Assembly: GCF_026242055.1 (NCBI RefSeq)
Contig: NZ_JAPJDL010000003.1
Coordinates: 382,796 to 446,795, forward strand
Origin: Lentzea sp. NEAU-D7
GTDB taxonomy: Bacteria; Actinomycetota; Actinomycetes; Mycobacteriales; Pseudonocardiaceae
Length of the DNA stretch: 64,000 nucleotides
Reading direction: 5' to 3'
The notes under the pieces were generated by a model, which was not told where the DNA came from, did no database searches, and saw only the letters and a program-made list of their open reading frames with translations. Each line of letters opens with the position of its first letter. The stretch's first letter is position 1. Both the position numbers and the translations under genes were made by a program. Shown here piece by piece: positions 1-64,000 of the stretch.

Positions 1-336
1 CGGGTCGCCCCAGCGGATCACGATCCCCTGCTCGTACCCCTCGGGGACGACGACCTCGTCCTTGGTGTTGACCGCGACGGGCTTGAAGTCGAGTCCCCTG
101 GGAGGGCGGCCCTGGGACTGCTGAGGTTCGGCGGCGGCTGTCGCCGGCGTGGCGATGGTGGCGGCGGCAGCGACGACCGCACCCGCCTTGAGCGCGGTGC
201 GGCGGCTGATCAGATCGCCGAAGTAGGGGTTGTCCGAGGTGTTCGGAACCTCGTGGAAGCACGCGTCCCCGCAGCGGTACTCGCACGTCACCGCCGCTCT
301 GCCGACGCGGTGGTTGACGAGTGGCAGAGGGATCAT
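1..336 (-). CDS. PhoX-family phosphatase (DUF839), 5' part only
   Basis: The reading frame runs off the left edge, so only the first 112 codons are present. The ATG at 336 follows an AGGAGG ribosome site at 343-348. The N-terminal segment has a cysteine-containing preamble (CEYRCGDAC), then a twin-arginine signal (SRRTALKAG) and an alanine-rich stretch, then PRGLDFKPV and a VPEGYEQGIVIRWGDP block. This layout is typical of secreted DUF839/PhoX phosphatases, which are exported folded by the Tat system and cleave phosphomonoesters outside the cell. The catalytic part lies outside the window, so activity cannot be judged. Assignment rests on the signal type and the mature N-terminus. Confidence 0.8.
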   Translation of the reverse strand, partial: MIPLPLVNHRVGRAAVTCEYRCGDACFHEVPNTSDNPYFGDLISRRTALKAGAVVAAAATIATPATAAAEPQQSQGRPPRGLDFKPVAVNTKDEVVVPEGYEQGIVIRWGDP

Positions 337-347
337 GGTGGTGGCCT

Positions 348-383
348 CCTACGGTCGGTGCGGGAACCAGCACCGACCGTAGG
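348..383 (-). terminator. 14-bp perfect hairpin between the MFS gene and phoX
   Basis: CCTACGGTCGGTGC (348-361) pairs perfectly with GCACCGACCGTAGG (370-383) around an 8-base loop. It lies 18 bases after the MFS stop and would terminate that transcript. In RNA read from the minus strand, the 3' arm ends in the first bases of the phoX Shine-Dalgarno (GTAGGAGG), so it could also limit phoX translation if a transcript reads through. Confidence 0.6.
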
Positions 384-400
384 CCGCCGTTCATGCTTTG

Positions 401-1567
401 TTAACCCACAAGTTGTTCACCCGCGAGGACAGCTTCGGACGGAACGTCCCTTGTGTCCGTCCGGTTGAACGTCAGCAGCACGGCGGCGACGACGCAGAGG
501 ACCGCGGCGACGACGAACGGCTGGGCCAGGTGGCTCACGAACGTCGCGGCCAGAGCGCCGCCGAGCCAGCGCAGGAAGTTGTAGCCGGCACTCGCGACCG
601 GCCGCGGCGCGTCGCTGACGCTCATCGCGGCACCGGTGAACAGCGTGTTCAGCAGCCCGCTCACCAGGCCGCTCACGATCACCGCGACCACCAGCAGCGG
701 CTTGCTGGGCACCGCCATCAGCAGCATGAGCACGGCGAAAGCCAGCACGGATCCGATGATCGCGCTCTTCTCGCCGACGCGGTCCGCGAGCCGCGGAGCG
801 AGCAGAACGCTCGAGACGGCGACGCACACACCCCAGCCGAAGAAGATCAGTCCGATCTCGACGGCACCCCACCGCAGGACGAACGGCGACCAGGCGAGAA
901 CTGTGAAGAACGCGGCCGTGTAGAGCGCCGCTCCGATCGACGTGCGCAGCAGGACGGGGTTCCGCAGGGCCTTCAGCGGGTCGAGGAGGCTGATCCTCGG
1001 ACGTTCGAGGTGCGAGTCCTTCGCCAGGAACGTTGCACAAAGGATCAGGGCGGCCGCCATGAGGATCGCGGTGCCGAGGAACGGCCCGCGCCACGAGAAG
1101 CTGCCGAGCAGCGCCCCGAGCAACGGCCCGACGCTCAGACCGAGACCGAGCGCGGCCTCGTAGAGCAGGATCGCGGCCTTCTGACCGCCGCTGGCGGCAC
1201 CGACGATGACGCTGAGCGCCGTGGCGATGAAGAACGCGTTGCCGAGCCCCCACACGGCACGAAGCCCGACGAGCTGGCCGATGCTCCCCGCCGCCGAGCA
1301 CAGCAGCGTCGCGACGACGATCAGCGCGAGCCCGCCGACGAGCGTGCGCTTGGCCCCGAACCGGGCGGTCGCGGCGCCCGTGAAGAGCATCGCCACGACT
1401 TGGACGCCGAGGTAGGAGGAGAACAGGAGGGTGACCTGCGCCGGTGTCGCGTGCAGACCCTCTGCGATGGACAGCAGGATCGGGTCCACGAGCCCGATCC
1501 CCATGAATGCGATCACGGCGGCGAACGCCGTGATCCACACCTGCTTGGGTTGAGCCTTGAAATTCAC
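401..1567 (-). CDS. MFS transporter
   Basis: A 388-residue, very hydrophobic protein with about twelve membrane segments. It shows the family loop motif after helix 2 (GAATARFGAKRTLVGG) and begins helix 1 with AFAAVIAFMGIGLVDPIL, typical of drug/metabolite efflux carriers of the major facilitator superfamily. The substrate cannot be told. The GTG start at 1567 has no Shine-Dalgarno but is preceded, six bases away, by TAGGAT, so the message is probably leaderless. It is divergent from the HAD gene, with a 67-base shared promoter region. The hairpin at 348-383 follows the stop. Confidence 0.85.
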   Translation of the reverse strand: MNFKAQPKQVWITAFAAVIAFMGIGLVDPILLSIAEGLHATPAQVTLLFSSYLGVQVVAMLFTGAATARFGAKRTLVGGLALIVVATLLCSAAGSIGQLVGLRAVWGLGNAFFIATALSVIVGAASGGQKAAILLYEAALGLGLSVGPLLGALLGSFSWRGPFLGTAILMAAALILCATFLAKDSHLERPRISLLDPLKALRNPVLLRTSIGAALYTAAFFTVLAWSPFVLRWGAVEIGLIFFGWGVCVAVSSVLLAPRLADRVGEKSAIIGSVLAFAVLMLLMAVPSKPLLVVAVIVSGLVSGLLNTLFTGAAMSVSDAPRPVASAGYNFLRWLGGALAATFVSHLAQPFVVAAVLCVVAAVLLTFNRTDTRDVPSEAVLAGEQLVG

Positions 1568-1634
1568 TTCGCCATCCTAACCGATTTTGATTAGCATCGC
1601 GAAGTATCACGCGCCACAAGGTACCGTTCACGGC

Positions 1635-2264
1635 GTGGATGCGGTGATCTTCGACCTCGACGGCGTGCTGATCGACTCCGAGCAGGTGTGGGACGAGGTG
1701 CGCCGGTCCTTCGCCGCCGCGCACGGCGGGGTGTGGACCGCCGAGGCGACCCGCGCCATGCAGGGGATGTCGACGCCGGAGTGGGGCGAGTACCTCGTGT
1801 CGGCCGTCGGCGTCCAGATGACCGCGGCGGAGGCCTCGGCAGGCGTGATCGCCGAGATGGAGAAGGCGTACGCCGAGCACCTGCCGGTGATCCCAGGCGC
1901 TGTGGACGCGGTGCGCGCCGTGGCGTCGCGCTTCCCGGTCGCGATCGCGTCCTCGGCACCCGCCGTGCTGATCCAGGTGTTCCTCGAGGTCACCGGGCTA
2001 CCGGTGCCCGTCGCGGTGTCCTCGGAATCGTGCGCCGCCGGAAAACCGTCGCCGGACGTCTACCTCGCGGCCGCCGCACAGCTCGGGGTCCCGGCCTCGT
2101 CCTGCTACGCCGTCGAGGACTCGACGAACGGGCTCAAGGCGGCGCTGGCGGCGGGCATGACCGTGCTCGCCGTGCCGAACCCGCACTTCCCGCCCGCGGC
2201 CGAGGTCCTGGCTCAGGTGCGGGTGCTGTCCTCGATCGCCGACCTGCCGGACGCGCTGGCGTAA
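1635..2264 (+). CDS. HAD-superfamily phosphatase, beta-phosphoglucomutase-like
   Basis: A 209-residue hydrolase of HAD subfamily IA. Motif I is FDLDGVLID at the N-terminus (nucleophile and acid/base aspartates), motif II is the serine in AIASSAP, motif III is GKPSPDVY and motif IV is VEDSTNG. A helical cap lies between motifs I and II. Such enzymes dephosphorylate sugar phosphates or related metabolites, and the substrate is not predictable here. The frame is open upstream to 1587, but GTG at 1635 puts motif I at the usual place and lies seven bases after TACCGT, fitting a leaderless start. The last 52 bases overlap the convergent membrane-protein gene. Confidence 0.85.
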   Translation: MDAVIFDLDGVLIDSEQVWDEVRRSFAAAHGGVWTAEATRAMQGMSTPEWGEYLVSAVGVQMTAAEASAGVIAEMEKAYAEHLPVIPGAVDAVRAVASRFPVAIASSAPAVLIQVFLEVTGLPVPVAVSSESCAAGKPSPDVYLAAAAQLGVPASSCYAVEDSTNGLKAALAAGMTVLAVPNPHFPPAAEVLAQVRVLSSIADLPDALA

Positions 2265-2794
2265 CTGGTCGCGGCCATGCCGATCGCGATGCAGGCGCAG
2301 GCGAGCACGCCCTTCGGCCAGTAGATGTGGCTGCTGAGGAACAGGTAGCTGCCCAGCATCAAGAACACGGCGCCGGGAATCGCCTTGAGGCGGTGCTCGA
2401 CCAGCGTGCACACCACGACCGCGGCGCTGGCGGCGAAGAAGCACCACGCGCCAACGGTCCCGAGCTGGTTGCCGATCTTGAACAACGGCTCGTCGGCGCT
2501 GGTGCGGCCGCCGTTCGCCAGCGTCATCGCACCGCCACCGATCCCCGCCAGCGCGTCCAGGGCGCCGTAGAAGACGACGTAGCCGAAGGTCGCGGCGCGC
2601 GCCGGGTAGCGGACGTACTTCGGGGTGGCGTCGAGCAGGACCCACTGCGCGGCGCCGAGCAGCGGGAAGATCACCGCCAGGACGATGTGCATGTTCTGCC
2701 ACCACAGCGCGGTCGACCCGTCCAGGTGGTGGGGGTGGGTCAGGCCGATGCCGGCGAGGACCAGGCCGGGGAGGGCGACGAGGAGTGTGCGCAC
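2213..2794 (-). CDS. small polytopic membrane protein, function unknown
   Basis: A 193-residue protein with about five or six hydrophobic segments starting at the N-terminus (TLLVALPGLVLAGIGL), a HPHHLDGS loop and a later HIYWP element. I do not recognise a functional family beyond an actinobacterial conserved membrane protein. The GTG start at 2794 has no ribosome site and is preceded six bases away by TAGCTT, as in other leaderless genes of this window. The 3' end overlaps the HAD gene tail-to-tail by 52 bases, and both frames look genuine there. Confidence 0.7.
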   Translation of the reverse strand: MRTLLVALPGLVLAGIGLTHPHHLDGSTALWWQNMHIVLAVIFPLLGAAQWVLLDATPKYVRYPARAATFGYVVFYGALDALAGIGGGAMTLANGGRTSADEPLFKIGNQLGTVGAWCFFAASAAVVVCTLVEHRLKAIPGAVFLMLGSYLFLSSHIYWPKGVLACACIAIGMAATSYASASGRSAIEDSTRT

Positions 2795-2867
2795 CGGCCG
2801 AAGCTAGCGGTGATCACCTGCTCTCCCGGCTAGACTCGCCCACTTTCAGGCGATTCGACCGAGCATG

Positions 2868-2883
2868 TCGAACCTGTGTTCGA
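2868..2883 (+). promoter_or_regulatory. SOS box (LexA operator)
   Basis: TCGAACCTGTGTTCGA is a perfect inverted repeat TCGAAC-N4-GTTCGA. It matches the established actinobacterial/Gram-positive LexA consensus CGAAC-N4-GTTCG. It touches a TAGGAT -10-like hexamer (2884-2889), which places the expected transcription start at about 2896. LexA bound here would block the promoter of the DprA-like/phosphoribosyltransferase pair until DNA damage. Confidence 0.85.
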
Positions 2884-2895
2884 TAGGATGTGACA

Positions 2896-3789
2896 GTGGT
2901 GAACCGGCGTGAACAGGCGGCGTTCCTGCTCGCTCTTCGCGACAGCGAGCGCAGCTGGGCCGACGTCACGAGCGCCGTGGAGGACGCGGGTTCCGCCCTG
3001 TCCGTGCTGGAGTCGCTGATCGTTCCCGAGCAGCCGACGCTGGACCACATCGCTCCCGACCTGGCCGGCCGTCTGGACCTGGTGCAGAAGGAGATCGACT
3101 CCTGGGCGGACGAGGGCATTCACCTCGTCACGGTGCTCGACGAGGAGTACCCGGTCCAGCTGCTCATGGTGCACCAGCGCCCGCCTTTCCTGACCTGCAA
3201 GGGTTTCCTCGACCCCGCCGACCAGTTCGGCGTCGCCGTCGTCGGCAGCAGGCACGCGAGCGCACGAGGGCTGCACATCACGCGCGAGATCGCGACAACG
3301 CTGACCAAGCACGACATCACCGTCTTCAGCGGCTTGGCTGCGGGCGTCGACACGGCCGCGCACCGTGCTGTCGTGGACGCCGGAGGTCGAACGGTCTCCG
3401 TGGTCGGCACAGGCCTGCGTCGCTGCTACCCGGCGGAGAACGCGGATCTCCAGCAGGAGATCGCCCGGACCGGCGCGGTGCTGTCCCAGTTCTGGCCCGA
3501 CGCGGGTCCCGCCAAGCACCACTTCCCGATGCGCAACGCCGTCATGAGCGGCTGCAGCGTCGCGACCGTCGTCGTGGAAGCGGGCGAACACAGCGGCACC
3601 CGCATCCAGGCGCGGCTGGCGCTGGAGCACGGCCGGCACGTCTTCCTGTTGCCCGAGGTCGTGTCCGGCACGACATGGGGCCGCGAGATGGCCGAGCGAC
3701 CGAACACGACCGTCCTGGAAGGTCCCGACCACCTGCTGCGCGTGCTGGACGAACTGCGCGCCGGAGTCCCGGACCTGATCGACCTCTGA
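2896..3789 (+). CDS. DprA/Smf-like Rossmann-fold protein, first gene of an SOS-controlled pair
   Basis: A 297-residue protein with a short helical N-terminus and a DprA/SLOG Rossmann domain from about residue 75. Motifs are VVGSRHAS, SGLAAGVDTAAH, VGTGLRRCYPAEN, the HHFPMRN block and VVVEAGEHSGT. Canonical DprA loads RecA on single-stranded DNA. This one lacks the C-terminal winged-helix extension of many DprA proteins and is not next to rnhB, yraN or comM genes, so it is probably not the housekeeping copy. GTG 2896 is chosen because TAGGAT ends six bases before it. GTG at 2890 and 2899 are alternatives. One base separates it from the phosphoribosyltransferase gene. This pairing recalls ShosA (DprA-like) of ShosTA systems. 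Confidence 0.85.
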   Translation: MVNRREQAAFLLALRDSERSWADVTSAVEDAGSALSVLESLIVPEQPTLDHIAPDLAGRLDLVQKEIDSWADEGIHLVTVLDEEYPVQLLMVHQRPPFLTCKGFLDPADQFGVAVVGSRHASARGLHITREIATTLTKHDITVFSGLAAGVDTAAHRAVVDAGGRTVSVVGTGLRRCYPAENADLQQEIARTGAVLSQFWPDAGPAKHHFPMRNAVMSGCSVATVVVEAGEHSGTRIQARLALEHGRHVFLLPEVVSGTTWGREMAERPNTTVLEGPDHLLRVLDELRAGVPDLIDL

Positions 3790-3790
3790 C

Positions 3791-4480
3791 GTGAGCCCGC
3801 TCAGCCGCATCTCCGAGAGCTACCTCAACATCCTCGTTCCCCCACCAGCACGTGGGCCGGACGTGTGCGACGTCTGCCGCAGGACCACCGGGGGATTTCG
3901 CCGGTGCTGGCAGTGCAACCAGCACTTCCAGTCCCACGGCGCCGAACTGGCCGACGAAGTCCTGCCGATCTCGATGGCGGTGGAAGGCGGTCAGCTGGTC
4001 CACGTGCTGGGCAACTACAAGAACAGCAAGGTCCCAGGCGTGCGGAAGCAGTTCACGAACGAACTGGCCGGCGTTCTCGCGACCTTCCTGGCCAAACACC
4101 GGCACTGCCCCGGCGAGTTCGACCTCGTGACGGTCGTACCGAGCACGAGGCAACGGGCAGACGGCCATCCGCTCGTCGACATCCTCGGGCGACGCCTCAG
4201 CACCACCCGCCCCCACTTCGCCGAAGTGCTCAGCACTTCTGGCGGCAACAACCGGCTGCTGCGGCCGGACGAGTACGTCGTCCACTCAGCAGTCGAAGGC
4301 AGGCGGATCCTGTTGATCGACGACCAGTGGACCTCCGGAGCCAGCCTCCAGTCATCAGCCGTCGCCCTCAAACGCGGAGGAGCGGCACGAGTCGCCGGAC
4401 TCGTGATCGGCCGGCGAGTCGATGCAGGATCGCCCGGCACGTTCGACTGGGACGTCTGCGTTGTCTGTCAGCACAGCTGA
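3791..4480 (+). CDS. ComF-like phosphoribosyltransferase, second gene of the SOS-controlled pair
   Basis: A 229-residue protein. Residues about 26-45 hold two CxxC knuckles (CDVC and CWQC) that probably bind zinc. The C-terminal half is a type I phosphoribosyltransferase fold with an intact PRPP loop, ILLIDDQWTSGAS, at about residues 173-186. GTG 3791 lies one base after the dprA-like stop and has no own ribosome site, so translation is probably coupled. ComF proteins serve DNA uptake, but PRTase genes joined to a DprA-like gene are also known as toxin/antitoxin anti-phage modules (ShosT/ShosA). The SOS box upstream favours a damage-induced stress or defence role. The target nucleotide is unknown. 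Confidence 0.8.
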   Translation: MSPLSRISESYLNILVPPPARGPDVCDVCRRTTGGFRRCWQCNQHFQSHGAELADEVLPISMAVEGGQLVHVLGNYKNSKVPGVRKQFTNELAGVLATFLAKHRHCPGEFDLVTVVPSTRQRADGHPLVDILGRRLSTTRPHFAEVLSTSGGNNRLLRPDEYVVHSAVEGRRILLIDDQWTSGASLQSSAVALKRGGAARVAGLVIGRRVDAGSPGTFDWDVCVVCQHS

Positions 4481-4497
4481 TGCCTAGCGTGACGCCC

Positions 4498-5232
4498 ATG
4501 ACGCAACGAGTTGCTGTGGTCACGGGCACTGCGCAGGGCATGGGACTGCGGATCGCGGACGTGCTGCGCGAGGACGGATATGCCGTCGTCGGCTTCGACC
4601 TGCGGGAGAGCAAGGACGGCATCGTCGGCAACGTCGCCAGCGCCGCGGACGTCCAGCGCCTGGCGGACCACGTCACGAGCACCCACGGCCGGGTGGACGT
4701 GCTGGTCAACAACGCCGGGATCGCCGGCATCGTGCCGTTCGAGGACACGACGCTGGAGCAGTGGGAACGGATCATGGCGGTCAACCTGACCGGGCCGTTC
4801 CTGCTCACGCAGGCGCTGGGCAGGATCATGCTGGAGCAGGGCAGCGGCAGCGTCGTCAACATCGCGTCCGTCGCCGGGCTGCAGGGGGTGGCGGACCGGG
4901 CCGCCTACAACACGACGAAGCACGGGCTGATCGGGTTGACCCGCACGCTCGCCGTCGAGTGGGGCGGGCGGGGGATCAGGGTCAACGCCGTGTGCCCCGG
5001 CTGGGTCAAGACCGAGATGGACGTCGAGTCGCAGGCCGGCGGGTACTACGTCGACGAGGACATCACGGACCACGTGCCGGCGGGCAGGTTCGCGGCGCCG
5101 GACGACATCGCGCAGGCCGTGCGGTTCCTGGCGAGCGACAACGCGCGGTACGTCAACGGTGTCGCGCTGCCGGTCGACGGCGGGTGGACCGCGGACGGCA
5201 GCTGGCAGAAGCTGCGGCTCTCCAAGCGCTGA
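4498..5232 (+). CDS. SDR-family oxidoreductase
   Basis: A 244-residue short-chain dehydrogenase: nucleotide loop TGTAQGMG, NNAG, catalytic serine region NIASVAG, YNTTK catalytic pair and the PG motif VCPGWVKT. It resembles 3-oxoacyl-ACP reductase or sugar/alcohol dehydrogenases. The substrate is open. ATG 4498 follows TAGCGT by seven bases, with TTGTCT 18 bases further upstream, so it may have its own leaderless promoter. An in-frame ATG at 4480 overlaps the PRTase stop as TGATG, so coupling to the preceding pair is the alternative. A strong hairpin follows the stop. Confidence 0.85.
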   Translation: MTQRVAVVTGTAQGMGLRIADVLREDGYAVVGFDLRESKDGIVGNVASAADVQRLADHVTSTHGRVDVLVNNAGIAGIVPFEDTTLEQWERIMAVNLTGPFLLTQALGRIMLEQGSGSVVNIASVAGLQGVADRAAYNTTKHGLIGLTRTLAVEWGGRGIRVNAVCPGWVKTEMDVESQAGGYYVDEDITDHVPAGRFAAPDDIAQAVRFLASDNARYVNGVALPVDGGWTADGSWQKLRLSKR

Positions 5233-5236
5233 GGCA

Positions 5237-5267
5237 AAGGGCCGCCCTCACGACGAGGGCGGCCCTT
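5237..5267. terminator. bidirectional terminator between SDR and ino1
   Basis: AAGGGCCGCCCTC (5237-5249) and GAGGGCGGCCCTT (5255-5267) form a perfect 13-bp stem with a five-base loop. It sits between the convergent stops at 5232 and 5272 and can serve both genes. Confidence 0.9.
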
Positions 5268-5271
5268 CGGG

Positions 5272-6357
5272 TCAGACCTCGCCGCGGATGAACTTCTCGA
5301 CGGCTTCGTGCGCCTCGGAGTCCGAGTACTGCACGGGCGGGGACTTCATGAAGTACGACGACGCCGAGAGGATCGGGCCGCCGATGCCCCGGTCGAGGGC
5401 GATCTTCGCCGCGCGCACCGCGTCGATGATGATGCCCGCGGAGTTCGGGGAGTCCCAGACCTCCAGCTTGTACTCGAGGTTCAGCGGCACGTCGCCGAAC
5501 GCGCGGCCTTCCAGGCGCACGTAGGCCCACTTGCGGTCGTCGAGCCACGCCACGTAGTCCGACGGTCCGATGTGGACGTTGCGCTTGCCCATCTCGCGGT
5601 CCACCTGGGACGTGACGGCCTGGGTCTTGGAGACCTTCTTGGACTCCAGTCGCTCCAGTTCCTTCATGTTCAGGAAGTCCATGTTGCCGCCCACGTTCAG
5701 CTGCATGGTGCGGTCGAGCTGGACGCCGCGGTCCTCGAACAGCTTCGCCAGCACGCGGTGCGTGATGGTGGCGCCGACCTGGGACTTGATGTCGTCACCG
5801 ACGATCGGGACGCCGGCCGCGCGGAACTTCTCCGCCCACTCCGGGTCCGACGCGATGAAGACGGGCAGGGCGTTGACGAACGCCACACCGGCGTCGATGG
5901 CGCACTGGGCGTAGAAGCGGTCCGCGTCCTCGGAACCCACGGGCAGGTACGAGACCAGCACGTCGACCTCGGCCTCGCGCAACGCCGCGACGACGTCGAC
6001 AGGCTCGGCGTCCGACTCCTCGATCGTCTCCCGGTAGAACTTCCCGAGGCCGTCGTAGGTGTGGCCGCGCTGCACGACGACGCCCAGCGGCGGCACGTCC
6101 GCGATCTTGATGGTGTTGTTCTCGCTGGCCCCGATGGCCTCGGCGAGGTCGACACCGACCTTCTTCGCGTCCACGTCGAACGCGGCGACGAACTCGACAT
6201 CGCGCACGTGGTAGTCACCGAACTGCACGTGCATGAGACCGGGCACGCGGGTGCTCGGGTCGGCGTCACGGTAGTAGTGGACGCCCTGCACCAGCGACGC
6301 CGCGCAGTTGCCAACCCCGACGATGGCCACTCGAACGGTGCGGCGGTTTTCGCCCAT
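5272..6357 (-). CDS. ino1: inositol-3-phosphate synthase
   Basis: A 361-residue enzyme that converts glucose 6-phosphate to 1L-myo-inositol 1-phosphate with NAD as recycled cofactor. This is the entry to phosphatidylinositol and mycothiol in actinomycetes. The NAD-binding start [36 protein letters not shown], and the [16 protein letters not shown] and [11 protein letters not shown] blocks are diagnostic of the short actinobacterial form. The ATG at 6357 follows GGAGGACTC. The open frame extends upstream but has no ribosome site there. The gene lies 31 bases behind the PadR regulator, as in mycobacteria, and is probably cotranscribed with it. Confidence 0.95.
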
Positions 6358-6388
6358 TGCCGAGTCCTCCTTGATCAACAGTGAAGTG

Positions 6389-6925
6389 CTACTCGTCCTG
6401 CTCGGACTTCTCGTGCGCGATGAGCTCGTTGAGCCACCGCACCTCACGCTCCGTGCTTTCCAGGCCTTGGCTGTGCAGCTCGCGGGTGTAGCGGTCGATC
6501 TGCTCACCCGTGCGCGTGAGCCGCTCGCGGAGCCCTTCCCTGCGTTCTTCGACACACCGCCGGCGGCCCTCCAGGATGCGCATCCTGACGTCGGCCGGCG
6601 TGCGCGAGAAGAACGCCAGGTGGACTCCGAACGAGTCGTCGTCCCAGGTCTGCGGACCCGCGTTGGCCAGGAGATCGGCGAACCGCTCCTTGCCCTCCGG
6701 CGTCAGCTTGTAGACCTTGCGAGCCCGACGTCCCCAAGAAAGAGCCGATTCCTCCGGCCCCTCCTCCACGATCAGGCCCGCACGTTGGAGTCGCCGCAAT
6801 GTTGGGTACAGCGATCCGTACGAGAACGCGCGAAACGCTCCGAGCAGGTCATGCAAGCGCTTGCGCAGCTCGTAGCCGTGCATGGGCGCCTCGTGCAGCA
6901 GGCCGAGCAGCGCGAACTCGAACAC
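6389..6925 (-). CDS. PadR-family transcriptional regulator
   Basis: A 178-residue PadR regulator. The winged helix-turn-helix is at residues about 1-80 ([17 protein letters not shown], then [17 protein letters not shown]), followed by a helical C-terminal dimerisation region ([18 protein letters not shown]). Start ATG 6925 follows GAGGAGGT. It is the first gene of a padR-ino1 unit, an arrangement conserved in actinobacteria. It plausibly controls itself and inositol synthesis through the palindromes at 6948-6986, though the effector is unknown. Confidence 0.9.
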
Positions 6926-6947
6926 GAGTCACCTCCTCGCACCTGCA

Positions 6948-6986
6948 CCGATAGGTGAGGTGATTATATCGGCTCGATACATCGAT
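6948..6986 (-). promoter_or_regulatory. padR-ino1 promoter with candidate PadR operators
   Basis: Read on the minus strand, a perfect TATAAT lies at 6963-6968. It is overlapped by inverted repeats CCGATA (6948-6953)/TATCGG (6967-6972) and TATCG-GCT-CGATA (6967-6979), and is followed by the palindrome ATCGAT (6981-6986). No good -35 is seen. The repeats cover the -10 and its upstream edge, a natural position for a repressor site. Confidence 0.5.
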
Positions 6987-7089
6987 GGCTCCTCGCAACT
7001 GTGGGATGTGGCACACCGTGATACCGCGCCGGGCCGTGCTGCCCTGAACGGCCCATCATCCAAAAGCGCCCGGCACGTACTCTGGTCAC

Positions 7090-7488
7090 GTGTTGACCCA
7101 ACGGCAGGTGGTGGACTACTCGCTGCAGCGGCGTGCGCTGCTGGCGGAGGTCTATGCCGGTCGCACGGGCACCATGGAGGTCTGCGACGCGAACCCGTAC
7201 CTGCTGCGAGCTGCGAAGTTCCACGGGACGGCGACCGACGTGCCTTGCCCCGTGTGCCGCAAGGAACCGCTCACGCACGTGTCGTGGGTCTACGGTGACG
7301 AGCTCAAGCACGCGGCCGGCTCGGCGCGGACACCTGAAGAACTGGTGAAGATGGCGAACCTCTTCGACGAGTTCTCCGTGTACCTAGTTGAAGTTTGTCG
7401 CACGTGCAGTTGGAACCACCTGGTGCAGTCATACGTCCTGGGGAAGCGTGGGCTGGAAAAGCCACGCAGGAGGACTGCGGCGGAATGA
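7090..7488 (+). CDS. DUF5318 protein
   Basis: A 132-residue protein of the actinobacterial DUF5318 family, matching the position of Rv0049. Two cysteine pairs (CPVC at about residue 57 and CRTC at about residue 102) suggest a bound metal. The middle contains WVYGDELK. Function is unknown. The GTG start at 7090 lies six bases after TACTCT with no ribosome site, so the transcript is probably leaderless. It sits 80 bases upstream of the class A PBP, as in mycobacteria. Confidence 0.85.
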   Translation: MLTQRQVVDYSLQRRALLAEVYAGRTGTMEVCDANPYLLRAAKFHGTATDVPCPVCRKEPLTHVSWVYGDELKHAAGSARTPEELVKMANLFDEFSVYLVEVCRTCSWNHLVQSYVLGKRGLEKPRRRTAAE

Positions 7489-7568
7489 CCCACAGGTGAC
7501 ACTGCTCCGAATGAAGTACGACCACCGAACCGTGTGCTCATGCACGCCGGTCTGGGAGGCCTTTTCAC

Positions 7569-10349
7569 GTGAACGACCAGCATGATGACCGACAGCGCGG
7601 AGGCGAGCCGCAATGGCCGACCGGGGACGACCCGGACGGCGGCGGCACGAGGCGCGATGTCCCGAATCAGCCGCGACCGGGTACCCCACCCGGTGGTTTC
7701 GCGCGCCCTCCCCAGGGTGGCACGCCACCTGGTGGTTTCCCACAGCAGCAGCCCCCACGCCGCCCGAACGGACCAGGCGGTCCCCAGGGCGGCCCTGGTG
7801 GACCCCAAGGTGTGCCGGGGCGTCCGCCTGGCCCCATGAGCGGCCCCGGCGGCCCTCAGGGCGGTCCCGGTGGCCCGGGCAACCGTCCGCCGACGCCTCC
7901 CGGCGGCATGCCCATCGCCCCGCCTCCCGGTGCCCGTCGCCCCGGTGGACCGGCGGGTCCCGGTGGCCCGCAGGGCGGTCCTGGCGGCCCCGGCCGTCCC
8001 GCCATGCCCCCGCGCAACCCCGGTGAAGAGCGCACCACGCAGATGCCGCCGGTCAACCGGCCGACGCAGCGCGAGCCCGAGCTCATCACCCACCGCGAGC
8101 CTGACGACGAGTTCCTCATGGCCGGTGTCGGTGACGATGACGACGACTACGAGTACGACGACGAGCCGGAGCTCACCGAAGAGGAGGAGCGTCGTCTGCG
8201 CAAGAAGAAGATCTGGAAGCGCGTGCGGATCGCCGCCTTCGTCTCGATCGGCCTGATGATCCTGGGCCCGGTGATCGCCATCGCGGTCGCTTACCCGCTC
8301 GTCGACTGGCCCCGGCCGAACGACATCGCGGCCGGCCAGGACAAGACGATCACGCTGCTCTACTCCGACAACACCGAGATGGGCAAGATCACCTCGCCCG
8401 GTGAGAACCGCACGCTGCTGACGTACGAGGAGCTTCCGGAGTCCGTCAAGCAGGCCGTCATGGCCGCGGAGGACGCGGACTTCTTCGAGAACCCCGGCTT
8501 CGACGTCAAGGCCATCGCCCGCGCGGTCTGGATCCAGGCGACCGGCGGCAGCTCCGGTGGTTCCGGTCTGACGCAGCAGTACATCAAGAAGGCGACCGGC
8601 CAGGAAGACGCGACGCTGACCCGCAAGTTCACCGAGCTCGTCAAAGCCTTCAAGATGAGCAACGAGTCGGACCACCCGACGATCCTCACCGCGTACATGA
8701 ACACGGTGTACTTCGGTCGTGGCGCGAACGGCATGAAGGCCGCGGCGCAGGTCTACTACAACAAGCCGATGAAGGACCTCACTCCTTCCGAGGCCGCGCT
8801 CATCGCCGGCATGATCCAGACCCCCTCGTGGTCGGAGGACGAGGAGTACTCGAAGAAGCGCTGGGAGTTCGTGATGAAGCAGATGCTTCAGAAGAACTGG
8901 ATCAGCCAGGCCGACTACGACGCCCGCCAGTACCCGAAGCCGCTGCCGTTCGAGCAGACGCAGCCCGCGAGCCTCGAGGGCCCGCTCGCCCGCGTGAGCC
9001 AGCAGGTCCAGAACGAGATCGACAGCGAGCTCGTCGGCCTCACGATGGAGAAGGCGCAGAAGGTCGGCGTCACCGTCACCACGACGATCGACCCGAAGAT
9101 GCAGCAGGCCGCGCTCGACGCCGTGAACTCGGTGATGGCGGGCCAGGACCCGGAGCTGCGCACCTCGCTCAGCGCGATCGAGCCGCAGTCCGGCGCCGTC
9201 AGGGCCTACTACCCGGGCAAGGACGGCCTCAAGGGCATCGACTACGCCAAGGGCACGATCCAGGAGGCCGGCTCGTCGTTCAAGCCGTTCGACCTGGTGG
9301 CCGCCCTGAAGATGGGCAAGGGCATCGGCGACACCTACGACGCCACGCCGCGCACGATCGCCGGTATCCCGGTCCGCAACGCGAGCAACACCCAGTGCGG
9401 CAAGGAATGCACGATCAAGCAGGCCATGAAGGAATCCCTCAACACCGTGTTCTACGACATGGTGGCGGGTCCGCAGGGCACTGGCACAAGGGCCGTGGCG
9501 GACGCGGCACACGCGGCCGGCATCCCGAAGGTCGTCCGCGTCGGTGGCCAGGAGAAGCAGACCCTGATCGGAGAGGGCGGCAACGCCCCCACGGCCGGTA
9601 TCGCCATCGGCGCTGACAGCGCCCAGGTGCGACCGTTCGACATGGCCTCGGCGTACGCGACCTTCGCGGCTCGCGGCGTGTACCGCGCTCCGTTCTTCGT
9701 CTCGAAGATCGTGGGCCCGACGGGCGACGTCCTCTACCAGCACGTCGACCAGCCGGTGCCGGCGTTCGACCCGGTCGAGACGAAGAGCCGGGACATCGCG
9801 GACAACGTCACCGAGACGCTGAAGGAGATCCCGGCCTTCTCGAAGATCGGGTGCGCGGGCAACCGCGAGTGCGCCGGCAAGACCGGTACCCACGAGCTCG
9901 CCGACAGCCTGAACGAGAACTCGAAGGCCTGGATGGTCGGCTACACGCCGCAGCTGTCCGCCTCCGTGTGGGTCGGCAAGGACCAGGGCAACGTGGCCAT
10001 CAGGAACAAGGAGGGCAAGGCCATCTTCGGCTCCGGCCTTCCTGGCCAGATGTGGAAGAAGTTCATGGACGCGGCACTCGCGGGCGTGCAGAAGGAGGCG
10101 TTCCCGAAGCCGGTCCCGCTGGGCAACTTCAACCCGCCGCGCAAGTCCGAACCGCCGTCGGCTCCGCCCAGCAGCAACAACCCGTCGACCAACAACCCGC
10201 CGCCGGTGAGCTCGGAACCGACCAAGCCGTCGCAGACGAAGCCGCCGAACCCCGGCTGCATCCCGGGCATCAACTGCCCGGATCCGTCCGACGATCCCGA
10301 TCCGTCCACCAGCGGCCGGCCCCGAGCCGGTAGTCCAGGAGACGGCTGA
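7569..10349 (+). CDS. ponA: bifunctional class A penicillin-binding protein
   Basis: A 926-residue peptidoglycan synthase. A cytoplasmic Pro/Gly-rich segment (residues 1-170) and an acidic patch precede one membrane helix at about 221-246. The glycosyltransferase-51 domain follows, with the catalytic EDADFF motif near residue 299 and GSGLTQQYIKK. The transpeptidase domain has S569 in SSFK, SLN at 623-625 and KTG at 771-773, so both active sites look intact. The tail is Pro/Ser/Asn-rich. It matches PonA1 by synteny. GTG 7569 follows GGGAGG at a good distance. A hairpin cluster follows the stop. Confidence 0.93.
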   Translation: MNDQHDDRQRGGEPQWPTGDDPDGGGTRRDVPNQPRPGTPPGGFARPPQGGTPPGGFPQQQPPRRPNGPGGPQGGPGGPQGVPGRPPGPMSGPGGPQGGPGGPGNRPPTPPGGMPIAPPPGARRPGGPAGPGGPQGGPGGPGRPAMPPRNPGEERTTQMPPVNRPTQREPELITHREPDDEFLMAGVGDDDDDYEYDDEPELTEEEERRLRKKKIWKRVRIAAFVSIGLMILGPVIAIAVAYPLVDWPRPNDIAAGQDKTITLLYSDNTEMGKITSPGENRTLLTYEELPESVKQAVMAAEDADFFENPGFDVKAIARAVWIQATGGSSGGSGLTQQYIKKATGQEDATLTRKFTELVKAFKMSNESDHPTILTAYMNTVYFGRGANGMKAAAQVYYNKPMKDLTPSEAALIAGMIQTPSWSEDEEYSKKRWEFVMKQMLQKNWISQADYDARQYPKPLPFEQTQPASLEGPLARVSQQVQNEIDSELVGLTMEKAQKVGVTVTTTIDPKMQQAALDAVNSVMAGQDPELRTSLSAIEPQSGAVRAYYPGKDGLKGIDYAKGTIQEAGSSFKPFDLVAALKMGKGIGDTYDATPRTIAGIPVRNASNTQCGKECTIKQAMKESLNTVFYDMVAGPQGTGTRAVADAAHAAGIPKVVRVGGQEKQTLIGEGGNAPTAGIAIGADSAQVRPFDMASAYATFAARGVYRAPFFVSKIVGPTGDVLYQHVDQPVPAFDPVETKSRDIADNVTETLKEIPAFSKIGCAGNRECAGKTGTHELADSLNENSKAWMVGYTPQLSASVWVGKDQGNVAIRNKEGKAIFGSGLPGQMWKKFMDAALAGVQKEAFPKPVPLGNFNPPRKSEPPSAPPSSNNPSTNNPPPVSSEPTKPSQTKPPNPGCIPGINCPDPSDDPDPSTSGRPRAGSPGDG

Positions 10350-10350
10350 C

Positions 10351-10429
10351 ACGAGAGAGGGCCCGGTGCACGTCGCCCCGGGCCCGCGGTCGGTGTCACG
10401 CCCGGGGGCAGCGCGGCACACTCTCTCGT
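10351..10429. terminator. nested inverted repeats after the PBP gene
   Basis: An outer perfect 9-bp repeat, ACGAGAGAG (10351-10359) with CTCTCTCGT (10421-10429), encloses an inner hairpin GGGCCCGG (10359-10366)/CCGGGCCC (10378-10385) with an 11-base loop. The region lies between the convergent PBP and I36 genes and probably terminates both. Confidence 0.7.
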
Positions 10430-10451
10430 TGTCACGCACGCGGTCAGCGCG

Positions 10452-10874
10452 TCACACCCAGCGATGCGAGGACGCCTGGTCGTTGCACGGCAGAGCGCCG
10501 CACCAGTGGTCCACGTTCGAGTAATAGGTGCCCTGCGGCACGAACCAGATCATCTCGACGTAGTTCGGGTGCCGGAACGACTGGATGTCATCGGGCGCGC
10601 CCGCATAACCGTTGTTGAAAACAGAGGTGGCGCGGTTGTCGAGGTAGTGCCCGACCACGCCGTCCCAGCAGGCGTTGTCGGCGTAGTCGGAGTCGTTGCC
10701 AGTGAATCCCGCGATGCACATCCGCCAGTTGGCATCCCCCATGAGGCAGTAGTAGCCGCCACCGCACTGGTCCCTCATGTCGCCGAACCCGGCCGACGCG
10801 GGCTGCGCCATGCCGACCAGCACCAGCGGAAGAGCCAGGCTGAACGCCGCGAACATGCGCATCAACTTCTTCAT
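10452..10874 (-). CDS. secreted peptidase inhibitor family I36-like protein, copy 1
   Basis: A 140-residue exported protein. ATG 10874 follows GGGGGAAG and opens a Sec signal peptide (KKLMRMFAAFSLALPLVLVG, cleaved after ASA). The mature part has CGGGYYCLMGDANW and a LDNRATSVFNNG block, as in I36 (Streptomyces metalloprotease inhibitor/crystallin-like) proteins, with six cysteines. Target peptidase unknown. Copy 2 at 11903-12328 shares most of the sequence, and the last 60 residues are nearly identical, so one copy arose by recent duplication or was homogenised by gene conversion. Confidence 0.75.
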   Translation of the reverse strand: MKKLMRMFAAFSLALPLVLVGMAQPASAGFGDMRDQCGGGYYCLMGDANWRMCIAGFTGNDSDYADNACWDGVVGHYLDNRATSVFNNGYAGAPDDIQSFRHPNYVEMIWFVPQGTYYSNVDHWCGALPCNDQASSHRWV

Positions 10875-10907
10875 CCACTTCCCCCACATCATGTTCGACC
10901 ACGTCGA

Positions 10908-10926
10908 CTCGTCGCTCAGCGACGAG
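10908..10926 (-). terminator. hairpin after the lipoprotein gene
   Basis: CTCGTCGC (10908-10915) and GCGACGAG (10919-10926) form an 8-bp stem with a three-base loop just past the lipoprotein stop at 10932. Confidence 0.6.
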
Positions 10927-10931
10927 CGACC

Positions 10932-11822
10932 TCAGTTCTTGCCCGACAGGATTTCCTTCGCCTTGCGCACCTGTTCGTCGACACGGGTCTGGTGCTTCGT
11001 CAGCAGTTCGGCGTTGTCCACGATCAGCCGGTGCTGGTACGCGGTGCGCACCGCCACCCAGATCGCGTTGACGTCGTGCTTCTTGCGGCAGGCGACATCG
11101 GCGCGTGCCGTGGCGATTTCCTCTGGCGAGGCGTCGTCACCACCGAACTTCTTCTCGCTGTTGGGGCCCCACGGGTCGGCGTAGTCGTAGCCGGCCTGCT
11201 TCATGCAGGCGCTCCACTTGCCCCAAGCGTCCTTCAGCCTGCTGTCCGCCTCGGCGAACGTGGTGGAGTCGCGTGACAGGCCGATCACGAAGTTCTCGTC
11301 GCCGGCCTTCTCCTGGCTCTTGACCGAAATCCCGAGCACCCGTTGGGACTCGCCCATGCAGCCACCGCTGGGGACGCCTTCTTTCTTCGCGCCCTTCCCG
11401 TCCAGCACGGCGACCATGTCCTGCGGCCAGGGCTTCTGCTGCTTCCTGAGTTCCTCGGCCTTGCGGACGGACGCGAGCGTCTCCGGATCGGAGTAGCCGT
11501 GCTTCGAGACCTCCGCGTCGTCGACCACCCCGATGACGCGACTCCGCACGTGTTCTGGCTCGCGCTCCGGCAGTTCCATCTCGAAACCGAAGCGGCGCAA
11601 GCACTTCTGCACCAGCAGGTCCTGGCTCTTCCGGACGGCGGCACGGCTCTCCGGTGAGATCAGGTAGCCGTCGAGCGGGAATGTGACGTCCGCGTCGACG
11701 TTGATGACCGGAAGCGCTCCCAGAGGAGGTTCCGGGCGCGGTTGTTCGAGCTGCGCGGAGCACGCTGCGATCGCGAACAGGCCTGTCCCGATCACCAGCG
11801 CCTTGAGGTGGTTGCTGGCCAT
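10932..11822 (-). CDS. lipoprotein of unknown function
   Basis: A 296-residue protein with a lipoprotein signal peptide (hydrophobic core ALVIGTGLFAIAAC, lipobox cysteine at about residue 21). The mature part is hydrophilic and rich in Lys, Glu and Asp, with several cysteines (QKCLRRFGFEM, SACMKQAGYDYADPWG, VACRKKHDV). Related proteins are common in actinomycetes as short conserved lipoproteins, but I know no function. ATG 11822 follows CTGGGGGAAG, the same unusual ribosome site as the two flanking I36 genes. Terminators lie on both sides, so it is probably transcribed alone. Confidence 0.75.
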   Translation of the reverse strand: MASNHLKALVIGTGLFAIAACSAQLEQPRPEPPLGALPVINVDADVTFPLDGYLISPESRAAVRKSQDLLVQKCLRRFGFEMELPEREPEHVRSRVIGVVDDAEVSKHGYSDPETLASVRKAEELRKQQKPWPQDMVAVLDGKGAKKEGVPSGGCMGESQRVLGISVKSQEKAGDENFVIGLSRDSTTFAEADSRLKDAWGKWSACMKQAGYDYADPWGPNSEKKFGGDDASPEEIATARADVACRKKHDVNAIWVAVRTAYQHRLIVDNAELLTKHQTRVDEQVRKAKEILSGKN

Positions 11823-11844
11823 GTCTTCCCCCAGAAGAGCCAGA

Positions 11845-11873
11845 CCGAAGTGGACGGTGTCCGTCCACTTCGG
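11845..11873 (-). terminator. strong hairpin after I36 copy 2
   Basis: CCGAAGTGGACGG (11845-11857) and CCGTCCACTTCGG (11861-11873) form a perfect 13-bp stem with a three-base loop between the I36 copy 2 stop and the lipoprotein start. Confidence 0.85.
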
Positions 11874-11902
11874 CCTGGGTCGGCGTTCATGTCGTCAGCG
11901 CG

Positions 11903-12328
11903 TCACACCCAGCGGTGCGAGGACGCCTGGTCGTTGCACGGCAGAGCGCCGCACCAGTGGTCCACGTACGCGTAGTAGGTGCCCTGCGGCACGAACCAGA
12001 TCATCTCGACGTAGTTCGGGTGCCGGAACGACTGGATGTCATCGGGCGCACCCGCATAACCGTTGTTGAAGACGGAGCTGGCGTTGTTGTCGAGGTAGTA
12101 GCCGATCGCACCACCCTGCCAGCAGTTGTCGTCCGCGTAGTTGGCATCGTTGCCCGCGAACGCGGCGATGCACAGACGGAACTCGGCGTCGTTGAAGAGG
12201 CAGTAGTTGCCCTGACCGCAGTAGTCCCTCCTGTCACCAAATGCGGCCGACGCAGGCTGCGCCATGCCGACCAGCACCAACGGAAGAGCCAGGCTGAACG
12301 CCGCGAACAAGCGAATCAACTTCTTCAT
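11903..12328 (-). CDS. secreted peptidase inhibitor family I36-like protein, copy 2
   Basis: A 141-residue paralogue of copy 1. The signal peptide (KKLIRLFAAFSLALPLVLVG) and the second half of the mature protein are almost identical, while the centre differs (RRDYCGQGNYCLFNDAEFRLC). ATG 12328 follows GGGGGAAG. The I36-type core is the CLFNDAEF strand and the LDNNASSVFNNG block. Probably a periplasm-free extracellular inhibitor or structural crystallin-like protein. The variable centre next to conserved ends could reflect different targets, which is inference. Confidence 0.75.
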   Translation of the reverse strand: MKKLIRLFAAFSLALPLVLVGMAQPASAAFGDRRDYCGQGNYCLFNDAEFRLCIAAFAGNDANYADDNCWQGGAIGYYLDNNASSVFNNGYAGAPDDIQSFRHPNYVEMIWFVPQGTYYAYVDHWCGALPCNDQASSHRWV

Positions 12329-12723
12329 CCACTTCCCCCAGATCTCATCGTCAAAAACGCGCGATGGGCAGCACGAAAAAGCCGATCGCTGAAGATCGAC
12401 TTCTTGGTGAGGGATCAAAGTTGATCAGGTGTGCGTGAACGACACGCTCATGTACGCCCCCCAGCGCAGGATGGTCCCCCCAGGTGAGGACCGCGTCTCG
12501 CACCATACGGAGACCACACGCTCTTGTCCAGAGGTGCCTGACCACGCCACCAACGGCCGTCTTGACGCCACAGCGGGCGAACTGTTAGACCCATTCTCGG
12601 ACACGACCCGCTGGGGAGGTCGTGCGCATTTATGGGGGCGGGACCGAAAAGTCGGCCAGCGTTACCGGATATCCGGCGCAGACGGCCGGAAACAGTTGAA
12701 CACGAAAAGTCCTGGGGGACCAA
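12329..12723. other. 395-base stretch without a convincing gene
   Basis: It holds the divergent promoters of I36 copy 2 and the decayed gene that follows. The only structure I see is a perfect 12-bp palindrome CCGGATATCCGG at 12665-12676 and, before the next ATG, CTGGGGGAC resembling the ribosome sites of the I36/lipoprotein genes. Minus-strand frames here lack any recognisable protein. Confidence 0.5.
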
Positions 12724-13307
12724 ATGCACTTGCCGAAGGCAAGAGCGCAGGGCCGGACCCTGCGCAAAAAACCCAAGGCCACGGCGACCGCGGTGATCAC
12801 CGAGCCGACGTTCTTTCCGCAGAACAAGCGGATCGAGGTGATCGTCGAGGATCGGCAGAGGTCCACCGACGTCGCGTGGACGACGGGTGACGTCATCGGA
12901 TTGCACGTGCTCGCGACGCGAGCCAACGACGACTGCACCTGGCGCGCCATCACCTCGCTGGTCGAGCCGGGCTTCGAAACGGACCAGTGGAGCGAAAACG
13001 CCTGTGCAACTGCACCGGGCAACGAGCTCGTGGTCACGCACGCACCGCGAGCGCTCACCGACAAGCCGGAGTTCTTCCAGCACGGCCTGGTCGCAGTGAC
13101 GGCGAACGCGCGGTGATCACCCAGCTCACGACGGAGCCGAAGGGCGAGTCCCGGCTGTTCGAGATCGACGCAGCAGCGGGCCGGCTCATCTCCCTGAACG
13201 CCAAGGGCACCGCGCGGACGCTCGTCAGACGTACGTCCGCCTTCAACGGCCAACCTGCTCTGCCGGACAAGACCCGACTACCGCGCGGCCTCGGATTCAG
13301 CCGATGA
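12724..13307 (+). pseudogene. decayed N-terminal copy related to the adjacent secreted hydrolase
   Basis: The first frame gives 130 residues whose second half aligns with residues about 55-130 of the hydrolase at 13370. Shared positions include GD..G.HVL, the DQW pair, a cysteine followed by T, VV and a PR...P pattern. The frame stops at 13116, and an overlapping +3 frame continues with material of the same general type to 13307. This looks like a deletion plus frameshift that removed the rest of the gene. The signal peptide is also missing. It may be expressed as a short protein, but a remnant is more likely. Confidence 0.6.
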
Positions 13308-13369
13308 GCTCCGCCACCACACGGAGTGGCGGTTTCTGCTCATCCTCAACGGGACAAAAGGGGAAGTTC

Positions 13370-16300
13370 ATGCCAACACGTCGCCCCAGATGGGCGCGCG
13401 TGGCAATGACGGCTGCTGTGACAGCCTCACTGCTCGCCGATGCGACTGTCAGGCCGGCGCTGTCTGCGCCAGAGCCCGGAGTGGCAATCGCCAACGTCGA
13501 AGAGGTCTCGCCGAAGTGGTGGGAAGGTGACGACTTCGTCGTCACCGGCCGTGGCGACACCCACGGATATCACGTCCTGATCGGTCTGGAGAACCGGAAG
13601 TACGCCTTCACACCGCTCGCCAGCATCCAACCGGGTGGCTACGACGGTGACCAATGGCTCGGCTACACGTGTGTCACCGGCGACCGGTCCCATGTCGTGG
13701 TTTCGGTTCTACCGCGCGGTGCGGTGAACCGCCCAACGCTGCGCGACCGAGGTGCGTCCGTCTACGCGATCAAGATCGCGGACGGCTCGGTCAGGCCACT
13801 CGCCAGCGGCGTCGCGTTCAAGCAGCACGCGGTGGGCTGCGGCACCGGCGACCAGGTCGCGATGCTGCGCCACCTCGAGGTGGACCAGGCGAAGACCGAA
13901 CTGCTGCGTGGTTCCGCGAGCACGGCGAAGGTGGAGTCCGTCGCCACCGTGAACACACAGCTGACCTGGGCGGTGCCCAACGGGCCCGACCGCGTGATGG
14001 CGTTGCGGGGCAGCGAGATCGTCACCGTCAGCCGCAAGGACCAGGCGCCGAAGGTGGTCGGCAAGGCGCAGGGCCAGGCGTTCAAGCTGCTGGCAGCAGC
14101 CGACGACCAGGCTGATCTCCTGGTGCTGAAGGACAACCAGGTCGCGGTCGAGCGGCTGGCCGGGGGCAAGCTCTCCGAGGTCGGCCGCGGCGACGTGCGC
14201 AAGTCGGCTCTGCTCCAGGCGGTCGGCGGCACCAATGTCTCCTTCGGGCTCGCGAACGCCAGTTCCCATGTGCGCAACTTCCCTCAGCCAGTGGTGCCCA
14301 AGGACGCGGAGGGCAAGGGAAGCCCTTCTCACGAGTCACCGCCGCAGGCGGTCAGCACCAGGGGCAAGATCGTGCTGGCTCCGACGAAGGCGAAGACCGG
14401 GAAACCGGCCGCGGATGAGACCGCGCCCGCCGTGACCAAGCGTCTGTTCAAGGCCGACTCCGGGCAAATGGTTCACGGCTCCTCGCCGGAAGGTCAGGCG
14501 GCAACCACCTTCACCGAGATGCCCGCCTCCGGTCAGATGGTGGCGAACGCGCAGACACCCACCTGCGGCGTACCCCGCAACGATCCGAGCCGGATGGCCT
14601 ACGGCCCGACCAACAACCAGGTCAGCTGGGCTGTCGAAATGGCAACGCGTGGCGCGTTGAAGGGCCCGAACGCACGCCCCGCGAACTACCGCGGTAGTGG
14701 CCTCCCCGCGTACAGCCCGAGCATCGACTTCGAGTTGGCGCCGATCAAGCCGTCCGGTGGCAGTGTTCCCTCTGCGATCATGAACGGGGTGCTCGCTCAG
14801 GAGAGCGCCTATCGGCAGGCTTCACGCCGCACCCTGCCCGGCTCCGGCGGCAACTCCGTGGTCAGCGACTACTACGGTGCGCACGGCGGTATCGACTCCA
14901 TCAACTACGCGGAGTCCGACTGCGGCTACGGCATCTCTCAGGTCACCACCGGCATGCGTGCGACGGACACCTCCATCTCGCCCAACGGCAAGGCGAAGAT
15001 CGCGATCGACTACGCCGAGAACATCGTGGCCGGCATGGGGATCCTGATCGACAAGTGGAACCAGCTCTACACCGCGGGTATCAGGATCAACGACAGCAAC
15101 CCCCAGTACGCCGAGAACTGGTACCTCGCCCTGTGGGCGTACAACTCCGGCATCCAGCCCGGACCGCAGTTCGGCAACACGACCGGCTGCACGCCGAGCC
15201 CCACCTGCACGGACCAGTTCGGGAACTGGGGTCTTGGATGGACGAACAATCCTCGCAACAACGACTACCCGCCGGCTCGTGACGTGTTCCTCCGACAGAC
15301 CTACGCGGACGCCGAGCACCCTGCGGACTGGCCGTACCAGGAACGGATCCTCGGCTGGGCCGAAACGCCCATCAAGAACTTCAAGGGCGAGGACGCCTAC
15401 CGGCCACTGGAACCGGTAGCCGGCACCGGACACGCAGTGACGTACCCGGACTGGAAGTCGTTCTGCAACTCCAGCAACAGCTGCGATCCCAACCAGAATG
15501 CCGAGGGCCAAGGCTGTCTGCGAGCGGACTTCCGCTGTTGGTGGCACTCGTCGGCGTCACCGAACAACTGTCAGACCAACTGCGCCAAGTCGCCCTACGC
15601 CCACCCGGCTGACTCCAGAGAACCTGCCGGCGAGAACCCTTGGGTCCCGGCTTGCGACTCGAACCTCGGTTCGAAGGCCATCATCGTCGACAACCTGAAC
15701 AACCCGGCGCAGAACGCGTTCTGCGGCACCAGGAACTGGAGCACAGCGGGAACGTTCAACTACACGGTCGGCACGAACGCAGGCGGTGACCCGATCGGTG
15801 CCATCGACTTCCACCAGGTGGCGACCGGGTTCGGCGCACACAACTACTTCGCGGGCAACGCACTGGCGAACGACCCGCAGCACCTCGTCACCGGCACTTG
15901 GACGCCGAACAACCTGCCGGCGGGTGCCTACCTCGTCCGGGCGCACATTCCGGTGGCCGGCGCATCGGCCGAGTCGGCGACGTACCGCATCACCACCCAG
16001 AACGGCGAGGTCAAGTCCAGGACGATCAACCAGCACGAGCACACGAACCACTGGAAGACGCTCGGTGTCTTCCAACTCGGCGCGAACGCCAAGGTCGTGC
16101 TGAACAACGTCACCGAGCGCGACACCGCCGGCGGCGTCGGCACGGTGTCGTGGGACGCCATGGCGTTCGTTCCGGCGCCGGGCAGGTACGAGGAGCACAC
16201 GGTCGAGGCGTTCGCGGTGTTCGACGAGGACACCAACATCGACACGGCGCCTCCCGCGAGTTGGGTCGCAGGACGCATGGCCAACAGGCAGAGCCTCTAC

Positions 16301-17488
16301 GACTGGGGAACCCAGGTACCCGCTGCGATTCTCGGCAAGCCCGCGTGCACCTCTTCGCCCAACTCCGGCTGCACGACGCAGAGCGTCCGCAACGTGACGC
16401 AGGCGTGGCGGGACCAGGTGGTCGCTGCGGGCACTGACCCGGTGAACCACCCGGACGGCAACTCGATCACCACCTGGATGGCGTTCGCCAACGACTACCG
16501 GGACCGGCCCACGTCGTTGACGAAGCCCACCAGGTACGGCACCGACCGCGACATTCACAAGATCCGCTCGAAGGCCACCGTCTCCTACGTGGTCGACGAC
16601 GCGGGCAAGATCATCGAGGGTAGTGCGGACGCCAGCTACGACCACGAGACAGGTGACACCCACCTCGCGAAGTTCATGACGGACTTCTTCAGCGCGATGC
16701 AGACCGACTACGGCATCCGGCCGCCCGACATGTCCTACTCCGCCAGGGACCTGAACGTGCACAACCACCAGGTCACGCGGGTGGAACCCAACAGGACCGG
16801 CAGGACGCACGGCCGCGCGTACGCGGCGGGTGGCACTCCGTCGGAGGTCGTCGACTACAACGGCAACCCCGTTGTCGGCCCTGGTGGCACCTGTGCGACC
16901 GGCCGCTACATCTCCGGTGGTTCGAAGGGCTTCCGCAGCTTCCTCGAGAGCGACGCCGCGGCGGCGGAGTCCGACAGGTGGTGGGAACAGATCAAGAACG
17001 ACCCGAGGGTGCCCGACGAGGTGCAGAACCAGGCAGAGGAGATCTTCGACGTCTTCCTCGACCAGGAGGACCTCGTCACGGGGGCCGAGGGCTCGCCGTT
17101 CAACGGAGCACCGCCGCTGTGGCAGGAGCTGAACTTCAAGGTGTGCGTCGACGGCTCGATCCGCCAGATGGGTCCGGTGTGGACGATGCCGATCCTGGCG
17201 TCCAGCCACATGCCCGACCACTACCTGTACTTCGACAACAGGCAGATCAACAACGACGGCAGCCGGAGCACCGTGGTGGGGCCGGTCAAGAAGGGCAACT
17301 TCTACAACTTCAGCAAGGGCCTTTGGGAGGACAGTCCGTTCAGCTCGTGCGTCGCGTCAGGTGATCCGCTGGACGGCCGCGGAAATCCGTGGAACATCCA
17401 GGCAACGGATTCGGCGGGAGTGAACCCGTCCAAGGTGTTCTACTGCGGGCGGCCGTACGGGTCGCCCGCAACCGAATACACACCGTGA
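13370..17488 (+). CDS. large secreted cell-wall hydrolase with SLT-like and golvesin-like domains
   Basis: A 1372-residue exported protein. ATG 13370 follows AAAAGGGGAAG and starts a signal peptide ending near ALSA. Residues about 40-330 look like a beta-propeller-type region. Residues about 463-593 resemble a lysozyme-fold transglycosylase: catalytic-type glutamate in VLAQESAY, GYGISQVTTGM and LALWAYNSG. Residues about 765-937 match a golvesin C-terminal-like beta-sandwich (GAYLVRAHIPV, NHWKTLGVFQLG, SWDAMAFVP). The last 430 residues are Cys- and Trp-rich and not recognised. It probably cuts or binds peptidoglycan outside the cell. A small membrane protein follows 21 bases later. Confidence 0.75.
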   Translation: MPTRRPRWARVAMTAAVTASLLADATVRPALSAPEPGVAIANVEEVSPKWWEGDDFVVTGRGDTHGYHVLIGLENRKYAFTPLASIQPGGYDGDQWLGYTCVTGDRSHVVVSVLPRGAVNRPTLRDRGASVYAIKIADGSVRPLASGVAFKQHAVGCGTGDQVAMLRHLEVDQAKTELLRGSASTAKVESVATVNTQLTWAVPNGPDRVMALRGSEIVTVSRKDQAPKVVGKAQGQAFKLLAAADDQADLLVLKDNQVAVERLAGGKLSEVGRGDVRKSALLQAVGGTNVSFGLANASSHVRNFPQPVVPKDAEGKGSPSHESPPQAVSTRGKIVLAPTKAKTGKPAADETAPAVTKRLFKADSGQMVHGSSPEGQAATTFTEMPASGQMVANAQTPTCGVPRNDPSRMAYGPTNNQVSWAVEMATRGALKGPNARPANYRGSGLPAYSPSIDFELAPIKPSGGSVPSAIMNGVLAQESAYRQASRRTLPGSGGNSVVSDYYGAHGGIDSINYAESDCGYGISQVTTGMRATDTSISPNGKAKIAIDYAENIVAGMGILIDKWNQLYTAGIRINDSNPQYAENWYLALWAYNSGIQPGPQFGNTTGCTPSPTCTDQFGNWGLGWTNNPRNNDYPPARDVFLRQTYADAEHPADWPYQERILGWAETPIKNFKGEDAYRPLEPVAGTGHAVTYPDWKSFCNSSNSCDPNQNAEGQGCLRADFRCWWHSSASPNNCQTNCAKSPYAHPADSREPAGENPWVPACDSNLGSKAIIVDNLNNPAQNAFCGTRNWSTAGTFNYTVGTNAGGDPIGAIDFHQVATGFGAHNYFAGNALANDPQHLVTGTWTPNNLPAGAYLVRAHIPVAGASAESATYRITTQNGEVKSRTINQHEHTNHWKTLGVFQLGANAKVVLNNVTERDTAGGVGTVSWDAMAFVPAPGRYEEHTVEAFAVFDEDTNIDTAPPASWVAGRMANRQSLYDWGTQVPAAILGKPACTSSPNSGCTTQSVRNVTQAWRDQVVAAGTDPVNHPDGNSITTWMAFANDYRDRPTSLTKPTRYGTDRDIHKIRSKATVSYVVDDAGKIIEGSADASYDHETGDTHLAKFMTDFFSAMQTDYGIRPPDMSYSARDLNVHNHQVTRVEPNRTGRTHGRAYAAGGTPSEVVDYNGNPVVGPGGTCATGRYISGGSKGFRSFLESDAAAAESDRWWEQIKNDPRVPDEVQNQAEEIFDVFLDQEDLVTGAEGSPFNGAPPLWQELNFKVCVDGSIRQMGPVWTMPILASSHMPDHYLYFDNRQINNDGSRSTVVGPVKKGNFYNFSKGLWEDSPFSSCVASGDPLDGRGNPWNIQATDSAGVNPSKVFYCGRPYGSPATEYTP

Positions 17489-17509
17489 CCGACTCGACGT
17501 GGAGAACCG

Positions 17510-17788
17510 ATGTTCCTCGGACTGCTGCTCACCGCACTGATCCCCGTGGTGCTGACGCTGCTCGCGCTGGTTCGGTGGCGTGACCGCCGACGGCAGATCG
17601 GTTACCTGGTTCTCCACGTCGTGGTGTCCGGATCGATTTTCGGGCTGATGTACCTGTACGAGCCCAGGGCATTGTCGTTCCTGCTCCCACTGGTCCTGCC
17701 TGGAGTCGCGGTCGCGCTGGTCAGGATGTTCTTCGTGCTGACCGAGCGACCCGCGACGACTCGCACGACTGACGAGAGGAAGAGATGA
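17510..17788 (+). CDS. small three-helix membrane protein
   Basis: A 92-residue protein with three predicted membrane segments (FLGLLLTALIPVVLTLLALV, a second around YLVLHVVVSGSIFGLMYL, and a third in LLPLVLPGVAVALVRMFF) and a basic tail. It starts 21 bases after the large hydrolase, behind GGAG, and shares its terminator, so the two are probably cotranscribed. No family recognised. It could be a partner or immunity-like membrane protein for the hydrolase, but nothing in the sequence proves it. Confidence 0.65.
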   Translation: MFLGLLLTALIPVVLTLLALVRWRDRRRQIGYLVLHVVVSGSIFGLMYLYEPRALSFLLPLVLPGVAVALVRMFFVLTERPATTRTTDERKR

Positions 17789-17803
17789 CCGAGCGGCGCT
17801 GAC

Positions 17804-17841
17804 GCGAAGGGGCCTGGTGCACACGCGCGAGGCCCCTTCGC
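17804..17841 (+). terminator. terminator of the hydrolase operon
   Basis: GCGAAGGGGCCT (17804-17815) and AGGCCCCTTCGC (17830-17841) form a perfect 12-bp stem with a 14-base loop. Confidence 0.85.
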
Positions 17842-17896
17842 TCTGGTCAGGGGATGTTGACCACGGCGAAACGGTCTTGGCCGTAACATCCGCCCC

Positions 17897-19510
17897 GTGC
17901 CCAGCAGCCCTGCCGAGCGTCCCGCCGAGGTCTCCGAGACCGACCTCGCCGAGGAAACCGACTCGCTCACCCGCGAAGAACGCGTCGCACCCACGTGGAC
18001 CGAGTCCCTCGCGCGCGGTCTGAGCAGACCGTTCGGCGGTCCGCTCGGGGAGCACGCGCAGGTCGGCCGGAACTACTTCTGGACGGCGCTGCGGGTGGTC
18101 CTGATGCTCGCCGTGGTCACGTTGCTGCTGGGGTGGGTGCAGAAGTCGCCGTGCATCCAGCAGTACACCGACGACAAGGGCGTCGTGCAGCTCGACTGGC
18201 GGGGCAGCAAGCAGTTCACCGCGCTCTGCTACTCCGACACGGTGCCGCTCTACACCGCGGAACGGCTCGACCAGCGCGGTTCCTTCCCGTACATCACGTC
18301 GTGGAAGGACGACGAGGGCAAGCCGACCGAGCACGTCCGGTACATGGAGTACCCGGTGGTCACCGGCCTGTTCATGTGGCTCAACGCGCGCGTGGCGCAG
18401 GGGCTCGTGGCGCTCGTGCCGGGGCTGCCGATGACCGTGATCGTGTTCTTCAACGTCACGGCGTTCTGGCTGGCGGTGGCGTGGCTGGTGACGGTGTTCT
18501 CGGTCGCCCGGATCGCGCGGCGCAGGACGTGGGACGCGGCGATCGTCGCCGTGTCGCCGCTGGTCATCGTGCACGCGTTCACCAACTTCGACACGATCGC
18601 GACGGCGTTCGCGACGGCCGGTCTGCTGGCTTGGGCACGGAAGAAACCGGTGCTCGCCGGAGTGCTGCTGGGGCTCGGTGGCGCGGCGAAGCTCTACCCG
18701 TTGTTCCTGCTCGGGCCGTTGCTGTTGTTGTGCTGGCGGTCCAACAGGCTCAAGGTCGGCATCACCACCACCGCGGCGGCCATCGGCGCGTGGGCGCTCG
18801 TCAACGCGCCGATCGCGTTGAACCCGGCCTCGCAGACGGGGTGGCGTGAGTTCTTCCGCCTCAACACCGAACGCAACGCGGACCCGGACACGCTCTACAA
18901 CGTGCTCGTGCAGTGGACGGGGTGGCAGGGCTTCGACCCGGGACTGACGCAGGGACAACCGCCGACGGTCCTCAACACGGTCAGCATGGTGCTGTTCCTC
19001 GTCTGCTGCGCCGGCATCGCCTACGTGGCCCTCTCGGCGCCGACCAGGCCGCGGCTGGCGCAGCTCGGATTCCTGGTCGTGGCGGCGTTCCTGCTGACGA
19101 ACAAGGTGTGGAGCCCGCAGTACTCGCTGTGGCTGGTGCCGCTAGCCGTGCTGGCGTTGCCGCGCTGGAAGCTGCTGCTGGCGTGGATGGCGGTCGACGC
19201 GCTGGTGTGGGTGCCGCGCATGTACTTCTACCTCGGCACGGACAACAAGGGCCTGCCGATCGACTGGTTCCTCGGCGCCGTGCTGCTGCGCGACGCCGCC
19301 GTCGTCGTGTTGTGCGTGATGATCCTCAAGGAGATCTACCACCCGGAGCGCGACCTCGTGCGGCAGGCGGGGGACGACCCGCTGGCGGGCGTGCTGGCCG
19401 ACGCGGCGGACCGCCGGCTCATCACACCCGCACGAGGCGAGCCATCGCACCGAATGCGTTCCCGTTCGGATGCAGGTGATCACCGGAGTCGAACTCCGGA
19501 CGCAGTCTGA
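17897..19510 (+). CDS. GT87-family (DUF2029) membrane glycosyltransferase
   Basis: A 537-residue GT-C-type protein with about eleven membrane helices, matching Rv0051 by position. Typical family features are a first extracytoplasmic loop with YSDTVPLY and MEYPV, the GLGGAAKLYPLFLLGP helix and NKVWSPQYSLWLVPL. Relatives use polyprenyl-phosphate mannose to mannosylate envelope lipids. The exact product here is unknown. GTG 17897 lies seven bases after TAACAT, so it is probably leaderless. The C-terminal tail overlaps the convergent SGNH hydrolase by 89 bases. Confidence 0.85.
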   Translation: MPSSPAERPAEVSETDLAEETDSLTREERVAPTWTESLARGLSRPFGGPLGEHAQVGRNYFWTALRVVLMLAVVTLLLGWVQKSPCIQQYTDDKGVVQLDWRGSKQFTALCYSDTVPLYTAERLDQRGSFPYITSWKDDEGKPTEHVRYMEYPVVTGLFMWLNARVAQGLVALVPGLPMTVIVFFNVTAFWLAVAWLVTVFSVARIARRRTWDAAIVAVSPLVIVHAFTNFDTIATAFATAGLLAWARKKPVLAGVLLGLGGAAKLYPLFLLGPLLLLCWRSNRLKVGITTTAAAIGAWALVNAPIALNPASQTGWREFFRLNTERNADPDTLYNVLVQWTGWQGFDPGLTQGQPPTVLNTVSMVLFLVCCAGIAYVALSAPTRPRLAQLGFLVVAAFLLTNKVWSPQYSLWLVPLAVLALPRWKLLLAWMAVDALVWVPRMYFYLGTDNKGLPIDWFLGAVLLRDAAVVVLCVMILKEIYHPERDLVRQAGDDPLAGVLADAADRRLITPARGEPSHRMRSRSDAGDHRSRTPDAV

Positions 19511-20429
19511 GCGGATCGGCGGGGTCGCGCACGGCCTCGTCGAAGTCGACGGCGTCGCGGAAGGTGGCGCGGATCCACGCGTTCACCTTCTGGCGCTGCT
19601 GTTCCTTCTCCTCGGTCCAGGTGTACCAGCCACGCCACGGCGTGAGGGTGCCGATATGGAACTCCACGCCCTCGTTGCGGCATCGCAGCTGGACCGTGCG
19701 GATGCCCGCGATGACGTTCTCGGCGCTGACGCCGTTCTGGATGTCGTTGATGCCGCCCAGCAGCACGACCTTGCGGACCTCGTCGCTGAACAGGACGTCC
19801 CGGTGCACGCGGGTGACCATCGGGGCGTTGCCCAGCACCACGCCGTTGCCGTTGATGCCCGCGTTCAGAACCGCGTAGTCGCTGCGCACCAACGACGGCC
19901 AAGTGTCTCCGTAGAACCCCTCGGTGATCGAGTCGCCGAACATCACGACCGCGCCCGGCGCGGTGAACCCCGCGACCTCGACGGCCGAGACCAGGCAGAT
20001 CTGGTCACGCGTGGACGTGATCGTGCGATGGGCACGGGCCTGGCAGGGCGTGCCGGCAGGGGCGTACGTGCTGATTTCCAGCGTCTTGGTGACCGCAAGC
20101 TGCACGGCGTCGCTGTAGACCTCGGCGCGCGCTCTGATCGTGACGCCCTTGGACCTGTTGAACGTGAGCTGCCGCGTCTCGCCGTTCGCGGTGACCATCA
20201 CCTGCTCGACGCGGACCGGCTTGATGCCCATCAGGTTCGACAGGCGCACCCGGACCGATGTACCGCCCGCCGCGAGGTCGACGGTCGTGCGCACGCCCTG
20301 GTCCGGCACCGAGCCCGACAGCGTCGGCACGGCCTGCCACACGGGCAGCCAGCGGATCACCTCCGAGCGCACGGGCACGCCGGAGGCACCGCAGGCCAGC
20401 AGCAACGCCAGCACCATGATCACCCTCAC
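19422..20429 (-). CDS. secreted SGNH/GDSL hydrolase
   Basis: A 335-residue hydrolase. A short signal with LLLAC may be a lipobox. A beta-sandwich segment comes first, then the SGNH domain: block I FGDSITEG, block II GINGNG, block III GGINDI and block V DHLHPN, with all four catalytic or oxyanion residues present. It is probably an esterase or acetyl-hydrolase on envelope glycans. GTG 20429 starts 18 bases after the GT87 stop at 20448, giving a nfo-GT87-SGNH order on this strand. An in-frame ATG at 20417 is an alternative start. The 3' end runs antisense to the other GT87 gene. Confidence 0.85.
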   Translation of the reverse strand: MRVIMVLALLLACGASGVPVRSEVIRWLPVWQAVPTLSGSVPDQGVRTTVDLAAGGTSVRVRLSNLMGIKPVRVEQVMVTANGETRQLTFNRSKGVTIRARAEVYSDAVQLAVTKTLEISTYAPAGTPCQARAHRTITSTRDQICLVSAVEVAGFTAPGAVVMFGDSITEGFYGDTWPSLVRSDYAVLNAGINGNGVVLGNAPMVTRVHRDVLFSDEVRKVVLLGGINDIQNGVSAENVIAGIRTVQLRCRNEGVEFHIGTLTPWRGWYTWTEEKEQQRQKVNAWIRATFRDAVDFDEAVRDPADPLRLRPEFDSGDHLHPNGNAFGAMARLVRV

Positions 20430-20447
20430 GGATGAAGTCTGCGGCGA

Positions 20448-21851
20448 TCAGCCCTTCGCTGCTACAGCCCCGCGGATGAACTTCAGATCTTCCCGGTCGT
20501 CCTCGGTGACGTCCCTGGCCTTGAGGAAGGCCACGAACAGCGCCACGAGCAGTGCGGCACGGCCCCACACGCCGATCATCACGGCCTGCGCGGAGAAGCT
20601 GTCGTAGATCCCGGCCGGCTGACCGAACTCGATCGCCCAGAACCAGCGGAAGATGCCGATGCCCATGGCCAGGTCGACCACGAAGTAGGCGAAGGCCCAC
20701 ACCAGCCGCACGCGCAGCAGCACGAGGAACGGCACCAGCCACAGCGTGTACTGCGGCGAGTGGACCTTGTGCAGCAGCATGAAGCCGCACAGCATCGCGC
20801 CGGAGACGGCGATCCAGGGGTAGCTGCCCTCGCGGCGGAACCGCAGCCAGCCGTAGCCCGCGGCGATCGCGAACGAGATGAGGATCGTGATCGGCGAGAT
20901 GACGCCGACCAGCGACTGCATCGCGTCGTCGCCGATGAACGGCCGCAGGCCCCAGTACCAGATCGAGTTCGTGGTGATGTCGACCCTGCGCAGCGACTGG
21001 AACTCGAACGACGCCGCCCAGCCGTCGTAACCGGCGACCGCGAACGGCAGGTTGACGAGCACGACCGTGACGATCGAGGCCAGGCCGACCTTGACCGCAC
21101 CGACGACGTCGACCTTCTTGCCGTCCGGCATCTCCTGGCCGCGCCAGCCGCCCGTGGCGACGAAGAGCATCAGCGGCAGCACGAAGGCGGCCGGGTAGAC
21201 CTTGAACGCGAACCCGAGCCCGAGCAGCACGGACGCGACCACAGCTCTCTCGACGAGCGGCCGGTTCCAGCGGTGCACCACGAAGACCGCGGCGACCGAG
21301 CACAGGACGACGGGCAGGTCCCAGTTGTGGAAGGCGTAGAGGACGAGCGGTGGCCCGATCGCCCACAGCAACGCGCGCCAGCGGGCCAGCTTGCCCAGCA
21401 TCCAGCCCGTGAGCAGGCCGAACGGCGCCATCAGCAGCGACGAGTAGAGCAGGTACTCCGCATCGTTGTGCGCGAAGATCGCACCGGCCCAGATGAGCAG
21501 GCCGGACAGCACCGGGTACTCGACCGAGCCCCCGATGAGGATGCCCTTGTCGTTGATGTTGCCGTCGACGTACGGGAAGACGTGCCGGTCGATGTCGCGC
21601 CCGATCCAGAGGTGCTGGATGTCGGAGTAGCAGACGTCTTCCTTGTTGCGCTCGTCGTAGTCGGGCTGCGTGCGGCCCCACTGGTCGAACGCGGGACCGG
21701 TGCAGCGGTCCTTGTTGACGAAGCCCAGCAGCAGCGTGAGCCCGCACAGCAACACGAGCACGGCGGCGGCAGCGCTGCCGAAGCGGTTCACGGAACGCCC
21801 GGCGTCGCCTCGCTCGGGCGTCACGCTCACCACCTCGTGCACGGTGTTCAC
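20448..21851 (-). CDS. GT87-family membrane glycosyltransferase, second copy
   Basis: A 467-residue paralogue of the protein at 17897, with the same loop pattern (CYSDIQHLWIGRD, VEYPVLSGL, GLGFAFKVYPAAFVLPL and HKVHSPQYTLWLVPF) and about ten helices. It probably transfers mannose or arabinose from a polyprenyl phosphate donor. GTG 21851 overlaps the stop of the endonuclease gene as GTGA, so translation is coupled. The frame is open further upstream, but that part encodes Arg/Pro-rich shadow sequence. It is followed by the SGNH hydrolase, suggesting joint envelope glycan work. Confidence 0.85.
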   Translation of the reverse strand: MNTVHEVVSVTPERGDAGRSVNRFGSAAAAVLVLLCGLTLLLGFVNKDRCTGPAFDQWGRTQPDYDERNKEDVCYSDIQHLWIGRDIDRHVFPYVDGNINDKGILIGGSVEYPVLSGLLIWAGAIFAHNDAEYLLYSSLLMAPFGLLTGWMLGKLARWRALLWAIGPPLVLYAFHNWDLPVVLCSVAAVFVVHRWNRPLVERAVVASVLLGLGFAFKVYPAAFVLPLMLFVATGGWRGQEMPDGKKVDVVGAVKVGLASIVTVVLVNLPFAVAGYDGWAASFEFQSLRRVDITTNSIWYWGLRPFIGDDAMQSLVGVISPITILISFAIAAGYGWLRFRREGSYPWIAVSGAMLCGFMLLHKVHSPQYTLWLVPFLVLLRVRLVWAFAYFVVDLAMGIGIFRWFWAIEFGQPAGIYDSFSAQAVMIGVWGRAALLVALFVAFLKARDVTEDDREDLKFIRGAVAAKG

Positions 21852-22618
21852 CGGCCGGCGCGGTCGCGCAGGAAGGCGATGTCGTCGGCCTGGCCCTCGT
21901 CGGGCGTCTCCACCACGACGGGGCATCCGGCCGTGGCGACCACGGCCGCCAGCTGGTCGGCGTCGATGGTGCCAGTCTTGATGTTGTCGTGCCGATCGCG
22001 CGAGGAACCGAACTCGTCGCGTGAGCTGTTGAGGTGCACGAGGTCGATCCGGCCGGTGATCGCCTTCACCCGGTCGACGATGCCGACCAGGTCCTCACCG
22101 GCGGCGTACGCGTGGCAGGTGTCGAGGCAGAAGCCCGCGCCGAACTCGCCGACCGCGTCCCAGAGCAGCTTGAGGGAGTCGAACGTGCGGGCCATGGCGC
22201 CGTCGCCGCCCGCGGTGTTCTCGATCAGGACCGGGACCGCGAAGCCGCCCTCGGCGACCTGGCGCTCGAAGAACTTGCGCCAGTTCGCGAAGCCCTCCGC
22301 CGGGTCCTCGCCCTTGGTGACGTGGCCGCCGTGCACGATCAGGCCCTTGGCGCCGACCGTCGCGGCGGCCTCCGCGTGCTGGATCACGTTCTTCCTGGAC
22401 GGAATCCGGATCTTGTTGTTCAGCGAAGCGATGTTGATCATGTACGGGGCGTGGACGAACACGTCCAGTCCGGAGGCGAGCAGGGCCTCCGTCTGCGGGT
22501 GGGGTTTGGGCTTCTTCCACCCCTGGGGATCCGACAGGAAGAACTGGACGACCTCGGCCCCGCGTTCGGCCGCGGCGCCGACCGGGTCGTCGTCGCGTAC
22601 ATGGGCCCCGATGCGCAT
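21848..22618 (-). CDS. nfo: endonuclease IV (AP endonuclease)
   Basis: A 256-residue TIM-barrel enzyme that incises DNA at abasic sites in base excision repair. Metal-binding blocks are present: VHAPYMINIAS, IVHGGHV, VLIENTAGGDG, FCLDTCHAYAAG, DLVHLNSSRDEFGSSRDRHD and VVETPDE. Minor departures from the usual H-L-N-D-S block do not remove metal ligands. ATG 22618 has no ribosome site and follows TACCCT by seven bases, fitting a leaderless message. The gene is translationally coupled to a GT87 gene, an odd partner for a repair enzyme. Confidence 0.88.
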   Translation of the reverse strand: MRIGAHVRDDDPVGAAAERGAEVVQFFLSDPQGWKKPKPHPQTEALLASGLDVFVHAPYMINIASLNNKIRIPSRKNVIQHAEAAATVGAKGLIVHGGHVTKGEDPAEGFANWRKFFERQVAEGGFAVPVLIENTAGGDGAMARTFDSLKLLWDAVGEFGAGFCLDTCHAYAAGEDLVGIVDRVKAITGRIDLVHLNSSRDEFGSSRDRHDNIKTGTIDADQLAAVVATAGCPVVVETPDEGQADDIAFLRDRAGR

Positions 22619-22749
22619 ACGCAGGAGGGTAGTCGGCGCCCACAACGCCATCGCAGCCGCCGCCGATAGGAGTAATCGAAAAAACTGGGGATGGTCTACG
22701 TCACCACCAGGACCTACGGTCGTTACCAGAGAGTAGGAAAGGGGTTCGC

Positions 22750-23676
22750 ATGAAGCTGCTGAGCGTCGCCGCCACGGCGCTGCTGGCCCTGGCGTCCGCT
22801 TCGGTGGGCGGGGTCGCGCACGCCGCTGATCCCATCGTGGTCGGCAGTTGTGCCACCACCGTGCAGGGCGCTCCCGGCACCCCCGTCTCTCTGAGTCCGG
22901 CCGCGGTGACACAGCCGATCACCGACCTCGTGCGCGCCGTCCCGTTGCTCGGGCCGCCGCTCGCCGAACCGTTCAAGCAGGCGTTCGCGCAGGCCAAGCC
23001 CATGCCGATCGGCGCGGTGCAGGTCGGCACGACGACCATCAGCGGCGGCACGATCGCCAACGCCGTGATGGTCGAGGTGAACAAGATCCCGCTGCTCGGA
23101 CCGATCCTCGGCACGCTCGACAAGACCGTCCGCGCCACGCTGACGCAGGGCTGCCAGGTCACGGTCGTCGGCGTGAACCAGGCCGTCGCGCCCGTGCAGG
23201 ACGGCGCCAAGGCCGTCGCGGACGCCTCGCAGCAGGCCGTCGGTGCGATCCCCGGCGCTCCGAAGCCCCCTGGTCAGCAGCCCCAGCCGCAGCCCGGGAC
23301 CAACCCCGGCACGCAGCCGGGCACCCAGCCGGGCGTTCCCGGCGTGGGCGCTCCCAGCAACCGCGACTTCTCGCTCTACCCGATCGGCTCGAACTTCGGC
23401 CGCGTGCCGCTGTTCAGCTACGGCTCGCTGCCGTTCGCGATGCCCGGCCTCTACTCGCCGTCGCCCGGCGTGCGGTACGGCTCGCAGGTGCCCCGCGCGT
23501 CCAACGGCACCGGCGTCGCGGGCGACTCGGTGCAGGCCGCCGGCCGCGCCACGGCGCTGCCCAGGCTGAGCGGACCCGGCGGGGTCGGTGCTCCGGTGCT
23601 GGTCGCGGTGCTGATGCTCGCCCTGGTCACGGGCGCGCTGGTGCGGACCTGGGCACTGCGTCGCACCCCTGCGTAG
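22750..23676 (+). CDS. exported surface protein with C-terminal membrane anchor
   Basis: A 308-residue protein. ATG 22750 follows AGGAAAGGGG and opens a Sec signal ending in AHA. The mature half (residues 25-165) is alanine/valine-rich with two cysteines. A Pro/Gln/Gly linker (PGTNPGTQPGTQPGVPG) follows, and one membrane helix (VLVAVLMLALVTGALV) with an arginine-rich tail ends it. There is no sortase motif. I recognise no family. It sits immediately before the rpsF operon, on the same strand. Confidence 0.65.
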   Translation: MKLLSVAATALLALASASVGGVAHAADPIVVGSCATTVQGAPGTPVSLSPAAVTQPITDLVRAVPLLGPPLAEPFKQAFAQAKPMPIGAVQVGTTTISGGTIANAVMVEVNKIPLLGPILGTLDKTVRATLTQGCQVTVVGVNQAVAPVQDGAKAVADASQQAVGAIPGAPKPPGQQPQPQPGTNPGTQPGTQPGVPGVGAPSNRDFSLYPIGSNFGRVPLFSYGSLPFAMPGLYSPSPGVRYGSQVPRASNGTGVAGDSVQAAGRATALPRLSGPGGVGAPVLVAVLMLALVTGALVRTWALRRTPA

Positions 23677-23722
23677 TCGCCGGACGCGCTCTGTTAACCT
23701 TTGTCAGTTGCTGACGCGACGA

Positions 23723-23765
23723 CCCTCCTGCCACGGAAAGCCCGTGGCCGCGAGTCCACAGGAGG
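23723..23765 (+). promoter_or_regulatory. rpsF leader structure masking the ribosome site
   Basis: CCTCCTG (23724-23730) is complementary to CAGGAGG (23759-23765), the rpsF Shine-Dalgarno. Between them GCCACGG (23730-23736) pairs with CCGTGGC (23742-23748) around AAAGC. An alternative hairpin GTGG (23744-23747)/CCAC (23756-23759) would expose a CCG in its loop, the trinucleotide bound in known S6:S18 leaders. This suggests translational autoregulation of the operon. The fold is my reading, not a computed structure. Confidence 0.45.
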
Positions 23766-23777
23766 TGAGTGGTCCTC

Positions 23778-24152
23778 ATGCGTCATTACGAAGTGATGGT
23801 CATCCTCGACCCCAGTCTCGACGAGCGCACTGTCGCACCGTCGCTCGACACGTTCCTCAACGTCATCCGCACCACGGGCGGAAACGTTGAGAAGGTCGAG
23901 GTGTGGGGCAAGCGCCGGTTGAGCTTCGAGATCAACAAGAACAGCGAGGGCATCTACGCGGTGCTCGACCTGACCTCGACGCCTGACGCGGTGAAGGAAC
24001 TGGACCGCCAGCTCGGTCTGCAGGAGACGGTGCTCCGGACGAAGGTCCTGCGCCGCGAGCCCGCCAAGGCCGCCAAGTTGGCTGCCAAGGCCGCGGCCAA
24101 GTCGGACGCCAAGTCGGCCAAGTCGGCGGCGCGCGCCGCTGCCAGGGCCTGA
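23778..24152 (+). CDS. rpsF: ribosomal protein bS6
   Basis: A 124-residue small-subunit protein that binds 16S rRNA together with bS18. The start [18 protein letters not shown] and the [22 protein letters not shown] stretch are typical. The C-terminal 25 residues form an alanine/lysine-rich tail with AK repeats, as in other actinomycetes. ATG 23778 follows GGAGGT by 11 bases. The in-frame GTG at 23769 is too close to that site. First gene of rpsF-ssb-rpsR-rplI. Confidence 0.97.
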
Positions 24153-24181
24153 CGAACCTCGATTAGGGGAGCTCCCAAGAC

Positions 24182-24694
24182 ATGGCTGGTGAGACGACGA
24201 TCACGGTAGTCGGGAACCTGACTGCCGACCCCGAACTCCGCTTTACCCAGTCCGGTGCGGCGGTGGCCAGCTTCACGGTCGCCTCCACGCCCCGCACGTT
24301 CGACAGGCAGTCGGGCGAGTGGAAGGACGGCGAAGCGCTGTTCCTGCGGTGCAACGTGTGGCGGCAGGTCGCCGAGAACGTGGCCGAGTCGCTCACCCGC
24401 GGTTCGCGAGTGCTCGTCTCCGGACGGCTGCGCCAGCGTTCCTTCGACACGAAGGAAGGCGAGAAGCGCACTGTCGTGGAGCTGGAGGTCGACGAGATCG
24501 GCCCCTCGCTGCGCTACGCGACCGCGAAGGTCAACAAGGTCAGCCGTGGAGACGGCGGCGGTGGCGGCGGCTTCGGCGGCGGCGGCGGTCAGCAGTCTCG
24601 CGGCGGTGGCGGCGGCGCGCCCGCGGACGACCCGTGGGGTTCTGCCCCGCAGGCCGGTTCCAGCGGCGGCTTCGCCGACGAGCCCCCCTTCTAG
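24182..24694 (+). CDS. ssb: single-stranded DNA-binding protein
   Basis: A 170-residue SSB. The OB fold covers residues 1-115 ([46 protein letters not shown]). A long glycine-rich linker follows, then the acidic tip DEPPF that recruits repair and replication partners. ATG 24182 lies behind AGGGGAG, 29 bases after rpsF. The placement between rpsF and rpsR is the standard bacterial arrangement. Confidence 0.97.
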
Positions 24695-24752
24695 ACCGAC
24701 TGCACCGGTCATCCAGTACTTCATTCACTGCGTAACCAGGAGTTAGAGACAC

Positions 24753-24992
24753 ATGGCCAAGCCGCCTGTGCGCAAGCCCAAGAAGAAGGTCTGCGCCTTC
24801 TGCAAGGACAAGAGCGCGTCCCTGATCGACTACAAGGACACGACGCTGCTTCGGAAGTTCATCTCCGACCGCGGCAAGATCCGTGCCCGCCGCGTCACGG
24901 GCAACTGCTCGCAGCACCAGCGCGACGTCGCTGTTGCCGTGAAGAACGCCCGTGAGATGGCCCTGCTGCCCTACACCTCGACCGCTCGCTAA
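24753..24992 (+). CDS. rpsR: ribosomal protein bS18, cysteine-containing form
   Basis: A 79-residue protein with the zinc-binding pattern CAFC near the N-terminus and NCSQHQ near residue 55, the C+ variant. Actinomycetes often hold a second, zinc-free paralogue elsewhere, induced by zinc shortage through Zur. ATG 24753 follows AGGAG. It pairs with bS6 on the small subunit. Confidence 0.96.
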
Positions 24993-25009
24993 GAGAAGGA
25001 GACACTGCG

Positions 25010-25462
25010 ATGAAGCTCATCCTCACCGCTGACGTTTCCGGCCTTGGCGCTCCCGGCGACATCGTCGAGGTCAAGGACGGCTACGGCCGCAACTACCTGC
25101 TCCCGCGTGGTCTCGCGATCGTCGCGACCCGTGGCGCGCAGAAGCAGATCCAGGTCATCACCCGCGCGCAGGACACCCGCCGCGTGCGCGACCTGGACCA
25201 CGCCAAGGAGATCAAGACCGCGCTCGAGGGTCTCTCCGTGACGCTCAAGGCCAAGGCCGCCGCCGGCAGCAGCAAGCTGTTCGGCTCGGTCACCGCGTCG
25301 GACGTGGCGGCTGCCGTCAAGTCCGCCGGTGGTCCGGTCCTGGACAAGCGCGCCATCGAGCTGCCAGGTCACATCAAGACCACCGGCAAGCACTCGGTCA
25401 CGGTTCGCCTCCACCCCGAGGTCACCGTCGCCCTGCCGCTCGAGGTCACCGCGGGCGAGTAG
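25010..25462 (+). CDS. rplI: ribosomal protein bL9
   Basis: A 150-residue large-subunit protein. The N-terminal domain ([34 protein letters not shown] in part) carries the family signature G-x2-G-D-x-V-x-V-K-x-G-Y-x-R-N-x-L. A connecting helix and the C-terminal domain ([14 protein letters not shown]) follow. Start ATG 25010 lies behind AGAAGGAG, 17 bases after rpsR. A strong terminator follows at 25528. Confidence 0.97.
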
Positions 25463-25527
25463 TTCCTCGATCTCGTCAGGCGAGAGCCGCACTCTTTGGT
25501 GGGGTTCCCCTACGGTTCGGCTTGCTG

Positions 25528-25567
25528 AAGCGCTGCCTGCCCGGAATGCTCCGGGCGGGTGGCGCTT
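25528..25567 (+). terminator. terminator of the rpsF-rplI operon
   Basis: A stem of about 18 pairs (AAGCGC at 25528 with GCGCTT at 25562, and GCCCGGA at 25539-25545 with TCCGGGC at 25550-25556, with G-U pairs between) closes on a four-base loop. Confidence 0.85.
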
Positions 25568-25603
25568 TCGCTCGTTCGGAGCAGTGTCGTTCTGTCCACT
25601 TCC

Positions 25604-25830
25604 TGTGGATAAACCGCTTGTTCAGCGAGGCTGCGACACGCCGAAGAGGGTGTTTTTCGCGACACGCCGAGGGTGTGGCGCACAACTTTTTCCACAACTT
25701 GCACACAGCCACTGAGCTGCAGTTACTTCTGTCACTCCACTGGTTGTCAACAGGTTGTCCCCAGCGTCGCGACCCCTGTGGGCAACCATCCACAGGTTGT
25801 CCCCCAGTTGTCCACAGGGCGATCCACACG
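25604..25830. promoter_or_regulatory. cluster of DnaA-box-like motifs upstream of dnaB
   Basis: Two perfect boxes: TTATCCACA on the minus strand at 25604-25612 and TTGTCCACA at 25808-25816. Near matches: TTTTCCACA 25688-25696, TTGTCAACA 25744-25752, TTGTCCCCA 25755-25763, TTGCCCACA (minus) 25777-25785, TTGTCCCCC 25797-25805. The 517-base gap 25463-25979 has no gene. A 12-base direct repeat GCGACACGCCGA occurs at 25633-25644 and 25659-25670. The density resembles an origin or a DnaA-controlled promoter. Confidence 0.6.
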
Positions 25831-25979
25831 CTGGTTTGCTTGCTCCGGACGGGTCCCTCTAGCGTCGCTGTCAGGGCAAGGCCATCGCACAGCGTGGCCG
25901 CCCGAAATTGTCGGTGCCGCGCGGTACAACTAGGTGATTCAGGCACCGGCTCTCGACTCTTCGCAGGGGTGATTCGGCA

Positions 25980-28031
25980 GTGGCGCTCGTGGACGACCGG
26001 GGCATGGCTGAGCCCGCATTCGAGCGTCAGCCGCCCCAGGACCTCGCGGCGGAGCAGTCCGTTCTCGGCGGCATGCTGCTGTCCAAGGACGCGATCGCGG
26101 ACGTCATCGAGGCGCTCGCGCCGAACGACTTCTACCGCCCGGCGCACCAGGCGATCTACGACTGCATCCTCGACCTGTACGGCCGCGGCGAGCCCGCCGA
26201 CCCGATCACCATCTCGGCCGAGCTCGAACGCCGCGGCGAACTGCTGCGCGTGGGTGGCGCGCCGTACCTGCACACGCTGATCGCGACGGTCCCCACGGCC
26301 GCGAACGCCGGCTACTACGCCGAGATCGTGGCCGAGAAGGCGGTGCTGCGCCGCCTGGTCGAGGCCGGCACGCGCATCGTGCAGCTGGGGTACAACGGTG
26401 CCGAGGGCGCGGACGTCGACGAGGTGGTCGACCGGGCGCAGGCCGCGATCTACGAGGTCACCGACCGCCGCACCACCGAGGACTACGTCGCCCTCGAAGA
26501 CCTGCTCCAGCCGACCATGGACGAGATCGACGCGATCGCGTCCCGCGGCGGCATGTCGCAGGGCATCCCGACGGGCTTCGCCGACCTCGACGCCCTGACC
26601 AACGGCCTGCACGGCGGCCAGATGATCATCGTCGCCGCCCGTCCCGGTGTCGGCAAGGCGCTCGCACTGGACACCCCGCTGCCCACGCCCACCGGCTGGA
26701 CGACGATGGGCTCCGTGTCGGTGGGCGAGTTCCTGATCGGCGCCGACGGCCGTCCGACCCGAGTGGTCGCCGCGACCGAGGTGATGACGGGCCGCCCGTG
26801 CTTCGAGGTCGAGTTCTCCGACGGCACCGTGATCGTGGCCGACGCCGAGCACCAGTGGCTGACGGAGTCGTGCAGCGAGACCGGCGGCTTCTGGGCGATC
26901 CGCACCACCGCGCAGCTGTTCGAGCGGGTCGGCCTGTGCCGCATGTTCGTCCGCATGTCCGAGGCCTGGGACCTGCCGGCCGCGTCGTTGCCGCTGTCGC
27001 CTCGCGCGCTGGGCCTGTTCCTGTCCGGCCTGGGCGACATGGAGCTGACCGACGACGAGCTGCGCGTCGCCAAGGAACTCGACCTGGCCGACGACCCGCA
27101 CATCCCGGCCGCGTACCTGCGCGCGTCCCACAAGCAGCGCGCCGAACTGCTGGCCGCCCTGCAGATCGACGGCCGCTTCGCCCGCCTGCGCCGCGACGTC
27201 GACGAGCTGATCGCCGGCCTGGGCAAGCACGGCCAGGTGGAGATCGTCGCGGTCCGCCCGGTCGCCTCCGTCCCGGTCAGGTGCGTGCAGGTCGACAACC
27301 ACGACCACCTGTACCTCGCGGGCGAGACGATGATCCCGACCCACAACTCGACGCTGGGCCTCGACTTCGCCAGGTCGTGCTCGGTCAAGCACGGCATGAC
27401 CAGCGCCATCTTCAGCCTGGAGATGAGCCGCACCGAGATCGTCATGCGCATGCTCTCCGCCGAGGCGCGCATCCGCCTGAGCGACATGCGAGGCGGCACG
27501 ATGAGCGACGACGACTGGACCCGCCTGGCCCGCCGCATGAGCGAGATCAGCGAGGCCCCGCTCTTCGTCGACGACAGCCCGAACCTCACGATGATGGAGA
27601 TCAGGGCCAAGGCCCGCCGCCTCAAGCAGCGGCACGACCTCAAGCTCGTGGTCGTCGACTACCTCCAGCTGATGTCGTCGGGCAAGAAGACCGAGTCGCG
27701 CCAGCAGGAGGTCTCGGAGTTCTCCCGAAACCTCAAGCTGATCGCCAAGGAGCTCCACGTCCCGGTCATCGCGATCTCCCAGCTCAACCGAGGCCCGGAA
27801 CAGCGGACCGACAAGCGCCCGATGCTCTCCGACCTCCGCGAGTCGGGCTCCCTGGAGCAGGACGCCGACATGGTCATCCTGGTCAACCGCCCGGACGCCT
27901 GGGAACGCGACGACCCGCGCGCCGGCGAGGCCGACCTCATCATCGCCAAGCACCGCGCGGGCCCGACCGCCACCATCGTCGTGGCGCACCAGCTGCACTA
28001 CAGCCGCTTCACCGACCTGGCCCAGACGTAG
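25980..28031 (+). CDS. dnaB: replicative DNA helicase DnaB, interrupted by an intein
   Basis: A 683-codon precursor. Removing 230 intein residues leaves a 453-residue DnaB, normal length. The N-terminal domain starts PPQDLAAEQSVLGGMLL. The RecA-like motor has Walker A ARPGVGK-STLG (split by the intein), Walker B LKLVVVDYLQLM, the arginine-rich SQLNRGPEQRTDKRP loop and the ESGSLEQDADMV motif. It unwinds DNA at replication forks as a hexamer. Start GTG 25980 follows AGGGG. It is last in the rpsF block, with its own long upstream region full of DnaA-box-like motifs. Confidence 0.96.
   Translation: MALVDDRGMAEPAFERQPPQDLAAEQSVLGGMLLSKDAIADVIEALAPNDFYRPAHQAIYDCILDLYGRGEPADPITISAELERRGELLRVGGAPYLHTLIATVPTAANAGYYAEIVAEKAVLRRLVEAGTRIVQLGYNGAEGADVDEVVDRAQAAIYEVTDRRTTEDYVALEDLLQPTMDEIDAIASRGGMSQGIPTGFADLDALTNGLHGGQMIIVAARPGVGKALALDTPLPTPTGWTTMGSVSVGEFLIGADGRPTRVVAATEVMTGRPCFEVEFSDGTVIVADAEHQWLTESCSETGGFWAIRTTAQLFERVGLCRMFVRMSEAWDLPAASLPLSPRALGLFLSGLGDMELTDDELRVAKELDLADDPHIPAAYLRASHKQRAELLAALQIDGRFARLRRDVDELIAGLGKHGQVEIVAVRPVASVPVRCVQVDNHDHLYLAGETMIPTHNSTLGLDFARSCSVKHGMTSAIFSLEMSRTEIVMRMLSAEARIRLSDMRGGTMSDDDWTRLARRMSEISEAPLFVDDSPNLTMMEIRAKARRLKQRHDLKLVVVDYLQLMSSGKKTESRQQEVSEFSRNLKLIAKELHVPVIAISQLNRGPEQRTDKRPMLSDLRESGSLEQDADMVILVNRPDAWERDDPRAGEADLIIAKHRAGPTATIVVAHQLHYSRFTDLAQT
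26658..27347 (+). other. class 3 intein in the Walker A motif of DnaB
   Basis: The 230-residue intein lies between GVGK and S. It starts with Ala instead of Cys and ends in THN, with Ser as the first downstream residue. The class 3 WCT triad is present: W67 (EHQW), C209 (VRCVQV) and T228 (PTHN), counted within the intein. Class 3 inteins splice through the internal Cys. Between the splicing blocks lies a shortened region with LGLFLSGLGDME and LLAALQIDG, which look like worn LAGLIDADG endonuclease motifs. Splicing is probably retained and homing lost. Confidence 0.85.
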
Positions 28032-28095
28032 GCCGCGCCGGACTTCACCCCCAGCGGGTGGTCCGCGAGTGATCGCCCAGAGGTAGACCAGCGAG

Positions 28096-28689
28096 CTACG
28101 GCTTGCGGGGCTCGAGGCCGCGTAGCGCCGTGTCCACCACCTGGTGGGCGTAGTCGCTGGTCAGCGGTGCGGTGCGGTGGAGCCACCGGTTGAGGATCGG
28201 TCCCCAGATGAGGTCGACCGCCACCTCCAGGTCCACGTCGGCGGCCAGTTGCCCGGCTTGCTGGGCGGTGCGGAGGCGGGCCTTCTTGATCTCGCGCATC
28301 GGGTTGTCGAGCCTCGTCGCGTAGTCGGCGGCCAGGGCCGGGTCCAGGACGATCTCGGTGTGCAGCGCGCGCATCGCCTGGTCGAAGCGCGGGTCGTTCA
28401 GTTCGTCGACGGTGGCGCTCAGGACCAGCTTGATGTCTGTCGCGAGGTCCCCGGTGTCGGGGAGGGACGCTGCTTCACCGTCGCCCGCGAGAGTCAGGAA
28501 AGCGTCGAAGAACAGCGCGCCCTTCGAGGGCCACCAGCGGTAGATCGTCTGTTTGCCCACCCCTGCTGCCTGGGCGATTCGCTCGATGGTGAGTTTCGCG
28601 TAGCCCACCTCCGCCACGAGGTCGAGGGCTGCGGCGAGGATCGCCCGGCGCGCGGTGTCGCTGCGGCGGCTGACGTCTGGGGTGGGCAC
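28096..28689 (-). CDS. TetR/AcrR-family regulator
   Basis: A 197-residue repressor. The helix-turn-helix lies at residues about 12-58 (ILAAALDLVAEVGYAKLTIE, then GVGKQTIYRWWPSKGALFFDAF) and the rest is the helical ligand/dimer domain. GTG 28689 has no ribosome site and lies six bases after TAGATT on this strand, so it is probably leaderless. It is divergent from an SDR gene, and two matching palindromes (28712-28788) lie between, so it most likely represses itself and the SDR. The inducer is unknown. Confidence 0.88.
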   Translation of the reverse strand: MPTPDVSRRSDTARRAILAAALDLVAEVGYAKLTIERIAQAAGVGKQTIYRWWPSKGALFFDAFLTLAGDGEAASLPDTGDLATDIKLVLSATVDELNDPRFDQAMRALHTEIVLDPALAADYATRLDNPMREIKKARLRTAQQAGQLAADVDLEVAVDLIWGPILNRWLHRTAPLTSDYAHQVVDTALRGLEPRKP

Positions 28690-28711
28690 CGGGGAAATCT
28701 AGCAAATGGCG

Positions 28712-28788
28712 AGACGAGACGTCTCGTCTTGACACGTCGATGCCGACAGGTGCATGCTTCAGCACGTCAACGAGACGATACGTCTCGT
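28712..28788. promoter_or_regulatory. paired TetR operators in a divergent promoter
   Basis: Operator 1 is the perfect 18-bp palindrome AGACGAGACGTCTCGTCT (28712-28729). Operator 2 is ACGAGACG-ATA-CGTCTCGT (28770-28788). Both share GAGACG/CGTCTC half-sites. A perfect -35 TTGACA for the SDR starts at 28729, at the edge of operator 1, so binding would block it. Confidence 0.8.
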
Positions 28789-28814
28789 CTCGTCAAATCC
28801 AGGGGGAACTGAAG

Positions 28815-29660
28815 ATGACTGCCTCAGCTGCATCTCGGGTTTGGTTCGTCACCGGTGCCAGCCGTGGTCTCGGCCGCGCGTTCACCGAGGCGGCGCTCGC
28901 CTCGGGGGACCGGGTCGTGGGCGTGGCGCGTGACGTGTCGCCGCTCGACGAGCTTGCGACGAAGCACCCCGGCCGGCTTCTGCGACTGCGGTTGGACGTC
29001 ACCGACCGGGAGGCCGTGTTCGACGTCGTCGGGCAGGCCGTCGAGCACTTCGGGAGCCTCGACGTCGTGGTGAACAACGCCGGGGCGCTGTTCACCGGGA
29101 TGGTCGAGGAGTTCACCGAGGCCGACGCCCGCGCGCAGATGGAGCTCAACTTCTTCGGCGCGTTGTGGGTGAGTCAGGCCGTGATGCCGCACCTGCGCGC
29201 CAACGGGAGTGGGCACCTGCTGCAGATTTCCAGCATCGGTGCGCTCGGCGGTTTTCCCAGCACCGGGCTGTACAGCGCGAGCAAGTTCGCGCTGGAGGGC
29301 ATGAGTGAGGCGTTGGCCGCCGAGGCCGCGCGGTTCGGGGTCAAGATCACCATCGTTCAGCCCGGTGGGTACTGGACCGACCTGTACACCAGCAGCCGGG
29401 CGACCGAGCCGAACCCCGTCTACGACGAGCTGCGCGACGAGCTGCAGAAGCAGTGGGCCGAAGGGTCGGTCGACAGCGAGCCGGCACTGGCTGCCGAGGC
29501 GGTGATGAAGCTGGTCGCGAGCGACGAGCCGCCGCTCAGGCTCTTGCTCGGCAGCATGGTCTACGACGTCGCCTTCGACATCTCCCGGCGGCGGATGGAG
29601 ACGTGGGCCGCGTGGGAACAGGTCAGCCGCGCGGCGGAGAAGGCAGTGCCCGCCCCCTGA
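28815..29660 (+). CDS. SDR-family oxidoreductase under TetR control
   Basis: A 281-residue classical/atypical short-chain dehydrogenase: TGASRGLG cofactor loop, NNAG, ISSIG and YSASK catalytic elements, PGGYWTD, and a longer C-terminal part seen in SDR proteins of the retinol-dehydrogenase-like group. Substrate unknown; TetR partner suggests induction by a small toxic molecule. ATG 28815 follows AGGGGGAA. Upstream in-frame codons overlap the operators and are not used. Confidence 0.87.
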   Translation: MTASAASRVWFVTGASRGLGRAFTEAALASGDRVVGVARDVSPLDELATKHPGRLLRLRLDVTDREAVFDVVGQAVEHFGSLDVVVNNAGALFTGMVEEFTEADARAQMELNFFGALWVSQAVMPHLRANGSGHLLQISSIGALGGFPSTGLYSASKFALEGMSEALAAEAARFGVKITIVQPGGYWTDLYTSSRATEPNPVYDELRDELQKQWAEGSVDSEPALAAEAVMKLVASDEPPLRLLLGSMVYDVAFDISRRRMETWAAWEQVSRAAEKAVPAP

Positions 29661-29748
29661 CCGGGTGCGGTTCGACGGGCGTTGGGATGACTCACCCGTG
29701 CGGGTCGCGGTGCTGGTCAACGGACCTGGGCTCGGCTAGAACCGGAGG

Positions 29749-30117
29749 GTGCTGCACGACCCGCTGACGGGGCTGCCCGGACACGCGCTGCTGCTCGACC
29801 GCCTGGAGCAGTCGCTCATCCGTGCCCGCACGCGCGGCACGCTCGTGACGTTGGTGCTGATCACCGGGCCGGACGACGTGCTGGCCGCGGCGCGGAGCCT
29901 GCGGCGGAACCTCCGGCCCGACTTCACGGTCGCGCGGTACGGCGACGCGGTGCTGGCGGTGCTGGCCGAGCACGACTTCGGGGACGGGTCGCCCATCGCC
30001 GAGCTGGTCAGGGGACTGGTCGGGGAGGTTCCGCTGGTCCGCTGGGTGACGAGCGACGGCGATGCCGCACCGCAGGAAGTGCTCGCCACAGCACGAATTC
30101 CCCCCGGACGGCACTGA
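29749..30117 (+). CDS. degenerate stand-alone GGDEF-like protein
   Basis: A 122-residue protein that begins DPLTGLPGHALLLDRLEQSL, the classic first strand/helix of a GGDEF domain, and continues to VARYGDAVLAVL where an active cyclase has RxGGDEF. The signature loop is therefore lost and no cyclase activity is expected. The domain is also shorter than the usual 160 residues. It may be a remnant or a nucleotide-binding/scaffold protein. GTG 29749 lies six bases after TAGAAC with no ribosome site at a usable distance. The terminator overlaps its stop. Confidence 0.6.
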   Translation: MLHDPLTGLPGHALLLDRLEQSLIRARTRGTLVTLVLITGPDDVLAAARSLRRNLRPDFTVARYGDAVLAVLAEHDFGDGSPIAELVRGLVGEVPLVRWVTSDGDAAPQEVLATARIPPGRH

Positions 30118-30149
30118 GCCCCAGCGACACCGTCGTGTCGCTGGGGCTC
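30116..30149. terminator. bidirectional terminator
   Basis: GAGCCCCAGCGACAC (30116-30130) and GTGTCGCTGGGGCTC (30135-30149) form a perfect 15-bp stem with a four-base loop between the convergent genes. Confidence 0.92.
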
Positions 30150-30189
30150 AGCTTCTTACCGGAGGGAGGGTGTTACGTGGTGCGGGGTG

Positions 30190-33100
30190 TTACAGCGAGC
30201 CGGTCACCTTCTGGAACAGGTTGGCCGGGTCGATCATGGCGAGCGCCGGGGCGTCGAGCGGCAGCGCGCGCTCGCCGGCCTGCGGCGCCAGACCCTTGGT
30301 CGGGTTCAGGCTGAGACCCGAGAGGGAGGCCGGGCCGTCGACGGGCAGCGCGGGCAGCGAACGCTCGGTGGGCAGCGCGGGCAGCTGCACCGGCACCGGC
30401 AGGGCCGGGGCGGTCACCGGGACGGACGGCAGCGAACGCCCGGTGGCGCCGGCCGGAACCAGACCCTTCGCGGCGTCGAGCAGCTGGCCCAGGGGCAGGC
30501 CCTGGACGTTCGGCGTGATGCTGCCGGTGCCGCCGTTCAGCGGCAGGGAGGAGCGCTCCTTCGCCCCACCGGTCAGGCCCTTGATGGGCAGACCCTTGGT
30601 GGGCGCCTTGGCCATGCCCTTGGCCAGGCCCTGCGTCAGACCCTGGGTCAGACCCTTGGTGATGCCCTCGGTGACAGCCTGCGTGGGCAGACCCTGGGTG
30701 AGAGCCTGGGTGGGCAGACCCTGGGTCAGGCCCTGGGTGGGCAGACCCTTGGTCGCGCCCTGGGTGGGCAGACCCTTGGTCGCGCCCTGGGTGGGCAGAC
30801 CCTTGGTCGCGCCCTGGGTGGGCAGACCCTTGGTCGCGCCCTTCGTGGGCAGACCCTTCGTGGGCAGACCCGACGTGGGCAGACCCTGGATGGGCAGCTG
30901 GCCGACCAGGCCCGCCAGGTCAGCCGGGTTCGGGAACTGGTTGATCGGCAGCTTGCTGTCGAGACCGTGGAACGTCGGAATCTGGTTGGCCTTCAGCAGG
31001 CTGTCGACGCCCTTGGGGAGCTCCAGGCCCTTGAGCTGCGTGGCGCGCAGGGGGCCCTCGGTCTCCTCACCGGTGAGCTGCGTGTCGTCGCTCGTGCCCA
31101 GCGTGGTCGCCTGGCCGAGAACCTCGACGGGGATGCGCGCCAGCTTGGCGGCCGCCTCGACCGGGACGTGCATGTCGCGGGCGGTCAGCGGGCCGCTGCC
31201 CTCGGTGAGGGTCTCGCCGCCGGCCTGGGTGTACGAGGCCTTGTCGGTGACCGTCGTCGCGTTGCCGGCGACCGCGACCGCGTCCGCGTACACGCCGGCG
31301 AAGGCGTTGGCGGGGACGTTGACCAGGTTGCCGGAGACCGAAGCGTCGTCGGCCGAGGTGTAGCTGTCGTCACCGGACACGACGTTGGTGGCGGACACCA
31401 CGTCGGAGTTGGTGATGCCGGCCGCGGCGATCGTGTTGCCCGGAACCGCCGGGAGCACCGCCGGCTGCGCGCCGAGCAGGTTGCCGGAGACGGCGCCCTT
31501 GTCACCGTTGCTGTTGACGTCGCCGCCGGCGACCGAGCTGAGGTCGTTGGTGGCCGTCGAGTTGACGTTGCTGCCGCCGCCGACCGACCAGCCGAGCACC
31601 TGGGTGCCGGTCGCGACCGGAGCCGAGATGGCGTTGCCCGCGATGGAGCCCGCCTCGCCGGTGGTGATGGCGTCGCCGCCGGCCTTCATGTCGGTGGCGT
31701 TGACGGCCGTGGTGTCGTTGTTGCCCACCAGGGTGACGCCGTCGGCGAAGACCTGGGCCGGCGTCGAGGTCGGGACCTGGACGATGTTGCCGGACGCCGA
31801 GCTCTTCTTGCCGGTCGCGTGGGGCGCGTCGCCCGCGGTGACCGTGGTGTCGTTCGCCGCGTCCGACGTGGTGTTGCCCACGAGACCGGCGGTGACGGCG
31901 AAGACCTGCGGGGCGGCCGCGGTCGGCGCGGTCACGATGTTGCTGGAGACCGTGCCGCGGTCGTCCTGGGTGTTCGGCGTGCCACCGGACTGGACCAGCT
32001 TGACCTCGTCGGCCGAGCCGGAGGCCTGGCCACCGAGAGCGGCGGCGAGACCGTAGACCTCGGCGGGCGTGGCGACCGGGGTCGACGCGATGTTGCCCGA
32101 GACGACCGAGTCGTTGCCGGTCGTGCCCTGGTAGCCGGAGGTGACCGAGCGGACGTCGTTCTCGCAGGTACCAGCAGCCTGGCCGGCGAGCGTGGCGCCG
32201 TTGCCGCACACGTCCACGGCGGTGGCCGGCGGGACGTCGGCGATGTTGCCGGAGAGGACCGACTTGTCGCCCACGGTGAAGGACTGGCCACCAGCGGTCG
32301 AGTTCGCCTCGTTGGTGTGGTCGGTCAGCGCGTTGCCGACCAGGGACGCGCCGTTGCCGCCCGCGGCGACGGGCAGCGAGATGGGTGCACCGGCGATGTT
32401 GCCGGACGCCGTGGAGCCGTGGCCCGTGGTGTGGTGCGAGCCACCGGCGCGCGAGTCGTTGACCGTGTCGCTGATCGCGGCGGCGTTGCCACCGACGGCG
32501 GCGGCGTTGTCGTCGACCGTGATCGGGCCGGCGAGAGCGGGCTCGGCGATGTTGCCGGCGAGGGTGGCCGGGTCGCCGTTGGTGATCGTCTTGCCGCCGG
32601 CGTACGCGGCACCGGACTGCGTCGAGTCCGTGGCGGAGTTGCCCGCGGCGGCGGCCGAGTTGCCGTTCACCTCGAACAGCGGTGCCAGCGGAATCGGCGC
32701 GGCGTTGCCGGAGATCGAGCCGTCCTTGCCGCTCGTGATGACGTCGCCCTCGGAGGAGGCGAACGTGTCAGCGGAGGAGTTGCCCTCGGCGTTGCCCGCC
32801 GCGCCCACACCGTTGCCGGTCACCTGAACCGGGGTCGCACCGCGCTCGGCCACGACGTTGCCGGAGATGCTGCCCTTTTCACCACTGGTCGTGATGTCGC
32901 CGCCGGTCGTCGAGACCTGCTTGGCGTCGGTGGTGTTGGTCTCGGCGTTGCCGCCGGCTCCGACCGCGTTGCCGGTGAGCTGGACCGGGAGCACGTGGTC
33001 GACGGCGACGACGTTGCCGGCGAGAGCCTGGTTGGCGCCATCGGTGACGATGGTGCCGTCACGGTGCGTGGTCTGCGTGCAGTCGCCGGTCGCCTCGGTG

Positions 33101-33504
33101 TCGGCGAGAACCGCGATCGCGTTGCCGCAGATGTTGATCGGCACATCGAGGTGCCCCTGGATCCTGTTGCCGCGCACCACGTTCTGGAAGGCGGTGCCCT
33201 GCAGGCGCTCACCGGCCTGACGAACCAGCGGGTTCGCGACGGGCGCTGCCGTGCGGGTGGGCACCGCGTTGGTGACGCGGTCCGTGCTGATCGCCCGGTC
33301 CACCTTGGGGACCGTGACTTCCTTGACCGGGGTGGCCAGCTTGTTCTGGTCAGCCTTGATCGGAATAGCCGCCGCGACGTCGACAGCCGAAGGCGCAGCG
33401 TCCGGGTCGACGTTCTCCTGAGCAGAAGCGATGCCCGTACCGAGCATCAGCAAACCACCAGTGACAAACGCGGTCTGAAGTCCGCGCTTTGCCCAGGTCT
33501 GCAT
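30190..33504 (-). CDS. giant secreted chaplin-like repeat protein
   Basis: An 1104-residue exported protein. ATG 33504 follows AAGGAG and the signal peptide ends near IASA. From about residue 105 there are roughly twelve tandem units of about 51 residues with the pattern SGNI..P...PV.V.GN....GNA....GG...T.G. Two units carry a cysteine pair spaced as in chaplin domains (ICGN...GDC and VCGN...GTC). After residue about 770 comes a spacer, then GLPTQGATK-type nonapeptides and a Pro/Leu-rich tail with no sortase signal or membrane helix. By analogy with chaplins it may coat hyphae or spores as beta-rich fibres, which is inference. Confidence 0.7.
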   Translation of the reverse strand: MQTWAKRGLQTAFVTGGLLMLGTGIASAQENVDPDAAPSAVDVAAAIPIKADQNKLATPVKEVTVPKVDRAISTDRVTNAVPTRTAAPVANPLVRQAGERLQGTAFQNVVRGNRIQGHLDVPINICGNAIAVLADTEATGDCTQTTHRDGTIVTDGANQALAGNVVAVDHVLPVQLTGNAVGAGGNAETNTTDAKQVSTTGGDITTSGEKGSISGNVVAERGATPVQVTGNGVGAAGNAEGNSSADTFASSEGDVITSGKDGSISGNAAPIPLAPLFEVNGNSAAAAGNSATDSTQSGAAYAGGKTITNGDPATLAGNIAEPALAGPITVDDNAAAVGGNAAAISDTVNDSRAGGSHHTTGHGSTASGNIAGAPISLPVAAGGNGASLVGNALTDHTNEANSTAGGQSFTVGDKSVLSGNIADVPPATAVDVCGNGATLAGQAAGTCENDVRSVTSGYQGTTGNDSVVSGNIASTPVATPAEVYGLAAALGGQASGSADEVKLVQSGGTPNTQDDRGTVSSNIVTAPTAAAPQVFAVTAGLVGNTTSDAANDTTVTAGDAPHATGKKSSASGNIVQVPTSTPAQVFADGVTLVGNNDTTAVNATDMKAGGDAITTGEAGSIAGNAISAPVATGTQVLGWSVGGGSNVNSTATNDLSSVAGGDVNSNGDKGAVSGNLLGAQPAVLPAVPGNTIAAAGITNSDVVSATNVVSGDDSYTSADDASVSGNLVNVPANAFAGVYADAVAVAGNATTVTDKASYTQAGGETLTEGSGPLTARDMHVPVEAAAKLARIPVEVLGQATTLGTSDDTQLTGEETEGPLRATQLKGLELPKGVDSLLKANQIPTFHGLDSKLPINQFPNPADLAGLVGQLPIQGLPTSGLPTKGLPTKGATKGLPTQGATKGLPTQGATKGLPTQGATKGLPTQGLTQGLPTQALTQGLPTQAVTEGITKGLTQGLTQGLAKGMAKAPTKGLPIKGLTGGAKERSSLPLNGGTGSITPNVQGLPLGQLLDAAKGLVPAGATGRSLPSVPVTAPALPVPVQLPALPTERSLPALPVDGPASLSGLSLNPTKGLAPQAGERALPLDAPALAMIDPANLFQKVTGSL
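30739..30846 (-). repeat. 27-bp tandem repeat encoding a nonapeptide
   Basis: Units start at 30739, 30766, 30793 and 30820. The first three are identical, the fourth differs at its last three bases, and degenerate units continue on both sides (about 30600-30880). Each codes for nine residues of the GLPTQGATK type within the giant repeat protein. Such tracts change length by slippage. Confidence 0.85.
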
Positions 33505-33696
33505 TAGATCTCCTTCATCGATTTCCCGTCCAAGCGACGGGGGCTCAAGGGGGTGGGGCCGAAGCGCGCAGGGGAAGGCGCGCCATCACCGGGGGAGTCA
33601 CACGCGGCGATCGACCTGTTTGAGCGCAAGAAAAAAGCGCGACGGTCGACTTCCGGACAGCCAGGGGAGAGGGCTGCCGCGGACCGCGCGCTTGAA

Positions 33697-34476
33697 TCAG
33701 TCGGGGTTGATACCGGGCTGCTTGCCCGGCGTCACGGTGACCTCGTCGGTGGACGGCGCGAGAGCGCGCGTCGACGAGATGCCGTGAGCGTCACCGGGTG
33801 CAGCGAGAGCAGCGAACATGCTGCCCTTGGCAGAACCAGAACCGTCGTTGCACGAAGCACACTGCACCGGCGCGGGGGCCGGGACGGGCAGCTTCGGGAA
33901 CGGGGTGCTGGGCAGGGACGGACGCTGCTCGGAGGGCACGACGAAGTCGTTGTGCTCCAGCAGATCCGTCCAGTTGCCACCGGACGGGCCGGTGAACTGC
34001 GAGACCACCGGTGCCGGCGACTGTCCGGCATCGGTGGTGGGGGCCGCGGGGATCTCCGGGAAGGTCACGTCCATCGACCGCGCACTGGCGGGGCTGCTGG
34101 ACTGACCGATCCTGGTGACCTGCGGCATGATCCGGGCGGCGATCTGCTCGACCGCCTGGGAGACCTGCACGTCCGGCAGGGCGGCGCGAGCCTTCTCCTG
34201 CTCGGCCTGCAAGGTCTCGTCGATCTTGTGCACCGCCTTGGCGGCGGGGACGACGACCGGCAGCTTCTCGTCGGTCTTGGTGACGATCTTGCTGACGACG
34301 TCGAGCTGCTGCGCGTCGGCAGCGGGCACGGTGTCGGCCGCGATGGCCGACGTCGTGGTGAGCGCCCAGGCAACGGCCGTTCCCGCGATCGCTCCACCGA
34401 CGGCGAGCAGCGCTCGGGTGGCGAACCGGCGGATGCCGATCGCTCCCGTCTTCGCTCGCGGCTCAGTGGAGAACAA
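33697..34476 (-). CDS. membrane-anchored exported protein beside the repeat protein
   Basis: About 259 residues. A hydrophobic N-terminal segment (ALLAVGGAIAGTAVAWAL) with ASA-type cleavage motif suggests export. A helical stretch (DVVSKIVTKTDEKLPVVVPA to QAVEQIAARIMPQV) and a Pro/Ser-rich region with one CASC motif follow. TTG 34476 is chosen because GAGG lies eight bases upstream, and the open frame continues to 34578 without a better start. No family recognised. It is codirectional with the giant repeat protein, 192 bases upstream, and shares the style of a surface-layer component. Confidence 0.55.
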   Translation of the reverse strand: MFSTEPRAKTGAIGIRRFATRALLAVGGAIAGTAVAWALTTTSAIAADTVPAADAQQLDVVSKIVTKTDEKLPVVVPAAKAVHKIDETLQAEQEKARAALPDVQVSQAVEQIAARIMPQVTRIGQSSSPASARSMDVTFPEIPAAPTTDAGQSPAPVVSQFTGPSGGNWTDLLEHNDFVVPSEQRPSLPSTPFPKLPVPAPAPVQCASCNDGSGSAKGSMFAALAAPGDAHGISSTRALAPSTDEVTVTPGKQPGINPD

Positions 34477-34625
34477 CGCAGGAAACCTCGCTACTCGGTG
34501 GCGCTCAAGGGAATCGCCGACGATCAACTGATCAAGTCGACGTCGGCGACTCTGCCAGTCCATCCACCCCGATTGCACGCTCTCAGCGCTCGGTTAACTA
34601 CATCGTGTGAACGGCTTCCCTTGGC

Positions 34626-36803
34626 TCACACGCGCTTCAGCACTCGCGCGGCACCGGCCGCCGCGGTCGACGCGAGCACCCAGCCCACGGCCACGAGCAG
34701 CGAAGATATCCATTGCGACGCACCGGTGAACTGCCACTTGCCGTCGTGGCCGAAGTCGATGATCGGGATCAGCAGGTCGAGGGCGAGCAGCGCGGCGTTC
34801 CACACCGGGTCCTCGTCTTTGTTGAGCTTGACCATCGGGTGCCAGTTGAACCACAACGCGCCGAACAGCCAGAAGACGGCGAGCCAGCAGATCGCGAGCC
34901 ACGGCCGGTAGCCGTAGCCGACGGTCCACCGCTGCACGACGCCCCACACCCGGCCGGCGCGGCCGAGTTCGGAGTAGCGGCGGCGTTGCTTCTCCAGCTG
35001 GACCTTCTGCGCGAGCTCCTCCTCGCCACCCTGCTGGTAGACGGCGGCGAGCTGTTCGTACGGTCCTGGCGCGAAGTCCGGCTGCACCTTGAGCAACCAC
35101 TTCAGCCGCGTCTGCACCGGCACGTCCGGGTCGGCGGTGATGCCGGCGAACTCGAAGTCGTCCACGGCGACGCCGCCCTCGGCGTCCCACAGCCCCGGTC
35201 CGTCGGTCACCGACACCGCTTTGAGGCGGCTCAGCACTATCTTCCCCTTGGGCTGCTGGCCCTCGGGGATGTGCAGGCGGAACTGGTGGACGGTGAGGCC
35301 GTAGGCGTTGAGCGCGATGTCCGCGGCGGTCGAGCCGAGGTGCGAGTCGCTGAACGTCGCCATCTTGCCGACCTCGCCCAGCCGGATCCGCACGCCGCCG
35401 ACCGCGGTGAACCCGCGGCTGCACAGGAGGTCCTTGCCGATCGTGATGGCGCGGGCGTCCAGCGACGGCTTCTGCGTGCCGTTCGCGCGGAGCCTCGGGA
35501 GGGTGAGCTCGGCGCCGGAGAGGTCGAGGGTGGAGCCGATGTTCGCGTTCTGCAGGCGGACCGAGCCCTTGGCCTTCAGCTCGCGCAGGAAGAGCGTGCC
35601 GCCGACCTGGAGGCGGTCGGCGAACAGGACGTCGATGCCGGGCCCGTGCAGCGAGACGCCGGACATGCTGGCGCTGCCGTTGATGGTCGCGTTGGACAGC
35701 CGGACCTGGCCGTAGGTGTGCAGTGCCTTGGACCGGACGCCCGCGCCGTTGACGGCGCTGCGGGCCTCGACGTCGCCGCGGACCTGCATGCCGTCGGCGT
35801 GCAGGGCGACCGGGATGCGGTTCGTGACGTCGCCGGCGAGCTCCTCGGCGATCTCCCGCGGCCCGATCACCGCGCCGGACAACCGGAGGTAGCCGCCGAT
35901 GCTCGCGTTCGGCAGCCGGACCGTGCCCTCGCTGATGAAGCCGTCGTCGAGCTCGACGTTGCCCTCGACCCGGAGGCGGTCGGCCACGAGCGTCGCGGCC
36001 TCGTCGGCCGATCCGTGCGGCAGGACCAGCACCTGGTTGTCGACGCGGTGGGCGGAGTTGAGGCGGGCGCCGGTGAACTCGACGTTCCCGTTGACGCGCG
36101 CGCCGTCGAACAGCACGCGGCCGTCGGCGGTGAAGCGGCCGCCCTCGGCGTTGCAGAAGACGTTGCCCGCGACGACGATCCCGGACGCGTCGAGCGCGTC
36201 CTTGCCGGTGTTGAGCAGCCGCGCGCCACCGAGGTGGACGCTGCCGCCGATCGCCGCGCCCCGCAGGCGCACCTCGCCGTTCGCGCGCATCGCGATGGCC
36301 TGGATGGAACCGCTGACCCTCAGCCGGGCGCCGAGCAGCGCGTGGTCGGTGTTCGAGCGCAGCACCGCGCCGGCGAGGCGGAGCGTCCCGTCCACCGCGG
36401 CGTCGGTGAGGTCGACGGTGCCGGTGCAGGTGAAGCCGGCCTCGAGGACCAGGTCGCTGAAGACCCTGAGGTTGCGACCCTGGAGCCCCGGAACGCGGGT
36501 GCCGCGCAACCGCAGGCCGATGAGGCGGGCCATGCGGAGGTCGAGCGGCTCCTCGAACGCGCAGTGGGTGAGGTCGATGACCCGCGTGACGCGGGTGCCC
36601 TCCAGTTCGAACTTGCCGGTGATCCGCGCGTTGCGGAGGCGCAGAGCGGGTAGTCCCTTGCGCGGCACCCGGTACATGCCGGTCAGCAGACCGGTGAGCA
36701 CCTCGCCGCGCACGCTCTGCCCGGTCAGGTCGATCTCGGTGCCACCCGCGTAGGCCCCGGCGACCTGGCGTTCGAGCTCGGTCAAGTCTTCGGGCTTGAT
36801 CAC
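34626..36803 (-). CDS. repeat-rich membrane protein (actinobacterial membrane-associated family)
   Basis: A 725-residue protein. Residues about 20-560 consist of short beta-strand repeats with alternating hydrophobic and G/D turns (VRLRGAAIGGSVHLGGARL and similar), like a polymer-forming or pentapeptide-type beta-helix. The last 150 residues hold a basic coiled helix (LEKQRRRYSELGRAGR) and about three membrane helices (WLAICWLAVFWLFGALWF, then two more). Streptomyces relatives are labelled membrane-associated oxidoreductase, but no cofactor motif is visible. GTG 36803 follows GGGGAGG. The start further upstream has no ribosome site. Likely a cytoplasmic beta-solenoid tethered to the membrane. 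Confidence 0.65.
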   Translation of the reverse strand: MIKPEDLTELERQVAGAYAGGTEIDLTGQSVRGEVLTGLLTGMYRVPRKGLPALRLRNARITGKFELEGTRVTRVIDLTHCAFEEPLDLRMARLIGLRLRGTRVPGLQGRNLRVFSDLVLEAGFTCTGTVDLTDAAVDGTLRLAGAVLRSNTDHALLGARLRVSGSIQAIAMRANGEVRLRGAAIGGSVHLGGARLLNTGKDALDASGIVVAGNVFCNAEGGRFTADGRVLFDGARVNGNVEFTGARLNSAHRVDNQVLVLPHGSADEAATLVADRLRVEGNVELDDGFISEGTVRLPNASIGGYLRLSGAVIGPREIAEELAGDVTNRIPVALHADGMQVRGDVEARSAVNGAGVRSKALHTYGQVRLSNATINGSASMSGVSLHGPGIDVLFADRLQVGGTLFLRELKAKGSVRLQNANIGSTLDLSGAELTLPRLRANGTQKPSLDARAITIGKDLLCSRGFTAVGGVRIRLGEVGKMATFSDSHLGSTAADIALNAYGLTVHQFRLHIPEGQQPKGKIVLSRLKAVSVTDGPGLWDAEGGVAVDDFEFAGITADPDVPVQTRLKWLLKVQPDFAPGPYEQLAAVYQQGGEEELAQKVQLEKQRRRYSELGRAGRVWGVVQRWTVGYGYRPWLAICWLAVFWLFGALWFNWHPMVKLNKDEDPVWNAALLALDLLIPIIDFGHDGKWQFTGASQWISSLLVAVGWVLASTAAAGAARVLKRV

Positions 36804-36884
36804 GTTCGTCCTCCCCCTGACGAATCGGATCATCCCTGCTGAGGTTGCACCTTGGCGAGGGCCTGAACAGTTAACGTGAGGTCC

Positions 36885-38036
36885 ATGAGCACGCCGGAGT
36901 CGGAGATCAGCGGCCGCGTTCCGAAGCTGCTGCGGGTGAGTGCCGCGCTGAGCTGGCGGTTCGTCGTCGTGGTGGCCGCGCTGTACGTGGTCGCCTACGT
37001 GTTCGGCTTCCTCGCGTCGATAGTGATCCCCGTCGCTATCGCGCTGCTGCTCGCCGCACTGCTGTCACCGGGCGTCTCGAAGCTCGTCGAGTGGCGCGTG
37101 CCGCGCGGCGTGGCGGTGACCGTGATGATGATCATCGGCCTCGGCGTCCTGGGCGGCGTGCTGACGTTCGTGATCAGCGAGTTCTCCCGGGGTCTCCCCG
37201 AGCTGCAGTCACAGGTGGCGGCGTCGCTCGACACGATCCAGACGTGGCTGAAGGACGGGCCCGCGCACCTGTCCGACCAGCAGCTGCAGAACTACGTCAA
37301 CGAGATCGTGAAGACGATCAAGGAGAACCAGGCGGAGATCACGTCCGGTGCCCTCACGACCGCCGCGACCCTGGGCGAGCTGCTCACCGGCCTGCTGCTG
37401 GCGCTGTTCACGCTGATCTTCTTCCTGCACGACGGTGACGGCATCTGGCGCTTCGTCACTCGCGCCGTGCCCCAGGACGTGCGTCAGCGCGTCGACGTGG
37501 CGGGGCGACGCGGGTTCAGCTCTCTCGTTTCTTATGTGCGCGCCACGGCCGTGGTCGCGATCGTGGACGCCGTGGGCGTCGGCGTCGGTCTGGCGATCAT
37601 CGGTGTGCCGCTCGTGGTGCCGCTGTCCGCGTTGGTGTTCCTCGGTGCGTTCATCCCCATCATCGGTGCAGTGTTCACCGGTGCGGTGGCGGTGTTGATC
37701 GCGTTGGTGACCAACGGGCCCATTGCCGCTTTGGTCGTGCTGGCCGTGCTCATCGGTGTGATGCAGCTGGAGTCGCACGTCCTGCAGCCGCTGTTGCTGG
37801 GGCGTGCGGTGAAGTTGCACCCGTTGGCCGTGGTGCTGGCGATCGCGGGCGGGTTGGTGACCGGCGGCATCGCCGGGGCGTTGCTTGCCGTGCCGTTGCT
37901 GGCGGTGCTGAACTCCGGGATCCGGTCGCTGGTGTCCGATTCGGACGCTGCGCAGAACCCGGAGAAGGTGGACGTGCTGAATCCTCAGGACACGGCGCCG
38001 AAGGACGACAAGAGCGAACGGGTCAAAGAGCTCTAG
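36885..38036 (+). CDS. AI-2E/PerM-family transporter
   Basis: A 383-residue membrane protein of the UPF0118/AI-2E exporter family with about eight helices: a pair near the N-terminus (VVVVAALYVVAYVFGFLAS), a soluble amphipathic section (ELQSQVAASLDTIQTWL) and a C-terminal bundle with ALVFLGAFIPIIGAVFTG and LESHVLQPLLLG. Some relatives work as antiporters, so the name does not prove signal transport. ATG 36885 lies seven bases after TAACGT, fitting a leaderless start. The stop overlaps the convergent diguanylate cyclase stop within a 4-bp CTAG. Confidence 0.88.
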   Translation: MSTPESEISGRVPKLLRVSAALSWRFVVVVAALYVVAYVFGFLASIVIPVAIALLLAALLSPGVSKLVEWRVPRGVAVTVMMIIGLGVLGGVLTFVISEFSRGLPELQSQVAASLDTIQTWLKDGPAHLSDQQLQNYVNEIVKTIKENQAEITSGALTTAATLGELLTGLLLALFTLIFFLHDGDGIWRFVTRAVPQDVRQRVDVAGRRGFSSLVSYVRATAVVAIVDAVGVGVGLAIIGVPLVVPLSALVFLGAFIPIIGAVFTGAVAVLIALVTNGPIAALVVLAVLIGVMQLESHVLQPLLLGRAVKLHPLAVVLAIAGGLVTGGIAGALLAVPLLAVLNSGIRSLVSDSDAAQNPEKVDVLNPQDTAPKDDKSERVKEL

Positions 38037-39235
38037 GCCATCGACACGAGGTTCCGGCCGTACGCCTTGGCCGCCAGCAACGCCGCGTCGGCCGCCACCA
38101 GCAGGTCCGGCAGCTCGTACCCGAACCGGGTCGTCGTCGACACCCCTATGGACACGGTCAGGCCGTGCAGCTCGTGCGGCTTGCCGTCCGTGGCCATCGT
38201 GGGCACCCGCAGAGCCGCCACAGCCTTGCGCACGCGTTCGGCGACGTACTCGGCCTCGTCGGGAGTCGCTTCGGGCAGGAGCACCACGAACTCCTCGCCG
38301 CCGAACCGTCCGACGAGGTCTCCTCGGCGGACGGTGCCGCGCAGCAGCAACGAGATCGCGGCCAGGGCGGCGTCGCCCGCGAGGTGGCCGACCTCGTCGT
38401 TGACCTTCTTGAAGTGGTCGAGGTCGAGGAGCATCACGGCCATCGGACGGATGCGGCTCGCACCCTTGGCCAGTTCGTAGCGGGCGCGGCTGTCCCAGTG
38501 CACGGCGTTGGCGAGGCCGGTCTTGGCGTCGCGCTGGGCCGAGCGGCGCCACTGGGGGAGCTGGGCCGCTCGTTCCAGCAGGGCAAGGGACGGGCCGGCG
38601 ATGAGGACGTGGACGGCGTTCGACTCCGCGACGCAGCCCATGAGTCCGCCGATCGACACGGCGACCACGCCGAGGATGGCGTCGATGGGTTCGCCGACGT
38701 TCTCCTCGAAGGTGGCGGACGGGCTGCGCAGCTTCAGGCCCAGCGCGATCAGGCCCGCTCGCAGGACCAGCAGCAGTGCCGCGGCCAGGGTGAGGACCAG
38801 GAGGTTGGCGTGCGGGTCGGCCCAGCCGAGGACGTAGCGGGTGGTGAAGACGGCCAGTGCGGTGGCGCTCAGGGTGAAGAGCCAGCGGTGGGTTTCCGGG
38901 CGCTGGGCCAGCAGGCAGTGCAGGGCCGGGCCGAAGAGGAGCAGCACCAGCAGGTTCGGCGGGAGGGCGAGGATGCCGGCCGTCAGGTAGCAGAGGTGGG
39001 CCGCCCACGGGTTGCGCTCGGTCTCGCCCAGGCGGTGGCTGTAGATGGTGCTGCCGATGATCACCGCACCCGCCGTGCCCGCGATCGCGGCGAACCTGGC
39101 GATTTCGGAGGGTGACGGCGTTTCGGAGGAAACGATGGCGTAGGTGACGGTGGCGAGCGCCGCCACGTCGATCAGCAACCAGTAGCCGAGCGCGGACCGC
39201 CGCAAAGTCCACACCGGCCAGTCCCGCACCTGCAT
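38033..39235 (-). CDS. membrane diguanylate cyclase
   Basis: A 400-residue protein: about seven N-terminal membrane helices (residues 15-215) and a C-terminal GGDEF domain. The signature GRFGGEEFVVLLPE is intact, and RRGD five residues before it is a proper I-site (RxxD), so it should make cyclic di-GMP and be product-inhibited. Cyclic di-GMP controls development in sporulating actinomycetes. ATG 39235 follows GGGGGAGGG. The open frame continues to 39268 without a ribosome site. Confidence 0.9.
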   Translation of the reverse strand: MQVRDWPVWTLRRSALGYWLLIDVAALATVTYAIVSSETPSPSEIARFAAIAGTAGAVIIGSTIYSHRLGETERNPWAAHLCYLTAGILALPPNLLVLLLFGPALHCLLAQRPETHRWLFTLSATALAVFTTRYVLGWADPHANLLVLTLAAALLLVLRAGLIALGLKLRSPSATFEENVGEPIDAILGVVAVSIGGLMGCVAESNAVHVLIAGPSLALLERAAQLPQWRRSAQRDAKTGLANAVHWDSRARYELAKGASRIRPMAVMLLDLDHFKKVNDEVGHLAGDAALAAISLLLRGTVRRGDLVGRFGGEEFVVLLPEATPDEAEYVAERVRKAVAALRVPTMATDGKPHELHGLTVSIGVSTTTRFGYELPDLLVAADAALLAAKAYGRNLVSMA

Positions 39236-39351
39236 CGCCCTCCCCCGAACCCGGAGAGCGTCGCACATTCCTCCGTTCGGCAGAAGACGGCCACCTGGGG
39301 GTTAGCCAGCACACGTTCACGCGGCAGGATGGTGTCCGAAAGGAGCACAGC

Positions 39352-40512
39352 GTGCCCAAAGAGCCTGCCGAACGTGTGACGAAGGTGATCGACGACCCGG
39401 CCACGCCCCTGTGGCGCGGGACGATTGCGCTACGCATAGTCACATTCCTCTTCGCGGCGGCCAACGTCATCGCGAACCAATCCGGTTACGTGCGGCCCTG
39501 GCTCGCGTGGACCACGCTCGGGGTGATGGCGCTGTGGTCCGTCTTCACGAGCCGCGCCTACAGCACGACGTGGGGCAGGCGGTGGCCGATTGTGCTCGTC
39601 GACCTGGCGCTGACCTGCGGTCTCATGTCGCTGTCACCGTTGATCATGTCCGACCACCAGCTGCTGGTCCTGCACGTGCCGCTGATCACGACGATCTGGG
39701 CGTGCGTGCCGGCGGTCGCGCTGGGCGCGCTCGGCGGGGCGGCCGCGGGCTTCGGCGGCGGGCTGACCGTCGGCCTGTTCACCTACCTGTCGCACCGTTC
39801 GCCGAGCCTCGACCTGCTGCGCGACGTGGTGCTGCTGGCCGGTGCGGGCATGGTCGTCGGCATGGCGTCGGCCACGGCACGGCGGTCCGCGGTGCTGCTT
39901 GCCCAGGCATTGAGGGCCGAAGCCGCGACGGCCGAACGCGAGAGGCTCGCCCGGTCGATCCACGACAGCGTGCTGCAGGTCCTCGCCCGCGTGCGCAAAC
40001 GCGGCCTGGAGGTCGGCGGCGAGGCGGCCGAACTGGCCCAGATGGCGGGCGAGCAGGAGGTGGCGCTGCGGAACCTGGTGGCCGCCGCCCCCGTGGACTC
40101 CACTGTGGATGGAGAGATCGACCTGCGGCCGGGGCTGCAGCTGCTGGCCACGCCGAAGATCCAGGTGTCCACGCCCGCCACGCAGGTGATGCTGAAGGCG
40201 GGAGCCGCGACCGAGCTCACGTCGCTGGTGCGGGAGGCGCTGTCCAACGTGGACAAGCACTGCGGTGAGGACGCGCGGGCCTGGGTCCTGCTGGAGGATC
40301 TCGGGGAAGAAGTCGTGTTGAGCGTCAGGGACGATGGGCCTGGCATCCCGGAAGGCCGGATCGCGTCGGCCGCCGCGGAGGGCAGGATGGGGATCGAGAA
40401 GTCGATCAAAGGCCGGGTGGAGTCGCTCGGCGGAACGCTCGAGCTCCAGACCGGGCCGGGGGAGGGCACGGAATGGGAAGTCCGGGTGTTCAGGAAGGGG
40501 GCGGCAAGATGA
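39352..40512 (+). CDS. MacS-family sensor histidine kinase
   Basis: A 386-residue membrane kinase with about five helices in residues 25-175 and a HisKA_3-type dimer domain with phosphoacceptor H204 in RSIHDSVLQVLARV. The ATPase domain ends with DDGPGIP and the GRMGIEKSIKGRVESLGG G-box. It fits the actinobacterial MacS family. It would phosphorylate the adjacent NarL-type regulator; the signal is unknown. GTG 39352 lies behind AAAGGAG. The stop overlaps the regulator start as ATGA. Confidence 0.9.
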   Translation: MPKEPAERVTKVIDDPATPLWRGTIALRIVTFLFAAANVIANQSGYVRPWLAWTTLGVMALWSVFTSRAYSTTWGRRWPIVLVDLALTCGLMSLSPLIMSDHQLLVLHVPLITTIWACVPAVALGALGGAAAGFGGGLTVGLFTYLSHRSPSLDLLRDVVLLAGAGMVVGMASATARRSAVLLAQALRAEAATAERERLARSIHDSVLQVLARVRKRGLEVGGEAAELAQMAGEQEVALRNLVAAAPVDSTVDGEIDLRPGLQLLATPKIQVSTPATQVMLKAGAATELTSLVREALSNVDKHCGEDARAWVLLEDLGEEVVLSVRDDGPGIPEGRIASAAAEGRMGIEKSIKGRVESLGGTLELQTGPGEGTEWEVRVFRKGAAR

Positions 40513-41171
40513 CGGTCTCGGTGATGGTCGTGGACGACCACCCGATGTGGCGCGAAGGCGTGGCGCGCGATCTGCAGGAACGCGGCTTCGAGATAGTGGC
40601 GACCGCGGGCGACGCGCCCTCGGCGGTGCGGATCGCGAAGGCCGTGCGGCCCAATGTGGTCCTGATGGACCTCAACCTCGGCGAGCTCTCCGGGGTCGAC
40701 GCGACCGCGATGATCACGAGCGAACTGCCGGAGACGCGCGTGCTCGTGCTGTCCGCGTCCGGCGAGCACGACGACGTGCTGCAGGCCGTGAAGGCGGGCG
40801 CGTCCGGTTACCTGGTGAAGTCCGCGTCCTCGGAGGAACTGGTCGAGGCCGTCTCGCGCACCGCCGCCGGCGACGCCGTCTTCACCGCGGGTCTCGCGGG
40901 CCTGGTGCTGGGCGAGTACCGGCGCATGGCCGCGGCTCCGGACGACTCGGAGGACAAGCCCCAGCTCACCGACCGGGAGACCGAGGTGCTGCGGCTGGTG
41001 GCCAAGGGCCTGACCGCGCGGCAGATCGCGAACCGCCTGGTGATCTCCCACCGCACGGTCGAAAACCACGTCCAGTCGACATTGCGCAAACTCCAACTGC
41101 ACAACCGGGTGGAGTTGGCGCGTTATGCCATCGAGCACGGTCTCGACGCCGAACCGGAGGCAGAGAAATGA
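40509..41171 (+). CDS. NarL/LuxR-type response regulator
   Basis: A 220-residue regulator. The receiver domain has VVDDHP and phospho-acceptor D54 (VVLMDLNLGEL), with K at VKSASS. The C-terminal LuxR helix-turn-helix reads LTDRETEVLRLVAKGLTARQ in part, followed by NRLVISHRTVENHVQ. It is translationally coupled to the kinase upstream and to the DUF1707 gene downstream by 4-base overlaps, forming a three-gene MacS/MacR-like operon. Confidence 0.92.
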   Translation: MTVSVMVVDDHPMWREGVARDLQERGFEIVATAGDAPSAVRIAKAVRPNVVLMDLNLGELSGVDATAMITSELPETRVLVLSASGEHDDVLQAVKAGASGYLVKSASSEELVEAVSRTAAGDAVFTAGLAGLVLGEYRRMAAAPDDSEDKPQLTDRETEVLRLVAKGLTARQIANRLVISHRTVENHVQSTLRKLQLHNRVELARYAIEHGLDAEPEAEK

Positions 41172-41704
41172 CAGACCCCAGAGACTTACGCGTGTCCGAC
41201 GCGGAACGCGAGCACGTCGTCAGCCTGCTGAACAAGGCGGTGGGCCGCGGCATGATCACGCTCGACGAGTTCACCGTCCGCACGGACACCGCGCTCGGCG
41301 CGAAGACGCGCGCCGACCTCAACGTGGTGCTGCTCGACCTGCCCGGCATGGTCAACAACGAGCTGGCCCGCGAGCGGACCGAGCTGAAGAACACGATGAG
41401 CACCACGACCCGCAAGGGCCACTGGGTCGTGCCGAACGAGCTCGTCATCCGCAACACCCTCGGCACCACGAACCTCGACTTCACCGCCGCCGAGGTGCCG
41501 CCGGTCGTCAACGTCGACCTGGACGTGTCGTTGGGCACGGTGAAGCTGCTGCTGCCGGCGGGGGCGTCGGTGAACGCCGACGCCGTCGAGGTCACGGCGG
41601 GCGAGCTGAAGGACAAGGTGCAGAACACCGCGGGCACCCCGCACTTCCAGCTCAAGGGCTCGGTGCGCGGCGGGACCGTGGTGATCAAGCGGAGCAAGCG
41701 CTGA
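41168..41704 (+). CDS. DUF1707 and LiaF-like C-terminal domain protein
   Basis: A 178-residue protein. Residues 5-60 match DUF1707 (RVSDAEREHVVSLLNKAVG, then GMITLDEFTVRTDTAL). The rest is a beta-rich domain (TLGTTNLDFTAAEVPPVV, VSLGTVKLLLPAG, GSVRGGTVVIKRSKR) like the cell-wall-active antibiotic response (LiaF/DUF2154) fold. It probably senses or tunes envelope stress with the coupled two-component system. ATG 41168 overlaps the regulator stop. Confidence 0.85.
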   Translation: MTDPRDLRVSDAEREHVVSLLNKAVGRGMITLDEFTVRTDTALGAKTRADLNVVLLDLPGMVNNELARERTELKNTMSTTTRKGHWVVPNELVIRNTLGTTNLDFTAAEVPPVVNVDLDVSLGTVKLLLPAGASVNADAVEVTAGELKDKVQNTAGTPHFQLKGSVRGGTVVIKRSKR

Positions 41705-41738
41705 TCTTGTCGGACCCGCTGAGTACGTTGGGATGCGA

Positions 41739-41763
41739 GGGGATCCCCGGCCGGGGGTACCCC
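41739..41763. terminator. tandem palindromes after the MacS/MacR operon
   Basis: Two 10-bp palindromes, GGGGATCCCC (41739-41748) and GGGGTACCCC (41754-41763), are separated by five bases and can also pair with each other. They lie in the short gap before the next gene and may act as terminator. Confidence 0.45.
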
Positions 41764-41817
41764 TGCGCGAGCGCGACCTGATCTGCACGAACGCGCCGCA
41801 GCACGCAGGATCGAGGC

Positions 41818-43272
41818 ATGCGGTGTCTCGTGACCGGTGCGACCGGATACCTCGGCGGAAGACTCGTGCCCAGGCTGCTGGCCGAAGGGCACGAGGTCCG
41901 CTGCCTCGTGCGATCGCCGGAGAAGTTGCGCGACGTCCCGTGGGCCGCTGACGTCCAGATCGTGCGCGGAGACGTGCTCGACGACCTCGACAAGGCCATG
42001 CGGGACGTCGAGGTCGTCCACTACCTCGTGCACTCGCTGCAGTCGAAGGACTTCGCCGACGCCGACCGCAAGGCCGCGGAGAACACGGCGAGGGCCGCCG
42101 AACGGGCCGGCGTGCGGAGGATCGTCTACCTGGGCGGCCTGCACCCGGCCGGTGTCGAGCTGTCGCCGCACCTCGCGTCCCGCAAGGAGGTCGGCGAGGT
42201 CTTCCTGCGCTCGACCGTGCAGGCCGTGGTGCTGCAGGCAGCCGTGATCATCGGGTCCGGGTCGGCGAGCTTCGAGATGCTGCGCTACCTGACCGAACGG
42301 CTGCCAGTCATGGTCACGCCGCGGTGGGTGCACAACCGGATCCAGCCGATCGCCGTGCGGGACGTGCTGCGCTACCTGGTCGAGGCCACGACGCTCGAGA
42401 ACCAGAACCGGACGTTCGACATCGGCGGGCCGGACGTGCTGACGTACCTGCAGATGATGCTCCGGTACGCCGAGGTCGCCGGACTGCCCAAGCGCCGCGT
42501 GCTGCCCGTGCCGCTGCTGACGCCGGGCCTGTCCTCGCACTGGGTCAACGTGGTCACGCCGGTGCCGCGGTCGATCGCGAAGCCGTTGATCGAGTCGCTG
42601 GTGCACGAGGTGGTGTGCCGGGAGAACGACATCCGCGAGGTGCTGCCCGGCGAGAACACCGGCTACGACAAGGCCGTCGAGCTGGCGCTGACCAAGATCC
42701 GCGACGCCGACGTGGAGACGCGCTGGTCGGGGGCGACGCTGCCGGGTTCGCCGAGCGAGCCGCTGCCGACCGACCCCGGCTGGTCCGGCGGTTCGGTCTA
42801 CACCGACGACCGCGAGCGGCGCACGAACGCCACACCCGAACGGTTGTGGGAGGTCGTCGAGGGCATCGGCGGCGAACGCGGCTGGTACTCGTTCCCGCTG
42901 GCCTGGGCGATCAGGGGCTGGATGGACCGGCTGGTCGGCGGCGTCGGTCTGCGGCGCGGACGGCGCGATCCGCAGCGGCTGTACGTGGGCGAGGCGCTCG
43001 ACTTCTGGCGCGTCGAGGAGATCGAACGGGGGAAGCTGCTGCGGCTGCGGGCCGAGATGAAGGTGCCGGGGAAGGCGTGGCTGGAGCTTCGAGTGGCGGC
43101 CGACGGGGGACACGGGTCCACTTACCGCCAACGCGCCGTGTTCGTGCCCAAAGGGCTCGCCGGACACCTCTACTGGGCGGCCGTCTGGCCGTTTCACGGC
43201 ATCGTGTTCGGCGGCATGGTGCGCAACATCGCCAATGAAGCTGAGCTGCACAAGAACTTCAGAAAGTCCTGA
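41818..43272 (+). CDS. NAD(P)-binding SDR fused to DUF2867
   Basis: A 484-residue fusion. Residues 1-300 are an atypical SDR (TGATGYLGG loop, VHYLVHS, VYLGGLHPAG) of the NmrA/complex I NDUFA9-like group. Residues about 315-480 are a DUF2867 START-like domain (ERLWEVVEGIGGERGWYS, then WPFHGIVFGGMVRNI). This architecture is common in actinomycetes as a putative lipid- or quinone-linked oxidoreductase. ATG 41818 follows the near-consensus hexamer CAGGAT by six bases, with no ribosome site. Confidence 0.85.
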   Translation: MRCLVTGATGYLGGRLVPRLLAEGHEVRCLVRSPEKLRDVPWAADVQIVRGDVLDDLDKAMRDVEVVHYLVHSLQSKDFADADRKAAENTARAAERAGVRRIVYLGGLHPAGVELSPHLASRKEVGEVFLRSTVQAVVLQAAVIIGSGSASFEMLRYLTERLPVMVTPRWVHNRIQPIAVRDVLRYLVEATTLENQNRTFDIGGPDVLTYLQMMLRYAEVAGLPKRRVLPVPLLTPGLSSHWVNVVTPVPRSIAKPLIESLVHEVVCRENDIREVLPGENTGYDKAVELALTKIRDADVETRWSGATLPGSPSEPLPTDPGWSGGSVYTDDRERRTNATPERLWEVVEGIGGERGWYSFPLAWAIRGWMDRLVGGVGLRRGRRDPQRLYVGEALDFWRVEEIERGKLLRLRAEMKVPGKAWLELRVAADGGHGSTYRQRAVFVPKGLAGHLYWAAVWPFHGIVFGGMVRNIANEAELHKNFRKS

Positions 43273-43308
43273 TGGACTGCACAAGCAGCAAAGGGTGAAA
43301 CTTCCCGC

Positions 43309-44340
43309 ATGAAGGCTCTCGTCAAGGTCGCCGCAGGGCCTGGCCTCGAACTGACCGACGTCCCGGACCCCACTCCCGGACCGACGGACGTGCTGGTCAG
43401 GGTGTTGCGCACCGGCATCTGCGGCACCGACCTGCACATCGACTCGTGGGACGACTGGGCCGCGCAGAACATCAAGGCGCCGCTCGTCCTCGGCCACGAG
43501 TTCGTCGGCGAGGTCGTCGAGATCGGCGGCAGCGTCACCGGCGTCAAGGTCGGCGACCTGGTCAGCGGCGAGGGCCACCTCGTGTGCGGGACCTGCCGCA
43601 ACTGCAAGGCCGGCCGCCGCCACCTCTGCGCCAACACGCGCGGTCTCGGCGTGCACTCCAACGGCGCGTTCGCGCAGTACGTCGTGCTGCCCGAGCAGAA
43701 CGCGTGGGTGCACCGCACGCAGGTCGACCTGGACGTGGCCGCGATCTTCGACCCGTTCGGCAACGCCGTGCACACCGCGCTGAGCTTCCCCGTCATCGGC
43801 GAGGACGTGATCATCACGGGCGCCGGTCCGATCGGCATCATGGCCGCCGCCGTCGCCAAGCACGCGGGCGCGCGCAACGTCGTGATCACCGACATCTCCG
43901 AGCACCGCCTCGACCTGGCCCGCAAGGTCGGCGTCGACCTCGCCGTGAACGTCGCGGAGAAGACGATCGCGGACGCACAGCGGGAACTGGGCATGGCCGA
44001 GGGCTTCGACGTCGGCATGGAGATGTCCGGCAAGCCGGTGGCGATGCGGGACATGATCGCGAACATGGCGCACGGCGGTCGCATCGCGATGCTGGGGCTG
44101 CCCGCGGACGAGTTCTCCGTCGACTGGAGCAGCGTCGTGCTGAAGATGCTGCACATCAAGGGGATCTACGGCCGCGAGATGTTCGAGACCTGGTACTCGA
44201 TGACCGTGCTGCTGCAGCGCGGCCTCGACCTCGCGCCGGTGATCACGCACCGGTACGACCACACGCAGCACGCGGAGGCCTTCGCCACCGCGCGCGAAGG
44301 CAAGTGCGGCAAGGTCATCCTCGACTGGACGGGAGCCTGA
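43309..44340 (+). CDS. tdh: L-threonine 3-dehydrogenase
   Basis: A 343-residue zinc medium-chain dehydrogenase that oxidises L-threonine to 2-amino-3-ketobutyrate with NAD. Catalytic zinc ligands are in GICGTDLHI and GHEF, the structural zinc cysteines in [15 protein letters not shown], the NAD site in [23 protein letters not shown]-specific blocks [11 protein letters not shown] and [13 protein letters not shown] are present. It overlaps kbl by TGATG, so the two steps are made together. Confidence 0.94.
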
Positions 44341-45518
44341 TGTACGGCGAGCTGAAGAACGACCTCCTCAAGACGATCGGGGAGATCAGGGAGGCCGGGC
44401 TCTACAAGTCCGAACGCGTGATCGCCACCCCGCAGAACGCCGCCGTCCGGGTCGGTTCGGGTGACGAGGTGCTGAACTTCTGCGCCAACAACTACCTCGG
44501 TCTCGCCGACCACCCCCAGCTGATCGAGGCCGCGAAGAAGGCGCTGGACGACTGGGGCTTCGGCATGGCCTCGGTGCGGTTCATCTGCGGCACCCAGGAA
44601 CCGCACAAGGAACTGGAGCGCAAGCTCAGCGAGTTCCTCGGCACCGAGGACACGATCCTCTACAGCTCGTGCTTCGACGCGAACGGCGGCCTGTTCGAGA
44701 CGCTGCTCGGCGCCGAGGACGCGATCATCTCCGACGAGCTGAACCACGCGTCGATCATCGACGGCGTCCGCCTGTCGAAGGCCCGCCGGTTCCGCTACAA
44801 GAACCGGGACATGGACGACCTGGAGCGCCAGCTCAAGGACGCGTCCGACGCCCGCTACCGCCTGATCGCGACCGACGGCGTGTTCTCGATGGACGGCTAC
44901 CTCGCGCCGCTGGACGAGATCTGCGACCTGGCCGAGCGCTACAACGCGCTGGTCATGGTCGACGACTCGCACGCCGTCGGCTTCACCGGCCCGACCGGCC
45001 GCGGCACCCCGGAGCTGTTCGGCGTGCAGGACCGCGTCGACATCGTCACGGGCACCCTCGGCAAGGCGCTGGGCGGCGCGTCCGGCGGCTACACGTCGGG
45101 CCGCAAGGAGATCGTCGAACTGCTGCGCCAGCGCTCGCGCCCGTACCTGTTCTCGAACTCGCTGGCACCGTCCATCACGGCCGCCGCGATCGCCACGCTC
45201 GACATGCTGTCGAATTCGACCGAGCTGCTCACCCAGCTGCGGTCGAACACCGAGCTGTTCCGCCGGCGGATGACCGAGGCCGGGTTCGACCTGCTGCCCG
45301 GTGAGCACCCGATCATCCCGGTGATGATCGGTGACGCGGCGGAGGCGGCGCGGCTCGCGGACCTGTTGCTGGAGCAGGGTGTGTACGTGATCGGGTTCTC
45401 GTACCCGGTGGTGCCGCACGGCAAGGCGCGTATCCGCACGCAGATGTCGGCTTCACACACCACCGAGGACGTTAACCGCGCTGTCGACGCGTTTATCGCC
45501 GCACGGGAAAAAATGTAG
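44340..45518 (+). CDS. kbl: glycine C-acetyltransferase (2-amino-3-ketobutyrate CoA ligase)
   Basis: A 392-residue PLP enzyme of the alpha-oxoamine synthase family, which splits 2-amino-3-ketobutyrate with CoA to glycine and acetyl-CoA. The PLP lysine is K242 in [20 protein letters not shown] and [13 protein letters not shown] are typical. With tdh it gives threonine breakdown to glycine and acetyl-CoA. ATG 44340 is shared with the tdh stop. A palindrome that may terminate the operon follows. Confidence 0.95.
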
Positions 45519-45531
45519 AGGTAGGACTTGT

Positions 45532-45577
45532 ACCGGCTCCAAAAAACTACTTCTTTCGAGTAGAAACTGGAGCCGGT
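45532..45577. terminator. palindrome between kbl and the DUF5753 regulator
   Basis: ACCGGCTCCA (45532-45541) pairs with TGGAGCCGGT (45568-45577). Nested inside is CTACTT (45547-45552)/GAGTAG (45558-45563). The outer stem suits a terminator for kbl. The inner arms lie before the -10-like TAACTT of the regulator and could also be its operator. Confidence 0.5.
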
Positions 45578-45602
45578 GCGAGCAATTCTCTAACTTGGCG
45601 GC

Positions 45603-46371
45603 ATGCCAAGACGGAAGTCCAGCATCGTGGGACGCGAGTTCGGCGATGGCGTCCGGTACGCCATCGAACAGACCGGCCTGACCCACCGCAAGATCGCCGA
45701 AGAACTCGGTTGGGACGAGGCCAAACTCTCCGACCTCGTCCGAGGCAGGGGCGGCGCGACCCAGGCCGACCTCGAGAGGTTGCTCGGCTACTGCCGCGTC
45801 CCGCCACTGGAGGCCAAGCACCTGATCGCACTGTTCCACGAGACGCGCGAAAACGGTTACCTCAAGATTTCCGACGAGGGACCACCGGATCAGGTGCCCA
45901 CGTTGCTCAACCAGGAGCGTCTCGCCAACAAGATCACCGTGTGGTCGGCGACACTCGTGCCTGGACATCTCCAGACCGCTGACTACATGCGCGCAGTCAT
46001 CGCCGGAGCGGCTCGCACGAAGTCGGTCGACTACGAGAAAGTCGTCGCGGCGAAGCTCGAACGTCACAAACTGTTTCACCGGAGCCGCACGTTCGTGTTC
46101 TACATCCACGAATCGGCGCTACGACTCCCCGTGGGTGGACGGGACGTCATGAAAGATCAGTACATCCACATTTTGGGGATGACGGAGCGGGATTACATCA
46201 CGGTCCGCGTCGTGCCGACTGCTATCGGCGCGCACGCGGGCAGCTCAGGATCATTCCTCCAGCTCGACTACGAAGTCCCTGGCCGTTTACTCCTCCATAC
46301 TGAAGCTGCTCGCTGTTCAGGCCTTGGGTCCGCAAGAATCCAAGGAGTTGATCACCAGTATGTTCATCTGA
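45603..46371 (+). pseudogene. XRE-type DUF5753 regulator, frameshifted near its end
   Basis: The N-terminus is a helix-turn-helix (GLTHRKIAEELGWDEAKLSDLVRG in part), followed by DUF5753 (VWSATLVPGHLQTADYMRAV, YIHESALRLPVGG, ITVRVVPTAIGAHAG). After EVPGR the frame changes. The expected ending, VYSSILKLLAVQALGPQ then ESKELITSMFI, is in frame +1 from 46285 and stops at 46371, just before the DUF397 gene. About 25 residues of the domain seem deleted at the junction. The continuing original frame runs out of family sequence to 46532. ATG 45603 is six bases after TAACTT. Either a pseudogene or an altered regulator. Confidence 0.7.
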
Positions 46372-46384
46372 GGAGGCGGTCCAC

Positions 46385-46552
46385 GTGTCGTCCTGGCGCA
46401 AGAGCTCGTACAGCGAAGACTCCAGCGACTGCGTCGAGGTCGGCCGGGGCGTCGGCATCCGCGACAGCAAGGCGCCCACGGCATACCTGCCCGTGTCGGG
46501 TGAGGCTTGGTCCGCGTTCCTCCGCGATGTGACCCGCGTCACTCACGAGTAA
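46385..46552 (+). CDS. DUF397 protein
   Basis: A 55-residue protein: SSWRKSSYSEDSSDCVEV, then GIRDSKAP and WSAFLRDVTR. This is a complete DUF397 domain, the usual small partner of XRE-DUF5753 regulators in actinomycetes (whiJ-like loci), where the two act as repressor and anti-repressor-like pair. GTG 46385 follows GAGGAGGCGG, which overlaps the stop of the frameshifted partner. The domain looks intact although its partner is damaged. Confidence 0.85.
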   Translation: MSSWRKSSYSEDSSDCVEVGRGVGIRDSKAPTAYLPVSGEAWSAFLRDVTRVTHE

Positions 46553-46581
46553 GAACCGACGCGTCCGACGCACTACCTGAC

Positions 46582-47055
46582 GTGGAGGATTTCGCGACCG
46601 TCTACCGCGAGTGCTACCCGCGGGTGCTCGCCTACGCAGCGAGTCACGCGGGGCCGCGGCTCGCTGAGGACATCACCAGCGAGACCTTCACGATCGCCTG
46701 GCGCAAGGCCGGCCAGATGCCGTCGAACGCGCTGCCGTGGCTGCTCGGCATCGCCCGCAACCTCGTGCGCGCCGCCCATCGCCAGACGACCACCTACGAG
46801 CTCACCGACTTCCCTGCCGACGACGACTTCGCGGTGATCGAGCTGCGGGCGGCGCTGTCGAGCCTGTCCGAGGCCGACCAGGAGGTTCTCACGCTGATCG
46901 CGTGGCACGGGCTGGCCGCTGCCGAGGCCGCGCAGGTGCTCGGGTGCACGACGGCGACGTTCTTCGTGCGGCTGCACCGGGCTCGGCGTCGTCTGCAGGC
47001 TGCTCTCTGGACGCCGAAATTCGACAGTGCGAGGGAGTCATGGAAGACCTCCTGA
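46582..47055 (+). CDS. ECF-type RNA polymerase sigma factor
   Basis: A 157-residue sigma-70 family protein. Region 2 reads FATVYRECYPRVLAYAASHA and DITSETFTIAWRKAGQM with ALPWLLGIARNLVRAAHR. Region 4 reads LSEADQEVLTLIAWHGLAAA and AQVLGCTTATFFVRLHRARRRL. It may direct stress or cell-surface genes. GTG 46582 fits the start of region 2. The frame is open further upstream but overlaps the DUF397 gene. Its end overlaps the CU044_5270 gene by 16 bases. Confidence 0.85.
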   Translation: MEDFATVYRECYPRVLAYAASHAGPRLAEDITSETFTIAWRKAGQMPSNALPWLLGIARNLVRAAHRQTTTYELTDFPADDDFAVIELRAALSSLSEADQEVLTLIAWHGLAAAEAAQVLGCTTATFFVRLHRARRRLQAALWTPKFDSARESWKTS

Positions 47056-48056
47056 AAGACCTGGCGCAGGCCAAGCCGCCTTCGCCCGAGGTCGACCGCG
47101 ACCGGATGGAACGCGATCTCGCGCGCATCACCGCGCTGCCTCAGGAGAGGCCGGTCCGCAAGCAGCTCGTGCGGCGGTTTGCTCCGTTGCTGGTCATCGG
47201 TGTGGTGATCGTGCTTGCGGTCGTGCTGCTGCCCGCACCTCCTCAGCCCGTGCAGCCGGCATCCCCTCAGAAGTGGTGGCACGAGCTGACGCGGCAGCGG
47301 TCGTTGATGATCGTCGGCGATCCGGCTGCCCCGTACGGCGTGTACTTCGACTCGAAGACCGACCGGTGGCTGGCCGCGAACCAGCAGGTCACGGTCATCC
47401 AGAAGGACGGCGAGGTGCGCGCCTTCCCGTTGACCCGCGACGGCAACACCTGGGAGAACGCGGGCAGTCCGGCGACGGTGCCGCAGGTCGGCGGGAACCA
47501 CCTGGTGCGCATCGGCCCGATGAAGCCGGCCGTGCAGAAGACCGCGGTGTCCGGTTTCCAGATGTCCCTGCACAGCCAGGCGCGTTTCGACTCGCTCGAC
47601 TCGCTGCCCGCCGAGCCGCGGGAGTTGAGGAAGGCGCTGGAGACGATCGTGGGGAACGACGCCTACCGGATCGGGTCGCTCGCGATGGAGCTGATCAGCG
47701 CGAACGTGCGCGACGACCAGCGGCGAGCGGCGTTCGAGCTGATCAAGACGCTCGACGGGGCGCGGTTCCTCGGTGACGTGACGGTGCTCGACGAGCGCCG
47801 GGGGATCGGTGTGGCGATCGCCGCGCCGGCGACGTTCCAGTTCTCCGACGTCGAGACGCAGCTGGTGGTCGACCCGCAGACCGGCCTGCCGATCGTCAAG
47901 AAGGACGTGATCACCACGTCCCAGTTCGGCTTGCCCGCGCAGATGCCCATCTCGGAGGTGGACTACCTCCTGCTGGAGCAGGTGGGCTTCGAGCCGATCG
48001 TGCCCCAGGACGTCCCCGTGAACGGCGAAGTGGAATCCCCCATCATTGAGCGGTGA
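47040..48056 (+). CDS. CU044_5270-family membrane protein, sigma-factor partner
   Basis: A 338-residue protein with a cytoplasmic N-terminus (residues 1-50), one membrane helix (FAPLLVIGVVIVLAVVLL) and a large extracytoplasmic domain. The CU044_5270 family sits next to ECF sigma factors in actinomycetes and is thought to work as an anti-sigma-like or signalling partner, without a proven mechanism. ATG 47040 lies inside the end of the sigma gene, so translation is coupled. The following LysR gene overlaps its stop as GTGA. Confidence 0.8.
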   Translation: MEDLLKDLAQAKPPSPEVDRDRMERDLARITALPQERPVRKQLVRRFAPLLVIGVVIVLAVVLLPAPPQPVQPASPQKWWHELTRQRSLMIVGDPAAPYGVYFDSKTDRWLAANQQVTVIQKDGEVRAFPLTRDGNTWENAGSPATVPQVGGNHLVRIGPMKPAVQKTAVSGFQMSLHSQARFDSLDSLPAEPRELRKALETIVGNDAYRIGSLAMELISANVRDDQRRAAFELIKTLDGARFLGDVTVLDERRGIGVAIAAPATFQFSDVETQLVVDPQTGLPIVKKDVITTSQFGLPAQMPISEVDYLLLEQVGFEPIVPQDVPVNGEVESPIIER

Positions 48057-48895
48057 TCGACCCACGACGGCTCCGCGTGCTGCGCGCGCTCGCTGACCAC
48101 GGCACCGTGACGGCCGCGGCTGCCGCGCTGCACCTCACGCCGTCGGCGGTGTCGCAGCAGCTCGCGGCACTGGAGTCCGAGGCAGGGCATCCGTTGCTGC
48201 TGCGCAAGGGACGGCGGGTGTCGCTGACGCCCGCGGGCGACCTGCTCGTCACGCACGCGCACGTCGTCGCCGCCGAACTGGAGCGCGCACAGGCCACCTT
48301 GGACGCTCTCGCCTCCGGCTCGGCCGGGCGGGTGGGGGTGGCGGCGTTCGCGTCGGCGATCACGCAGGTGGTGGCGCCCGCGCTGGCGGCGTTGAAGGAA
48401 CGGTCGATCGAACTGTCGGTGCGCGACGCCGAGGGGCACGAGAGCGTGCGGTTGCTGCTGGACGGCGAGATCGACGTGGCGATCACCGAGGAGCACCGGA
48501 CGACCGACCGCTTCACCCGGTTTCCGCTGTACACCGAGCCTTTCGACGTCGTGCTGCCGCCGGGGCACACCGCCACCGGGCCGGTGGACCTGGCGGCGCT
48601 CGCCGACGAGGACTGGGTGGTGACGCTGCCCGGCAACCCGTTGCGCGACGTCGTGGAGATGGCGTGCGCGCAGGCCGGGTTCACGCCGCGGATCCGGCAC
48701 ACCTCTGACGACTTCCGCGCGATCCAGGCCCTGGTCGCGGCGGGTGCCGGGGTGGCGCTGGCGCCGCGCAACGCCGTACGCGGGGTGCCTGTCGCCGGCG
48801 TGGCTCCGCTGCGGCGGGTCGTCGCGGCGGTGCGCACCGGTTCGGAGGACCACCCGCTGATCAGGGCGGTCCTCGACGAGCTGCGGCCCGGCTAG
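48053..48895 (+). CDS. LysR-family regulator
   Basis: A 280-residue regulator with the standard N-terminal winged helix (LRVLRALADHGTVTAAAAAL, then HLTPSAVSQQLAALE) and a periplasmic-binding-like effector domain. GTG 48053 overlaps the preceding stop. The 3' end overlaps the convergent MarR gene within CTAG. No divergent target gene is adjacent, so its regulon cannot be guessed. Confidence 0.9.
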   Translation: MIDPRRLRVLRALADHGTVTAAAAALHLTPSAVSQQLAALESEAGHPLLLRKGRRVSLTPAGDLLVTHAHVVAAELERAQATLDALASGSAGRVGVAAFASAITQVVAPALAALKERSIELSVRDAEGHESVRLLLDGEIDVAITEEHRTTDRFTRFPLYTEPFDVVLPPGHTATGPVDLAALADEDWVVTLPGNPLRDVVEMACAQAGFTPRIRHTSDDFRAIQALVAAGAGVALAPRNAVRGVPVAGVAPLRRVVAAVRTGSEDHPLIRAVLDELRPG

Positions 48896-49341
48896 GGCGC
48901 CGGGATCGTCATGCTCAGCTTGGCCGCGATGCGCGTCAGCGCCTGGCGGTCGGTGGCGGTGAGCGGGTCGAGCACGAACTGCCGGACCGTGCGCAGGTGC
49001 GTGGGAGCGGCGGCCGCGACCACCTCGTAGCCCTCGTCGGTCAGCGAGGCGATGGTGAACCGGCCGTCGTCGGGGTCGGGGAAGCGCACCACCCAGCCGC
49101 GTTGCTCGAAGCGCTTGACCACGTTGGACAGCCTCGACAGAGAACCGTTCGCCAGGTGTGCCAGTTCGCTCATCCGGATCCTGCGGTCCGGGGCCTCCGA
49201 GACGTGGCTGAGCACCAGGTAGTCGAAGAGGCTGAGGCCCGACTCCTGCTGCAGCGGCGCTTCGAGCCGGCCCGGCAGCAGCAGCACCATCGAGATCAGC
49301 CCGGTCCAGGCTTCCTTCTCCTCCGCGTTCAGCCACTCCAC
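48892..49341 (-). CDS. MarR-family regulator
   Basis: A 149-residue MarR protein: helix 1 EAWTGLISMVLLLPGRLEAP, recognition region MSELAHLANGSLSRLSNVVK, wing DPDDGRFTIASLTDEG. GTG 49341 has no ribosome site and lies seven bases after TAAGCT on this strand, so a leaderless start is likely. It is divergent from the RidA gene. Two matching palindromes lie in the 70-base gap, so it most likely represses both genes. Confidence 0.9.
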   Translation of the reverse strand: MEWLNAEEKEAWTGLISMVLLLPGRLEAPLQQESGLSLFDYLVLSHVSEAPDRRIRMSELAHLANGSLSRLSNVVKRFEQRGWVVRFPDPDDGRFTIASLTDEGYEVVAAAAPTHLRTVRQFVLDPLTATDRQALTRIAAKLSMTIPAP

Positions 49342-49353
49342 GCCGCGCAGCTT

Positions 49354-49397
49354 ACTTCACGCTTGAAGTCGTGTACCGTTGACTTCAAGCGTGAAGT
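49354..49397. promoter_or_regulatory. double MarR operator
   Basis: ACTTCA-CGCT-TGAAGT (49354-49369) and ACTTCA-AGCG-TGAAGT (49382-49397) are exact reverse complements of each other and have a 28-bp period. The first touches the marR -10-like hexamer, the second lies just before the RidA ribosome site. Confidence 0.85.
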
Positions 49398-49411
49398 CAT
49401 TGGAGGGCATC

Positions 49412-49812
49412 ATGGGCAAGCCGGAGTTCTTCGCCACCCCCGGATACGGCGAGACGCAGCTGGAGAACATGCGGTACAGCCAGGCCGTGCGCATCGGCGA
49501 CCGCGTCGAGACGTCCGGGCAGGGCGGCTGGGACGACGGGTTCGAGTTCCCCGAGTCGCTCGAGGACGAGATCGTGCGCGCGTTCGACAACGTCGAGCGC
49601 ACCCTGGTCGCGGCGGGATCCACGTGGGCCGACGTCGTGCACGTGAACTCGTACCACGTGCTCGGCGACGACTCGTTCGACGACCACAACCGCGTGATGG
49701 TCGAGCAGTTCCGCTCACGCATGGGCGATCGTGCGCCGATCTGGACCGAGAGCGGGGTCACCGCCCTCGGTCACCCGAAGATGCGCGTCGAGATCCGCGT
49801 GACCGCGATCGG

Positions 49813-49816
<4 letters not shown>
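49412..49816 (+). CDS. Rid-family protein (RidA-like)
   Basis: A 134-residue protein of the YjgF/RidA family. The family deaminates reactive enamine/imine intermediates or acts in related small-molecule reactions. Typical blocks are YSQAVRIGDRVETSGQ, AFDNVERTLVAAGSTWADVV and VTALGHPKMRVEIRVTAI. The usual catalytic arginine region near the end (MRVEI) is kept. ATG 49412 follows GGAGGG. MarR control hints at induction by a small compound. The stop overlaps the ptsI stop by four bases. Confidence 0.87.
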
Positions 49817-51442
<1,626 letters not shown>

Positions 51443-51444
<2 letters not shown>

Positions 51445-51456
51445 GGTCTAGACCAT
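51443..51456 (-). promoter_or_regulatory. DasR-type operator (dre) at the ptsI start
   Basis: ATGGTCTAGACCAT holds the core TGGTCTAGACCA (51444-51455), the known dre consensus of the GntR regulator DasR. It overlaps the ptsI start codon and the -10-like TATGGT, so a bound repressor would block initiation of a leaderless mRNA. Confidence 0.85.
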
Positions 51457-51601
51457 ACCCTCCGACGGAAAACCCGGGACAGCCCAGTGTGACCAATTGA
51501 GCGGCGGAACGCGCAGCGGCGCTCAGTTCGTCATCACGGCTTAACACGCGCAGCCGACCGCGGTGTCACCCTAGGCCGTTCGGAGCAGTACCGTGCCAGC
51601 C

Positions 51602-52654
51602 GTGCGCCTTCCGTACGTCTTCGCCGCAGTCTTACTGGTCGCCGGATGCTCGTCGGCGCAGCCGCAGCTCGGTCCCGAGATCAACGTCCCGGCACAGGTG
51701 AGCACCATCCAGGACGCCGTCGACGTGGCGCAGGAGGGCGCGACCATCGTCGTGTCGCCCGGCGTCTACGAGGAGTCGGTGCAGGTCAGGACCAAGGGCC
51801 TTACGATCAGGGGAGCCCGGCGCGGCAGTGTGATCATCGACGGCGAGGCCGAGCGCGCCAACGGGGTCGTGGTCGCCGCCGAGGACGTGTCCGTGCAGAA
51901 CCTGACGGTCCGCAACCACACGTCCGACGGTGTGCTGATCTCCGAGCAACGCGGCTTCCGCGTCTCCTACGTGACGGCCAGCAACAACGCGCGGTACGGC
52001 ATCCACGCACTCAACGCCCAGAACGGCGTGATCGAGCAGAGCTACGCGAGCGGCGCGGACGCCGGGTTCTCCGTCAGCCGGTGCAAGCCGTGCGACGTCG
52101 TCGTGCGCGGCAACGTCGCCGAACGCAACGCCGTCGGCTACCAGGGCACGAACGCGTCCGGCCGGATGTACGTGCTGGGCAACAGGTTCAGCGGCAACCG
52201 GGTCGGCCTGACCTCGGCCGCCGAGCGGCAGGAGGACGTCGTGCTCGTCGGCAACCTCGTCTCCGACAACGACGAGACCTTCTCGCCCGCGCAGGCCGAC
52301 GGCGCGTTCGGGCTCGGCATGAGCCTCCTGGCCAGCACGAAGAACCTGGTGTCCCGCAACCTGATCACCGGCAACCCCGGCACCGGGCTGGCGCTGAGCC
52401 GCGGCCAGGACCCGGCGCGGACGGACCTGGACGGCAACGTGATCACCGGCAACGGCCAGGACGTGCGGTACGACGACGCCGGGCCGCGGAAGAAGGTCAG
52501 GGCGCCGCGCGGAATCCCGTCCAACCAGGTCGCCGCCCCGCCGCTGCAACCGGAGATGCCGTCGGACCCGTTGCCGGACAGGGCACCGGACGTCGAGAAG
52601 TACGGGCTGCCGGGCGAGGATCTCTTCCACGACCGCGCGGCGGTAAGGGCGTAG
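51602..52654 (+). CDS. beta-helix lipoprotein
   Basis: A 350-residue lipoprotein (lipobox VAGC at about residue 17). Residues about 30-280 form a right-handed parallel beta-helix with Pfam NosD/pectate-lyase-like rungs (VSPGVYEESVQVRTKGLTIRG, VQNLTVRNHTSDGVLI, GNVAERNAVGYQG, VSRNLITGNPGTGLALSRG). A Pro-rich tail follows. These proteins bind or cut polysaccharides or act as scaffolds. No catalytic set is clear. GTG 51602 lies seven bases after TACCGT and gives a proper signal peptide. GTG 51593 is the longer alternative. Confidence 0.75.
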   Translation: MRLPYVFAAVLLVAGCSSAQPQLGPEINVPAQVSTIQDAVDVAQEGATIVVSPGVYEESVQVRTKGLTIRGARRGSVIIDGEAERANGVVVAAEDVSVQNLTVRNHTSDGVLISEQRGFRVSYVTASNNARYGIHALNAQNGVIEQSYASGADAGFSVSRCKPCDVVVRGNVAERNAVGYQGTNASGRMYVLGNRFSGNRVGLTSAAERQEDVVLVGNLVSDNDETFSPAQADGAFGLGMSLLASTKNLVSRNLITGNPGTGLALSRGQDPARTDLDGNVITGNGQDVRYDDAGPRKKVRAPRGIPSNQVAAPPLQPEMPSDPLPDRAPDVEKYGLPGEDLFHDRAAVRA

Positions 52655-52655
52655 G

Positions 52656-53519
52656 TCAGCCGACCTCGGCCGCGGTCGGGTAGGACGGCTGCGCGCCCGC
52701 CTTCGTGACGGACAGCGCGGCGACCTTCGCGGCGTAGCGGGCGGCCTGCACGAGGTCGTCGCCCTCGGCCAGGCGCGCGGACAGCGCACCGGCGAACGCG
52801 TCACCGGCGCCGGTCGTGTCGACCACCTCGGCGACCTCGATCGCCGGCACCTCGACGACGCCGGACTCCTCCACCACGGCGGCGCCGCGCGAGCCCAGCG
52901 TCACGATGGCCGAGCTCGGGCCGAGTTCGAGCAGGGAACGCCAGTCCGGCGCGAGCTGCGCGGCCTCGTGCTCGTTCACGATCAGCACGGTGAGCTGCCG
53001 CAACGTCTCCGCCGGCAGTTCGGCGACCGGGGACAGGTTGAGCACGGTCCGGACTCCGGCACGGGAGGCGGCGCCGATCGCGTGGACCACGGTCTCCAGC
53101 GGCACTTCCAGCGAGCACGTCAGCACGGCCACGCCGCCGAACGACAGGGCGTCCACATCGGACGGTGACACGTCGGCGTTGGCGCCGGGCGACACCACGA
53201 TGGAGTTCTCGCCGTCCGGCGTCACGGTGATGTACGCGATCCCGGTGGGACGGGAGGAGGTCTTCACCAGCGCCGTGTCGACGCCGGACGACTCCAGCGA
53301 CTCGCGCAGCAGCGAGCCGTACCCGTCGCCACCGACGGCACCGACCAGCGCGACGGAGGCACCGACGCGCGCGGCGGCGACGGCGGTGTTCGCGCCCTTG
53401 CCGCCGGGCAGCACGACGGTGTCACCGCCGAGCACGGTCTCACCGCCGGCGGGCCGCCTGCCGACCTCGACCACGAGGTCGGCGTTGGCGGACCCGAGAA
53501 CGAGCAAAGTCTGCGTCAC
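52656..53519 (-). CDS. rbsK: ribokinase
   Basis: A 287-residue PfkB-family kinase that phosphorylates D-ribose at O5. The GSANADLVV start, GGKGANTAVAAARVGA sugar loop, and the DTTGAGDAFAGAL signature with catalytic Asp are intact. Last gene of the ribose operon. GTG 53519 overlaps the rbsB stop by four bases, so it is coupled. Confidence 0.93.
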   Translation of the reverse strand: MTQTLLVLGSANADLVVEVGRRPAGGETVLGGDTVVLPGGKGANTAVAAARVGASVALVGAVGGDGYGSLLRESLESSGVDTALVKTSSRPTGIAYITVTPDGENSIVVSPGANADVSPSDVDALSFGGVAVLTCSLEVPLETVVHAIGAASRAGVRTVLNLSPVAELPAETLRQLTVLIVNEHEAAQLAPDWRSLLELGPSSAIVTLGSRGAAVVEESGVVEVPAIEVAEVVDTTGAGDAFAGALSARLAEGDDLVQAARYAAKVAALSVTKAGAQPSYPTAAEVG

Positions 53520-54430
53520 TTGACGAACTCTGCCACGTTCTTCGCGGTGATGACCTTGACCTCGACGTCCACGACCTGCTGAACCGGCTCGCCCTTCGCG
53601 GCGTGCACGGCCTGCTCGACGGCCTTGGAGCCCAGGAGCTTCGGCTGCTGCGCCACGGTCGCGGCGAGCGTGCCGTCCTGGATCGCCTTCAGGCCGTCCG
53701 GCGTGCCGTCGAAGCCGACGACCTGCACGTCCTTGCCGGCACGGGCGCCGAGGGCCTTGATCGCGCCGAGCGCCATCTCGTCGTTCTCGGCGAAGACGCC
53801 CTTGAGACCGGGGTGGCCCTGCAGCAGGTTCGTGGTCTCGTTGAGGGCCTTGGCGCGGTCGAAGTCGGCGACGGCCGAGGCGACGACCTTGATGTTGCCG
53901 CTGTTCAGGCCCTGCTCGAAGCCCTGGCCGCGGTCACGCGACGCCGACGCGCCCGGGATGCCCTTGAGGTGCGCGACCTCGCCGGAGGTGGCGCGGCCGA
54001 GCTCGATGGCCGCGAGGCTGCCGCCGGAGACGTTGTTCGACGCGACCTCGGCGGCGACCTTGCCCTCCACCGCGCGGTCGACCGAGATCAGCGGGATGTT
54101 CGCCGTCTCGGCGGCCTTCGCGGCGGGCCCGGACTGCTTGGAGTCGACCGGGTTGAGGATGATCACCTTCACGCCCTGCGTCACCAGCGTCTGCACCTGG
54201 TTGACCTGGTTCGTCGCGTCGTTCTGCGCGTCGACCACGGTCAGCTTGGCGCCGAGCTGGTCCGCCATCTCCTGCGCACCCTGCTGCAGCTCCACGAAGA
54301 ACGGGTTGTTCAAAGTGGACACCGCAAGGCCGATGGTGATCTGGCCCCCGGACGCCCCTGTTCCGCTGCAGCCGGTCGCCAGCAGAGCAGCGGCACCGAG
54401 CGTCAGCGCGATCCGTCGGGTCACCTTCAT
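53516..54430 (-). CDS. rbsB: ribose ABC transporter substrate-binding lipoprotein
   Basis: A 304-residue type I sugar-binding protein with lipobox TGCSG (cysteine about residue 21) and blocks ISVDRAVEGKVAAEVASNNV, FAENDEMALGAIKALGA and VGFDGTPDGLKAI, as in RbsB. It traps ribose outside the membrane for the rbsC/rbsA permease. ATG 54430 lies behind AGGAAG. It is 30 bases after rbsC. Confidence 0.92.
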   Translation of the reverse strand: MKVTRRIALTLGAAALLATGCSGTGASGGQITIGLAVSTLNNPFFVELQQGAQEMADQLGAKLTVVDAQNDATNQVNQVQTLVTQGVKVIILNPVDSKQSGPAAKAAETANIPLISVDRAVEGKVAAEVASNNVSGGSLAAIELGRATSGEVAHLKGIPGASASRDRGQGFEQGLNSGNIKVVASAVADFDRAKALNETTNLLQGHPGLKGVFAENDEMALGAIKALGARAGKDVQVVGFDGTPDGLKAIQDGTLAATVAQQPKLLGSKAVEQAVHAAKGEPVQQVVDVEVKVITAKNVAEFVK

Positions 54431-54460
54431 TGGTGTCTTCCTTACCTGTTGCGGGTTTTC

Positions 54461-55381
54461 TCAGCGACGGCGAAGTGAGTCGAGCAGCGCGGCGAGAGCG
54501 ATCACCACGCCGATGACGACCTGCTGCCAGAACGGCGGCACCTGCAGCAGGTTGAGGCCGTTGCGCAGGACGGCGAGCACGAGTGCGCCGACCAACGTCC
54601 CGGTGGCGCGGCCGACGCCACCGGACAGCGACGCACCGCCGATGACGACCGCGGCGATGGCGTCGAGCTCGTAACCGGCCGCTGCCTGCGGGCCGGCGGA
54701 CCCGAGCCGTCCCGCGAGCACGAGGCCCGCGGCGGCGGCGAAGAGGCCGCTCAGCGCGTAGATCCAGAGCTTCTGCTTCCGGACGTCGATGCCGCTGAGC
54801 TTGGCCGCTTCCTCGTTGCCGCCGATCGCGTACATGCGGCGGCCGAGGTTGGTGCGGGTGAGGATGAGGCCGGTGATGCCGAAGAACGCCAGCATCAGCA
54901 GCAACGGCAGCGGAACCATCGGCGCGAGGTTCGAGCCGAGGAACGTGACCAGCGCGTCGGTCTCGTGCGGCTGGCCCTCGGAGAGCACCAGCGTGAGACC
55001 GCGGGCGACGCTGAGCATGGCCAGCGTCGCGATGAACGGCGGCAGCTTGCCGTAGCTGATCAGCGCGCCGTTGACGAGACCGCACAGCGCGCCGACGACC
55101 AGGCCGATCGGGCCGGCGGTGAGTGCGCCGACCATCGCGGCCAGCGCGGCGATGCTGCCCACCGACAGGTCGATGCCGCCCGCGACCACCACGAACGTCA
55201 TGCCGAACGCCATGATCGCGATGACCGCGGCCTGCACACCGACGTTGAGCAGGTTCTGCGCGTTGAGGAACGCCGGCTGCATGATCGCGATGACCAGGGC
55301 GAGGAGGAGAAGGCCCGCGAGGGCGCCGTTCTCCGCCAAATACTTCTTGGGTGCGTACTTGCGAATGCTGATCGTGCTCAC
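54461..55381 (-). CDS. rbsC: ribose ABC transporter permease
   Basis: A 306-residue membrane protein with about eight to ten helices of the RbsC/BPD_transp_2 family (FVVVAGGIDLSVGSIAAL, GLTLVLSEGQP, AIGGNEEAAKLSGI, AVVIGGASLSGGVGRATGTL). Start 55381 overlaps the rbsA stop as a 4-base overlap. Confidence 0.93.
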   Translation of the reverse strand: MSTISIRKYAPKKYLAENGALAGLLLLALVIAIMQPAFLNAQNLLNVGVQAAVIAIMAFGMTFVVVAGGIDLSVGSIAALAAMVGALTAGPIGLVVGALCGLVNGALISYGKLPPFIATLAMLSVARGLTLVLSEGQPHETDALVTFLGSNLAPMVPLPLLLMLAFFGITGLILTRTNLGRRMYAIGGNEEAAKLSGIDVRKQKLWIYALSGLFAAAAGLVLAGRLGSAGPQAAAGYELDAIAAVVIGGASLSGGVGRATGTLVGALVLAVLRNGLNLLQVPPFWQQVVIGVVIALAALLDSLRRR

Positions 55382-56787
55382 GCTGAGATCTCCTGCACGG
55401 CGAGTGCCATCACCTGGTCTTGGGTCGCGCCCCTGGGCAGCTCACCGGCCACCCGGCCGTGTGCCATCACGACGACGCGGTCGCTCATCCCGATCACCTC
55501 GGGCAGGTCGCTGGACACGAGCAGCACTGCCCGGCCCTGCGCGGTCATGCGGTTGATGAGCTCGTAGATCTCGACCTTGGCGCCGACGTCGACGCCCCTG
55601 GTCGGTTCGTCGAGGATCAGCACCTTCGGGTCGGCCAGCAGCCACTTGCCGATGACGACCTTCTGCTGGTTGCCGCCGGAGAGCTCCTTCACCGGCTGCT
55701 CGACGCGGCCCTTGATCCGGAGCTTCCCCGCGATGTCGTGCAGGCGTTTCCGGTCGCGGTCGTGCAGCGTCACGAGTTCGAGGTTCTGGCCGACGGTGGC
55801 GGTGAGGACGAGGCCCTGGCCCTTGCGGTCCTCGGGCACCAGGCCGAGACCGGCCTTGATGGCGGCCTGCACGTCGTTGCGGCGCAACGGCTTCCCGTCG
55901 ACCTTCACCGTGCCGCGGTCGTAGCCGTCGACGCCGAACGCGGCCCGCGCGACCTCCGTCCGGCCCGCACCGACCAGGCCTGCGATGCCGACGACCTCGC
56001 CCGCGTGGACCTCGATGGTGATGTCCTCGAAGACACCGCGCTTGGTCAGGCCCTCGATGCTGAGCAGCGGCTGACCAGGGCGTTGTTGTGCGCGCGGGTA
56101 CTGCTCGTCGATCGGGCGGCCGACCATCAGCTCGATCATGTGCCGGGTCGTCGCCTTGGGTCCGAGGACGCCGACGCTCCGGCCGTCGCGCAGGACCGTG
56201 ATGCGGTCGGCGATGCGCTGGATCTCGTCGAGGTGGTGGGTGATGAACACGAGCCCGACGCCGTTCTGGCGCAGCTGGGCCATGATCTGCAGCAACCGGT
56301 CGGTCTCGGTCTCGGTGAGGACCGCGGTCGGCTCGTCGAGGATCAGCACGCCGGCGTTCTTGTCGAGCGCGCGGGCGATCTCGATCATCTGCTGCTGGGC
56401 GATGCCGAGGTCCTTGACCTTGGCATCGGGGTCGACGTCCAGGCCGACTCGGTCGAGCAGTTCCGGTGCCCTGCGGCGCATCTCGGCCCGGTCGACGAAG
56501 CCGAACCTGCGCGGGAGGCGGTTGAGGAAGAGGTTCTCGGCGACGCTGAGCTCGGGCACCAGCGCCAGTTCCTGGTGGATGACGGCGAGGCTCGCGTGGC
56601 CCTCGATCGTGCCGGCGTCGTGGCCGTGGATGCCCGCGAGGACCTTGACCAGCGTGGACTTGCCGGCACCGTTCTCGCCGAGCAGGACGTGGACCTCGCC
56701 CGCGAAGATCTCGAGGTCGACGCCGTCCAGCGCCTTGGTGGCACCGAAGTGCTTGGTGATGCCGCGTGCGGTGATGAGGGTCTTCAC
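55378..56787 (-). CDS. rbsA: ribose ABC transporter ATPase
   Basis: A 469-residue ATPase with two ABC halves. The first has Walker A GENGAGKSTLVKVL and Walker B VLILDEPTAVL; the second has the degenerate second half of sugar importers (GLVPEDRKGQGLV, ELSGGNQQKVVIGKWLL, LILDEPTRGVD). GTG 56787 overlaps the lacI stop as GTGA and is the start that matches the family. The open frame further upstream is the lacI shadow. Confidence 0.93.
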   Translation of the reverse strand: MKTLITARGITKHFGATKALDGVDLEIFAGEVHVLLGENGAGKSTLVKVLAGIHGHDAGTIEGHASLAVIHQELALVPELSVAENLFLNRLPRRFGFVDRAEMRRRAPELLDRVGLDVDPDAKVKDLGIAQQQMIEIARALDKNAGVLILDEPTAVLTETETDRLLQIMAQLRQNGVGLVFITHHLDEIQRIADRITVLRDGRSVGVLGPKATTRHMIELMVGRPIDEQYPRAQQRPGQPLLSIEGLTKRGVFEDITIEVHAGEVVGIAGLVGAGRTEVARAAFGVDGYDRGTVKVDGKPLRRNDVQAAIKAGLGLVPEDRKGQGLVLTATVGQNLELVTLHDRDRKRLHDIAGKLRIKGRVEQPVKELSGGNQQKVVIGKWLLADPKVLILDEPTRGVDVGAKVEIYELINRMTAQGRAVLLVSSDLPEVIGMSDRVVVMAHGRVAGELPRGATQDQVMALAVQEISA

Positions 56788-57758
56788 AGCTCGGCCTCCC
56801 CGAGCGAACCGCGCAGCACGAGCTTCGCGGTGAGGCGGACGTCGTCGGGCTGGCGGCCGTCGATCAGGGCGAGCAGGCTGAGGGCGGCGGCCTGGCCCAT
56901 CTCGACGGTCGGCTGTGCGATGACCGTGATCGGCGGGTCGAGCAGCGGGAACCACGGCTGGTCGTCGAACACCGCGAACGCGATGTCGTGCGGGATCTGC
57001 AGGCCACGCGCCCGGATCTCGCCCAGCGCACCGAGGCCCATCAGGTTGTCCATCGCCACGAGCGCGGTGGCGCCGTCGTCGACGAGCCTGGCGGCGGCCT
57101 GACTGCCGCTCTCCTGGCGGAAGTCACCGTGAACGACCTGCGCGAGGCCGCCGAGCGACCCGGTGAGCACGTCGGTTCGTTCTCTTCCAGTGGAGGTGTT
57201 CGGCGGACCCGCGATCACTCCGATGCGGGTGTGGCCGGCGCCGACGAGCCGCCGGGCGAGCGCGGTCAATGCCTCGCTGCCGTCAGCGCGGACGACGGGG
57301 CATGTGGCGCCCCTGACCGTCCGGTCGAGCAGAACTAGCGGTACGCCGCCTGCGCTCACTTCGCGAACCAGACTCGGGTCGTCGGTCGCGGGGCACAGCA
57401 GGAGGCCGTCCACCCGGCGGTCGAGCAGGGTGCGCACGTAGGTCGCTTCCTGCTCGGCGCTCTCGTCGGCGTTCCCGATCACGACGCAGTAGCCGTGTGA
57501 CCGGGCTTCGTCCTCGACCGCTCGCGCGATCTCGGCGAAGAACGGGTTCAGCAGATCGCTGATGACCAGACCGAGGGTCTGGGTGCTGGTGGTCCTGAGG
57601 GATCGCGCCAGGGCGTTGGGCCGGTAGCCGAGTTCCTCGATCGCGGCGAGCACGCGCTCACGGGTCTCGGGCGTCGGCGCGGCATGGCCGTTGAGCACGC
57701 GCGACACGGTGGCCGTGGAGACGCCGGCGTGCTGCGCGACGTCCTTCATGGTCGTCAC
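56784..57758 (-). CDS. LacI-family repressor of the ribose operon
   Basis: A 324-residue regulator with the LacI helix-turn-helix at the start (KDVAQHAGVSTATVSRVLNG) and hinge NALARSLRT. The sensor domain is related to ribose-binding proteins. It is the first gene of the rbs operon with no separate promoter for rbsA, so it probably controls its own transcript through the palindrome at 57768-57780. GTG 57758 or ATG 57749 may be used. Confidence 0.92.
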   Translation of the reverse strand: MTTMKDVAQHAGVSTATVSRVLNGHAAPTPETRERVLAAIEELGYRPNALARSLRTTSTQTLGLVISDLLNPFFAEIARAVEDEARSHGYCVVIGNADESAEQEATYVRTLLDRRVDGLLLCPATDDPSLVREVSAGGVPLVLLDRTVRGATCPVVRADGSEALTALARRLVGAGHTRIGVIAGPPNTSTGRERTDVLTGSLGGLAQVVHGDFRQESGSQAAARLVDDGATALVAMDNLMGLGALGEIRARGLQIPHDIAFAVFDDQPWFPLLDPPITVIAQPTVEMGQAAALSLLALIDGRQPDDVRLTAKLVLRGSLGEAEL

Positions 57759-57767
57759 GGAGCAGTA

Positions 57768-57780
57768 GTTAATCGATTAC
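57768..57780 (-). promoter_or_regulatory. LacI-type operator before the rbs operon
   Basis: TAATCGATTA (57770-57779) is a perfect 10-bp palindrome, extended imperfectly to GTTAATCGATTAC, just upstream of the lacI start. CG-centred A/T-rich palindromes of this kind are typical LacI-family sites. Confidence 0.7.
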
Positions 57781-57851
57781 ACATGTATCTAGTCAAGCGG
57801 ATGAGTAGGTGTACGGATGTAACCGGGCGTGCTCTGCCTCACCCTGATCAC

Positions 57852-59888
57852 ATGGACGGACAGGATCGCCTCGGAGACGAGCAGCGCCTCGCGCTGGAGC
57901 TCGCGGCCATCGGGCAGCGGCTGACGACGATCAGCACGGAGCTGCGCGAGCGCTCCGCCTCGACCGCGACCGCGGTGATCGAGGCACCCGAGGTGGCGCG
58001 GCCCGGCGAGGTGCCGCAGCCGCCGGCCACGACCGTCCCGACGCCGCCTGCCGGGGTGCCGCAGCAGCCCACCGGCGTGCCGTCGCCGCAGGTCGGCGTG
58101 CCGCAGCAACCGGTCGGTCCGCAGCAGCAGGCGAACCCGTGGTCGCAGCAGGCCGCGGCCTCGACCCAGCAGCAGCCGCCGCCTCCCGGCCCGCAGTTCC
58201 CCGGTCAGCAGCCGCCTTCCGGCCACCGCTTTCCGCCGCCTCCTCAGGGACAGTGGCCTCACCAGCAGCAACAGCAGCAGTGGCCCGCGCCGCAGCCGCG
58301 CGAGACCCTGTTCGAGAAGCTCGGCAAGGACGGCGCCGGCGCGAAGCTGCTGGCCTGGGTCGGTGGCGCGATCACCGTGCTCGGCTTCGTGCTGCTGCTG
58401 GTCCTCGCCGTCCAGCGCGGCTGGCTCGGCCCGATGCCGCGCGTCATCGGCGGCGCGGTGTTCAGCGGCGCGCTGGTCGGCATCGGCATGTGGCTGCACC
58501 GCAACCCCGCCGGGCGCACCGGCGCGATGGCACTGACCTTCACCGGTTTCGCCGGGCTCTACCTCGACGTCATCGCCGCCACGAGCCTGTACGGATATCT
58601 GCCCGAGAGCGCGGGCCTCGTCGTCGGGCTGGCCGTCGCCGCGGCCGGTGTCGCCCTCGCGCTGAAGTGGGACTCGCAAGCGCTCGCGGTCACCGTCGTC
58701 GCAGCGTGTGCGCTGTGCTCGCCGATCATCACCGAAGGCTTCACGGTCCTGCTCGTCGGCTTCCTGCTGGTGCTCAAGATGGCCAGCACTCCGGTCCAGA
58801 TCAAGCGCGACTGGCCGGGCCTCGCCATCGCCGGCGGCTTCCCGCCGATCCTCGCCTCGCTGCTCACCACCGCGAACGCCATCCCGCGCTCCTACGAGTG
58901 GACCGTGGTCGGCATCGCCGCGGCCACGACCGTCGTCGGCATCGCCGTCGCGTTCCTGACGATCCGCAAGCGGCCCGACGACATCGTCGCCGTCGCGCTG
59001 ATCGCGGGTTCGGCGCTGCCCGCCCTGTTCGCGACGACGCTGCTGGAGAACCCCGCCAACTCGATCCTCGCCGGTGCGGTCGCGGCCGTGCTGCTGGCGA
59101 TCTGGATGGTGCCCGACCTGCCGCGCGGGTTCACGACGGCGGCCGGTGCGGCAGGCATGCTCGCGCTGTTCCAGACCACCGTGATCGCACTCGACGGCAA
59201 CGTCCGCACGGCGATCGTGCTGGCCGAGGCGGTGCTGCTGGCGTTCCTCGCGGCACGTCTGAACAGGAAGAGCGCGCTGGTCGGCTCGGTGGCGTTCGGC
59301 GTGCTCGGGTTCTTCATGACGATCGGGCAGGCCGTGCCGATCACGTGGCTCGTGGAGGAGCCGCGCTTCTTCAACGACGTCGAGCCCGGTGACTACGCGG
59401 CCGGTCTGGTGACGGCGGTCGTGCTGGTCGTCTTCGCCGCGATCCTCCCGTGGGCCGCGCTCAAGATGCAGGTGCTGCGCGAGCCGGCCAAGCACCCGTT
59501 CCCGTGGATCGTCTCCGGCCTCGTGCTGCTCTACGGCGCGGCGGGCGCGGTGCTGTGCGCGGCGCTGCTGGTGTCGCCGAACGAGACCGGGTTCCTCTTC
59601 GGGCACTCGATGGTCACGGTGTCGTGGACGGTCGCCGCGTTGTTCCTGCTGGTCAGGGGGATCAACAACAAGGCGCTGCGGATCTCCGGCCTGGTCCTGG
59701 TCGGTGCCGCGGTCGTGAAGCTGGTGCTGTTCGACCTCTCCGCGCTCGACGGTGTCGCCCGCGTGCTGGCGTTCCTCGGTGCGGGCCTGGTCCTGCTCAC
59801 CGCGGGCACCCGTTACGCCAAACTGGTGACATCGGCGAAAAATCCCGAGTCATATGAATCCAAACCAGTGCCTCCGCCCTCTTACTAG
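57852..59888 (+). CDS. DUF2339 multipass membrane protein
   Basis: About 678 residues. A short coiled N-terminus (DEQRLALELAAIGQRLTTIS) and a long Pro/Gln/Val-rich low-complexity region (residues about 55-150) precede some twenty membrane helices of DUF2339 (starting WVGGAITVLGFVLLLVLAV, with FAGLYLDVIAATSLYGYLP). Function is unknown. ATG 57852 is the first codon after the last non-family sequence. The longer frame upstream to 57684 runs antisense through the lacI start region and is unlikely. Confidence 0.8.
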   Translation: MDGQDRLGDEQRLALELAAIGQRLTTISTELRERSASTATAVIEAPEVARPGEVPQPPATTVPTPPAGVPQQPTGVPSPQVGVPQQPVGPQQQANPWSQQAAASTQQQPPPPGPQFPGQQPPSGHRFPPPPQGQWPHQQQQQQWPAPQPRETLFEKLGKDGAGAKLLAWVGGAITVLGFVLLLVLAVQRGWLGPMPRVIGGAVFSGALVGIGMWLHRNPAGRTGAMALTFTGFAGLYLDVIAATSLYGYLPESAGLVVGLAVAAAGVALALKWDSQALAVTVVAACALCSPIITEGFTVLLVGFLLVLKMASTPVQIKRDWPGLAIAGGFPPILASLLTTANAIPRSYEWTVVGIAAATTVVGIAVAFLTIRKRPDDIVAVALIAGSALPALFATTLLENPANSILAGAVAAVLLAIWMVPDLPRGFTTAAGAAGMLALFQTTVIALDGNVRTAIVLAEAVLLAFLAARLNRKSALVGSVAFGVLGFFMTIGQAVPITWLVEEPRFFNDVEPGDYAAGLVTAVVLVVFAAILPWAALKMQVLREPAKHPFPWIVSGLVLLYGAAGAVLCAALLVSPNETGFLFGHSMVTVSWTVAALFLLVRGINNKALRISGLVLVGAAVVKLVLFDLSALDGVARVLAFLGAGLVLLTAGTRYAKLVTSAKNPESYESKPVPPPSY

Positions 59889-59892
59889 TGGG

Positions 59893-59931
59893 ACGGCTGT
59901 CGTCCGCACCGCCGTCGCGGACGACAGCCGT
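59893..59931 (+). terminator. terminator after the DUF2339 gene
   Basis: ACGGCTGTCGTCCGC (59893-59907) and GCGGACGACAGCCGT (59917-59931) form a perfect 15-bp stem with a nine-base loop. Confidence 0.92.
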
Positions 59932-60010
59932 ACTACGTCCAGGCAAAGATTTCACTCGGCCGAGTGACTGAAGTGGATCGAAAGCACCCGGAAGTGTTCC
60001 CATCGGCCGT

Positions 60011-61090
60011 ATGGCAAAGCCACGCCTCGTGGCCGCGGTTCTAGCGCTCTCAGCGGCCTTCGCGGCGACGGGTGTTCACCAAGGGCACGAGTACACGACC
60101 ACTTCTTCCGCATCGGCGGCACCGCTCGCGTACGTGGTGGGGAAGTCCGGTCTCGTCCAGGTCGTGGACACCCGCAACGGTGCCGTTCTCGTGCAGGCCG
60201 ACACCGGGGGCCGCGCGACGGGCGTCGCGGTGTCGCCCGACGGGCGGCGGCTGTACGTGGTCAACGGGTGGACCGGTGCGATCACCGTGGTCGACCCGAG
60301 CACCGGCGAGATCCTCGACCGGCTCTTCACCCAGGTCCAGCTGTCGCACGCGGTGATGCGCCCGGACGGGCAGCGCCTCTACGTCTCGGCCAGCGGCGGC
60401 GTCGCGGTGGTGAACCCGGACAACTTCCAGATGGTCGCGGTGATCAAGGCCGGCGGGCAGCCGCAGGGCCTCGCCGTCCACCCGGACAACAAGATCCTCT
60501 ACGTCGCCAACTCCCAGGACGGCACGGTCGGCCTGGTCGACACGGCGACGGCGTTCCAGACCTCGACGGTGCAGGTCGGCGGACTGCCGCAGCACCTGGC
60601 GATCTCACCGGACGGCAAGCGCCTCTACGTGAGCAGCATGCGCCTCGGGAGCTCCACGCCCGGCACCTTGTCGGTGATCGACACGACCACGAACCAGGTG
60701 GTCGGCGCGGTCGACGCCGGCAGGGGAGCGGGCAGCATCGCCGTCACCCCGGACGGCGCCACGGTCTACCTGACGCTGCCCAAGGAACGGTCGGTCGTGG
60801 TCGTCGACGCGGCCACCATGACGGTGCGCGAACGCTTGCGCATCGACTCGCCGAGCGTCGCCATCGCGCCGGGCGACACGAGGGTCTTCCTCGCCACCGG
60901 CGCGACGACGACGGTCCTGGACAGCACGAACGCGGTGCTCACCACGTATCGGATGAAGCTGGGCGAGCTGGAGGCGAGGCCGCGCCACTTCGACGCGGCC
61001 ATGATCGCCTTCCCGCCCGGTCAGCCGACGGGGACCGGCTTGCGGACCTCGTCGTCGAAGTCGTCCAGGTCGTCCACCGGCTCGTCGTGA
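60011..61090 (+). CDS. secreted YVTN beta-propeller protein
   Basis: A 359-residue exported protein. The signal peptide (LVAAVLALSAAFAATGV) ends near residue 20. Residues 40-320 form six or seven YVTN-type blades (VSPDGRRLYVVNGWTGAITV, HPDNKILYVANSQDGTVGLV, SPDGKRLYVSSM, TPDGATVYLTLP). It is a scaffold or binding protein without a known ligand. ATG 60011 is plausible. The last 70 bases, a Ser/Gly/Thr-rich tail, overlap the convergent MMPL gene. Confidence 0.8.
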   Translation: MAKPRLVAAVLALSAAFAATGVHQGHEYTTTSSASAAPLAYVVGKSGLVQVVDTRNGAVLVQADTGGRATGVAVSPDGRRLYVVNGWTGAITVVDPSTGEILDRLFTQVQLSHAVMRPDGQRLYVSASGGVAVVNPDNFQMVAVIKAGGQPQGLAVHPDNKILYVANSQDGTVGLVDTATAFQTSTVQVGGLPQHLAISPDGKRLYVSSMRLGSSTPGTLSVIDTTTNQVVGAVDAGRGAGSIAVTPDGATVYLTLPKERSVVVVDAATMTVRERLRIDSPSVAIAPGDTRVFLATGATTTVLDSTNAVLTTYRMKLGELEARPRHFDAAMIAFPPGQPTGTGLRTSSSKSSRSSTGSS

Positions 61091-63144
61091 AGCGCGAGGC
61101 GTTCCTGGATCTTCTTGAGCGGACCGGGTGACCACCACGCGGCGTTGCCGAGCAGCTTGAGCACTGCCGGCACGAGCAGCATCCGGACCACGGTGGCGTC
61201 GAGCGCCAGCGCGAGGATCATGCCGACACCGACGAACCGCATCATCGCGACCTGCGAGAACGCGAACGCGCCGGTCACCACGATCAGCAGCAGCGCGGCC
61301 GACGTGATCACCCGGCCGGTCTTGGCCAGGCCGGTGGTCACCGCCTCCTCGGTCGTCGCGCCCTGGCCGCGGGCCTCGACCATGCGGGAGAGCAGGAAGA
61401 CCTCGTAGTCCGTCGACAGACCGAACACGATGGCCGCCATCAGCACGACGATGCCGGACTCCAGCGGGCCCGGCGTGACGCCCAGCAGGTCGGCGCCGTG
61501 GCCGTCCTGGAAGATCCACACCAGCACGCCGAACGTCGCGGACAGCGACAGCGCGCTCATGATCACGGCCTTGATCGGCAGCACGACCGAGCCGAACGCG
61601 AGGAACATCAGGATCAGCGTCGCGCCGACCAGCAGCGTGACCATCAGCGGCAGGCCGTCGGCGATGGCGTCGAGCGAGTCGCTGACCACCGCGGTGTTGC
61701 CGCCGACGAGCACCTCGGCGCCGGCCGGGGCCTGCAGCGCGCGGACGTCCTTCAGCGCCTGCTTCGACTCCTCGCTCAGCGCGTCGTTCTCCAGCCCGGC
61801 CATAGCGGCCGTGACGCCCTTGTCCGCACCCGTCGGCTGGACCTCGCCGACACCGGGGACGTCCTTGACCTTGCCCAGGTAGGCCTGGACCGCGGCCTCG
61901 TCACCGCCCTTGACGACGATCTTGAAGCCGGTGTTGGAGAGCGCCGAGAAGTTCTCGTTGATGTTCTCGGTGGCCACGCGGACGGCGTTGCCCTCGGGCA
62001 GGACCTTCTCGGTGACCTGGCCGAACTGGACGCCGAGGAACGGCGAACCGAGCGCGACGAGCACACCGATGATCGGCAGGGCGATCAGGACGGGCCGCTT
62101 CATGACCGCACCGCTGAGCTTGCGCCAGCCGCGTTCGCTCGGCTCCTTCTTGCGCCACGGCATCGCGAGCTTGTCGACCCGGTGGCCGAGCACGCCGAGC
62201 AACGCGGGCAGCAGCGTGATCGAGACCAGCGCCGCGATCGCGACCGAGGACACGCCGCCGTACGCGAGGGACTTCAGGAAGCCGTGCGGGAAGAGCAGCA
62301 GTCCGGCCAGCGCGATGACCAGCAGCGTCGCGCTGAACACGACGGTGCGGCCGGCGGACGCGACGGTGCGGGCGACCGCCTGTTCGGTCGTGCGGCCCTG
62401 CGCGAGCTCCTCGCGGAACCGGCCGACCATGAACAGGCCGTAGTCGATCGCCATGCCCAGGCCGAGCAGCGAGGCGACGTTGACCGCGAACGAGTTGACC
62501 TCGGTGAAGAGGGCGACGCCGTGCAGCACGCCGAGCGAGCCCATGATCGCGAGACCGCCGACGACGACCGGCAGGGACGCGGCCACGAGCCCACCGAAGA
62601 TGATCACGAGCAGCAGCAGGACCAGCGGCAGCGAGAACATCTCCGCGCGCGTCAGGTCCTCCTGGGACATGTCGTTGATGGCCTTCTGGGTGGGCACGAG
62701 CCCACCGATCTGCTCGGTGAAGCCGTCGATCTTCAGCTGCGGCTGGACGTCCTGGAACTGCTTGATCTGCTCGTTCGAGTCACCGCTGCTCAGCGTGATC
62801 GCGACGAGAGCCTGCTGCTGGTCGTCCGACGGAACCGGTCCGTTGACCTTGAGCACTTCGTCCTTGGGGAGGCCGCTGATGTGGTCGGCGACCTTCTTCA
62901 GTTCGAGCGGGTTCGCGAAATCGCCGCGATAAATGACGATCACGTCACCGTTCTGCCGCCCGAACGCCTCCTCGGCTACCTTGTCGGCCCGCGCCGCCTC
63001 ACTGGAAGGAGCCTCGTACCCACCCTGGCTGAGCTTGTCGAACACGCCGATGCCCCACACGCCACCGACGACCGCGAGCAGTACGGTCGCGATCAACACC
63101 ACCCACCGGCGGCGATATGCGATAGAGCCCCACTTCGCGAACAT
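61021..63144 (-). CDS. MMPL-family RND transporter
   Basis: A 707-residue transporter with about twelve membrane helices in two symmetric halves and two extracytoplasmic domains. Typical blocks are LLGLGMAIDYGLFMVGRFREEL and FGLSTDYEVFLLSRMVEA, the paired G-x-x-x-D-Y proton-path motifs. Relatives export lipids or drugs in actinomycetes. ATG 63144 follows AGGAGG. A TetR gene is divergent, with an inverted repeat between them, so it is probably repressed by it. Confidence 0.92.
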   Translation of the reverse strand: MFAKWGSIAYRRRWVVLIATVLLAVVGGVWGIGVFDKLSQGGYEAPSSEAARADKVAEEAFGRQNGDVIVIYRGDFANPLELKKVADHISGLPKDEVLKVNGPVPSDDQQQALVAITLSSGDSNEQIKQFQDVQPQLKIDGFTEQIGGLVPTQKAINDMSQEDLTRAEMFSLPLVLLLLVIIFGGLVAASLPVVVGGLAIMGSLGVLHGVALFTEVNSFAVNVASLLGLGMAIDYGLFMVGRFREELAQGRTTEQAVARTVASAGRTVVFSATLLVIALAGLLLFPHGFLKSLAYGGVSSVAIAALVSITLLPALLGVLGHRVDKLAMPWRKKEPSERGWRKLSGAVMKRPVLIALPIIGVLVALGSPFLGVQFGQVTEKVLPEGNAVRVATENINENFSALSNTGFKIVVKGGDEAAVQAYLGKVKDVPGVGEVQPTGADKGVTAAMAGLENDALSEESKQALKDVRALQAPAGAEVLVGGNTAVVSDSLDAIADGLPLMVTLLVGATLILMFLAFGSVVLPIKAVIMSALSLSATFGVLVWIFQDGHGADLLGVTPGPLESGIVVLMAAIVFGLSTDYEVFLLSRMVEARGQGATTEEAVTTGLAKTGRVITSAALLLIVVTGAFAFSQVAMMRFVGVGMILALALDATVVRMLLVPAVLKLLGNAAWWSPGPLKKIQERLALHDEPVDDLDDFDDEVRKPVPVG

Positions 63145-63181
63145 CGACGACGGCCTCCTGGGTTACCGTGCTGTTAATCCC

Positions 63182-63206
63182 GTGAACTCTTGTAAACACC
63201 GTTCAC
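63182..63206. promoter_or_regulatory. candidate TetR operator at the MMPL/tetR divide
   Basis: GTGAAC (63182-63187) and GTTCAC (63201-63206) form an inverted repeat with 13 bases between in the 112-base divergent gap. Confidence 0.55.
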
Positions 63207-63256
63207 TAAAACCGTACGGGGCCGTGGACGGGGTCTACAACCCGATGGAGTGACAT

Positions 63257-63973
63257 ATGACCGAGGCCACTCGCCGAGAACGGCTCCGCGCCGAGACCGA
63301 GCGTGAGATTCGGCAGGCGGCCCGCGCCCTGTTGGTGGAAAGCGGCCGCGACGCGGTTACCCTGCGTGCCATTGCACGCAAACTCGGCATCACCGCGCCG
63401 GCTCTCTACCGCTACTACGACTCGCACGACGCGCTCTTGCGGCAGCTCTGCGACGACATCTGCGCGGACATGGCGACGGCCCTGCACACGAATCTGGCCG
63501 CGGAGACGTCAGGTCAGGTGGGCTGCAAGGTGAGGGCCGTGTGCCACGCGTTCCGCCGCTGGGCGCTGGCCCACCCGCAGGAGTTCGCGCTGGTGTTCGC
63601 GTCGCCGCGGGACCCGATCGGCGCCGACCAGTTCGGCGCGGTGTTCCTGCAGCTCGCGGGCCCGCTGATCGCGTCCAACGAGGACGCGAACCACGTGGAC
63701 GAGGAGGTGCCCGAGGTGCTGCACGAGGACCTGGTGCGGTTCCAGCAGGTGCTGCGGGACGCGGTGGCGGAGCACGGGGTGACTCTGGCCGACGACGTGC
63801 TGAACCTCGGGAAGATCTACCACGTCGTGCAGTCCTGGGTTCGGTTGTACGGGCACGTGGCTCTGGAGGTGTTCGGGCGGTTCCCGTTCGCGGTGAGCAA
63901 CCCGGAGCCGATGTTCGACTCGATGCTGGACCAGATGCTGCAGGAGATCGGGTTCACGGAGGTCGACCGGTGA
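63257..63973 (+). CDS. TetR-family regulator of the MMPL transporter
   Basis: A 238-residue TetR-type regulator: helix-turn-helix at residues about 13-60 (AARALLVESGRDAVTLRAIA, then LGITAPALYRYYDSHDALL) and a large helical effector domain ending in FGRFPFAVSNPEPMFDSML, as in TetR_C_33-type proteins. ATG 63257 follows GGAG. It is divergent from the MMPL transporter, which it probably represses; the ligand may be the exported compound. Confidence 0.88.
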   Translation: MTEATRRERLRAETEREIRQAARALLVESGRDAVTLRAIARKLGITAPALYRYYDSHDALLRQLCDDICADMATALHTNLAAETSGQVGCKVRAVCHAFRRWALAHPQEFALVFASPRDPIGADQFGAVFLQLAGPLIASNEDANHVDEEVPEVLHEDLVRFQQVLRDAVAEHGVTLADDVLNLGKIYHVVQSWVRLYGHVALEVFGRFPFAVSNPEPMFDSMLDQMLQEIGFTEVDR

Positions 63974-64000
63974 TGTAGCGCCGGGCGGGCGTTCGGCGAC

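Follow-up and report, generated by a model that had tools for sequence, protein, structure and literature searches.

A two-gene unit of Lentzea sp. NEAU-D7, in which the gene for a DprA-like protein is followed by one for a phosphoribosyltransferase (PRTase), is best explained as a LexA-repressed, ShosTA-like toxin-antitoxin or defence cassette, a reading to which we give a probability of about two in three; as far as can be judged from sequence, SOS-gated modules of this kind are probably switched on by DNA damage. The strongest element of this reading is the conserved LexA gate, and the weakest are the membership of the PRTase in ShosT and the functional claims. The features of the locus, which lies in a window of 64,000 nucleotides (the whole stretch of DNA that was analysed), are collected in Table 1.

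Table 1. Features of the Lentzea locus, numbered from the first base of the window
Feature	Position	Strand	Basis or remark
LexA (SOS) box, perfect palindrome TCGAAC-N4-GTTCGA, TCGAACCTGTGTTCGA	2868..2883	.	motif search, conservation
TAGGAT hexamer, -10-like, directly next to the LexA box	2884..2889	+	sequence, conservation; putative promoter role
ShosA-like DprA-family protein, 299 aa, predicted to have no winged helix	2890..3789 (alternative starts 2896, 2899)	+	profiles, model
229-aa phosphoribosyltransferase, candidate ShosT-like, with an intact PRPP loop and three CxxC pairs	3791..4480	+	sequence, alignment
Divergent gene of unknown function	2213-2794	-	start 74 bases from box

The pair and its promoter

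The initial annotation of this DNA had described a perfect LexA site at the start of a two-gene unit whose stop and start codons lie one base apart, and both observations proved correct: the palindrome, the TAGGAT hexamer and a GTG start at 2890 follow one another without a gap, and a single base separates the two open reading frames. A perfect consensus box is in this way set directly against a -10-like element, and the two probably make up a leaderless or near-leaderless promoter, to judge from their sequence. Matches to the box with at most one mismatch number two in the window, both of them perfect, against 0.24 expected from shuffling, and in the whole 9.3 Mb genome there are 13 perfect palindromes, the reversed pattern being absent. 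One of these palindromes precedes the matched part of the host lexA by about 240 bp, so that the motif fits the host's own LexA operator, and others lie at genes that, from translations read by eye, we take to be dinB, imuA'B and a radical-SAM gene, as in an SOS regulon. The names dinB, imuA'B, Rv2578c-like, dnaX, comM, recombinase, ino1 and PadR are all presumptive, having been assigned by eye from translations. The second palindrome of the window, at 15659-15674, lies inside a long open frame with no obvious gene start. A second protein of the genome (L208, G000:C1:747458-748075) scores above the LexA family cut-off, besides the lexA with the perfect upstream box.

The DprA-like protein matches PF02481 with 200 bits and the PADLOC ShosA model PDLC03961 with 198.7 bits (E 3.2e-59), and its score of 182.5 bits against TIGR00732, the equivalog of canonical DprA, is below the curated cut-off of 191.15. 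In its structural model (pLDDT 93) a helical N-terminal part is followed by a Rossmann domain, and because the last helix ends at residue 291 of 299 the protein is predicted to have no winged helix, as had been claimed for it; E. coli ShosA, we assume, likewise lacks one at its C-terminus. A fold search, proposed as a structural comparison to ShosA, placed E. coli ShosA (8zva) among the best matches (E 6.6e-19, TM 0.75/0.73), but canonical DprA structures ranked equal to or above it, and by fold the protein is as close to canonical DprA as it is to ShosA. ShosA-alignment scores across 397 genomes of the order form two classes, of at least 262 bits and at most 174; a single decayed copy scores 241. 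A 44-row tree separates the actinobacterial and proteobacterial ShosA-like proteins from canonical DprA at 94/97, a value that narrowly misses the star threshold; the placement of E. coli P2-type ShosA and of Listeria DprA, both on long branches, is unsure. Membership of the DprA-like protein in ShosA is well supported.

The assignment of its partner is weaker. The earlier description of a ComF-like PRTase with an intact PRPP loop and two CxxC knuckles held for the loop (ILLIDDQWTSGAS, residues 173-185, including DDQWTSG), in which D177, D178, W180, T181 and G183 do not vary across alignments of 15 and of 24 relatives, but the CxxC pairs are three (C26/C29, C39/C42 and C223/C226). ComF proteins carry CxxC pairs as well. 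An adjacent PRTase with an intact PRPP loop is thus present one base from the DprA-like gene, and its match to the PADLOC ShosT model PDLC03962, for which PADLOC has no curated cut-off, is weak (28.1 bits, E 4.3e-7, over 74 residues); as a genome query this model is unspecific, with mostly weak matches in 330 of 390 genomes of the family. Against TIGR00201 (ComF family) the PRTase scores 33 bits, below the curated cut-off of 233.55. By fold, ShosT and ComF are tied, and ShosT, absent among the 50 Foldseek matches listed, was seen only on second inspection of the fold matches. The comparison to ShosT therefore yielded a match, but a tied one, and the Lentzea protein lacks the N-terminal part of about 150 residues of E. 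coli ShosT, aligning from ShosT residue 154 onward. The PADLOC ShosT model, which is short (237 positions), does not require that part, and an E. coli plasmid homologue that it scores at 169.7 bits is short as well (208 aa). The sequence, then, points weakly to ShosT. A scan of viral contigs with the PRTase alignment found no relative.

The genes around the pair encode HAD and SDR proteins, with presumably ino1 and a PadR-type regulator (named by eye), and no defence island is visible. The SDR starts 18 bases downstream of the PRTase stop and had been put forward as a possible third member; this had to be given up, as the SDR persists at all ten clean sites without the pair described below.

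Conservation of the box within and beyond Lentzea

Among the 24 Lentzea genomes compared, nine carry the intact pair at the same site, and all nine have a perfect box; decayed remnants in two others (G015 and G016) have both kept it. No box was found, even at two mismatches, at any of ten clean empty sites, at which the SDR comes next after the divergent gene. In the remaining genomes, G010 has a lone decayed ShosA (241 bits) without box or PRTase, G009 has no box and its SDR lies outside the stretch examined, and the pair site was not located in G013. The 12 fixed positions of the box are identical in the nine intact loci, which come from nine species, whereas of the 45 positions immediately before it 14 are, and TAGGAT follows the box in all nine and in one of the two remnants, the other having CAGGAT. 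The box is kept with the pair or its remnants and absent from the empty sites, and so it belongs to the cassette, which is probably old in Lentzea and was lost repeatedly. In addition, G012 has a second, divergent pair elsewhere (ShosA 47% and PRTase 34% identical), again with a perfect box.

Some further observations concern decay and other genes. Among the sequences P0042, P0050 and P0058, an in-frame deletion of metagenomic origin fuses the start of ShosA to the end of the PRTase, and Lentzea alba has a PRTase of 133 aa, shortened, beside a retained ShosA of 289 aa; the PRTase would seem to go first during decay. Two small Lentzea proteins (L005, about 1501-1832, and L079, 2572-2946 on the minus strand), related by eye through a stretch near WVDLG, have a LexA box at or near their starts, perfect in one case and with one mismatch in the other, and are candidates for an unnamed SOS gene family, found once right next to a ShosTA-like pair.

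A census of 390 Pseudonocardiaceae genomes gave 74 ShosA places in 70 genomes, 66 of them with an adjoining PRTase. In these 66 pairs the box is perfect in 32, within one mismatch in 47 and within two in 58, and when the nine Lentzea orthologues are set aside the figures are 23, 38 and 49 of 57; for the eight ShosA places with no detected PRTase they are 0, 1 and 3. Thus the search for the pair and its box that had been recommended found the box conserved, in Lentzea and in the family. The core GAAC-N4-GTTC occurs at 46 of the 74 places, and other spacers at 0-3. In a sample of 40 loci from the order, which overlaps with the family set and leaves out the decayed copy of G010, the box was found 14 times without mismatch, 23 times with at most one and 29 times with at most two, against 0.00, 0.05 and 0.53 expected from shuffles; outside the family, by hand count, 8 of 19 order loci had it within one mismatch. 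Searched to two mismatches, none of 20 canonical dprA controls had a box, these being the next-ranked places of the order list, less G195 and the canonical copy of G010. Further out, in 25 loci of the class beyond the order (L139, L199 and L200, already in the order set, were not counted again), the box was found within one mismatch in 4 and the core motif in 7, the latter being absent from 18. Three of the class-sample boxes read TAGAAC-N4-GTTCTA or close to it. This sequence or a close variant stands in the ShosA promoters of L192, L197 and L198, all of one family (f31), where it is perhaps the local LexA operator.

Seventeen plasmid and phage loci were drawn from 54 plasmid and 33 phage matching records, plus Listeria H39; 13 of the 15 actinobacterial ones examined had no box within two mismatches, and the other two, of Gordonia phage Vasanti (43 bp upstream) and a Pseudonocardia plasmid, had one with a single mismatch. 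Other layouts were seen as well. At L118 (G141) a perfect box at 3069-3084 lies between a divergent DprA-like gene and a PRTase-like frame, and L113-L117 form a second actinobacterial subfamily, in which the PRTase has an N-terminal stretch rich in CxxC pairs, ShosA is longer and a LexA-like box, with 0-3 mismatches, begins 26 bases before the ATG.

Outside Actinomycetota, pairs on Rhizobium and Sphingobium plasmids have GTTC-N7-GTTC, which we take to be the alphaproteobacterial LexA motif, 108 bp upstream of the DprA-like gene, where it is unique within each 3.8-kb stretch. A scan of 84,980 species genomes for the short PRTase gave 111 relatives, and the following counts refer to the best 80 of these 111. 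The exact motif lies upstream of 28 of 42 alphaproteobacterial DprA-like loci, where 0.42 would be expected from the remaining sequence of these loci, with 0-4 for other spacers and 2 for the reversed motif; some of these rows are near-copies, so that the loci are not all independent. L274, in which no DprA was found, was left out of the 42, and L235, with only 3 bases upstream, was counted as a miss. The spacer letters and the positions (-64 to -211) vary widely. In the same alphaproteobacterial genomes the motif is present at 18 of 23 ShosA-like genes, by hand count, and at 1 of 21 canonical dprA genes, the latter rising to 2 of 21 when 660 instead of 360 bp upstream are considered. The proteobacterial loci were assigned to their classes by record title; a further 19, belonging to another class or hard to place, were counted separately, and the alphaproteobacterial motif stands at 3 of them. 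CTGT-N8-ACAG was found upstream in none of 13 gamma- and none of 5 betaproteobacterial loci, nor was it seen at E. coli P2-type ShosTA, in Pseudomonas phage Riah or at the plasmid pairs of E. coli and Enterobacter; a stray GTTC-N7-GTTC is present in the Enterobacter locus. An exception is Burkholderia phage Mana, whose pair has a perfect copy of CTGT-N8-ACAG. The LexA gate is therefore common in two lineages and is not a defining trait of ShosTA. In 6 of 23 alphaproteobacterial genomes (L237, L247, L275, L295, L296, L306) a third DprA-like gene lies about 1-3 kb from another of the ShosA class, which suggests a variant with two DprA-like proteins.

Known systems and competing explanations

The closest known system is ShosTA of E. 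coli, in which a DprA-like ShosA is paired with the PRTase ShosT (PDB 8zva-8zvd; PADLOC PDLC02997/PDLC03012). The Lentzea PRTase, however, has 229 residues against 424 in ShosT, lacking the N-terminal part and having CxxC pairs, and a LexA box stands at the Lentzea pair and not at the E. coli P2-type copy. PsyrTA, or RqlHI, has a DprA-like antitoxin of the same family (PsyrA, 108 bits) with a larger toxin (PsyrT, 24 bits), whose model is 689 positions long, whereas the toxin candidate of Lentzea is a short PRTase. SOS-controlled toxin-antitoxin modules include tisB/istR, symE and yafNO of E. coli. A damage-induced module, higBA, is described in Caulobacter (PMC13384398). The likeness to all of these would be that a toxin module is induced with the SOS response; the proteins, however, are unrelated, and the ShosTA-like pairs have their gate in two phyla, each time with the LexA motif of the clade.

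Rousset et al. (2022) describe a DprA and PRTase pair, from a P2-like phage, that gives protection from T7 and lambda, and they name DprA homologues as the antitoxins of ShosTA-like pairs (PMC9122126). In a review, ShosT is described as a PRTase and pyrophosphatase that disturbs purine metabolism, leading to DNA duplications, filamentation and death, and ShosA as binding DNA and likely promoting recombination (PMC12593503); the triggers named are phage SSB-related complexes and T7 Gp0.7 (PMC10732053, PMC12593503). No report of LexA control of ShosTA was found in the open-access literature, and a subscription paper could say otherwise; a whole-word search of open-access papers gave co-mentions only where LexA concerns AbpAB. 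The LexA consensus of S. venezuelae is given as tCGAAC-N4-GNNCGa in a paper whose main text does not contain the word phosphoribosyltransferase (PMC9380542), and the closest precedent is a LexA site predicted in silico at the dprA gene of Dinoroseobacter shibae, which that work treats as a competence or gene-transfer-agent gene (PMC6473078). By this open-access literature, direct SOS control of a ShosTA-like pair looks new, in agreement with the initial annotation.

That annotation had also proposed a ShosTA-type defence module, and this stands as far as a DprA-like/PRTase pair with a ShosA match under a conserved LexA box is concerned, and is less secure where ShosT is concerned, given the weak profile match and the tie with ComF. 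A less probable reading, but one that deserves attention, is an SOS-induced DNA-repair operon, in which the DprA-like protein would load RecA or protect single-stranded DNA and the PRTase would support nucleotide supply. Repair genes are typically under LexA control, lexA of this genome itself has the box, and the DprA-like protein may be the main actor, being far better conserved among the nine Lentzea orthologues than the PRTase (82-94% against 56-91% identity) and having many Streptomyces homologues of about 54% identity among the best 120 of 2941. Within a single genus, however, the pair is patchily present, with decayed copies and clean empty sites, and this, together with carriage by phages and plasmids and the ShosA match, favours an accessory cassette over core repair.

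It is very unlikely that the pair is a dprA and comF competence pair that happens to carry a LexA site. Its proteins have folds like those of ComFC and canonical DprA, but both fall under the curated cut-offs (TIGR00201 and TIGR00732), the distribution is patchy and there are no competence neighbours. The canonical dprA of this genome is found elsewhere (G000:C20), next to what we read by eye as comM and a recombinase, and hence the DprA-like gene of the pair is not a competence gene, as had been suspected; a competence identity was rejected on this ground, and of the canonical dprA controls all 20 from actinobacteria and 20 of the 21 from alphaproteobacteria are without the box. Least probable of all, the box might serve the divergent gene or be a bystander, with the pair transcribed otherwise. 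The short distance between that gene's start and the box would fit such a role, but the gene persists at the ten empty sites without any box, for which reason we rejected the box as its element, and in the second G012 copy and in other genera the box accompanies unrelated flanks.

A possible circuit and its meaning

If the pair is a LexA-repressed ShosTA-like cassette, its position and conservation suggest that LexA bound to the box, against the -10-like element, would keep shosA-shosT nearly silent. DNA damage, or replication disturbed by a phage, would load RecA and lead to self-cleavage of LexA, and both genes, one base apart, would then be made together with the antitoxin first, as their anatomy and general SOS knowledge suggest. 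By analogy with E. coli ShosTA (PMC12593503), the PRTase, in the role of ShosT, may consume PRPP or nucleotides and add DNA stress, and the DprA-like protein, in the role of ShosA, may bind DNA, promote recombination and restrain the toxin. Where damage is repairable, ShosA would answer it and LexA would return; unrepairable damage or takeover by a phage would end in growth arrest or death. What the sequences show are the genes, the box, its conservation and its tie to the pair; LexA binding, induction, toxicity, defence and feedback are what we infer for the Lentzea pair. More tentatively, and with less than even confidence, short ShosTA modules may form a class of SOS-gated, genotoxic toxin-antitoxin systems that is widespread and has a built-in LexA gate, re-coded to the local motif as TCGAAC-N4-GTTCGA in Actinomycetota, GTTC-N7-GTTC in Alphaproteobacteria and at least once CTGT-N8-ACAG (in the betaproteobacterial Burkholderia phage Mana), in which damage by the toxin would drive a self-amplifying circuit of repair or abortive death.

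The LexA gate bears on the question of what sets off ShosTA-type modules, and the conservation of a gate with two operator codes in two phyla points to a module meant to be switched by DNA damage in these lineages. Since a toxin that itself causes SOS-inducing damage would turn the gate into a feedback loop, the gate predicts a loop of DNA-damaging toxin, recombination-promoting antitoxin and SOS response, which LexA control would close if the Lentzea pair works like E. coli ShosTA, with damage inducing the pair, the toxin increasing the damage and the antitoxin aiding repair. An upstream LexA box also provides a simple filter for picking the ShosTA-like copies to study, and such modules may be triggered by drugs that damage DNA and by the induction of prophages.
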